Source: Flavobacteriales bacterium (lineage in GTDB: Bacteria; Bacteroidota; Bacteroidia; Flavobacteriales_D; Crocinitomicaceae). From it: a stretch of 35,448 bases of DNA. Position 1 is the stretch's first letter, and each line of letters opens with the position of its first letter. The translations under genes and the position numbers were made by a program. Location of the stretch: NCBI GenBank assembly GCA_947475095.1, contig CANJLG010000025.1:1-35448 (forward strand), given 5' to 3'. Under the pieces are notes generated by a model. It was not told the origin of the DNA. It saw only the letters and a list, made by a program, of their open reading frames with translations, and did no database searches. This document shows positions 1 to 35,448 of this stretch, in pieces.

Positions 1-791
1 AGAGCACAATCGCCATGAAATTCAACTTTCACCTCTTCTTTTATCAATAATATCGGAGGGGTAAATAATTCGTATTTAATTTTCGAAGGGTTAACACCAA
101 AGAAGGAAAGAGTATCTATTCCTTCTTTTATCATGTTTTCTGGCCCACACAACAAGAACGCATCTGCTTTGAGCAAACTTAAATTTGCTTTTATTTCTTC
201 GGTAATCGTAACCTTATCTAGTCGGCCTTTTTTGTAATTGGGGTGGTCTTCTCGAGATAAATAATGCGTAATTTCCACGTTTGGAAGTTTCGTTAATACG
301 TCCAAAAACAAAATGTCTTCTCCGGTTTTATTTCCAAAAAACAGGTTCATACTTGCACTTGGCGATAGGCTTTTTGCAATAGATACTATGGGCGTGATAC
401 CGCTTCCTGCGGCAAAAACAACCAAGTTTTTCTCGTTATTAATGCTAAAATTTCCTTCTGGAACCATTGATTTGATGGTATCGCCAATTTTTAGATCGGT
501 ATTAATATAGGTTGAAACAATTCCATTAGATACTTTCTTTACTGCAATTTGCAAGTCATCTGAGGGGGAACTGCAGATTGAATAAGAGCGTCGGTAGGCT
601 GTGCCTTTTACTTCAACTTCTATCGTAAGGTATTGACCGGGAATAAAGTTAAAGACCGTTTTTTTATCTTTTTCTATTCCAAAGGTGATGACACAGCTAT
701 CGTGACTAATTTTTTGAAGATCAGTAACTACTAAATCATTCCATTTAGATTCACTGTTACTTGTCTTCTTCTTAAAACTAAAAATTCCCAT
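1..791 (-). CDS. PaaE-like ferredoxin-NADP reductase family protein (C-terminus off the window)
   Basis: This is a flavin-dependent oxidoreductase that reads off the left edge; 263 codons are visible from the ATG at 789-791. It carries an FAD-binding motif RRSYSICS, then the nucleotide-binding motif AAGSGITP, then a segment reading VKVEFHGDCA where a plant-type 2Fe-2S ferredoxin domain should begin, so the iron-sulfur part is outside the window. Its layout matches the neighbouring paaE, whose stop lies only 2 nt upstream, so the two are almost certainly cotranscribed and probably arose by duplication. It may supply electrons to the phenylacetyl-CoA epoxidase or to another oxygenase; the sequence does not decide which. 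The reductase fold is certain, the partner is not. Confidence 0.85.
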   Translation of the reverse strand, partial: MGIFSFKKKTSNSESKWNDLVVTDLQKISHDSCVITFGIEKDKKTVFNFIPGQYLTIEVEVKGTAYRRSYSICSSPSDDLQIAVKKVSNGIVSTYINTDLKIGDTIKSMVPEGNFSINNEKNLVVFAAGSGITPIVSIAKSLSPSASMNLFFGNKTGEDILFLDVLTKLPNVEITHYLSREDHPNYKKGRLDKVTITEEIKANLSLLKADAFLLCGPENMIKEGIDTLSFFGVNPSKIKYELFTPPILLIKEEVKVEFHGDCA

Positions 792-793
792 AA

Positions 794-1864
794 TTATTCA
801 TCAAAAGTTATAACCACTTTATTACTTGTTGGGTGTGCTTGGCAGCTTAATATATAACCTGCCGCTACCTCATCTTTTTCTAAAGCATAATTTACATCCA
901 TGCTTACTGTTCCTTCTAATAATCTTGCTTTGCACGTGCAGCAAACACCTCCTTTACAGGCATAAGGCAAATCTGCTCCAGCTTCTTGTGCAGCATCTAA
1001 GATAGCAAGGCCATCCGATGCTAAAGGAAATGCAATCTTGTCGCCATCAATAATAACTTCTATTTGACTATCAAAAGCATTAATACTTTTTAAAGGCGCT
1101 ATTTTTTTGTCTGTTTTTAAACCAGCATGGAAGAGTTCGAAATGAATTTTTTCACTTTTAATCCCGAAGCCCACTAAACTTTCTTTAACTGCCAAAATCA
1201 TTTGCTCAGGTCCGCAAAGGTAAACAGCATCTATCTTTTGGTTTTTTAAAAAGGCCTTGTACAAAGCATCTGCTTTTTCTTTATCGATTCTTCCTTTCTG
1301 TATAGGAGAACCTAAACTTTCTTGGGAAAACAAATGAATAATGCGAAATCGCCCAATAAAAGCATTTTTTAAGGCTTCCAATTCTTCCCTAAATATGACG
1401 CTATAAAAGCCTTTGTTTCCATAAAACAGGGTAACATCACTCTCTTTTTCGTTGGTAAGTACTGTTTTCAATATCGACATCATCGGTGTGATTCCACTTC
1501 CTGCAGCAAATAAGACAATGGATTTTTTTTGTCCGGGTGTAGATGCATATTGAAAATTACCCATTGGATTCATAACCTCTATTTCATCACCACTTTTCAA
1601 GTGTTTTACAGCATAAGTAGAGAAAATTCCATTTTCAACTTGTTTTACAGCGACCATCCATTTTCCTTCTGATGGTGCGGAACACAAAGAATAGGACCTA
1701 CGAACTTCCTCGTTTTGAATATGCGTTTTTAGTGTAAGGTATTGACCAGGAAGGTATTGAAAAGAAGATTCTAATTCTTTTGGCACATTAAATTCAATGG
1801 ATACCGCATCTTTAATTAACTTAGAAACAGTCTTTACGGTTAGTTTGTGAAATTTAGGGGTCAT
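794..1864 (-). CDS. paaE: Phenylacetyl-CoA epoxidase reductase subunit PaaE
   Basis: PaaE passes electrons from NAD(P)H through FAD and a 2Fe-2S cluster to the di-iron PaaABC oxygenase that epoxidises phenylacetyl-CoA in the cytoplasm. The 356-residue protein has the expected order: FAD-binding RRSYS at residues 55-59, nucleotide-binding GSGITP at 122-127, and a C-terminal plant-type ferredoxin domain with cysteines at about 303, 308, 311 and 341 in C-x4-C-x2-C-x29-C spacing. Length is normal for the family (about 350 aa). It diverges from paaABCD across a 131-bp intergenic region, so expression of both arms can be set from one region. A second PaaE-like gene follows after 2 nt. The call rests on both motifs and context. 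Confidence 0.95.
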   Translation of the reverse strand: MTPKFHKLTVKTVSKLIKDAVSIEFNVPKELESSFQYLPGQYLTLKTHIQNEEVRRSYSLCSAPSEGKWMVAVKQVENGIFSTYAVKHLKSGDEIEVMNPMGNFQYASTPGQKKSIVLFAAGSGITPMMSILKTVLTNEKESDVTLFYGNKGFYSVIFREELEALKNAFIGRFRIIHLFSQESLGSPIQKGRIDKEKADALYKAFLKNQKIDAVYLCGPEQMILAVKESLVGFGIKSEKIHFELFHAGLKTDKKIAPLKSINAFDSQIEVIIDGDKIAFPLASDGLAILDAAQEAGADLPYACKGGVCCTCKARLLEGTVSMDVNYALEKDEVAAGYILSCQAHPTSNKVVITFDE

Positions 1865-1883
1865 GCCTGTTGCTTTAACGCTT

Positions 1884-1891
1884 CAAAAGTA
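1884..1891 (-). promoter_or_regulatory. Candidate -7 element for paaE
   Basis: On the minus strand the sequence reads TACTTTTG, a full match to the Bacteroidota -7 consensus TAnnTTTG, ending 19 nt before the paaE ATG. No clear TTG -33 box is seen at the usual spacing, so this rests on the -7 match and on the distance, which agrees with other promoters in the window. Confidence 0.45.
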
Positions 1892-1946
1892 ATTAAAAAT
1901 GAATGATTTTGATAAGCTATCTAAGAACAATTTACTGCTGTAATTG

Positions 1947-1977
1947 TTGATTGAAAAGTTGTAATTGATTATATTTG
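1947..1977 (+). promoter_or_regulatory. Promoter of the paaABCD operon
   Basis: TTG at 1947-1949, a 20-nt spacer and TATATTTG at 1970-1977 match the Bacteroidota -33/-7 pattern. The -7 box ends 18 nt before the ATG at 1996. It overlaps the upstream in-frame TTG codon at 1975, which therefore lies before the expected transcription start and cannot be the translation start. Confidence 0.6.
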
Positions 1978-1995
1978 TGTAAAAAATTCTTTAAA

Positions 1996-2949
1996 ATGGA
2001 AACATCATCTCTTGACTTACTAGAAAGTAATTTCCAATCTAAAATTGATAGGGACATAAAAATTGAACCGAAGGATTGGATGCCAGATGATTATCGACAA
2101 ACCTTGATTCGTCAAATCTCTCAGCATGCTCATTCAGAAGTTGTTGGGATGTTACCTGAAGGTAATTGGATTACGCGTGCTCCCAATTTACGTCGGAAGG
2201 CGGTTTTGCTAGCAAAAGTGCAGGATGAGGCAGGACATGGTTTATACCTTTATAGCGCCACAGAAACACTTGGTGCAGATAGAGAAGAGTTGATTGATGA
2301 CTTGCACGAAGGCAGAGCTAAGTATTCTTCTATTTTTAATTATCCTACTTTGTCATGGGCCGATATGGGCGCTATTGGTTGGTTGGTCGATGGTGCAGCC
2401 ATCATGAATCAAGTGCCGCTTTGTCGCTGTTCATACGGGCCGTATGCCCGAGCAATGGTGCGAGTATGTAAAGAAGAATCTTTTCATCAGCGTCAAGGAT
2501 ATGAAATTATGATGAGCTTAGCGAATGGATCGCCTGAACAAAAAGCAATGGCTCAAGATGCTCTAAATCGTTTTTGGTGGCCAGCTTTAATGATGTTTGG
2601 TCCCAACGATGCAACGTCTAAACATACCGCTCAATCTATGAAATGGAAGATTAAGCGTAATACTAATGACGAGCTAAGACAGCAGTTTGTTGATGTTACC
2701 GTTCCTCAGGCAGAATTAATTGGACTTACTATCCCCGATGAAAATTTAATATGGGATGAAAAATCAAATCATTACATCACAAGCCCCATTAATTGGGATG
2801 AGTTTTGGCAAGTCGTAAACGGTAACGGCCCGTGTAATAAAGAACGGATTGAGGCACGAAAGAAAGCAAAGGAAAATGGAAAATGGGTGAGGGATGCCGC
2901 GATGGCTCATGCCATAAAAAGAAACGCAATTAATTTATTAACAGCATAA
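1996..2949 (+). CDS. paaA: Phenylacetyl-CoA epoxidase catalytic subunit PaaA
   Basis: PaaA is the catalytic di-iron subunit of the multicomponent oxygenase that converts phenylacetyl-CoA to the 1,2-epoxide. The ATG at 1996 gives 317 residues, close to the usual 310-330; an in-frame TTG at 1975 is possible on paper but sits inside the promoter -7 box. Di-iron ligand motifs typical of ferritin-like oxygenases are visible: QDEAGH at residues 76-81 (E78, H81) and KEESFH at 159-164 (E161 or E160, H164), with a further Glu in SEVVG near residue 48. It opens the operon paaABCD, with paaB 9 nt downstream, and diverges from paaE. Confidence in identity is very high. Confidence 0.96.
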
Positions 2950-2958
2950 AAATAAATT

Positions 2959-3246
2959 ATGTCAGAACAAGAATGGCCTCTTTGGGAAGTGTTTATCCGA
3001 AGTAAGCAAGGTTTAAATCATAAACATGTTGGAAGCTTAAGAGCACCAGACGCTCAATTAGCAGTTGACAATGCACGCGATGTATATACCAGGCGTTCGG
3101 AGGGAATTTCCATCTGGGTGGTGGCATCAAACAATGTCTTTGCCTCTGATGCCTCAGAAGCGGATGCTTTTTATGACCCTTCAAATTCTAAGGTGTATCG
3201 TCACCCTACTTTTTATGATGTACCGGATGGCATTTCTCATATGTAA
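2959..3246 (+). CDS. paaB: Phenylacetyl-CoA epoxidase subunit PaaB
   Basis: PaaB is the small non-catalytic subunit of the PaaABCE complex that bridges the PaaAC heterodimers. At 95 residues it is the usual length. The N-terminal WPLWEVFIRSKQGLNHKHVG and the following segment with DAQLAVDNARDVYTRR are hallmark PaaB sequences. It lies between paaA (9 nt upstream) and paaC (3 nt downstream), in the standard gene order. No oddities are seen. Confidence 0.95.
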   Translation: MSEQEWPLWEVFIRSKQGLNHKHVGSLRAPDAQLAVDNARDVYTRRSEGISIWVVASNNVFASDASEADAFYDPSNSKVYRHPTFYDVPDGISHM

Positions 3247-3249
3247 AAA

Positions 3250-4002
3250 ATGAAAGAGCACCTATTAAAATATGTATTGAGGTTAGGAGATGATAGTCTC
3301 ATTCTAGGTCAGCGATTGGCAGAATGGTGCGGTCACGGACCAATTCTTGAGGAGGACATAGCGCTAACGAATATCTCATTAGATTTAATTGGACAAGCGA
3401 CAAGTTTACTTAATTATGCTGGGGAAATAGAGGGTAAAGGTAGAAAAGGAGACGATTTTGCATTCTTACGACTCGAAAAAGAATATGTGAATTGCCTCTT
3501 AGTTGAACAAGTGAATGGTCATTTCGGCGACACAATACTGCGTCAATTTTTTTTCGATACTTATCGCAAAAATCTTTTTGAGGCCTTACAATTATCAAGT
3601 AATAAACAACTTGCCGCTATCGCTGAAAAATCGTTAAAAGAAACGCGGTATCACCTTAAACATTCTTCAGAATGGTTGATTAGGCTAGGTGATGGCACGG
3701 ATGAATCGCATCTCAAAATGCAAGAATCTCTAAATACTTTGTGGCGATATACGGATGAACTGTTTTTTGAAGATGAGGTAGATCTTTATTTGAGGGAAAA
3801 CAAGGTAATTCCTGATTTGTCTCACCTCAAAGGTATCTGGAAAGAACACGTGGATGCTATTCTGCTGCAAGCAAATCTAGAAATCCCTACAAATAATTGG
3901 CAATTCCAAGGTGGCCGTTTAGGAAGACATTCTGAACACATGGGCTTTCTTTTGGCTGAATTGCAATATATGCAACGTACCTATCCTAATATGGAATGGT
4001 AA
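3250..4002 (+). CDS. paaC: Phenylacetyl-CoA epoxidase structural subunit PaaC
   Basis: PaaC is a ferritin-like four-helix protein that pairs with PaaA but usually has no working di-iron site; it stabilises the complex. The 250-residue length matches the family (about 250). Recognisable segments are LRLGDDSLILGQRLAEWCGH near the N-terminus, ETRYHLKHSSEWLIRLGDGT in the middle, and GGRLGRHSEHMGFLLAELQY near the C-terminus. The start is 3 nt after the paaB stop, and the 3' end overlaps paaD by 7 nt, which suggests translational coupling. Confidence 0.95.
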   Translation: MKEHLLKYVLRLGDDSLILGQRLAEWCGHGPILEEDIALTNISLDLIGQATSLLNYAGEIEGKGRKGDDFAFLRLEKEYVNCLLVEQVNGHFGDTILRQFFFDTYRKNLFEALQLSSNKQLAAIAEKSLKETRYHLKHSSEWLIRLGDGTDESHLKMQESLNTLWRYTDELFFEDEVDLYLRENKVIPDLSHLKGIWKEHVDAILLQANLEIPTNNWQFQGGRLGRHSEHMGFLLAELQYMQRTYPNMEW

Positions 4003-4484
4003 GCAATGACCAAATCTATGATTGGCTAGCGTCGGTTAATGATCCCGAGGTGCCCGTTTTATCAATTCTTGATTTAGGCGTCGTTAGGGGTGTTAAGCAA
4101 TTAGAAAATGGCGCTTGGGAAATCACCATTACGCCAACTTATAGCGGTTGCCCTGCAATGCAAGTGATTGAAGACGATATTAAAGCCAACTTACTTCTTA
4201 ATGGTATAGATAATGTGCAGGTCGTTTCTGTTCTTTCTCCTGCTTGGACAACGGATTGGCTATCAGAAAATGGACGAAAGAAATTAAAAGAATATGGTAT
4301 TGCTCCGCCAGTGAACGAATTGGACAAAAGTGTATTATTTGGTGTGCCAACGCCTGTGCCCTGTCCATTATGTGATACAATAAACACCAAAATGATTAGT
4401 CAGTTTGGCAGTACTGCTTGCAAAGCACATTATCAATGTCAGGAGTGCTTGGAGCCTTTTGATTACTTTAAATGCCTTAAATAA
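3996..4484 (+). CDS. paaD: Phenylacetate degradation protein PaaD (MIP18/DUF59 family)
   Basis: PaaD is needed for a working phenylacetyl-CoA epoxidase but is not part of the complex; its MIP18-type (DUF59) fold points to iron or iron-sulfur maturation. The 162-residue protein has the DUF59 core NDPEVPVLSILDLGVVRGV at the N-terminus and a cysteine-rich tail with C-P-L-C, a further Cys in STACKAH, C-Q-E-C and a final Cys in FKCLK, consistent with metal binding. The ATG at 3996 lies inside paaC, overlapping it by 7 nt. It ends 8 bp from a convergent glycosyltransferase gene, with no hairpin terminator between them. Confidence 0.93.
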   Translation: MVSNDQIYDWLASVNDPEVPVLSILDLGVVRGVKQLENGAWEITITPTYSGCPAMQVIEDDIKANLLLNGIDNVQVVSVLSPAWTTDWLSENGRKKLKEYGIAPPVNELDKSVLFGVPTPVPCPLCDTINTKMISQFGSTACKAHYQCQECLEPFDYFKCLK

Positions 4485-4492
4485 AGAGGTTT

Positions 4493-5611
4493 CTATTTTC
4501 CTGCAATCGTATTTTCTAAGATCGTCCAAACTTTTTCTGCAGAAGCATCCCAAGAAAATAATTCCGCTCGTTTTAAACCAACTTTAGAAAGCTCTTCTCT
4601 TAGGGATTTATTGGTGAGTAATTGTCTCATCCCTTCGGCAATCTCTTCTGTATCAAATGGATTACAATAAATGGCCGCATTCCCTGCAACCTCCGGTAAA
4701 CTAGTGGTATTAGCCGCCAAAATAGGTACGCCACATTTCATGGCTTCAACTAATGGAATGCCAAACCCTTCAAAATATGGGACATATGTTAAGGCTAAAG
4801 CACTTCCCATAATGGCTGCAAGTTGTTCCAATGGAAGGTGACCTGTAAAAATTATCCGGTCATCAAGAGAACTTGGAATCTTTAATGTACTCGAACGCCA
4901 CATTTTTGTCCCAACAATCACTAGGAGAATTTCCTTGTTTTCAGCGGCAATTATTTCGAACGCATGGATCAATCGCTGTACGTTTTTCCTTGGGTGCAAT
5001 GATCCTACAAACAAGAAATAATCAAGCCCCTGCGTCCATGTTGCTTTTATCTTTGTTCGCTCCGATAGGCTAATTTCTTTAAACACTTCGTTAGAGCTGT
5101 TTGGAATAACGCTAATGCCTTCTGGCGTAATCTTATAGGTTTGCTGTATATCCGATTTAGAGTATTCTGATACGGTAATAATATGCTTCGCTTTCTTAGC
5201 GAACTTAGGAAAGAAATAGCGCAAATAAGTTCCAATTAATTTGGGTAAATCCTTGGGGTTGTGCTCAAAATTAATATCGTGAATGACCGCCACTTGTGGT
5301 ACTTTCGTTCTTAGTGAACAATAACCATCGGGTGAATAAAATAAGTCAATCCGATGTTTTTTTAAGGCCCTTGGTAATTTTATTTCAAACCACATAAGGT
5401 ATAAAATTGGATGACGAGTTGGTGGTGATAATACAATGCCTTTAGCATTTGGACCAAAAGTAAAAGATGGATCTATTGGACGGTCAAAAAAAAGAATAAA
5501 CTCATGTTCGGGATGATTCGAAATTAAACGTGATACTATTTCAAAGGTATAGTGCCCAAAACCTTCCATTTTATTGGGAATAAGGTTACGGGTGTTAATG
5601 CCTATTCTCAT
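4493..5611 (-). CDS. Glycosyltransferase family 4 protein (GT-B fold)
   Basis: This is a retaining GT-B glycosyltransferase that probably acts on the cytoplasmic side of cell-surface polysaccharide or glycolipid synthesis. The 372-residue protein begins MRIGINTRNLIP, has the mid-region phosphate-loop sequence FVGSLHPRKNVQRLIHAFE that opens the C-terminal Rossmann domain, and the donor-binding E-x7-E motif in EGFGIPLVEAMKCGVP. Similar sequences are usually labelled mannosyltransferase-like, but the sugar cannot be read from the sequence. It follows the hydrolase gene by 3 nt on the same strand, so the two are probably cotranscribed, and it is not part of a larger polysaccharide cluster in this window. 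Confidence 0.9.
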   Translation of the reverse strand: MRIGINTRNLIPNKMEGFGHYTFEIVSRLISNHPEHEFILFFDRPIDPSFTFGPNAKGIVLSPPTRHPILYLMWFEIKLPRALKKHRIDLFYSPDGYCSLRTKVPQVAVIHDINFEHNPKDLPKLIGTYLRYFFPKFAKKAKHIITVSEYSKSDIQQTYKITPEGISVIPNSSNEVFKEISLSERTKIKATWTQGLDYFLFVGSLHPRKNVQRLIHAFEIIAAENKEILLVIVGTKMWRSSTLKIPSSLDDRIIFTGHLPLEQLAAIMGSALALTYVPYFEGFGIPLVEAMKCGVPILAANTTSLPEVAGNAAIYCNPFDTEEIAEGMRQLLTNKSLREELSKVGLKRAELFSWDASAEKVWTILENTIAGK

Positions 5612-5614
5612 GGA

Positions 5615-6262
5615 TTAAAATTGATGTATGTAATTGCTTAGTCGCTCTTTTTTAATCGTGGTTGAGGGGCCGTGACCGCAATATACAAGGGTGTTGTCTG
5701 GCATGGTAAACATCGTTTTAAAGATGCTGGATTTAAGCGTTTCTAAATTTCCACCGGGTAAGTCTGTTCGACCAAAACTTCCATTAAATAATACATCGCC
5801 ATTAATCACGATTCCTTCTGATTCAAAATAAAACACAACATGTCCGGGGCAATGTCCGGGCGTATGCAATACTTTAATACGCATGGATCCGAAAACTAAT
5901 TCCGATTGGTCTTCCATTAAAAAATCAGGCTCCGGAGACAAGCGATACCCTTCGAAACCATATAATGAAGCGTATTGTTGGACGGCATTTAGGGTAGTAA
6001 TATCTTCCTGGTGTAAGTAATAATCAACACCATAGTTTTCTTTTATAAAGGCATTCCCTAATACATGATCGATATGAGCGTGTGTGTTTAAAAGTGCCAC
6101 AATATTAAGTTCCTCATGCTTAATGTATGCAGCTAGTTCCTGTTCCTCCTCACGTGAATAGCAGCCCGGATCGATAACAATTGCGTTTCTTTCTGTATCG
6201 GAAACAACAAAGGTATTTTCTTGAAAGGCGTTGAACTCGAAGGATTTTATTTTTAGCGACAT
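5615..6262 (-). CDS. MBL-fold metallo-hydrolase (glyoxalase II-like)
   Basis: This is a soluble metallo-beta-lactamase-fold hydrolase. The 215-residue protein shows the metal-binding motif THAHIDH (H61, H63, D65, H66), a second His in HTPGHCPGH near residue 137, the bridging Asp in INGDVLF near 156 and a terminal His in YCGHGPS. Length and motif order fit the short glyoxalase II / hydroxyacylglutathione hydrolase-like group common in Bacteroidota, which lacks the C-terminal glutathione-binding domain of classical GloB. The true substrate is therefore open. It is 3 nt upstream of the glycosyltransferase and 38 nt downstream of the large T9SS protein gene. Confidence 0.9.
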   Translation of the reverse strand: MSLKIKSFEFNAFQENTFVVSDTERNAIVIDPGCYSREEEQELAAYIKHEELNIVALLNTHAHIDHVLGNAFIKENYGVDYYLHQEDITTLNAVQQYASLYGFEGYRLSPEPDFLMEDQSELVFGSMRIKVLHTPGHCPGHVVFYFESEGIVINGDVLFNGSFGRTDLPGGNLETLKSSIFKTMFTMPDNTLVYCGHGPSTTIKKERLSNYIHQF

Positions 6263-6300
6263 AGCAGTGTCAAAGGTAAGAATTTAATCATGCTTTTTCT

Positions 6301-9300
6301 TTATCTAAGCAGATTTACATGGCCTGTAAGTTCATATTTCTTATCTTGCTTATCCGAATAAATTAAGCGCCAAGTATAGGTGCCATCTTGGCAAGAATTG
6401 CCATTATAGGTTCCATCCCAAAATTCGGAGGTGGAATTAAGGGTGTGAATTAATTCCCCCCAGCGGTCAAAAATCAACATCTTCATACCAGAAATATTTC
6501 CTCCGTAAACACCAAAAAGGTCATTTGTTCCATTGCCGTCTGGAATAAAGGTGTTTGGAACATAGATTACAGCTTCGTAAGTTATGGAAACTAGATTCTC
6601 TGCTATACAACCGTTTTCATCGACAAAATTTACAAAATAGGTGAAATCTTGGTCTGGGTTTGCAATTGGATTTGAGCAATTAATACAGGACAAAAACTCT
6701 GGGGGACTCCATGTAAATACACCTGGTTGATTTGCCACAGCATTCAATTGGATTAAATCGCCATAAAATGCTAGAACAACTGGATTCATTTGAATAAAGG
6801 GCTGGGGGTGTAAAACCACTTCTACAAATGCCGTATCTTTACAACCGTTTACATCGGTTCCAATCACTTGAAATAAGGTGGAATTGGTGGGGCTAACCCA
6901 AACTTGATTTCCCGTTTGATTCACCACAAATTGAGAAGGACTCCATTGGTAATACAAGGCGCCATTGGCCCACAGATTGGCTATTTGGTTCGGACAAATA
7001 ACTGTATCATTGCCCGCGGTGATGTTGGCCACAAGCAGATTAATATAAATGGAGTCAACAATACTTCCGCAAGCATTTGTGAAGGTACAGTAGTAATACA
7101 TGTTTTGAGTAGGTGATAGGGTAACATTCGGCCCAATCGTAGTCGAAATTGATACGTTGGGTGACCAAAGGTAGGTGTTGGCTCCAGAAACACTGAGCGC
7201 GGCAGAATTTCCTAAGCAAATGATGAGGGTATCTTGTAAATTGGAGCTCGGTGGTGTAAAATATACATTCACTGAAACGGTGTCTTGAATGCTACAACCC
7301 TCTGGGCTGGTTAGTACTGCAATATAATTGGTGCTAGTATCTGGTGTGGAGATAACGTTGAGTCCTGTTGCGATATTCAAAAAGGTGCTAGGGGACCATT
7401 GGATGGAACCATTCCCTATTGCATTTAATGGGGCGCTCTCTCCAATACAAATAGAAGTGTCAGGGGAAAGGGTTAAATTTAAAGATACTACATTTAGGGG
7501 AACTTGCAGGGTATCCGACCCGCAGCTGTCGCTTACAATGACGGTAAAAACAGTATTGGAATAAACAGTCGCAGTTGGATTTGCTATGTTTGCATTATCC
7601 AAAAGATTTGCTGGACTCCAGGTGTATGTCGAGCCTCCAAAAGCATCTAATTGATAAGGTGATCCCGCACAAATTGGGTTCGCAGGTATGGTAACACCTC
7701 CTTCAAAATCTCCGATGTTAACTTGGATAACGGCAGTATCTGGAATGTAACAGTTCGCGGAATCCGAAACGATTAAGGTTACTGTATATACGCCAGGAGA
7801 TGTGTAGTAATGATTGGGTTGAAAGGCCGTTGAATTGGTATTATCGCCAAAATCCCAATAATAGCTGTTACCATTCAAACTGGTGTTGGTGAATACAACA
7901 GGTTGTGGAATACAAACTAAGGGCGAAGGTTGGGCAAAAATAGCATCCAAGGTGCTCAGATCAAATTTAAAAACGGCCATATTACAATTTGGACTTGGAT
8001 TTTGGGGAGACCAACTACCGGGAGTGGATGTAAAACCGAAATTATTTCCACCACAAGCCCCACATACGGCATGGTAAATTCGACCTGATTTGTCAAAGCG
8101 ACTAGTGCCGCCATCTACATGATTGGAACTGCTGGTTAGCCCTCCCATATAAGTGCCATATTTTAGCTGCTGTGCATCTGAGGAGAAGACGGCTAAGTAA
8201 AAATTAGATCCGTTGGTATTGTTTTGAAAGGCATTGGGGGAAATCGGGAAGCCATTGGAGCTGGAATTGAGGGCTTGAGAGACAGAACTATTCGCATTTA
8301 AAGTACCACCCCACCCAGCGATGTAAATTTCATAACAATCGGAAATTAAAAAGGCCGTGGGAGAAATTTCAACATGGCCACTTCCGGCGCCAATGGTTGT
8401 TGTCCATTGTATCGTTTGGAGATTAGGATCATATTTTCTAAGAAATTGACCGGAATTTGGTGTTCCTGTGCATCCTGGTGTAATGCCCCAGTTCGACTCC
8501 GTTTGCCCGTAAACATATACTTGATTGGAAGGGTCGCAACGCACGAAATACGATTGATCGTACTCTCCCATACCCATGAATGTTCCTTCCGTAAGGCTTC
8601 CATTCGCTGGATTAAGTTTGATGAGGTATCCATCGCTGATACCGCCGTTGAAGGTTAAATCATTCCCTGAAAAAATTCCTGGTAAGGATGAGGATGTTGT
8701 TCCCCCCGTGGCATATACAAAGCCGGCAGGACTGATGTCTATTGAATTACCAGAATCTTGACCGCTTCCTCCGAAATAGGTGCTCCACAACAAAGTATTC
8801 AAGTTGTTTGAAAACTTGCATATCACTGCGTCTTGGCTTCCATTTAAAGTGGTAGCTGATGTCACAGGAAAATTCGATGAAGCCGTGGTGCTGGCGATGT
8901 AAATGTTGTTATTGGCATCCAAAATTATTTCTCCGCGGAATTGGTCGCCGTAATTGTAATGCAGGGTGTTGATGTTTAGTCCATCTGTACCACTTCCCCC
9001 CAAATAAGTAGAGGCCAATAAAGTCGCGCCATTAGTACTGATTTTCGCTATGTAAATATCACTTCCTGAAAAACTTAGCGAGTTTTCCATTTCAGCCGGT
9101 CCGCCGTTGAAAGTGGCATCGTAGGCACCAGGAGAAATAGGAAAGTTAGGGGAAGAGGTTACGCCATAAACATACAATTCTCCATTCGAACCACTAATAA
9201 TACTATGAGGGGTTTCGTTTCCAGCTCCACCGAGGTAGGTTGAATAGAGCAAATTAGTTCCAGCAGCATTGAACTTGGTAATCCCAACATCAAAAGGAAT

Positions 9301-10152
9301 GCCCTCTCCATTGTTGTAGGTGAGGTCGTAGGCCCCAGCAGTGGTGGGGTAGCCATAGCCAAAAACGATTCCTGCTCCATATAAGTTACCGGCTACATCT
9401 GGTGTGGCGGTGAAACCCCAGTTGTCGGCTGATGAACCTGTAAATGTCGAAAAGGTTAAGTTGGGATCGATAAACAAGGAGTCGAATTTTGGTAGTTTAT
9501 CAGGAAAGTGAAGCCCAACTATGCCCTCTGATTTTTCAAAGCGAATGGCTACATCTTCTCTTTTTCCATCTACAAAAGCCCAAGCTATTAATTTGGATTG
9601 GGTGATTTGACCAAAACGGTGGTCCATGATTAAATTACCCTTTGGGTCAATATAAACAGCGTTAGCACCCTCAATTTTTAGTTTAATTTGGGTTGCTTGT
9701 CCGTTTGGATGCACTTTAAAACAGTATGAAAGTTGATCTTTTGTGCTTGAATAAAATAAGTCAATTCCGGTGTAAAGTTCTTCGTAAACGATCTCTTGAT
9801 AATCGTAAACGTGGTGTTTCCATTTACTGCTATCTGAACCGATGAGAAAATTGGAGTAATGTTCGGATGCCTTCCCTCGCGTTTTTGGCTGAGTGGTATG
9901 GCAGTTGACAAATTTTTGAAAAATTCCCTGGTAGGCCGTTTGGCTTGGGTTGATTTTACCTTCGTGTGGGTCTGCATGTTCGAATAGCCAAAACGTTAAA
10001 CCGTCATTCTCTATGTACAGTTTCCCAGATTGAATGGGTACGCTGAAATCAATTCGCTCATCCCATTGGCCTAAATTAGGGGTCATGCTGATTTTCTGAG
10101 CGAATGCCGTTAGTTCAAAAAATATAAATAATAAAATAGTAAAATTTCTCAC
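6301..10152 (-). CDS. Large secreted protein: beta-propeller, PKD, Ig-like repeats, T9SS type B sorting domain
   Basis: This is an extracellular or cell-surface protein exported by the type IX system. I prefer the GTG start at 10152, giving the signal peptide MRNFTILLFIFFELTAFAQ; a TTG at 10191 would add 13 residues. Regions in order: a conserved N-terminal domain; a region with seven spaced GG-type motifs such as YSTYLGGAGNE, ASTYLGGSGTDG and WSTYFGGSGQDSG, fitting a seven-bladed SBBP-type propeller; a PKD domain around residues 755-840 (YYWDFGDNT); five Ig-like repeats each marked by WSP and spaced about 75 residues; and a C-terminal gliding-motility-associated domain over the last 95 residues (FIPDGNGTNDLF, FDRWGELI). 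The partner or ligand is unknown. It diverges from the carboxypeptidase gene. Confidence 0.9.
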   Translation of the reverse strand: MRNFTILLFIFFELTAFAQKISMTPNLGQWDERIDFSVPIQSGKLYIENDGLTFWLFEHADPHEGKINPSQTAYQGIFQKFVNCHTTQPKTRGKASEHYSNFLIGSDSSKWKHHVYDYQEIVYEELYTGIDLFYSSTKDQLSYCFKVHPNGQATQIKLKIEGANAVYIDPKGNLIMDHRFGQITQSKLIAWAFVDGKREDVAIRFEKSEGIVGLHFPDKLPKFDSLFIDPNLTFSTFTGSSADNWGFTATPDVAGNLYGAGIVFGYGYPTTAGAYDLTYNNGEGIPFDVGITKFNAAGTNLLYSTYLGGAGNETPHSIISGSNGELYVYGVTSSPNFPISPGAYDATFNGGPAEMENSLSFSGSDIYIAKISTNGATLLASTYLGGSGTDGLNINTLHYNYGDQFRGEIILDANNNIYIASTTASSNFPVTSATTLNGSQDAVICKFSNNLNTLLWSTYFGGSGQDSGNSIDISPAGFVYATGGTTSSSLPGIFSGNDLTFNGGISDGYLIKLNPANGSLTEGTFMGMGEYDQSYFVRCDPSNQVYVYGQTESNWGITPGCTGTPNSGQFLRKYDPNLQTIQWTTTIGAGSGHVEISPTAFLISDCYEIYIAGWGGTLNANSSVSQALNSSSNGFPISPNAFQNNTNGSNFYLAVFSSDAQQLKYGTYMGGLTSSSNHVDGGTSRFDKSGRIYHAVCGACGGNNFGFTSTPGSWSPQNPSPNCNMAVFKFDLSTLDAIFAQPSPLVCIPQPVVFTNTSLNGNSYYWDFGDNTNSTAFQPNHYYTSPGVYTVTLIVSDSANCYIPDTAVIQVNIGDFEGGVTIPANPICAGSPYQLDAFGGSTYTWSPANLLDNANIANPTATVYSNTVFTVIVSDSCGSDTLQVPLNVVSLNLTLSPDTSICIGESAPLNAIGNGSIQWSPSTFLNIATGLNVISTPDTSTNYIAVLTSPEGCSIQDTVSVNVYFTPPSSNLQDTLIICLGNSAALSVSGANTYLWSPNVSISTTIGPNVTLSPTQNMYYYCTFTNACGSIVDSIYINLLVANITAGNDTVICPNQIANLWANGALYYQWSPSQFVVNQTGNQVWVSPTNSTLFQVIGTDVNGCKDTAFVEVVLHPQPFIQMNPVVLAFYGDLIQLNAVANQPGVFTWSPPEFLSCINCSNPIANPDQDFTYFVNFVDENGCIAENLVSITYEAVIYVPNTFIPDGNGTNDLFGVYGGNISGMKMLIFDRWGELIHTLNSTSEFWDGTYNGNSCQDGTYTWRLIYSDKQDKKYELTGHVNLLR

Positions 10153-10342
10153 TTGAAAGGCTAATTTACAGCGATAAGTTAAATGCAGCAATATTATAAC
10201 TCTTTTTTATCCATAAAGTTGCTAGATGGGCATAAATCTATCTTGATTATTTTATTCGTTTTTAGCAAGAGATTATTAACTCAATAATTGGCTCAAGTTT
10301 GTATTTTTATTTGTTAATTTGCCAATCCAAAATTTAATAATT

Positions 10343-12949
10343 ATGAATCGTTTTACGCTCTTCTTTTTCTTTTCGTTTGTTTGTCTTTATTCCTTTGCTC
10401 AAAATTATAGCAGGGTGAAAATTATCACCGATGATGCAGGCCTCGCTATGCTTTCTCAGCATGGGGTAACCATAGACCATGGAATCCACAAAGAGGGTCA
10501 ATTTTTCATTTCTGATTTTTCAGCTTCAGAAGTGGCAACGATGCAGGCCTTAAATGTAAATATCGAGATTCTTATTGCAGATGTTGTTTCTTATTATGAG
10601 CAAATTTTAATGGAGCCGGCAAGTGACCAAACCCTGCGAAATGCCAATTGCTCTGGCGGTGCTGGCGCAAGTGGAGGGTTCTACACCAATCCTGCTACAC
10701 CAACTCATTTTAATTTGGGGTCCATGGGCGGCTATTTAACCTACAACGAAATGTTGGCTGAGTTAGATGAAATGTTTGCGACATACCCCAATTTAATCAC
10801 CCAGAAAAGTCAAATATCCAATTTTTTAACCCATGAAAATAGGCCCATTTATCACGTTCGAATCTCAGATAACCCCAATGTAGACGAAGCTGAAGCGAAG
10901 GTACTATATACGGCTATTCACCACGCCCGAGAGCCAATGAGTTTAATGGAAACCATCTTTTATATGTGGTTCATTTTAGAAAATTATGGTACAAACGATG
11001 AGGTAAGTTATTTAGTCAATAATTTTCAAATGTATTTTGTACCGTGTATCAATCCAGATGGATACGTGTATAACCAGACCACAAACCCAAATGGAGGAGG
11101 AATGTGGCGAAAAAATAGAAGAAACAACGGAGGAGGAGTATATGGAGTCGACCTAAATCGCAATTATTCGTACGGTTGGAATACAACTGGTACCTCTACA
11201 AACACGAGCAATGATACCTATTGTGGTACTTCAGCCTTTTCAGAGCCAGAAACACAAGCGATTCGGTGGTTGGTTCAAAACAACGATTTTATAACGGCAT
11301 TCAATGCACATACTTATGCCCAAGATATTTTATTTCCAATTGGGACAACCACGGCAGAATTTGCCCCACATCATAATTATTTTCAGGATTTTACAAATCA
11401 CATGGTAGAATATAATGGCTATACAGCAATGAAAAGTTCTGCCTTGTATCCAGCTTCAGGTGATTCAGATGATTATATGTATAAAGTTGATGTTGGTGTA
11501 GGGCAAAAAGACACCATATTTGTTAATACACCCGAAGTAGGAACAGCCTTTTGGCAGCCTCAATCAGAAATTGTAAGCACCTGTAAAGGCATGCTTTTTC
11601 CAAATTTAATTCTAGCTCACATAGCCAAGCAATATCTCGTGGTTGAGGAAACCGATCCTGCCATGATTCCTTCGCTTACAGGTAATTTTACCCATTCCGC
11701 CAAAAGACTTGGTCGAGAAGCTGGTTCGGTTAGTGTTTCGATAGATCCTATTCTGAATATCACGAATATTGGGGCTCCTGTCGTGTATAACCTTTTTCAG
11801 CAGCAGTTGGTTAACGGCAATATATCATATTCTTTAAACCCAAACATCCAATTTGGAGATCAAATTAAATATGTTTTAAAAACGGATTACGGTTTATGGA
11901 TCAAAAGGGACACCATCACTAAAACTTATGGTTCATTAACGGTTCAAGTTACCGAAGATGCGACTTCTGCCGTTAATTGGACAGGTAATTGGTCTACCAC
12001 TACCACCACCTATGTCTCAGCAACCAAATCTTTCACGGATACTCCAACAGGAAATTATTCGAACAATACCAACAAAACCTACACATATGTTCCAACCGTT
12101 GATCTTACTAACGCAAGCGATGCCATGGTTAAGTTTTACGCTAAATGGAATTTAGAGGTAGATTATGATTTCGTACAATTTCAAGTTTCCACAGATGGTG
12201 GCACCACTTGGATTGGACAATGTGGTAATTATACGGTTCTTGGAACAAGTGCCAATGGGAGTGTTCAGCCGAATAACCAGCCTGTCTATGAGGGGGTTCG
12301 GTCTTCTTGGGTAATAGAAGAAATTAATTTGAGTGATTACTTAGGTCAAATCATCAAACTTAGGTTTCAACTTAAATCCGATGGAGGAACGACAGCGGAT
12401 GGCTACTATTTCGATGATTTTCAGGTCTTATTTAATCTCGCACCCCCACCGATCGCGCCGGTGGCTCAATTTAGTAGCAGTGCAACAACGGTGTGTGCTG
12501 AACAAGCCATTACTTTTACGGATGCGTCGAGCAATCAGCCTACCACATGGTCTTGGGATTTCGGAGATGGCAACCTATCAACTTTACAAAACCCAAGTCA
12601 TGCATACATGACAGCAGGTGCCTACCAAGTTTCTTTAAGTGCTGGAAATGCCGCAGGAAGCAGTATGTTCTATGATTCCATTTTTGTTCAATCCTGCGCT
12701 TCTTTGTCTGAGGAACAAGGATTTCATATACTGATTTATCCAAATCCGTGGGAAAATGGATTTACGGTTGAAGGATTGTTGCCACAAACAGCTCTTGCCA
12801 TTTATGATTTGAATGGTCGCTGCGTTTATCAACACATTTCCTTTACTAGCACCTGTTACCTAAATACAGAAGAATTGGCTTCTGGGTCTTATGTTTTGGA
12901 ATGTAGGAAAGGACAAAATCATCAAAGGCTATTGATTTTAAAAAAGTAA
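10343..12949 (+). CDS. Secreted M14 zinc carboxypeptidase with PKD and T9SS type A sorting domains
   Basis: This is an extracellular metallopeptidase that removes C-terminal residues. The ATG at 10343 gives 868 residues beginning with a clear signal peptide (MNRFTLFFFFSFVCLYSFAQ); the earlier in-frame TTG at 10319 only adds residues in front of it. Catalytic residues are visible: zinc ligands H194 and E197 in HAREP, substrate-binding LNRNYSYGW, third ligand H323 in FNAHTYAQ, and the general base E398 in TPEVGTAF. A jelly-roll-like domain (about 550-705), a PKD domain (SWDFGDGN, about 715-790) and a C-terminal T9SS type A sorting domain (YPNPWENGF onwards) follow. A tRNA gene starts 6 nt after the stop. 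Confidence 0.93.
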   Translation: MNRFTLFFFFSFVCLYSFAQNYSRVKIITDDAGLAMLSQHGVTIDHGIHKEGQFFISDFSASEVATMQALNVNIEILIADVVSYYEQILMEPASDQTLRNANCSGGAGASGGFYTNPATPTHFNLGSMGGYLTYNEMLAELDEMFATYPNLITQKSQISNFLTHENRPIYHVRISDNPNVDEAEAKVLYTAIHHAREPMSLMETIFYMWFILENYGTNDEVSYLVNNFQMYFVPCINPDGYVYNQTTNPNGGGMWRKNRRNNGGGVYGVDLNRNYSYGWNTTGTSTNTSNDTYCGTSAFSEPETQAIRWLVQNNDFITAFNAHTYAQDILFPIGTTTAEFAPHHNYFQDFTNHMVEYNGYTAMKSSALYPASGDSDDYMYKVDVGVGQKDTIFVNTPEVGTAFWQPQSEIVSTCKGMLFPNLILAHIAKQYLVVEETDPAMIPSLTGNFTHSAKRLGREAGSVSVSIDPILNITNIGAPVVYNLFQQQLVNGNISYSLNPNIQFGDQIKYVLKTDYGLWIKRDTITKTYGSLTVQVTEDATSAVNWTGNWSTTTTTYVSATKSFTDTPTGNYSNNTNKTYTYVPTVDLTNASDAMVKFYAKWNLEVDYDFVQFQVSTDGGTTWIGQCGNYTVLGTSANGSVQPNNQPVYEGVRSSWVIEEINLSDYLGQIIKLRFQLKSDGGTTADGYYFDDFQVLFNLAPPPIAPVAQFSSSATTVCAEQAITFTDASSNQPTTWSWDFGDGNLSTLQNPSHAYMTAGAYQVSLSAGNAAGSSMFYDSIFVQSCASLSEEQGFHILIYPNPWENGFTVEGLLPQTALAIYDLNGRCVYQHISFTSTCYLNTEELASGSYVLECRKGQNHQRLLILKK

Positions 12950-12955
12950 GCCACT

Positions 12956-13027
12956 GACTTCGTAGTTCAACGGATAGAATAGAAGTTTCCTAAACTTTTG
13001 ATCCAGGTTCGATTCCTGGCGAGGTCA
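12956..13027 (+). tRNA. tRNA-Arg (anticodon CCT)
   Basis: A full cloverleaf can be folded: acceptor stem GACTTCG/CGAGGTC, D stem GTTC/GAAT, anticodon stem GAAGT/ACTTT with loop TTCCTAA (anticodon CCT at 12989-12991), a 4-nt variable loop, and T arm CCAGG/CCTGG with loop TTCGATT. The discriminator base is A and the 3' CCA is not encoded. It reads AGG codons. It begins 6 nt after the carboxypeptidase stop, so it either shares that transcript or uses a promoter inside the coding region. Confidence 0.95.
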
Positions 13028-13095
13028 CAAAACAGAGTGAGAGTGTTGCGCTTAGAGAGATTGTAACTTAACTATATTTTTTTTTTATTAGGTGT

Positions 13096-13866
13096 ATGCT
13101 GAAGTTTTTCATTTCAACTGGTTTTTTCTGCTTGTATCAAATCACTTATACTCAAGTTAATTTTTGGAGTATACCCAAGCAACGAATGAATTTGAATGCA
13201 TATGCCCACTTGCCCGAGGGCTCTAAAATTACTTACTCTAAATTTAAAATCAGTGATCAAGTGAGTTTAAAGTCCTATCAGGAATATTTAGACGATATTA
13301 AAAAGGACTCTTCAAGTGACTTTCACACATCCCAGAGACCCCATATCGAGAAGCAAGAACAGTTGACGGCAGCTTACTCTCAATCTACTCATTTGGAAGC
13401 AGAGCCAGTGATTGGTGTGTCATTTGAGCAGGCGATGAACTTTGCCCTTTGGTACCAGAGAAAATATGGAAATAAAGGAAAAACATACCGATTGCCCACT
13501 TTATCGGAATTTTTTCTTGCAGATGCGCATGGCCATGGGGAATTATTAGGCCCAAATTTTTTATTTGCAAATTGGACCTTGAATTCTTTCGATGAAAGTG
13601 CGCGACACTTTCGTTCAAACAAAAAGACTTTTCCTTATGATTATTTTTATGAGCACAAAAGAGAGGACAATAACATTAAAAAGAAAAAATGTGTCATAGG
13701 CAATTCATTTTTGGCTCAATTTAAATATCCCATATCGGCCGCAACTTTCCCATATTATGCCCATCATGGATATGCTCATGTTTCATTTAGAATCGTAGAA
13801 GTTCGTTGCGTTAAATCGAAATTCGCCAAATCAACAAACTATCAAAATGACATTAAACTTAAATAA
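13096..13866 (+). CDS. Divergent GldK-like protein (formylglycine-generating-enzyme fold)
   Basis: This looks like a reduced relative of GldK/PorK, the outer-membrane lipoprotein of the T9SS periplasmic ring. What is seen: a signal-peptide-like N-terminus (MLKFFISTGFFCLYQITYTQ) with no lipobox cysteine; KFKISDQVSLKSYQEYLDDI where GldK has the EITNNEYRQF-type segment; EPVIGVSFEQAMNFALWYQ then TYRLPTLSEFF, matching the PVVGVTWEQA...RLPTEAEW signature of the sulfatase-modifying-factor fold; NWTLNS; and a final VSFRIVEVRC in place of GFR. At 256 residues it is much shorter than typical GldK (350-460). It overlaps the next gene by 20 nt. The fold is fairly secure; the GldK role is inferred mainly from the GldN-like partner. 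Confidence 0.72.
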   Translation: MLKFFISTGFFCLYQITYTQVNFWSIPKQRMNLNAYAHLPEGSKITYSKFKISDQVSLKSYQEYLDDIKKDSSSDFHTSQRPHIEKQEQLTAAYSQSTHLEAEPVIGVSFEQAMNFALWYQRKYGNKGKTYRLPTLSEFFLADAHGHGELLGPNFLFANWTLNSFDESARHFRSNKKTFPYDYFYEHKREDNNIKKKKCVIGNSFLAQFKYPISAATFPYYAHHGYAHVSFRIVEVRCVKSKFAKSTNYQNDIKLK

Positions 13867-14839
13867 ATTAACGGCTTTTATTTTTAGCATTTTTTGTTTT
13901 GGTGTGCAAACACTTATGATAGGTCAATCTCATCAAAAACAGCATTTAAATATTGGAAATTTATCTATCCAGATAGAGTCCTTCAATGGAAGATTAGATG
14001 GCGACCTGATCGTTAGGGATACATTACATAGAGACAAAATTTTATTATCTGGACGAATGCATGACAATGAGAAAATTGGTACTTGGACCTTGTTTGACAA
14101 AAAAAATCCCGATAAAATTATTTTACAGAGAAACTATTCATCTTCAACCAGTTTTACCCAAAATATACCCAAACCTTCAGACCATCAATTGGTTCAATTG
14201 GTTCAAGCTAATTTGAATCCTCGCTTAGGTCGCGATTCTCTTGGACTCATGCAGTATGTTGATGTTTCGATTTTAGATTTTATTTACTCTTGTCGAGTTT
14301 TTAAATCCATTTCAAAAAGCAATAATGCATTACTCTTTTCACCAGATTTCTTGCTGAAAATGATGGATTTCGCAGCCAAAAATAAAATTGTCACATACGC
14401 CAATGAATCATTTAGCGAAGTACTTTCCATCAATCCATTTGACGCTTTAAAATCAGAAATAATCGCTTACCACATCAAAGAGGACTTCTTTTTTGATAAA
14501 AACCGAATGCTTGGAGAATATCGTATTCTAGGCCTTGCGCCAGTAATTTTAAATGAACAAGGAACGCCAATCGAATTGGCTTGGCTTTATTTTCCAGCCT
14601 TGAAGCCCGTTTTCGCCGATGTGTTTGTTAAAAATGGCGATAAAAAAGAATGTTTACACGATTTATTCATCAACAGACAATTCGAGGGATTAGTTTATAA
14701 AAGTCTTTCTTTTAATCAAAACTTTACCAATCAGGCCTTCTACGCAGACATGTTATTTATAATTAAGGAGTTTGAGTATGCTTTGTTTTTTTCTGGCCAA
14801 GACAATTTTTACTTATTTGATAAGGCTACAGGATATTAA
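13847..14839 (+). CDS. GldN-like T9SS ring protein with an N-terminal MORN-like segment
   Basis: This is a 330-residue secreted protein related to GldN/PorN, the periplasmic partner of GldK in the T9SS ring. After a signal peptide (to about residue 27), residues 35-90 resemble a MORN-type repeat (SFNGRLDGDLIVRD, then NEKIGTWTLF), which ordinary GldN lacks. The rest matches GldN: IIAYHIKEDFFFDKNRMLGE, YRILGLAPV, AWLYFPALKPVFAD, DLFINRQFEGLVYK, with an upstream helix-rich part comparable to the GldN core. The gene overlaps the GldK-like gene by 20 nt, so the two are probably translated together. No gldL or gldM lies between or beside them, unlike the standard gldKLMN cluster. The family call is good; the function of this copy is inferred. 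Confidence 0.78.
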   Translation: MTLNLNKLTAFIFSIFCFGVQTLMIGQSHQKQHLNIGNLSIQIESFNGRLDGDLIVRDTLHRDKILLSGRMHDNEKIGTWTLFDKKNPDKIILQRNYSSSTSFTQNIPKPSDHQLVQLVQANLNPRLGRDSLGLMQYVDVSILDFIYSCRVFKSISKSNNALLFSPDFLLKMMDFAAKNKIVTYANESFSEVLSINPFDALKSEIIAYHIKEDFFFDKNRMLGEYRILGLAPVILNEQGTPIELAWLYFPALKPVFADVFVKNGDKKECLHDLFINRQFEGLVYKSLSFNQNFTNQAFYADMLFIIKEFEYALFFSGQDNFYLFDKATGY

Positions 14840-14913
14840 AACCTTCCTTTTTTCATACGAATTGGATATCCATTCGTTGTACCATTCAAAATAATCATTT
14901 GAAAGCATCTTTT

Positions 14914-14945
14914 TTTGATATTTTGCGTTAATTCGTTTAACTTTG
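14914..14945 (+). promoter_or_regulatory. Promoter of the lipoprotein gene at 14965
   Basis: TTTG at 14914-14917, a 20-nt spacer and TAACTTTG at 14938-14945 match both Bacteroidota promoter boxes exactly. The -7 box ends 19 nt before the ATG at 14965. This separates the lipoprotein gene transcriptionally from the GldK/GldN-like pair. Confidence 0.65.
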
Positions 14946-14964
14946 TTAACTAAATTTTATAATT

Positions 14965-15603
14965 ATGAGAATTTTAATAAACTTTCTTTCCGCATTAGTT
15001 CTTTTGGTTTCTGTTTCTTCGTGCATCGAGCATGAAGTAATCCCCCCTCCAACAAGCACTGTAAATCTTACTTGTACATTTAATGGATATGTCAACGGAA
15101 CCCAAGTTGAACTTACCCAAAATGTAAATAGTTATTTAGGAAACACTGGCAACATCGTTGATATTAATCCATCACCAAATCCATCTTTCATGGTGTATAT
15201 GACAGAGATGCTTTCTCCTAATCAACCTTTATCCATAAGGTTAAAACTAGGTGCCTTAAATTGGGATGCGGCCGCAAATATGGAACCAACGCTTACCATG
15301 TTTAATAATTATCATACAAATTCTGCTATTAACGTACAAAATTACGGTGATAATATTAATGCTCCCGGTTTTGAGGTAACCTACACTGACAACAACAGCT
15401 CCATTTGGCAGTCTAGGGAATTATATAATGTGCCTCATACTGTTGCTTTTTCAAATATTAAGCAGCAATCTGATAATACAGGCGACTATTCTTTCTTTGA
15501 TTGTAATTTTTCATGTTATGTATACAGGAATAATCCAACGACAAGTTTGATTGATTCCATTTACATTCAAAATGCAAAATATAGCGGTTATTTTCGAAGA
15601 TAA
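14965..15603 (+). CDS. Hypothetical lipoprotein
   Basis: I do not recognise the family. The 212-residue protein has a lipoprotein signal peptide ending VSVSSC (Cys at residue 20), followed by a short proline-rich linker (PPPTST) and a polar, beta-rich body with no catalytic motif I can see. It should sit in the outer membrane or face the periplasm. It has its own promoter and stands between the GldK/GldN-like pair and the amidotransferase-like gene; a 33-nt gap leads to the latter. Beta-rich lipoproteins of this size are common near surface structures in Bacteroidota, but no role can be assigned. Confidence 0.75.
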   Translation: MRILINFLSALVLLVSVSSCIEHEVIPPPTSTVNLTCTFNGYVNGTQVELTQNVNSYLGNTGNIVDINPSPNPSFMVYMTEMLSPNQPLSIRLKLGALNWDAAANMEPTLTMFNNYHTNSAINVQNYGDNINAPGFEVTYTDNNSSIWQSRELYNVPHTVAFSNIKQQSDNTGDYSFFDCNFSCYVYRNNPTTSLIDSIYIQNAKYSGYFRR

Positions 15604-15636
15604 TCCAACGGTTATCTAAGGCATTTTTTTAACGAG

Positions 15637-16323
15637 ATGGAACCATTAAAAATTGCCATAATTGGTGATTATAATTTTACTTTTAATGCTCACCACGCCA
15701 CCAATCTTTCCTTAGATCACGCTTCCATATTCTTAGATGTAGAAATCAATTATTATTGGATCAAGATAAGCGATGCTGCGCAACAAAAACCAGCTTACTT
15801 TTCCCAATATGATGCTTTTTGGATTGCACCTGGCCCTTATCAAAATTCGTTTTTTTTAAATGGGATATTTAAGCGCCTCATCGAAATAAATAAACCTGTT
15901 CTTGCTACTGGCGAATCTTTTAAAATATTCATGGAATTCCTAATTGCTGCAAATAACCTTAATGTCGTTGGAGATAAGTTAATTTCTGAGAATTTGTCGT
16001 CTGGGCCCTATTTTGAGCAAATTGAAATCACACCAAACTCTCGAATTTTTGCTAAGCTTTATGAAAACTTTACAACAACAGAGTTAACTGCCACGCGCTA
16101 TAGCCTTTATCCTAAATTATTAGATGATTTGGCCGGTGAGTGGATCGATATTGAAGCTAAAAATCAATTTGATGACACTGAAATATTTTCGGTAAAAGAA
16201 TTAACGTTTTTTGTGGTCTGCGCATTCTATCCTCAGGTATCGTCTACTAGAGATATTCCTCATCCTATTATCTATACCTTCCTAAAAAGCGCTGCGCCAT
16301 GGCTCCTTTTAGCAAATGATTAA
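15637..16323 (+). CDS. CTP-synthase-glutaminase-like protein lacking the catalytic cysteine
   Basis: This belongs to the class I glutamine amidotransferase superfamily, closest to the stand-alone proteins related to the CTP synthase C-terminal region. Matching landmarks are KIAIIGDYN at the start, FWIAPGPY near residues 61-68 (WVAPGSPY in relatives), PVLATGESF at 87-95, and FYPQVSSTRDIPHP near the end with H209. Relatives carry GTCGGFQ (or selenocysteine) at the nucleophile position; here the aligned sequence is ATGESFK, so the cysteine is replaced by Gly92. No in-frame TGA is present that could encode selenocysteine. It should not hydrolyse glutamine by the usual mechanism and may be a binding or regulatory protein. 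Its 3' end overlaps the convergent helicase gene by 15 nt. Confidence 0.78.
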   Translation: MEPLKIAIIGDYNFTFNAHHATNLSLDHASIFLDVEINYYWIKISDAAQQKPAYFSQYDAFWIAPGPYQNSFFLNGIFKRLIEINKPVLATGESFKIFMEFLIAANNLNVVGDKLISENLSSGPYFEQIEITPNSRIFAKLYENFTTTELTATRYSLYPKLLDDLAGEWIDIEAKNQFDDTEIFSVKELTFFVVCAFYPQVSSTRDIPHPIIYTFLKSAAPWLLLAND

Positions 16324-19300
16324 TTCAGAGCTAGCGGAATAGTATAAATACGTTTCAGTTGGTAATTCAAACATTTCATTCATGATTCCTTGATACGTAA
16401 TAGCTTGATCAATATGCTTGCTTTGCTTAGCACCTGTTTTAAAGTCAATAATGATTATTTTATCAGACAAGAAGATTATTTTATCGGGTCGTTTCACTTC
16501 TTTTGGCCCCACAATAATAGTTGTCTCGCTTCGAATATCGTTGGAATGTTCAATAAAATTCTTGTAAATAGAATTGCCCAAAAGACCTTTCGCCTCTCGC
16601 AATAAACGTTCTTCATAAATACCATTGATTTCTTCATTAGCGATTAGTTTGCTAAGTGTTTCATCGAGTTCATCGAGTTTATTAACTTGGGCCATTAACA
16701 AATGAAAAGAGTTGCCGTATAAGATCTCATCTGATGAAAAAGCTTCGTCGTGATTGGCACGCAATACAATGTCAGGGTACCAAAGCCTATCATGATGTTC
16801 CGTTGGGCAGTAGAATTCATCTTCTTTGGGCTCTTTATATTCCTTTTTTTCATTTTCATCGCCTTGTTCATAGATAAGCGGCACCATATCAATAATAGAA
16901 GGATCAGCTATTTTTTGTAAAGCAGCATGAACTAATTCTCCAAAATTACCTTTTGAGAAATGATTAAATGCATATAACCTATTTTCTGGCCGGGTCATCG
17001 CTACGTAAAAGAGATTCATTTTATCTGTTAAAATCAATTCTTTTTCAATCTCAGAAAATAATCTTACTGGTTCAATACCACTGCTTAAGGATAAATTTTT
17101 ATATAAAATCTGCTCTCCAGCATCAATGAGGTAGTTGGCAAAGGATAAGAATTTTAAATAAAAGTCGATTTGAGGTAAAATTACAACCGGAAATTCTAAT
17201 CCTTTTGATTTATGAATGGTCATTACTTTAATGGCATCTCTTGATTCAGGCAATTGAATGGCAATGCTATTTTTGTTTTCATCGATATAGGCATTAAAGG
17301 TTGTGATATCGGATTGCCGCGTGGATTGGAAGGCAAAACAAACATCGGCAAAATGATGTAAGTAGGCTTCTTCTGACTCTTTCCACTGCATTAGTTTGAA
17401 GAACTTTTGTATTAAATCATATAAGTTTTCATAGGCGCAAAAGAAATTAATTGCCCCACCAAATTTATCATCTAGGAAGCGATTTTCATTAAATCCTCGT
17501 ATTAGCTTACCTTTCGCATTGATTGTTTCTTCAAAATAAGAAAGGTATTCACTTCCTGCATTTCCAGTAACTATTCTGAAATAACTTTCTGCAAATCGCT
17601 TTATTTCTGTTGTATTAGATGGCTTTTCGCGTCTTTTCAGATAGGATAAGCATAGGCGAACTTTTGAATCGTTCGTAATTAACAGGGAATCAACGGATAC
17701 GATTTTATACCCAGCATTGCTAAGGCCGTTGGCAATTGCATTCCCTATTTTTTTTGTTTCTGATAAGATGCAAATGTCTGCGGGGTCATAGTCATCTTCT
17801 ATGCACTGTTCGATTATTGCAATAATATCCTCTATTAACTCTCCATCAAATGATTCTTTTGCTTGTGACACCAAGCGAACGAAGCCCTCTTTATTTGATT
17901 GTGATTCTTGATGCAAAGAAGAATAGAATTCAGCTGATTTGGCTGATAAATTAGGAATGAGTTGCTCAAAAAATGCATTATTAAAGGCTACGATTTGTTT
18001 CGATGATCGATAATTATTTGTTAATGTTCTAAGGGCACCACGAGAATAAAAATAATCGGATTGTGTCTGCGTGAGCGCATTTTGTTCGGGATTATAAATA
18101 GCGGGAAGCGATACAAACTGATCGGCTAATCCATTATTAAATCGGTATATGGATTGTTTTGGATCTCCTACGATAAGGTTTCGGTTGTTTTTTGATAATG
18201 ATTCGTGGAGTAAAGGAATTAGGTTTAACCATTGAAGGCGCGATGTGTCTTGAAATTCATCTAGTAAGAAATAACTTAAACGATTACCAAGCCGTTCGTA
18301 AATGTATGGGGCTTCTTCATCTCTAACTAAAACGCTAATCATTTTGTTGAATTCCGAAATTCGAATAATTTGCTCCTCTTTTTTGATTATGTCCATTTCA
18401 CTTGCAATAAATTGAAGCAAGGCCATATTGAAAAAGTTATTCTTATATGCTTCCAAAAGCAAAAATCGGGGGATATTCCGTTGAAATTCTTCATCAATAT
18501 TTAATAGGCTTAAGCGCAACTCGTTAGGCATAAAATTGCATTTTTCTTGATTCCTTAGCAATTCATCAATTACTTTTGAGAATAAGCCCGGTTTTTTGAT
18601 TGGGAAAGAATCGTATTTTCCCAGAGCAAGTATTTGATTGTTGGTTGTGGATTTATTAGGAATCTTTTCGAAGTCAATGCCCAAGGATACATAGGCGTTA
18701 TGAAGGGTTCCTGCGGCTTGTAAAAAGGGCCCCTCAATGTCATTTATTTCTTTAAGTAAATTCTTGAAAGCGCCGTCATCTAAAGTCATTTCGATGAGTT
18801 TTTGGACATGGGCATGGTATTTTTCATTACTCAATACACCAGCAAAATCAATAAGTTGATCCCTGAAATTCCATTTTTTACCTTCCTCAAAATTAAACTT
18901 TGCGTATCTTTTAACTAAGGCTGTTAAGTTTTCATAACCATCAACGCCAAGTCGGTTTAGCATAGAGTCTACTACATCTGCTAACACTTGACTTTCATTT
19001 AATACAACTTCAAAGTCGCCTTGAATGTCTAAATCCCTACTAAAGGAACGGATTAGTTTTAAATTGAATTTATCGATGGTTGAAACGTGAAATTCTTCAT
19101 ACCCATGTAATATTTCATGCAGCGTTTGTTTTGCTCTCGCCATTAATTCTAACTCATCAATTGGAAGCGCCTCAAGTAAGTTTTCTCTCATTGAGCTTAT
19201 CTTGTTGCTAGTATTCCTCGTTGCTAGTCCGTCCAAGGTATTGATAATTCTAGTTTTCATTTCCATTGCTGCTTTATTGGTGAAAGTCATGGCAACAATG

Positions 19301-19437
19301 GACTTGTATTTTCCGACACTATTTTTTTCTTCCAATAATATACTTAAGTATTCTAGAACTAACTGGTGTGTTTTTCCACTTCCCGCAGACGCGCTCATTA
19401 CCAACAGTGGTTTTTCTTGTCTTGTGTTATTACTCAT
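16309..19437 (-). CDS. RecB/AddA-type UvrD-family helicase-nuclease
   Basis: This is an ATP-dependent DNA helicase with a C-terminal nuclease domain, expected in double-strand-break processing. Superfamily 1 motifs appear in order over 1042 residues: Walker A SASAGSGKTH (15-24), Walker B LLDEFQDTSRLQW, motif III VGDPKQSIYRF, motif IV NNYRSS, motif V VMTIHKSKGLEFPVV and motif VI FYVAMTRPENRLY. The last 55 residues hold a PD-(D/E)XK-type core, IIIIDFKTG (D998, K1000) followed by QAITYQ. This is the AddA plan; the AddB-type partner often found beside it is not in the window. The start is the ATG at 19435-19437, 56 bp from the divergent MbnP gene. Its 3' end overlaps the amidotransferase-like gene. 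Confidence 0.92.
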   Translation of the reverse strand: MSNNTRQEKPLLVMSASAGSGKTHQLVLEYLSILLEEKNSVGKYKSIVAMTFTNKAAMEMKTRIINTLDGLATRNTSNKISSMRENLLEALPIDELELMARAKQTLHEILHGYEEFHVSTIDKFNLKLIRSFSRDLDIQGDFEVVLNESQVLADVVDSMLNRLGVDGYENLTALVKRYAKFNFEEGKKWNFRDQLIDFAGVLSNEKYHAHVQKLIEMTLDDGAFKNLLKEINDIEGPFLQAAGTLHNAYVSLGIDFEKIPNKSTTNNQILALGKYDSFPIKKPGLFSKVIDELLRNQEKCNFMPNELRLSLLNIDEEFQRNIPRFLLLEAYKNNFFNMALLQFIASEMDIIKKEEQIIRISEFNKMISVLVRDEEAPYIYERLGNRLSYFLLDEFQDTSRLQWLNLIPLLHESLSKNNRNLIVGDPKQSIYRFNNGLADQFVSLPAIYNPEQNALTQTQSDYFYSRGALRTLTNNYRSSKQIVAFNNAFFEQLIPNLSAKSAEFYSSLHQESQSNKEGFVRLVSQAKESFDGELIEDIIAIIEQCIEDDYDPADICILSETKKIGNAIANGLSNAGYKIVSVDSLLITNDSKVRLCLSYLKRREKPSNTTEIKRFAESYFRIVTGNAGSEYLSYFEETINAKGKLIRGFNENRFLDDKFGGAINFFCAYENLYDLIQKFFKLMQWKESEEAYLHHFADVCFAFQSTRQSDITTFNAYIDENKNSIAIQLPESRDAIKVMTIHKSKGLEFPVVILPQIDFYLKFLSFANYLIDAGEQILYKNLSLSSGIEPVRLFSEIEKELILTDKMNLFYVAMTRPENRLYAFNHFSKGNFGELVHAALQKIADPSIIDMVPLIYEQGDENEKKEYKEPKEDEFYCPTEHHDRLWYPDIVLRANHDEAFSSDEILYGNSFHLLMAQVNKLDELDETLSKLIANEEINGIYEERLLREAKGLLGNSIYKNFIEHSNDIRSETTIIVGPKEVKRPDKIIFLSDKIIIIDFKTGAKQSKHIDQAITYQGIMNEMFELPTETYLYYSASSELIIC

Positions 19438-19493
19438 GGAAATTTTTTGATAAAGGTACTGATTTATAGGTGCTGTTTTTGTATATTTGACGC

Positions 19494-20246
19494 ATGAAAA
19501 AGATTTATTTTTTAATCATTTTTACTGGGTGTTTTTTTTTTTATTCTTGTAATAAAGATAAGCCTAATCCAATTGAAACACCAAAATCTTTCGTGGAAAT
19601 AACGGTACAGCCTACCTACAATTCATCTAATCTTTTTCTTGATTCTGTATACATTACCACGGAAGGGTATAAGATTAAATTCACAGATTTAAAATTCTTT
19701 GGCACCACCTTAAAAAACGGTTCCAATAATTTAGCTCAAGTTGGATTTTTCGATTTTGCTTTATCGGGCAATTATTTTATGAAAGTGGAACAAGACGTAA
19801 ATTTATTTTCTGATTTACAAATGATTTTAGGGGTTGACAGTTTGCTGAACCACAACGATCCATCAACATTTTCAAATGATAGTCCTTTGAATATTAGCAA
19901 CGCAGGCACGATGCATTGGGGTTGGAATCCGGGATATATTTTCATTAGCGTAGAAGGAAAAGCTGACACCTTAATCGATGGCATCGAAAACTATGATCAT
20001 AATTTTAGCTTTCATGTTGGTACGGATGAATACCTTCAATCTAAATCTTTCTCTGCGATAAATTGGGTAAAAACTACTCCCAACACGCATACTTTTTCGC
20101 TTCAATTAGATTTGTTTGATGTGATTTGTAATGCAATGACCCCGATCGATTTGCGGACTGAATTTTTAGCACATTCATCTAGCCTACAGGCTGCGCTTAC
20201 CTTAAAATTTGGAAAAAATTTCAAATCTGCTCTTACACCCTATTAA
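19494..20246 (+). CDS. MbnP-family copper-binding lipoprotein
   Basis: MbnP proteins are periplasmic or lipid-anchored and bind copper after their partner MbnH oxidises a tryptophan to kynurenine. The 250-residue protein has a lipoprotein signal ending FFYSC (Cys19), the beta-rich body with LKFFGTTLKNG, and the family signature AGTMHWGWNPGYIFISVEG, which also holds the most likely tryptophans for modification. The family and the adjacent peroxidase make the call strong. The stop and the next start share a base in TAATG at 20244-20248, so the two are probably translationally coupled. No methanobactin precursor or maturation gene is visible, so this is a stand-alone pair. Which tryptophan is modified here is not known. 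Confidence 0.88.
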   Translation: MKKIYFLIIFTGCFFFYSCNKDKPNPIETPKSFVEITVQPTYNSSNLFLDSVYITTEGYKIKFTDLKFFGTTLKNGSNNLAQVGFFDFALSGNYFMKVEQDVNLFSDLQMILGVDSLLNHNDPSTFSNDSPLNISNAGTMHWGWNPGYIFISVEGKADTLIDGIENYDHNFSFHVGTDEYLQSKSFSAINWVKTTPNTHTFSLQLDLFDVICNAMTPIDLRTEFLAHSSSLQAALTLKFGKNFKSALTPY

Positions 20247-21316
20247 TGAAAAAGTGGCTCTGTATTAGTTCGCTAATTTTATTGTTTTCTTGTAATAAAG
20301 ATAAGGCAAGTTATTTACCAACGCCAACAGCTGTGTCGATTCCGTCACACTTCCCTCAAATGCTTATTCCTTCTGATAATTCAATGACGGAAGAAGGCAT
20401 AGAATTAGGAAGGTACTTGTTCTATGAAAAAAGATTGAGCGGTGATAATACAATGAGTTGTGCGACTTGCCATTCTCCTCAAAATTCATTCTCGGATAAC
20501 AATCAATTTTCAGTTGGTATTGACGGATTAATAGGGAATCGTCAATCAATGGCACTTATTAATTTAGGGTGGGAAGATTTTTTCTTCTGGGATGGCAGGG
20601 CAACTTCCTTGGAGCAACAAATACTTGAACCGGTTCCAAATCCGATTGAAATGCATCAAAGTTGGCAAGCCACTGTTCAAAAGCTAAATGCGGATGTGGT
20701 TTACCGAAATAGATTCTTTAAAGCTTTTGGTTCTCCAGTTATCGATTCTACACACGTTGCAAAGGCAATTGCTCAATTTATTAGAACAATGGTGTCTGGG
20801 GAATCAAAATTTGATGTCATGTATAAATACGAGAATGGTTTGTCTCTGAATGCTGTTGAACAGCAAATCTTCACGACCATTGAAGTAGATGAATGGGCAG
20901 GATATGATTTATTTAAAAGTTTAAACGGTGCCGATTGTTTCCATTGTCATAATGGGCCATTGATGCGCGTTAAAAAATTCAGCAACAATGGATTAGATGT
21001 CACCCTAACGGATTTAGGCCGTGGCGCGGTAACAGGAAATTCAAATGATAATGGAAAATTCAAAGTGCCAACACTAAGAAACATTGCTTTAACTGCGCCT
21101 TACATGCATGACGGAAGGTTCGCAACCCTTGATGACGTCATTGAATTTTATTCAAGCGGTGTACATGCAGGCCCTACGGTAGATCCGTTGATTGAATATG
21201 CAAGTCAAGGTGGCGTTCAATTAGATGCTCAAGAGAAGATGTTGTTGAAAAAGTTTTTGCTTACCCTTACGGATTTGAATTTTGTGAATAATCCAGCATT
21301 TAAAGATCCTAATTAA
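20246..21316 (+). CDS. MbnH-type dihaem cytochrome c peroxidase lipoprotein
   Basis: This is a dihaem enzyme of the MauG/MbnH/bacterial cytochrome c peroxidase superfamily, expected to oxidise the neighbouring MbnP protein rather than only remove peroxide. The 356-residue protein has a lipobox (LILLFSC, Cys16) and two haem c sites, CATCH at 72-76 and CFHCH at 231-235. Other family landmarks are FFFWDGRATSLEQQ, PIEMHQSW and the C-terminal YMHDGRFATLDDVIEFY. The overlapping TAATG start with the MbnP gene supports a dedicated pair. A plain cytochrome c peroxidase is the alternative; the MbnP neighbour favours MbnH. The next gene follows after 7 nt. Confidence 0.88.
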   Translation: MKKWLCISSLILLFSCNKDKASYLPTPTAVSIPSHFPQMLIPSDNSMTEEGIELGRYLFYEKRLSGDNTMSCATCHSPQNSFSDNNQFSVGIDGLIGNRQSMALINLGWEDFFFWDGRATSLEQQILEPVPNPIEMHQSWQATVQKLNADVVYRNRFFKAFGSPVIDSTHVAKAIAQFIRTMVSGESKFDVMYKYENGLSLNAVEQQIFTTIEVDEWAGYDLFKSLNGADCFHCHNGPLMRVKKFSNNGLDVTLTDLGRGAVTGNSNDNGKFKVPTLRNIALTAPYMHDGRFATLDDVIEFYSSGVHAGPTVDPLIEYASQGGVQLDAQEKMLLKKFLLTLTDLNFVNNPAFKDPN

Positions 21317-21323
21317 TCCATCA

Positions 21324-22727
21324 ATGAGCAGTGATCGATTAACAACGGAGGATAAGGCCTTAAAAATAAATCTCAAAGAAGATATTTATGGCTGCTTTGC
21401 TGAAATAGGTGCAGGGCAAGAGGTAGCAGCTAATTTTTTTAAAGCTGGAGGGAGTTCTGGAACAATTGCATTTACTCGTTCTGCCTATGATATGAAAATA
21501 TCAGATTCCATGTATGGTCCAACTTCAAGATATGTGTGCGAAGAACGTTTGGCAACCATGTTATCAGCTGAATACAACCAATTAACAGCGGTTCTTCCTG
21601 AAAAAAATAAGGATGCTCGCTTTTTTGCTTTTTGTAATACGGTTGAATCATTAAATTATCACAAAACAAATCAAGGGCATGGTTGGATAGGCATTCGTTA
21701 TCAGAAAAACTTAGGAGGAAAGCCAAACGATATTGTGCTACACGTGAAACTTCACGATTCCGGACATAAATCACAGCAAGAATCATTGGGGATTTTAGGC
21801 GTAAATCTTATTTATGCCGCCTTTTTTCACCATGATAATTTAGATAAATTCATAGATGTATTAGTAGCACGATTGCCGCGCGAAAAGATAGAAATTGATA
21901 TGTTACGCTTTTCAGGGCCTGATTTTGAAGGTGTCGACAATAGACTTGTTTCCTTAAATTTGGTTCAAAGAGGAATAACAGATGCCACCATGTTTGACCT
22001 AGCCAAAAACGTCTTGCAGCCAGCAACTGCACTCTACAAAAAAAATGTATTGTTGATGAGGGGAAGGTTTAGGCCTGTTACTAAGGTCCATATTGATATG
22101 ATTGAGAAAGGGAAGAAAGCCTTTCTTCTCGAAAATAATGTGGATGAAGGAAGTTTGGAGGTTATTTTTGAATTGACGCTAAAGGATTTAACGGCTGATG
22201 GAAAAATTTCGATAAAAGACTTTATGGATCGAGCGGAATTGCTAGGATCGCTTGGCTATACGGTTATGATCTCAAATTATTTGAAGCACTATAAAATGGT
22301 TGAGTATTTATCGGCAACGACAAAAGGATCTATGATTGGTGTTATAGTTGGCATTTATAACTTGAATACGATATTTGATGAACGCTATTATGATAATCTT
22401 CAGGGGGGACTTTTAGAGGCTTTTGGACGTGGATTTGGTAATTCTGTTAAACTATATGTTTATCCTGCCATTAATGTTGATGATGGATTAATGTATGATT
22501 TGTCAACGATAAAATTACCAAAGCATCTCTATAGTTTATTGCAATTTATGATAGAAAATGGTAAGCTGCAAGCGATAAATGAATACGACAAATCCTTGCT
22601 TCATATCATGTCAGATGATGTGCTAAGTAAAATAAAAATGGGTTCTGCTATCTGGGAGGAAGATGTCCCTTATGAAGTTGTTCAAGCCATAAAATTCTTT
22701 AAGTTGTTCGGATACAAATCCAAATAA
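21324..22727 (+). CDS. Conserved 467-aa protein of unknown function
   Basis: This resembles a conserved bacterial family of about 470-490 residues whose database labels (nicotinate-nucleotide adenylyltransferase, or TonB-dependent receptor) are unreliable. It has no signal peptide or membrane segment and looks cytoplasmic, not like a TonB receptor. Conserved-looking blocks are FAEIGAGQEVAANFF near the start, SRYVCEERL, a GWIGIRYQ region, ESLGILGVNLIYAAFF, IDMLRFSGPDFEGVDNRL and the C-terminal LFGYKSK. Residues 247-257 (RGRFRPVTKVH) faintly recall the GxFxPxHxGH motif of nucleotidyltransferases, which may explain one label, but the second His is not kept. It is 7 nt after the MbnH gene and 10 nt before the WYL gene. 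Confidence 0.8.
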   Translation: MSSDRLTTEDKALKINLKEDIYGCFAEIGAGQEVAANFFKAGGSSGTIAFTRSAYDMKISDSMYGPTSRYVCEERLATMLSAEYNQLTAVLPEKNKDARFFAFCNTVESLNYHKTNQGHGWIGIRYQKNLGGKPNDIVLHVKLHDSGHKSQQESLGILGVNLIYAAFFHHDNLDKFIDVLVARLPREKIEIDMLRFSGPDFEGVDNRLVSLNLVQRGITDATMFDLAKNVLQPATALYKKNVLLMRGRFRPVTKVHIDMIEKGKKAFLLENNVDEGSLEVIFELTLKDLTADGKISIKDFMDRAELLGSLGYTVMISNYLKHYKMVEYLSATTKGSMIGVIVGIYNLNTIFDERYYDNLQGGLLEAFGRGFGNSVKLYVYPAINVDDGLMYDLSTIKLPKHLYSLLQFMIENGKLQAINEYDKSLLHIMSDDVLSKIKMGSAIWEEDVPYEVVQAIKFFKLFGYKSK

Positions 22728-22737
22728 ACTACCCTGT

Positions 22738-23757
22738 ATGCCCCATATCAAAAATGCTCTAATTCGCTACCGCATCATTGATCGAATGCTGAGGAATAAA
22801 TATAAGACTTACCCTTCTAAGGCAGATTTAAGGGAAGCGTGCGAAGAAGCACTTTATGGTGAAAGTTATGGTGACAATATTTGTGACTCTACCATTGAAA
22901 AAGACATGTTTGCCATGAAAATGGACCATGATGCGCCCATTAAATACAGTAAAAGTAATGCGGGGTATTATTACCTAGATCCTGATTTCAGTATCAATGA
23001 TATTCCTTTATCTGAAGATGAATTAAGCTCAATTCGATTCGCAGTGAATACTTTGCAACAATTTCGTGAGGTGCCATTTTTTCAGCAGTTTGGTTCCGCC
23101 ATTGACAAGATTGTGGATCGTGTTGCTATTGGATCGGATCCTTCGAGTGATGTTAATCAATACGTAGGTTTTGAGTCGGCTAGTTCGATTGGTGGAAGTG
23201 AATTCTTGCCTCGCTTGTTAGCTGCTATTCGCGAAAAACAAGTGGTGAGTTTTATGTACCAAAGTTTTATTTCCGATCTTGCCAAACAACGCAAAGGCCT
23301 TCCCCTTTATCTTAAGGAGTATAGGAATAGGTGGTATGTACTTGTTTTTGATTTTGATAAAAACGACATCATTACCTATGCACTCGATAGAATGAATGAG
23401 CTAGCGCTGTTACTTGAGGATTATAATTTACCACTTGATTTTAATCCAATGGTATATTTTCAAGATGCTATAGGAATTACGGCATTTAAGGGAAGTCCTG
23501 AAAAAATCACCCTTAAAGCAAATAAAATTGCTGAGCGATACATTCATTCTCAGCCATTTCACCATTCTCAAGTGCTTGTAAAGCAAACAGACACTAATGG
23601 TTTTTTTGAATTAAACATCCTCATCTCGGAGGAATTTATTCGTCTCTTACTTAGCTATGGCGGTGAGGTGGAGGTAATTGAACCTAAGCATTTGCGAATA
23701 ACAATAGCGGAACGGGTAAACTATCACAGTGAAATTTATTCTTCCGTAAAAAAATAA
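22738..23757 (+). CDS. WYL-domain transcriptional regulator
   Basis: This is a probable DNA-binding regulator. The 339-residue protein has an N-terminal winged-helix region (about residues 1-75, including RYRIIDRMLRNK, which resembles other Bacteroidota WYL regulators) and a WYL domain in the middle, with KEYRNRWYVLVFDFDKNDII around residues 192-211. WYL domains bind small ligands or nucleic acid and are often found in stress and phage-defence regulators. It lies 10 nt after the 467-aa gene in the same run and 27 nt before the paaG start, so it could control either the upstream MbnP/MbnH unit or the paaG-paaH unit. The target is not readable from the sequence. Confidence 0.87.
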   Translation: MPHIKNALIRYRIIDRMLRNKYKTYPSKADLREACEEALYGESYGDNICDSTIEKDMFAMKMDHDAPIKYSKSNAGYYYLDPDFSINDIPLSEDELSSIRFAVNTLQQFREVPFFQQFGSAIDKIVDRVAIGSDPSSDVNQYVGFESASSIGGSEFLPRLLAAIREKQVVSFMYQSFISDLAKQRKGLPLYLKEYRNRWYVLVFDFDKNDIITYALDRMNELALLLEDYNLPLDFNPMVYFQDAIGITAFKGSPEKITLKANKIAERYIHSQPFHHSQVLVKQTDTNGFFELNILISEEFIRLLLSYGGEVEVIEPKHLRITIAERVNYHSEIYSSVKK

Positions 23758-23759
23758 AG

Positions 23760-23767
23760 TAGTTTTG
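23760..23767 (+). promoter_or_regulatory. Candidate -7 element for paaG-paaH
   Basis: TAGTTTTG matches TAnnTTTG and starts 3 nt after the WYL stop, ending 17 nt before the paaG ATG. There is only a weak -33 candidate (TTTA at 23735-23738). The spacing to the ATG agrees with the other promoters in the window. Confidence 0.45.
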
Positions 23768-23784
23768 TAGTAATAATTAACGTT

Positions 23785-24558
23785 ATGGAAATAGAACGTA
23801 CCGATATAAATGGTGTCTGCACCTTGGCCTTAAACCGTCCGGAAGTGTATAATTCGTTCAATCAATCGATGGCGCTCCAACTTCAGCAGCATCTAGATGA
23901 TTGTGCTGCAAATGATGAGGTGCGTGTCATCGTTATTACAGGAAAAGGAAAAGCTTTTTGCGCAGGACAAGATTTAGCAGAAGCAACCGATCCTAATGGT
24001 CCAGGTCTCAAAACGATAGTTCGAGATCATTATAATCCAATTATATTAAAAATTCGATCCATAGAAAAACCGGTTATTGCAGCAGTAAATGGCGTTGCAG
24101 CTGGAGCCGGCGCTAATATTGCCTTGGCTTGCGATATTACTATTGCTAAGCAATCTGCTTCGTTTATTCAAGCGTTCTCAAAAATTGGTCTAATACCTGA
24201 TTCAGGAGGAACTTTTTTTCTGCCTCGTTTGATTGGTATGCAAAAAGCACTGGCCTTAATGATGACAGGAGATAAGGTGTCTGCATTAGAAGCTGAAAAA
24301 TTAAATATGATCTATAAAGCGGTGGATGATGAATCTTTTGATGAAGAAATTGAAAATTTCGCTAATCAACTTGCTATAATGCCAACAAGAGGGCTAGGCC
24401 TAACGAAGAAGGCGGTAAATTTAGGATTATTCAATTCCTTAGAGGATCAGCTAGATGTCGAAGAAAAAATTCAAATAGAAGCCGGGTCAACGGAAGATTT
24501 TGCTGAGGGTGTTGCTGCTTTTATGCAAAAAAGACAGCCGAAATTCAAAGGGAAATAA
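23785..24558 (+). CDS. paaG: Ring 1,2-epoxyphenylacetyl-CoA isomerase PaaG (enoyl-CoA hydratase family)
   Basis: PaaG isomerises the epoxide made by PaaABCE to the oxepin and later moves a double bond in the chain. The 257-residue crotonase-fold protein has the oxyanion-hole segments AFCAGQDL (57-64) and AAGAGANIALACD (105-117), and the catalytic aspartate D139 in IGLIPDSGGTFFLPRLIG, a pattern typical of PaaG. It heads a two-gene unit with paaH 2 nt downstream, about 20 kb from paaABCDE. A general enoyl-CoA hydratase is the alternative, but the PaaG-type aspartate context and the paaH neighbour make PaaG preferred. Confidence 0.88.
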   Translation: MEIERTDINGVCTLALNRPEVYNSFNQSMALQLQQHLDDCAANDEVRVIVITGKGKAFCAGQDLAEATDPNGPGLKTIVRDHYNPIILKIRSIEKPVIAAVNGVAAGAGANIALACDITIAKQSASFIQAFSKIGLIPDSGGTFFLPRLIGMQKALALMMTGDKVSALEAEKLNMIYKAVDDESFDEEIENFANQLAIMPTRGLGLTKKAVNLGLFNSLEDQLDVEEKIQIEAGSTEDFAEGVAAFMQKRQPKFKGK

Positions 24559-24560
24559 GG

Positions 24561-25721
24561 ATGAAAAAAACGATAGGGGTACTAGGTGCCGGCACAATGG
24601 GTGCGGGAATAGCGCAGGTAGCTGCACAAAGTGGACATGCTGTAATTTTAGTCGATTCGAATAATCAGCAACTTGAAAAAGCGCAAGCGTCTTTAGCTGC
24701 CATCCTATCTAAACTTGTCGAAAAAGAAAAAATATCGGCAGCAGAAAAGGTAGCGATTGAAAATCGAATTCAGTATGCAAATAATCTAGAGGACTTCGCA
24801 CCATGTGATCTCGTAATTGAAGCTATTGTGGAAGATTTGGCGGTGAAGAATGCTGTTTTTCATTCCATGGAGTTGCATGTTTCTAAACAGTGTATTTTAG
24901 CCAGTAATACCTCTTCTCTATCGATTGCTTCAATTGGGTCTGTTCTTGAAAATCCAGATCGAATTATTGGGATTCATTTTTTTAATCCTGCTCCTTTAAT
25001 GCCTTTGGTGGAGGTAATTCCTGCGGTACAAACAAGTGCTGTGGTCTTAAACGACATCGTCAATTTAATCCGAAGTTGGAATAAAACGGTGGTAGTTTGT
25101 AAGGATACCCCTGGATTTATTGTTAATCGCGTTGCGCGCCCTTTTTATGGTGAAGCCTTACGAATATACGAGGAGGGAATTGCCGATTTTGCCACAATTG
25201 ATTGGGCCATGGTGCAATTTGGTGGCTTTAAAATGGGTCCGTTTACCTTAATGGATTATATCGGAAACGATGTAAACTATGCGGTAACAGAATCAGTTTT
25301 TCAAGCTTTTTATTTTGACCCAAGGTTTAAGCCATCATTTACTCAAAAACGACTCAAAGAAGCCGCTTATTATGGACGTAAATCAGGAAGGGGGTTTTAT
25401 GATTATTCCGCTGGGAGCTCAATGCCACAGCCAACTATGGATGAGAAAATCGGAAGGCAGATTTTTGATCGAGTAATTAGCATGCTGATAAATGAAGCGG
25501 TAGACGCTGTTTTTATGCAGGTTGCATCTATCCAAGATATTGATGTCGCCATGACAAAAGGGGTAAATTATCCAAAAGGATTATTAGCTTGGGCGGATGA
25601 AATTGGTTTGGAAGAAGTTCTTTTGCGCTTAGAAGATTTACAGTTGATTTATGGTGAGGATCGCTATCGTCCCAATCCACTGCTTAGGAAAATGGTGAGG
25701 GAAAATCAAACGTTTTATTAA
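24561..25721 (+). CDS. paaH: 3-hydroxyacyl-CoA dehydrogenase PaaH
   Basis: PaaH oxidises 3-hydroxyadipyl-CoA to 3-oxoadipyl-CoA with NAD. The 386-residue protein has the N-terminal NAD-binding motif GVLGAGTMGAGIAQVAAQSG (6-25), SNTSSLSIASI, and the conserved GIHFFNPAPLMPLVEV that carries the catalytic histidine. It follows paaG by 2 nt, which is why the Paa assignment is preferred over a general fatty-acid dehydrogenase. At 386 residues it lacks the longer C-terminal duplication of some PaaH proteins (about 475 aa), so it is the short form. Confidence 0.87.
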   Translation: MKKTIGVLGAGTMGAGIAQVAAQSGHAVILVDSNNQQLEKAQASLAAILSKLVEKEKISAAEKVAIENRIQYANNLEDFAPCDLVIEAIVEDLAVKNAVFHSMELHVSKQCILASNTSSLSIASIGSVLENPDRIIGIHFFNPAPLMPLVEVIPAVQTSAVVLNDIVNLIRSWNKTVVVCKDTPGFIVNRVARPFYGEALRIYEEGIADFATIDWAMVQFGGFKMGPFTLMDYIGNDVNYAVTESVFQAFYFDPRFKPSFTQKRLKEAAYYGRKSGRGFYDYSAGSSMPQPTMDEKIGRQIFDRVISMLINEAVDAVFMQVASIQDIDVAMTKGVNYPKGLLAWADEIGLEEVLLRLEDLQLIYGEDRYRPNPLLRKMVRENQTFY

Positions 25722-25774
25722 AAAAAAAACCAAACAAGTTCACTTTTCATAGTATTCAATCTTGCTATTTTTCT

Positions 25775-25782
25775 TATTTTTG
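25775..25782 (+). promoter_or_regulatory. Candidate -7 element for metK
   Basis: TATTTTTG matches TAnnTTTG and ends 21 nt before the metK ATG. No convincing -33 box is seen at the usual spacing. The 82-nt gap to paaH holds no hairpin terminator that I can see and no SAM riboswitch-like structure that I could fold. Confidence 0.45.
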
Positions 25783-25803
25783 TGTACTTAAAAAATAAAA
25801 ATA

Positions 25804-27054
25804 ATGGCATACTTATTTACATCCGAATCTGTTTCTGAGGGACACCCAGATAAAATTGCTGATCAAATTTCTGATGCAATCATTGATAACTTTATGGCTT
25901 TTGACCCTAATTCAAAGGTCGCTTGCGAAACTCTTGTGACAACTGGGCAAGTTGTTTTGGCTGGCGAAGTTAAATCGAATACCTATTTAGATGTGCAACA
26001 AATTGCCAGAGAGGTGATTAAGAAAATTGGTTATACGAAAAGTGAATATATGTTCGAAGCCAACTCGTGTGGTGTGCTTTCTGCGATACATGAACAATCT
26101 TCAGACATAAACCAAGGAGTTGAACGAAAAAATCCTGAAGATCAAGGAGCAGGTGACCAAGGAATGATGTTTGGTTATGCGACGAATGAAACAGAGAATT
26201 ATATGCCCTTGGCCTTGGATTTGTCTCATGCTCTATTGATTGAATTAGCGGCAATAAGAAGAGAAAATAATGAAATTAAGTACTTGCGACCTGATGCCAA
26301 ATCTCAGGTAACCTTAGAGTATTCAGATGATAACAAGCCGGTTCGTATCGATGCCATTGTAATCTCTACGCAACACGATGATTTTGCGCCAGAGGCAGAA
26401 ATGCTGGCTAAAATCAAAGCTGATTTAATAGGAATCTTAATCCCTAGAGTAAAAGCTAAATACCCTCAATATGTTCATTTATTCAATGATCAAATCACTT
26501 ATCATATTAATCCAACGGGAAAATTTGTGATAGGTGGACCGCATGGTGATACTGGATTAACAGGCAGAAAAATTATTGTGGATACCTACGGTGGTAAAGG
26601 TGGTCATGGTGGTGGTGCTTTCTCTGGTAAAGACCCTTCTAAAGTAGATAGATCTGCTGCTTATGCAACACGCCATATTGCTAAGAATTTAGTGGCCGCT
26701 GGGTTGTGTGACGAGGTACTTGTTCAAGTGTCTTATGCTATCGGCGTGGCAAAGCCAACTTCAATTAATGTTAACTCATATGGAACCGCTAAGGTAAATC
26801 TTACCGATGGGGAAATTAGTAAAATAGTGGAAACTATTTTTGACATGCGTCCTTACTTTATTGAAAAGCGATTAAAATTAAGGAATCCAATATATTTGGA
26901 AACGGCTGCTTATGGCCACATGGGTAGAAAACCGGAAACAGTTAGTAAAACCTTTACGCCTCCAAATGGCTCACCAATAGCAGTGTCAGTGGAGCTCTTT
27001 ACTTGGGAGAAACTTGACTTTGTAGATCAGGTTAAAGCGGCATTTAAACTATAA
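25804..27054 (+). CDS. metK: S-adenosylmethionine synthetase MetK
   Basis: MetK makes S-adenosylmethionine from methionine and ATP. The 416-residue protein has the signatures [16 protein letters not shown] near the start, [13 protein letters not shown], and the glycine-rich [20 protein letters not shown] with RSAAY. The length fits the longer bacterial forms (384-420). It has its own promoter-like element and is followed after 3 nt by mtnA, so synthesis of S-adenosylmethionine and recycling of the methylthioadenosine by-product appear to be coexpressed. Confidence 0.98.
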
Positions 27055-27057
27055 TTC

Positions 27058-28143
27058 TTGGCGAGTCCATTTCGAACCATTTGGCCGACGGATGATCGGT
27101 TCGTGGAAGTAATTGATCAACGCTTTTTACCTCACGAATGGGTAGTGGTAAAACTACATACTTATCAAGAAGCCGAAAGGGCTATCAAAGACATGGTGGT
27201 GCGTGGAGCCCCGCTCATTGGAGCTACAGCAGCCTATGGAATATACTTGGCTGCAAGAGAATGTATCGAAAAGAATCTTAACGCTTCTTTCATGGACCAA
27301 GCTTTCGAGGACATGGCGAAGTCTCGGCCTACTGCAGTGAATTTATTTTGGGCTTTGAATCGGATGAGATTAAAACTCAAGGATTCGCTTGATTTGGTCG
27401 CAGACGCTTGGGAAGAGGCGCAAGCCATTGTAGAGGAAGACATAGAAACTTGTCGTATGATTGGAGTACACGGTTTACCACTCATTGAAGCCATTTCTGA
27501 GAAAAAGCCAGGAGAACGGGTAAATATCCTTACTCACTGTAACGCCGGTATGCTCGGATGTGTAGAGTGGGGTACAGTCACCTCACCGATTTATCAAGCG
27601 AAGCAAAAAGGCATTGACGTACACGTTTATGTAGATGAAACTCGTCCGCGAAACCAAGGTGCAAATCTTACGTCGTATGAACTTACGCGCCATGACATAC
27701 CTCACACCTTGATTGTGGATAATGCTGGAGGACATTTGATGCAGCATGGCATGGTAGATTTAGTGATCGTGGGCACTGATCGTACTACGCGCCAGGGTGA
27801 TGTGGCGAATAAAATCGGAACGTATTTAAAGGCTTTAGCTGCATATGATAATCAAATTCCATTTTATGTGGCCTTGCCATCTACTACCTTGGATTTAAAA
27901 ATAAAAGATGGATTGAGTGAGATTCCAATTGAGGAACGAGACCAAAACGAGGTGAAATACGTAATTGGTAAAAACTCTTCTGGGAAAATCGAATCCGTTT
28001 TAATTTGTCCTGAAACAACTCAAGCGGTGAATCATGGTTTTGACGTTACGCCATCGCGTTTGGTCACCGGCCTAATCACAGAGCGTGGTTTGTGCGCGCC
28101 TAATGAAGCGGCAATTCTTACTATGTTTGGTGACTTGGCTTAA
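27058..28143 (+). CDS. mtnA: Methylthioribose-1-phosphate isomerase MtnA
   Basis: MtnA converts 5-methylthioribose-1-phosphate to 5-methylthioribulose-1-phosphate in methionine salvage. The 361-residue protein has FRTIWP at the start, MVVRGAPLIGATAAYGIYLA, the catalytic cysteine in THCNAGMLG, DETRPRNQGANLTSYEL, and the acidic catalytic segment GTDRTTRQGDVANKIGTY. The start must be TTG at 27058: the in-frame codon before TTC is the metK stop, and the next ATG is about 130 nt downstream, past FRTIWP. This rare start, 3 nt after the metK stop, suggests that translation depends on ribosomes finishing metK. The 3' end overlaps the convergent LETM1-like gene by 4 nt. Confidence 0.93.
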   Translation: MASPFRTIWPTDDRFVEVIDQRFLPHEWVVVKLHTYQEAERAIKDMVVRGAPLIGATAAYGIYLAARECIEKNLNASFMDQAFEDMAKSRPTAVNLFWALNRMRLKLKDSLDLVADAWEEAQAIVEEDIETCRMIGVHGLPLIEAISEKKPGERVNILTHCNAGMLGCVEWGTVTSPIYQAKQKGIDVHVYVDETRPRNQGANLTSYELTRHDIPHTLIVDNAGGHLMQHGMVDLVIVGTDRTTRQGDVANKIGTYLKALAAYDNQIPFYVALPSTTLDLKIKDGLSEIPIEERDQNEVKYVIGKNSSGKIESVLICPETTQAVNHGFDVTPSRLVTGLITERGLCAPNEAAILTMFGDLA

Positions 28144-29405
28144 TCCTTTTCCTCAATTTCATTGGATTTAAAAGCAGAAGGCAATAGATCGGGCACTAAT
28201 TTTAAAATTAAAGGCAGTAAAAGTGATCCGCCAGGTATTAAAAAAATAGCCAGTGAAGGCATCGTTTTTAGTATGTCTTTGAATTGCGTTTTAACAATTT
28301 CCTTCTCTTTGCTCGTAAGTTCGGTATGCATCGACTTTTTAACCAAAGCAAGTAATTCCTTACTTTCTTTTACTTCTTCAAGAAATTTGTCTTTGTTCCG
28401 GCCTAATATTTTTAAGTAGCGTTTTGAAAGATTAGAATACACCATTTTTGATTCCGAACTCGTAGTTAGCAACTCTATAGATGGCGAATATTGCATAATA
28501 AAGGCCTTACATTGAGATATTGAAGACTCTCGCTCTGCTTCATTTAATCCTAACATGGTTCCTAATTCCAAGTGAAACGCATGTTCTTTAATATACCTTT
28601 GGTTTGTTGTCTCTAACATAAATGTGGCAACATCAAACACATAATAACTCAATAATGTATTGTCCCTTTGAAAATAACAATCACTTAATTTTATTTCATT
28701 ATTCTTAATTAATTCATTTATTATTGTTTCATTTTGTTCGGATATACCTGCAGAGGAGATAAAATAACTAATTAGTTTATAGTCTATTTCGTCTATTTTA
28801 TCATCGACTTTCGCAGCAAATACAGTGGCTTGTAAAATTTGTAGTGCATACGATTCAGAATGATTTTCAAATCCTTTTGATTTCCCCCTGAGATAAGCAC
28901 TAAACATGATTATATCTAGATAAACAAAGCTATTCGATAGGTAATTTAACCAAAAATTACTTTCCTTAAGACTGCTTTTTATTTTGATGCGTTTTGAAAA
29001 TAATCGTTCCAGTGCATTTTTCGGCTTGTCGGAATAAAACACCGATAACCATGGATAAATATTAGTCACTTTGTCTGGCGTGTAAAAACGGCATAAACAA
29101 GCGATGAATTCATTTTCGTTGAATGGTTTCTGCGATTCTTGGATGTAAACAATGATCAAGGCTTCGAATAATAAGACCTTTAATTTCTCTTCTTGGGTTA
29201 AATCAAATTTCATCTCTTCAGAAAAAATAAGCCGAGTTGGTGATCCAAAAGTTAATCCGGTATGATTGGCAAAAAAGTGGAGAATTTCATCGTTTTTTTC
29301 ATCAGAGCCCCCCTTAAAATGCGTTGAATCAGCAATGACTATTTCACCACTATCTACGTAGGTAAAGTATTTTGCAATCCAGTTTTTAGCGCTAGGTGAA
29401 AACAT
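28140..29405 (-). CDS. TerB/LETM1-like protein
   Basis: This is a 421-residue protein with a LETM1-related C-terminus. Residues about 384-411 (MPSLAIFLIPGGSLLLPLIL, then KLVPDLLPSAF) match the LETM1 motif that ends in FPNMLPSTF in mitochondrial proteins; the segment is hydrophobic and may be one membrane helix or a hairpin. Residues about 180-230 (AKVDDKIDEIDYKLISYF) look like a TerB-type helical metal-binding region. The rest is helical and not recognisable. Mitochondrial LETM1 is linked to cation exchange and membrane-associated ribosome binding; the bacterial function is unknown. It follows the lamin-tail gene after 7 nt and overlaps mtnA by 4 nt. Confidence 0.75.
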   Translation of the reverse strand: MFSPSAKNWIAKYFTYVDSGEIVIADSTHFKGGSDEKNDEILHFFANHTGLTFGSPTRLIFSEEMKFDLTQEEKLKVLLFEALIIVYIQESQKPFNENEFIACLCRFYTPDKVTNIYPWLSVFYSDKPKNALERLFSKRIKIKSSLKESNFWLNYLSNSFVYLDIIMFSAYLRGKSKGFENHSESYALQILQATVFAAKVDDKIDEIDYKLISYFISSAGISEQNETIINELIKNNEIKLSDCYFQRDNTLLSYYVFDVATFMLETTNQRYIKEHAFHLELGTMLGLNEAERESSISQCKAFIMQYSPSIELLTTSSESKMVYSNLSKRYLKILGRNKDKFLEEVKESKELLALVKKSMHTELTSKEKEIVKTQFKDILKTMPSLAIFLIPGGSLLLPLILKLVPDLLPSAFKSNEIEEKD

Positions 29406-29412
29406 TTTATAG

Positions 29413-31992
29413 TTATAATTTACCTGCTAAGGTAAAGGCTTTTTTATTGGTGAAAAAAACGCTGCCATCTATTGCAAAGGCTTCAAAAAGTAAAACATAC
29501 ACACCAATACTGGCTTTGAAATTTTTATCTGTTATGCCATCCCAAGAAAAAGTGCCGCTCGTTCCTAAATATTCATTGCTCATTAATGCGCGCACTATTC
29601 TACCTCGATCATCGAATAGGGTGGCTTTACCTAATAAACCCTCTTTTGTCATGTTGTAAGAAACCTGAAGTACGTCCTCAAAACCGTCGTTGTCTGGTGA
29701 AAAAACATCGTTCGTTAAATTTATTTCACCGTTGATTAAGGCAGGCAGATACTGGGAATTAATTCTTCCAGGTGTTCCGAAATCTACTGATTCAGCAGCA
29801 GAATGCCAATTGTACGCACTCGATGATGGCCCATTTGGATCAATCCGTTCCAATGAAACGCCGTCTACATCATCTAACAATTTAAATTGCCAAGAATTGT
29901 AGTACGAAACGGAATCAATCACTTGGTAATTGCTTATTAAGTATACCTGCCCAGAATCATTGTTGTAACTTGGCAATTCACTGTAAACAAAAGTGCCGGC
30001 AACGCTAAAGGGATAGTTTTGCTTGACAAAAGCGGAGTCTTTTCCAATTACCGCATATCCACCAGGTTTGAGGATAAAATCCTGAGGAATTATTTTGTTG
30101 TTATCGATGGTGTCATTGTCAAAATTGGCCAATTCCATGTTTTTCAAATTAAACATTTTCTGCGAATTATTGTATAATTCGATCCAATCGTAGCCGCCAT
30201 TTAATGGATTTTGAAGTATCTCATTAATGATAATATCCCCTTTTTGCGGCATTTCAGTTAAAACAAATTCTCCGGAAAGATTGGCTGTGTTCATCCAGCA
30301 ATCAGCTACGGGAGCAATCGTAATGTTATAAATTACGGAACTTTGTAAATTTTCAATAAACTGAAGGGTAAATTGAGATGGATGACTACCACTGATGTAA
30401 CTATTTTGGATGGTTAGTGGCGCTACTGTTTGAATAATGGCATTCGCAAGACTTGTAGAATCCATTCCCTCGTCGAAATATACAGTAACATAATTAGGTG
30501 CTAAGGCGATTAGTTGCGTAATGTTCGGTGAATCTGTATCAGGTGTTATATTGAAGACAGAATTAACAACTCCTGGTGTTCCTCCCATAATCCAAGTCGA
30601 TGCCGTCCAATTATCGCCATCTGAACAAGGGTCTTGTTGGTTGATTAATTCCAAGGAATAACCGCCATCTTTTTTGACATCGTCCTGGTACCAACCATCT
30701 GTATAAACGATATAATCAATGTACACGCCGTTGTTGTCTATTAAAATAATACTATCTCCAGCATTATTCAGGCTAGGAAAACTGGTAACGCCTACAGGCA
30801 CCAATGGAGAGAATAATGGGATGCTAGAGGTAGCTACTAAAACTAAATATTCCCCGGGCATTAGCCAAGCATTTGCAATCGTCCCAGTAGCGGATCCATC
30901 TGTTACACGCCAATTTTGAATGTTGAATATTTTATTGCTTTTATTATAAATTTCTACATATTCCACTTCTGGCAAGCCAATAACGGGGGTGGGGTCTGCA
31001 AAAAACTCATTGATGATCACATCGCCTTTTAGCGGAACATCAGCGATCAAATAATCGAAATTAATGGATTGATTTCCTGCGACATTCCCCACTAGATCCG
31101 TGATATTTGCCGTGTTTAGGGTATAGGTAGTTCCATTAACAAGTGAGCTAGTTAAGGTTAAATGAACCAAGGATAAATTTGCTCCATCTTGAACAGCACT
31201 TGAGATACTCTGGAAGGGGATTAAAGAATAGTTGCTTACTAAATTTGCACTTGACGTTGAAATTGCCTCATTAAAATAGACATCAACTTGGCTTTGCGAA
31301 ATGACAATTGCCGTGTCTATTACTGGCACAATAATATCAAAAATCTCATTGCCAATATAAACATTGTCATAATAGAATTTAGTGGCATTACTCGCAGTAT
31401 ATGTGCAGAGCACACCAAATGAGTTGCCGATTAAATTACTGGGGTCATTTCCACTAGCTTGAAAGATATAGTTCCCTCCACCAGAAAAATCTACGGCTAT
31501 TTCCCAGTCTCCAAGAGCATTTCTTTTTACTCTAACTGAGGAAATAAAACTATTTGCAATTTGTCCATCAATTCCCGCGCAAATTTGTGTTGAAATTCCA
31601 GCTTGTAATTTAAATAATCGGATGGCATCGGTTGCATTTGCTTCTCCAAACTGCAGGTAATAGCCATTTTGTGCAAGGGTCAAATTGCTGTTGTCGGAAC
31701 ATAGGTAAACCCGACCAAAATTACTGGTAGATGAAGCAATACTTTGTTTTACATAGATGTGCCATTCTTTGTTAGTAAGATCAATTAAGCCATGCGGTAT
31801 GGATAAATAGGACGTGCCAGCAATTGAATTGTTGAGTTGCAATTGTCCGCTAGCATTAACAATAAATTCTGAAGCATTGCCCTGCCAGGTAGGGTTTGTT
31901 GTAAAATCACCATCAGAAAAGGTTTCTGTTGTTTGACTAAAAGCGCCACATTTTAACAATAACAAGGCTATAAAAGAGAAAAAAAGTCGCAT
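29413..31992 (-). CDS. Secreted lamin-tail-domain protein with Ig-like and FlgD-like C-terminus
   Basis: This is an 859-residue secreted or surface protein. It begins with a signal peptide (MRLFFSFIALLLLKCGAFSQ), continues with a lectin-like beta domain (about 25-215), and has two lamin tail domains, each preceded by GDVIINEFFADP or GDIIINEILQNP (about 325-450 and 600-735). Ig-like SbsA-type segments (DVYFNEAISTSSANL, VYFDEGMDSTSLANA) separate them. The C-terminus (about 765-859: DVFSPDNDGFEDVLQVSY, GRIVRALMSNEYLG, FSWDGITDKNFKASIGVYV) resembles FlgD-type Ig domains used as outer-membrane anchoring tails in Bacteroidota. A classical T9SS type A motif is not seen. The LETM1-like gene follows 7 nt downstream. 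Confidence 0.85.
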   Translation of the reverse strand: MRLFFSFIALLLLKCGAFSQTTETFSDGDFTTNPTWQGNASEFIVNASGQLQLNNSIAGTSYLSIPHGLIDLTNKEWHIYVKQSIASSTSNFGRVYLCSDNSNLTLAQNGYYLQFGEANATDAIRLFKLQAGISTQICAGIDGQIANSFISSVRVKRNALGDWEIAVDFSGGGNYIFQASGNDPSNLIGNSFGVLCTYTASNATKFYYDNVYIGNEIFDIIVPVIDTAIVISQSQVDVYFNEAISTSSANLVSNYSLIPFQSISSAVQDGANLSLVHLTLTSSLVNGTTYTLNTANITDLVGNVAGNQSINFDYLIADVPLKGDVIINEFFADPTPVIGLPEVEYVEIYNKSNKIFNIQNWRVTDGSATGTIANAWLMPGEYLVLVATSSIPLFSPLVPVGVTSFPSLNNAGDSIILIDNNGVYIDYIVYTDGWYQDDVKKDGGYSLELINQQDPCSDGDNWTASTWIMGGTPGVVNSVFNITPDTDSPNITQLIALAPNYVTVYFDEGMDSTSLANAIIQTVAPLTIQNSYISGSHPSQFTLQFIENLQSSVIYNITIAPVADCWMNTANLSGEFVLTEMPQKGDIIINEILQNPLNGGYDWIELYNNSQKMFNLKNMELANFDNDTIDNNKIIPQDFILKPGGYAVIGKDSAFVKQNYPFSVAGTFVYSELPSYNNDSGQVYLISNYQVIDSVSYYNSWQFKLLDDVDGVSLERIDPNGPSSSAYNWHSAAESVDFGTPGRINSQYLPALINGEINLTNDVFSPDNDGFEDVLQVSYNMTKEGLLGKATLFDDRGRIVRALMSNEYLGTSGTFSWDGITDKNFKASIGVYVLLFEAFAIDGSVFFTNKKAFTLAGKL

Positions 31993-32009
31993 AGAGTATT
32001 AGTTCCCCC

Positions 32010-32039
32010 CAAATGTATAATTTTACAGTGAGAAATCAA
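32010..32039 (-). promoter_or_regulatory. Promoter of the lamin-tail and LETM1-like genes
   Basis: On the minus strand, TTG (32037-32039), a 19-nt spacer and TACATTTG (32010-32017) match the Bacteroidota promoter pattern. The -7 box ends 17 nt before the ATG at 31992. Confidence 0.65.
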
Positions 32040-32075
32040 GGCATTTTTAAGAATTGATAACAATAAAATAAAGGC

Positions 32076-33056
32076 ATGAGAGTAGCAGTAGTAGGCGCAA
32101 CCGGAATGGTTGGAACAGTTATGTTACAAGTTTTAAGGGAACAGGCGTTCCCAATTACAGAATTATTTCCAGTGGCTTCAGAAAAATCGATTGGAAGTGA
32201 ACTAGATTTTGGAGGATTGATTTACCCTGTTATTGGTTTGCAAGTGGCGCTTGACAAGAAACCAGACATTGCTATTTTTTCTGCCGGAGGGGCGATCTCG
32301 TTGGAATGGGCGCCAAAATTTGCTGAGGTTGGAACTGTGGTAATTGATAATTCATCTGCTTGGAGAATGGATCCTACCAAGAAGTTAATTGTTCCGGAAA
32401 TTAACGGTCATTTGTTAAGCTTGTCTGATAAGATTATTGCCAATCCCAATTGCAGTACGATTCAATTGGTGATGGTTCTTGCTCCTTTACATAAAAAGTA
32501 TGCGATTAAACGGGTAGTGGTTTCTACCTATCAATCGATTACGGGGACAGGGGTAAAGGCTGTTCAACAAATGGAAAATGAACGATCAGGAGTTCAAGCT
32601 GAAATGGCGTATAAATACCCGATAGATAAAAATTGCATACCTCAATGCGACGACTTCATGGACAATGGCTATACAAAAGAGGAAATGAAATTGTCTAACG
32701 AAACCAAAAAGATACTAGATCCAGCCATCAAATTAACAGCTACAGCGGTTAGAGTTCCTGTTGTTGGAGGGCATTCGGAAGCCGTTAATATTGCTTTTGA
32801 GAATGATTTTGATCTCGCTGAGGTTCGTAAACTACTTCATGACACGCCAGGAGTGGTATTGAAAGATGACACCGAGACCTTTACGTATCCGATGCCAAAA
32901 TATGCCGAAGGAAAAGACGATGTATTTGTGGGAAGGATTCGTCGCGATGAAAGTCAAGAAAACACGCTTAATTTATGGATTGTTGCAGATAATCTTCGCA
33001 AAGGAGCGGCCACCAATGCCGTACAAATTGCCCAACTAATAGTAGCTTTAAAATAA
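32076..33056 (+). CDS. asd: Aspartate-semialdehyde dehydrogenase
   Basis: Asd reduces aspartyl phosphate to aspartate semialdehyde with NADPH, feeding lysine, diaminopimelate, threonine and methionine synthesis. The 326-residue protein starts with the nucleotide-binding motif VAVVGATGMVGTVML, has the catalytic cysteine C126 in ANPNCSTIQ, and the substrate-binding segments STYQSITGTG and VVGGHSEAVN, whose His is the usual acid/base. The length is slightly short but complete. It diverges from the lamin-tail gene and ends 9 bp from the convergent membrane-protein gene, with no terminator hairpin between them. No clear TAnnTTTG box is seen upstream. Confidence 0.97.
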   Translation: MRVAVVGATGMVGTVMLQVLREQAFPITELFPVASEKSIGSELDFGGLIYPVIGLQVALDKKPDIAIFSAGGAISLEWAPKFAEVGTVVIDNSSAWRMDPTKKLIVPEINGHLLSLSDKIIANPNCSTIQLVMVLAPLHKKYAIKRVVVSTYQSITGTGVKAVQQMENERSGVQAEMAYKYPIDKNCIPQCDDFMDNGYTKEEMKLSNETKKILDPAIKLTATAVRVPVVGGHSEAVNIAFENDFDLAEVRKLLHDTPGVVLKDDTETFTYPMPKYAEGKDDVFVGRIRRDESQENTLNLWIVADNLRKGAATNAVQIAQLIVALK

Positions 33057-33065
33057 GTTTGATAC

Positions 33066-33830
33066 TTAAAATATATATGGAAACACCGCCTTTCTGTTCT
33101 TGGGGTAATCTGGGAATTTATCTTTGTACCATTGGTGGTGATTCAATGCTCTTGGCACTAAATTCGCGAAAGTCCAAATGGCAAAACTAAGCGCTGGAAG
33201 GTTCCAGGCAAGAATAGCAAATCCTGTCCATTCTATAATTTCCCCAAATAAATTGGGAGATGAAATCAATTCAAATAAAAAGCCTTTTGGAATCTGATAG
33301 CCCGTTTCTCCTTTTTTTCTTAAACCGATCAATAGGGTGTCTGAAGTCCAGTTGATGGCCATCCCAATAAAAAATAAACTGCTTCCAATGATGAAATGCG
33401 GACTGCTCAACCAAGCAACGGAATAATTGGCACTATCAGCTAATTCAGCCAAGAAGTAACCGTTCAATCCGGCATTAAATAAATTGAAAATTACTGCATT
33501 TAGCACAATAAACAAAGGCATTTTTTTTTCTGTAGACTTGATGCGCAAGGGGTAAATCACGGTGCGGTTTAAATAGTGAAAGATCCACATGAGGAATAAG
33601 ATCCAAGTATAAGAATTGAGCGATTTAGATCCGAAAAATAAAAAATAACTCATGATCAAAAGGGAAGGTAATTCCATTAAAAACCACCCCCATTTGTTAT
33701 TTATAGACCTTCCATATTTGGTGGAAGTATGCCTTCCGAAGGGAGCTTTGATAAAAAACATGGTGATATGAACCGCGATTGCTAATCCAATCCATGAAAT
33801 GGTGATACTGTTGAGAGTTGATAAGGTCAT
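33066..33830 (-). CDS. Steroid-5-alpha-reductase-like (3-oxo-5-alpha-steroid 4-dehydrogenase fold) membrane protein
   Basis: This is a 254-residue integral membrane protein with about six or seven hydrophobic helices. The C-terminal part matches the 3-oxo-5-alpha-steroid 4-dehydrogenase domain: FELISSPNLFGEIIEWTGFA, then FANLVPRALNHHQWYKDKF and a final VFPYIF, the NADPH-binding pattern of steroid reductases. In bacteria, members of this fold act on unknown lipid double bonds, and real steroid reduction is not implied. The gene is convergent with asd and is followed on its 5' side by the long non-coding interval. Start choice (ATG at 33830) gives the expected length. Confidence 0.86.
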   Translation of the reverse strand: MTLSTLNSITISWIGLAIAVHITMFFIKAPFGRHTSTKYGRSINNKWGWFLMELPSLLIMSYFLFFGSKSLNSYTWILFLMWIFHYLNRTVIYPLRIKSTEKKMPLFIVLNAVIFNLFNAGLNGYFLAELADSANYSVAWLSSPHFIIGSSLFFIGMAINWTSDTLLIGLRKKGETGYQIPKGFLFELISSPNLFGEIIEWTGFAILAWNLPALSFAIWTFANLVPRALNHHQWYKDKFPDYPKNRKAVFPYIF

Positions 33831-33861
33831 GATTTTTTTTAATTTCTAATAAAAATAACTA

Positions 33862-34282
33862 TTGTCCGATAAATATCGTATTTATTTCCTTTGTCCTTTT
33901 GTCTTGATACTACGGCAAGCTCAGCACAAGTACAAAAGAACGAAAAAATCAAGTCTTGGGTAGCGTGCCTCTCGACTCCGCTCGATGCCCTAATCGAGTA
34001 TCTGTAATTGATCCACTAACTTCGCCTCTCGTCCGCCTAGATGGACTCGATGCCCTTTAAGTGAATCGAGCGGAGCCGAGAGATACTTATATAGAAATCA
34101 CCGAAAGGCACCGAAGTTTCAGTGTGGCTTAGGCTTGGAGAGAATGAACGCATGCCACTTTCGAGTTTTTTTGCTACTTTTTTTACGGACCTTCAAGAGC
34201 CTCAGTCACCTCAAAAAAAAGAATTTAATAAATAGTGTCCTAAACGATTTTTAATTATTAAAAAAATAATATTTATCGGACA
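33862..34282. mobile_element. Candidate non-autonomous (MITE-like) element
   Basis: This 421-bp non-coding stretch begins and ends with a perfect 14-bp inverted repeat TGTCCGATAAATAT (33863-33876 and, inverted, 34269-34282). The trinucleotide CTA lies immediately outside each end (33859-33861 and 34283-34285), as a 3-bp target duplication would. No transposase or other open reading frame is present. The right-hand CTA is also the stop codon of the epimerase gene, so the CTA match could be chance. It accounts for most of the 452-bp gene-free interval 33831-34282. Confidence 0.4.
33969..34082. repeat. Imperfect 18-bp inverted repeat (extragenic palindrome)
   Basis: CTCTCGACTCCGCTCGAT at 33969-33986 and ATCGAGCGGAGCCGAGAG at 34065-34082 are reverse complements with one mismatch. 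CTCGATGCCCT also occurs twice in direct orientation (33981-33991 and 34046-34056). The GAGCGGAGTCGAG-type core resembles the repetitive extragenic palindromes scattered through many Bacteroidota genomes. Confidence 0.7.
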
Positions 34283-34293
34283 CTAATTATTAA
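34213..34293 (-). terminator. Candidate terminator of the epimerase gene
   Basis: On the minus strand the gene ends inside one arm of an inverted repeat (GGACACTAATTATTAA at 34278-34293 pairs with TTAATAAATAGTGTCC at 34225-34240, 15 of 16 bp), with an AT-rich, self-complementary 37-nt loop between. A run of eight T residues (34213-34220, read on the minus strand) follows 4 nt after the stem. The large loop makes this a weak intrinsic terminator; the repeat may instead belong to the mobile-element end. Confidence 0.4.
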
Positions 34294-35248
34294 AAACATC
34301 ACTTAGCGTTTCTTGCAGTGGCCGTGTTCTATGCTGCAGTATAAATCTTGCTTTCTCATTATTCATTTCAGGATGACCTTCCGTAATGGCAACGATTGCT
34401 TCCTTTGTAAGTGAGGGCGCTGTCCTGGTTATTTTACCAGCTAGCCAAACAAAAGGAAGGCTAAGTGTTAAAATCCAATTGGGTAGTATCAGGATGGTTT
34501 TCTTTTGTGCGCGTACCGTTCCAATTTCTTTTGCCAACTCTTTGAAGCTGTAATACTTTCCAGACAACAAGTAAATTTCTTTATTTTTTCCAAGTTCAAT
34601 AGCAGCACAAATGGATGCTGAAAGATCACGAACATCCACTAAATCATAGCCTCCCTTGGGAAGGAATAAAAATTTCTTTCTGTAAAATCCATGCAGTGCA
34701 GCTCCCATTTTGGAAGGTTTAAAATCATGAGGTCCTATGACGCAACTGGGTCTAACTACCACCACTTCTACGCCATCCGTTTCAGCCCCCGAAAGCATGA
34801 TTTGTTCGCCTTGGGCTTTAGAGTAATCGTAGGCAAAATCATTTTTTGTCTTGTAGGGGCGCGTTTCGTCATAAGGTGTATTGTGCGGCAAATCATGAAC
34901 GGCGTGTACGCTGCTGACATGAATTATTTTTTTTATTCCAAGTTCCTTGGCTATGGAAAGAATGTTTGCAGGACCTTGGGTATTGGTCTTGTATACTATT
35001 CCACTTGGATCGCCATTGATACTTATTATTGCCGCGCAATTGATTACATAATCACATCCAGTTAATAATTTTCTGACCGCTGTTGGATCGATAATATCGC
35101 CTTGAACCATTGTTAATTGCAAATCTTTTAAACTGGTAGCATCAGAATGATAAAAGGCCTTTACTGAATAGCCTAATTCAATCAGTTTTCTGCAAACCAC
35201 ATTTCCAATGTGCCCACTGGACCCCGTTACAGCAACTGTTTTAGACAT
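34283..35248 (-). CDS. NAD(P)-dependent epimerase/dehydratase (extended SDR)
   Basis: This is a 321-residue extended short-chain dehydrogenase/reductase. It has the nucleotide-binding motif AVTGSSGHIGNVVC, the D-[AV]-like QGDIID segment, a serine at HVSSVHAV, the catalytic YxxxK in YDYSKAQGE and VVRPSCVIGPHD. This layout fits the dihydroflavonol-reductase/3-beta-HSD-like group, which acts on sugars, ketones or lipid intermediates. The substrate is not readable. The ATG at 35246-35248 gives the right N-terminus. It lies next to the steroid-reductase-fold gene across the repeat-rich interval, but this may be coincidence. Confidence 0.9.
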   Translation of the reverse strand: MSKTVAVTGSSGHIGNVVCRKLIELGYSVKAFYHSDATSLKDLQLTMVQGDIIDPTAVRKLLTGCDYVINCAAIISINGDPSGIVYKTNTQGPANILSIAKELGIKKIIHVSSVHAVHDLPHNTPYDETRPYKTKNDFAYDYSKAQGEQIMLSGAETDGVEVVVVRPSCVIGPHDFKPSKMGAALHGFYRKKFLFLPKGGYDLVDVRDLSASICAAIELGKNKEIYLLSGKYYSFKELAKEIGTVRAQKKTILILPNWILTLSLPFVWLAGKITRTAPSLTKEAIVAITEGHPEMNNEKARFILQHRTRPLQETLSDVFNN

Positions 35249-35448
35249 TTAAATTAAAAAATGTGCTTTGATAAAAAAAAAACTTTTCATGAGTATATAT
35301 ATAGCACTAAACAATAAGATTTTTTGGTTTATGCTGAAAAGATAAAACGCTTTGCGTATGGACTCATTTTTCTCTGTGTATAGCTAACTATTGGAAACAA
35401 TAGATAAAAACAGAATTTTTATGGCATAAAAAAACCCTGACAAATTAC
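35249..35448. other. Gene-free right edge
   Basis: No coding region is visible in this 200-bp AT-rich stretch upstream of the epimerase gene. It contains a small perfect hairpin, CTATTG-GAAA-CAATAG at 35388-35403, and an AT-only stem ATAAAAA/TTTTTAT at 35404-35410 and 35416-35422. Neither is strong enough to call a terminator. Confidence 0.5.

Follow-up and report, generated by a model that had tools for sequence, protein, structure and literature searches.

A divergent, closely coupled pair of GldK- and GldN-like genes in a Crocinitomicaceae genome with a separate gldKLMN cluster

The Locus and Its Two Overlapping Genes

We analyzed a stretch of 35,448 nucleotides from a Flavobacteriales bacterium (Crocinitomicaceae), referred to below as the window, in which two genes of the forward strand stand in different reading frames and share 20 nt where the stop of the first meets the start of the second (13847..13866). 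The upstream gene, K′ (13096..13866), encodes a GldK/PorK-like protein of 256 aa, assigned by profile matches, alignment and tree, with an FGE-like core and no lipobox; the downstream gene, N′ (13847..14839), encodes a protein of 330 aa that combines a MORN-like with a GldN/PorN-like part, as judged by profile and fold matches. Since the genes overlap, neither gldL nor gldM lies between them, and the locus does not have the composition of a gldKLMN cluster. A tRNA-Arg gene (CCT; 12956..13028, +) is situated directly upstream of the pair, next to an M14 carboxypeptidase gene whose product ends in a type A sorting domain of the T9SS (10319..12949, +; profile matches), whose adjacency is not conserved in relatives. 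Cargo genes identified by profile matches adjoin K′/N′ in the window, and one of the window's neighbors is a type B protein.

Features of K′

K′ starts with a signal-peptide-like N-terminus (aa 1–19; 13096..13152, +) in which inspection by eye reveals no lipobox; for the family, a loose regular expression finds one in 2 of 27 K′ proteins versus 17 of 18 canonical GldK, a set from which the GldK of G156 and G264, fragmented across contigs, were excluded. Residues 44–147 (13225..13536, +) match the Pfam FGE-sulfatase profile (3.4e-9), and among the NCBIfam models GldK is the best match (6.2e-9), with GldJ far behind (0.01). The scores stay well below the respective curated cut-offs: 35.6 bits versus 350 for TIGR03525 (GldK) and 14.8 bits versus 382.9 for TIGR03530 (GldJ). 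The fold of K′ is FGE-like and matches PorK. As sole query, K′ retrieved just two proteins in the database search, and PorK in the PDB at an E-value of 0.005.

The alignment of K′ with GldK is marked by two gaps. The first FGE helix and the YPVVG strand are separated by 219–395 residues in GldK and by 43–47 in K′, and the segment mapped to the K–K insertion is absent from all 27 K′ proteins. From RLPT to the EWC/DWT motif the distance is 74 residues in GldK and 23–51 in K′; in the window this short junction, from RLPT to NW, comprises aa 132–160 (13489..13575, +). This second gap takes out the client-binding cysteine loop: the cysteine of the GCF loop aligns in 18/18 GldK and in 0/27 K′. By our own equation, the GCF/GCM motif in our GldK sequences corresponds to the published RGCF motif, whose cysteine (GldK Cys343, PorK Cys356) is termed invariant in GldK/PorK and is described as forming disulfides with SprF and PorG (PMC12635249). 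K′ is also devoid of VR3 and, according to the mapping, of portions of VR2 and InsH, with InsH and VR3 placed on K′ inferentially, by alignment and without coordinates. Because VR2, VR3 and InsH are reported to bind PorN in the ring (PMC12421860), the contact between K′ and N′ must differ from that between PorK and PorN. What K′ keeps is the FGE-like core and, within the window's clade, a GldK-like C-terminal tail (YQNDIKLK; 13840..13863, +), which in the alignment resembles the tail of the same-genome GldK (...EEIQSDIQLK).

Features of N′

N′ has a signal-peptide-like N-terminus of its own (aa 1–27; 13847..13927, +; by eye), followed by a MORN-like beta segment (aa 30–107; 13934..14167, +) and a domain with the PorN fold (aa 127–320; 14225..14806, +; fold match), which contains the KEDFFFD motif (aa 211–217; 14477..14497, +) belonging to the core common to canonical GldN. 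It scores 66 bits with the Pfam GldN profile PF19841 (gathering threshold 23; 5e-18) and 37.2 bits with TIGR03523 of NCBIfam, the curated cut-off of which is 85.9. The idea that N′ is devoid of the N-terminal helix of PorN was dropped, as the structure model shows a helix before the core. With both proteins far under the NCBIfam equivalog cut-offs, neither K′ nor N′ is an ordinary GldK or GldN; the case for their being divergent relatives of GldK/PorK and GldN/PorN is strong.

Nineteen alignment columns are common to N′ and canonical GldN (L038 being excluded from the canonical rows), and the window's N′ deviates at four of them. Seven columns are conserved in N′ only, six of which lie inside the MORN-like insert, and its signature residues G69, G78 and W80 occur in 28/28 N′ proteins; the motif is absent from canonical GldN. 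The VLDG of canonical GldN (around Gly41 in the GldN of this genome) aligns with an LDG (Gly52 in the window's N′) within the N-terminal half of the MORN-like segment; judging from the sequences, GldN may hold a reduced MORN-like remnant, or N′ may represent an expansion. A further difference concerns an arginine beside the motor-contact site, which is found in 42 of 44 canonical GldN versus 6 of 28 N′ and is replaced by asparagine in the window. PorN A241, which cross-links to PorM (PMC12421860), falls just after the position of Arg396 of the same-genome GldN, using a numbering offset that we derived from the sequence letters.

An earlier note on this DNA, made from its letters, had described an overlapping pair of divergent K and N homologues without gldL or gldM in between, the K-like protein short and lacking a lipobox, the GldN part extended by an N-terminal MORN-like segment. 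Our analysis confirms this description.

Phylogeny and Comparison with Known Systems

In the N tree, one branch (support 100/99) has 44 canonical GldN on one side and 28 N′ on the other, and the 27 K′ rows form one clade, separate from GldK (18), GldJ (9) and 9 other FGE proteins; the deep placements involve long branches. We conclude with near certainty that K′ and N′ constitute a distinct paralogous K–N pair.

The best sequence and fold matches of both proteins are to the PorKN ring of Porphyromonas gingivalis (PDB 9mzu, 9ots, 9myj, 9p6h; PorN 7pvh), which likewise brings K together with N at 1:1. Unlike the ring proteins, K′ lacks the lipobox, the mapped K–K insertion and the cysteine loop, N′ carries the MORN-like segment, and the genes are coupled or fused with no L or M between them. 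With the main GldK and GldN of the same genome, K′ shares the GldK-like C-terminal half together with the tail, and N′ shares the GldN core residues, whereas the equivalog scores and the clades set them apart. GldJ, the second FGE-like track protein, resembles K′ in having an FGE-like fold without the long H-helix insertion and no cysteine at the GldK position (0/9), but belongs to a separate clade and contains large other inserts that K′ does not have. Tandem GldN copies, for which we take GldO to be the name, are, like N′, extra GldN-like proteins; unlike N′, they adjoin the main cluster (e.g., in G137), and those in the tree (L022, L028, L082, L084, L085) group with canonical GldN.

Gene Coupling and Distribution

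A database search with N′ yielded 25 proteins, 19 of which unite an FGE-sulfatase and a GldN domain in a single chain of 529–577 aa; with a profile of the mostly fused family, 38 proteins were found, 29 of them with both domains. The first half of the fused proteins aligns with K′ and the second with mature N′: a linker follows the K′ tail (..DIxLK), and the fused relatives aligned have no counterpart of the signal-peptide-like start of N′. Where a source is named, the fused relatives come from MAGs assigned to Crocinitomicaceae, Flavobacteriales or Bacteroidota. The family code of the window, f1, is shared by genome G193, and the GldN of the latter (L081) shows no difference in the tree columns from that of Crocinitomix catalasitica (L047), so that f1 probably stands for Crocinitomicaceae.

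The distribution was surveyed in genome samples with four candidates scored per genome, so that all counts are lower bounds. Among the 299 genomes of the order sample, at least 20 encode N′-type proteins (17-row profile A2), with K′ fused in nine, split in six and N′ alone in five; K–N pairing is hence kept in 15 of these 20 carriers. The class sample contains at least 7 carriers among 346 genomes, two of them common to the order sample, three with split pairs and two with N′ alone outside the order, and the phylum sample at least one among 345, which is the window's genome. N′ was separated from canonical GldN by a line set after seeing the gap (122 bits and long coverage versus at most 111 bits and last-third coverage), which set aside as canonical 7 of 14 matching genomes in the class sample and 1 of 2 in the phylum sample. 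In all seven N′-only genomes the best K′ matches reach just 38–53 bits, compared with 160 and 320 in the controls G195 and G005; a very divergent K′ may be present there. Because these genomes show no K′ at control level, N′ is the component always present, which K′ may accompany as partner.

N′ has its first in-frame ATG −20 to +6 nt from the K′ stop in nine of nine split pairs, and the same 20-nt overlap is found in the window and in a second species (G005) that is 30% identical over N′. The fused state requires four changes on the N tree, three of them forced by well supported branches, and two on the K′ tree, both forced: fusion or splitting was a repeated event. Pairwise distances of K′ and N′ co-vary (rho 0.68 for 20 pairs, 0.46 for 13 genomes; p 0.0005 in both cases), with rho −0.12 (p 0.71) for K′ versus GldK and a weak correlation of rho 0.27 (p 0.05) for N′ versus the same-genome GldK, all at distances near saturation. 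The natural fusion and the co-varying distances imply that K′ and N′ act together. Both genes are under purifying selection: between G264 and G308, K′ has a dN/dS of 0.18 and N′ one of 0.12, and the value is 0.14 for the fused pair G253/G305 at a dS of 1.9, near saturation, with 0.07 for the canonical GldK of the same genomes; the other three genome pairs are saturated at synonymous sites.

Across the K′/N′ loci no neighbor is conserved beyond close relatives. Type A tails occur in 8 of 74 neighbor proteins, with about 2.9 expected from a baseline of 3.9% that is itself an underestimate (P 0.008 including the window, 0.02 excluding it). The 74 derive from 75 listed neighbors, from which four near-duplicate loci and proteins above 1500 aa or below 110 aa had been excluded, the window's type B protein being left out of the tail scan. 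One scan of viral contigs with a single N′ gave no relative that would point to a viral origin.

The Main Machine in the Carrier Genomes

The separate gldKLMN cluster that the earlier note had wanted to see sought in this genome is located on contig C7, in the order GldK (666 aa, with the lipobox LSGC and an NGCF loop), GldL, GldM and GldN (428 aa), adjoined by a gene that we named porP/sprF-like by eye. At an E-value of 0.001 the window's genome holds one GldL and one GldM, and hence no second gldL or gldM as a motor for K′/N′. The note's suggested survey gave a corresponding picture: among the 20 carriers of the order, GldK exceeds the cut-off in 19, GldL in 19 and GldM in 18. The exceptions are G264, in which GldK is a fragment and GldL is not over the cut-off, and, for GldM, G264 and G087.

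Second GldM copies are seen in G137, G195, G231, G266 and G154, on another contig in G231 and on that of the first GldM in the rest. G174 has a GldM-like reading frame (G174:C30:16887-18317; 756 aa, 94.8 bits) on a contig different from that of its main cluster, and second GldK-like FGE proteins outside the GldK clade occur in G087 (contig C70, L129; 644 aa) and G005 (contig C5, L131; 629 aa).

Proposed Mode of Action

We tentatively prefer the reading that K′ and N′ form an untethered 1:1 K–N unit which would be unable to polymerize alone and would serve, in trans, as an end-cap or modulator of the main track or ring. K′ and N′ are an old paralogous K–N pair of the T9SS/gliding track, made together owing to close gene coupling or, in many relatives, as one polypeptide, and would work as a 1:1 unit with a presumed periplasmic location and K′–N′ contact. 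K′ retains the FGE-like scaffold, the part of PorK that binds PorN, but has lost the lipid anchor, the segment mapped to the PorK–PorK insertion and the loop with the cysteine by which client outer-membrane proteins are attached to the track; N′ retains the PorN fold, mostly without the conserved arginine beside the motor-contact site, and bears a MORN-like sheet. Incapable of forming a ring or track by itself, the unit may dock onto the cell's only GldJ/K/N track with its GldLM motor and there limit or tune polymer growth or motor engagement. As there is one GldL and one GldM and the location of the genes is free, K′N′ most likely exerts its effect on the main track or ring in trans, and the earlier note's suggestion of a role auxiliary to the main ring gains support. 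A narrower version, which we regard as rather doubtful, makes K′N′ a dedicated end-cap that sets track length or ring closure: it would dock like a K–N repeat yet could not be extended, tethered or client-loaded. The PorKN ring at high resolution and the GldJKN track model date only from 2025, and the passages of the two papers drawn on here name no end-cap factor for track or ring (PMC12421860, PMC12635249).

Several observations stand against the preferred reading of an end-cap or modulator: the K′–N′ contact has to differ from the one in the PorKN ring, GldJ is a modelled track subunit in spite of lacking the long insertion, the correlation of N′ with GldK distances is weak, the distances being near saturation, the window's N′ departs from the shared core, most genomes lack the pair, its neighbors give no functional hint, and loss of the arginine in N′ is not uniform. 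Moreover, the seven genomes with N′ and no detected K′ indicate that N′ can have a K′-independent role, which speaks for N′ meeting the main machine or another partner directly. The fused minimal K–N unit provides independent support for 1:1 pairing. In K′N′ the pairing of K with N is set apart from self-association, lipid tethering and client attachment; its small size suits it to structural studies, and it raises the question of how the length of a moving track is kept in bounds.

That K′N′ instead forms a small ring or filament of its own, with the MORN-like segment and N′–N′ contacts replacing the K–K insertion, either as a motorless scaffold or driven by the single GldLM, we consider unlikely. 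The 1:1 fusion would match a ring in which PorK and PorN are equimolar (PMC12635249), trees and distances show a separate history of the family, and lack of the long insertion need not prevent polymerization, since GldJ has 54–55 aa at this site and is nonetheless a polymerizing track subunit in the published model (PMC12635249). Nevertheless, all K′ proteins miss the mapped K–K insertion and a lipid anchor is lacking, N–N contacts are relatively weak (PMC12421860), and no second gldL or gldM is found in the window's genome; the accessory ring suggested by the earlier note is doubtful for the first of these reasons. The existence of N′ alone, the long branches of the N tree and the MORN motif, which is among the strictest conserved parts, would suit an envelope scaffold that has departed from the T9SS and in which an FGE/MORN/PorN-fold complex would have some other partner; such a role is distinctly unlikely in view of the main genes present in nearly all carriers and the pairing kept in most of them.

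Quite improbable is a regulator on the motor side, in which N′ would occupy the GldM D4 site and uncouple or slow the motor with K′ as stabilizer: PorM D4 binds PorN (PMC12421860) and N′ keeps the PorN fold, but the arginine next to the PorM-contact residue is mostly gone. We give little credence to an adaptor for particular T9SS cargo or clients, which the earlier note had also proposed. Cargo genes adjoin the pair in the window and the excess of type A tails lends the proposal weak backing, whereas the cargo neighbors are not conserved, the excess is measured against an underestimated baseline, and K′ is without the client-binding cysteine loop. Lastly, a truncated K′, fused relatives and an N′ in another frame could suggest a decaying duplicate or a frameshifted copy of a fused gene, an explanation that is very hard to credit: the low dN/dS in relatives, the identical overlap in a second species, the signal-like N-terminus of N′, the separate clade and full-length database copies oppose it. 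The latter, P0001 and P0026, represent 90% clusters of 65 and 51 member sequences and are 98–99% identical to the window. A pseudogene was ruled out on the basis of dN/dS, these copies and the conserved overlap.

Other Genes of the Window

Phenylacetyl-CoA epoxidase genes lie at 1975–4484, with PaaA and PaaC over the NCBIfam cut-offs and PaaB/PaaD-like neighbors assigned by position only. The reverse strand carries a RecB/AddA-like helicase (16309–19437; best NCBIfam match PRK13909, 263 bits versus a cut-off of 650) and a LETM1-related biofilm-associated protein (28140–29405; 248 bits versus an NCBIfam cut-off of 250). A di-haem MauG/MbnH-like enzyme, scoring below its family cut-off, is encoded at 20246–21316 and follows a small gene that by eye resembles a lipoprotein.
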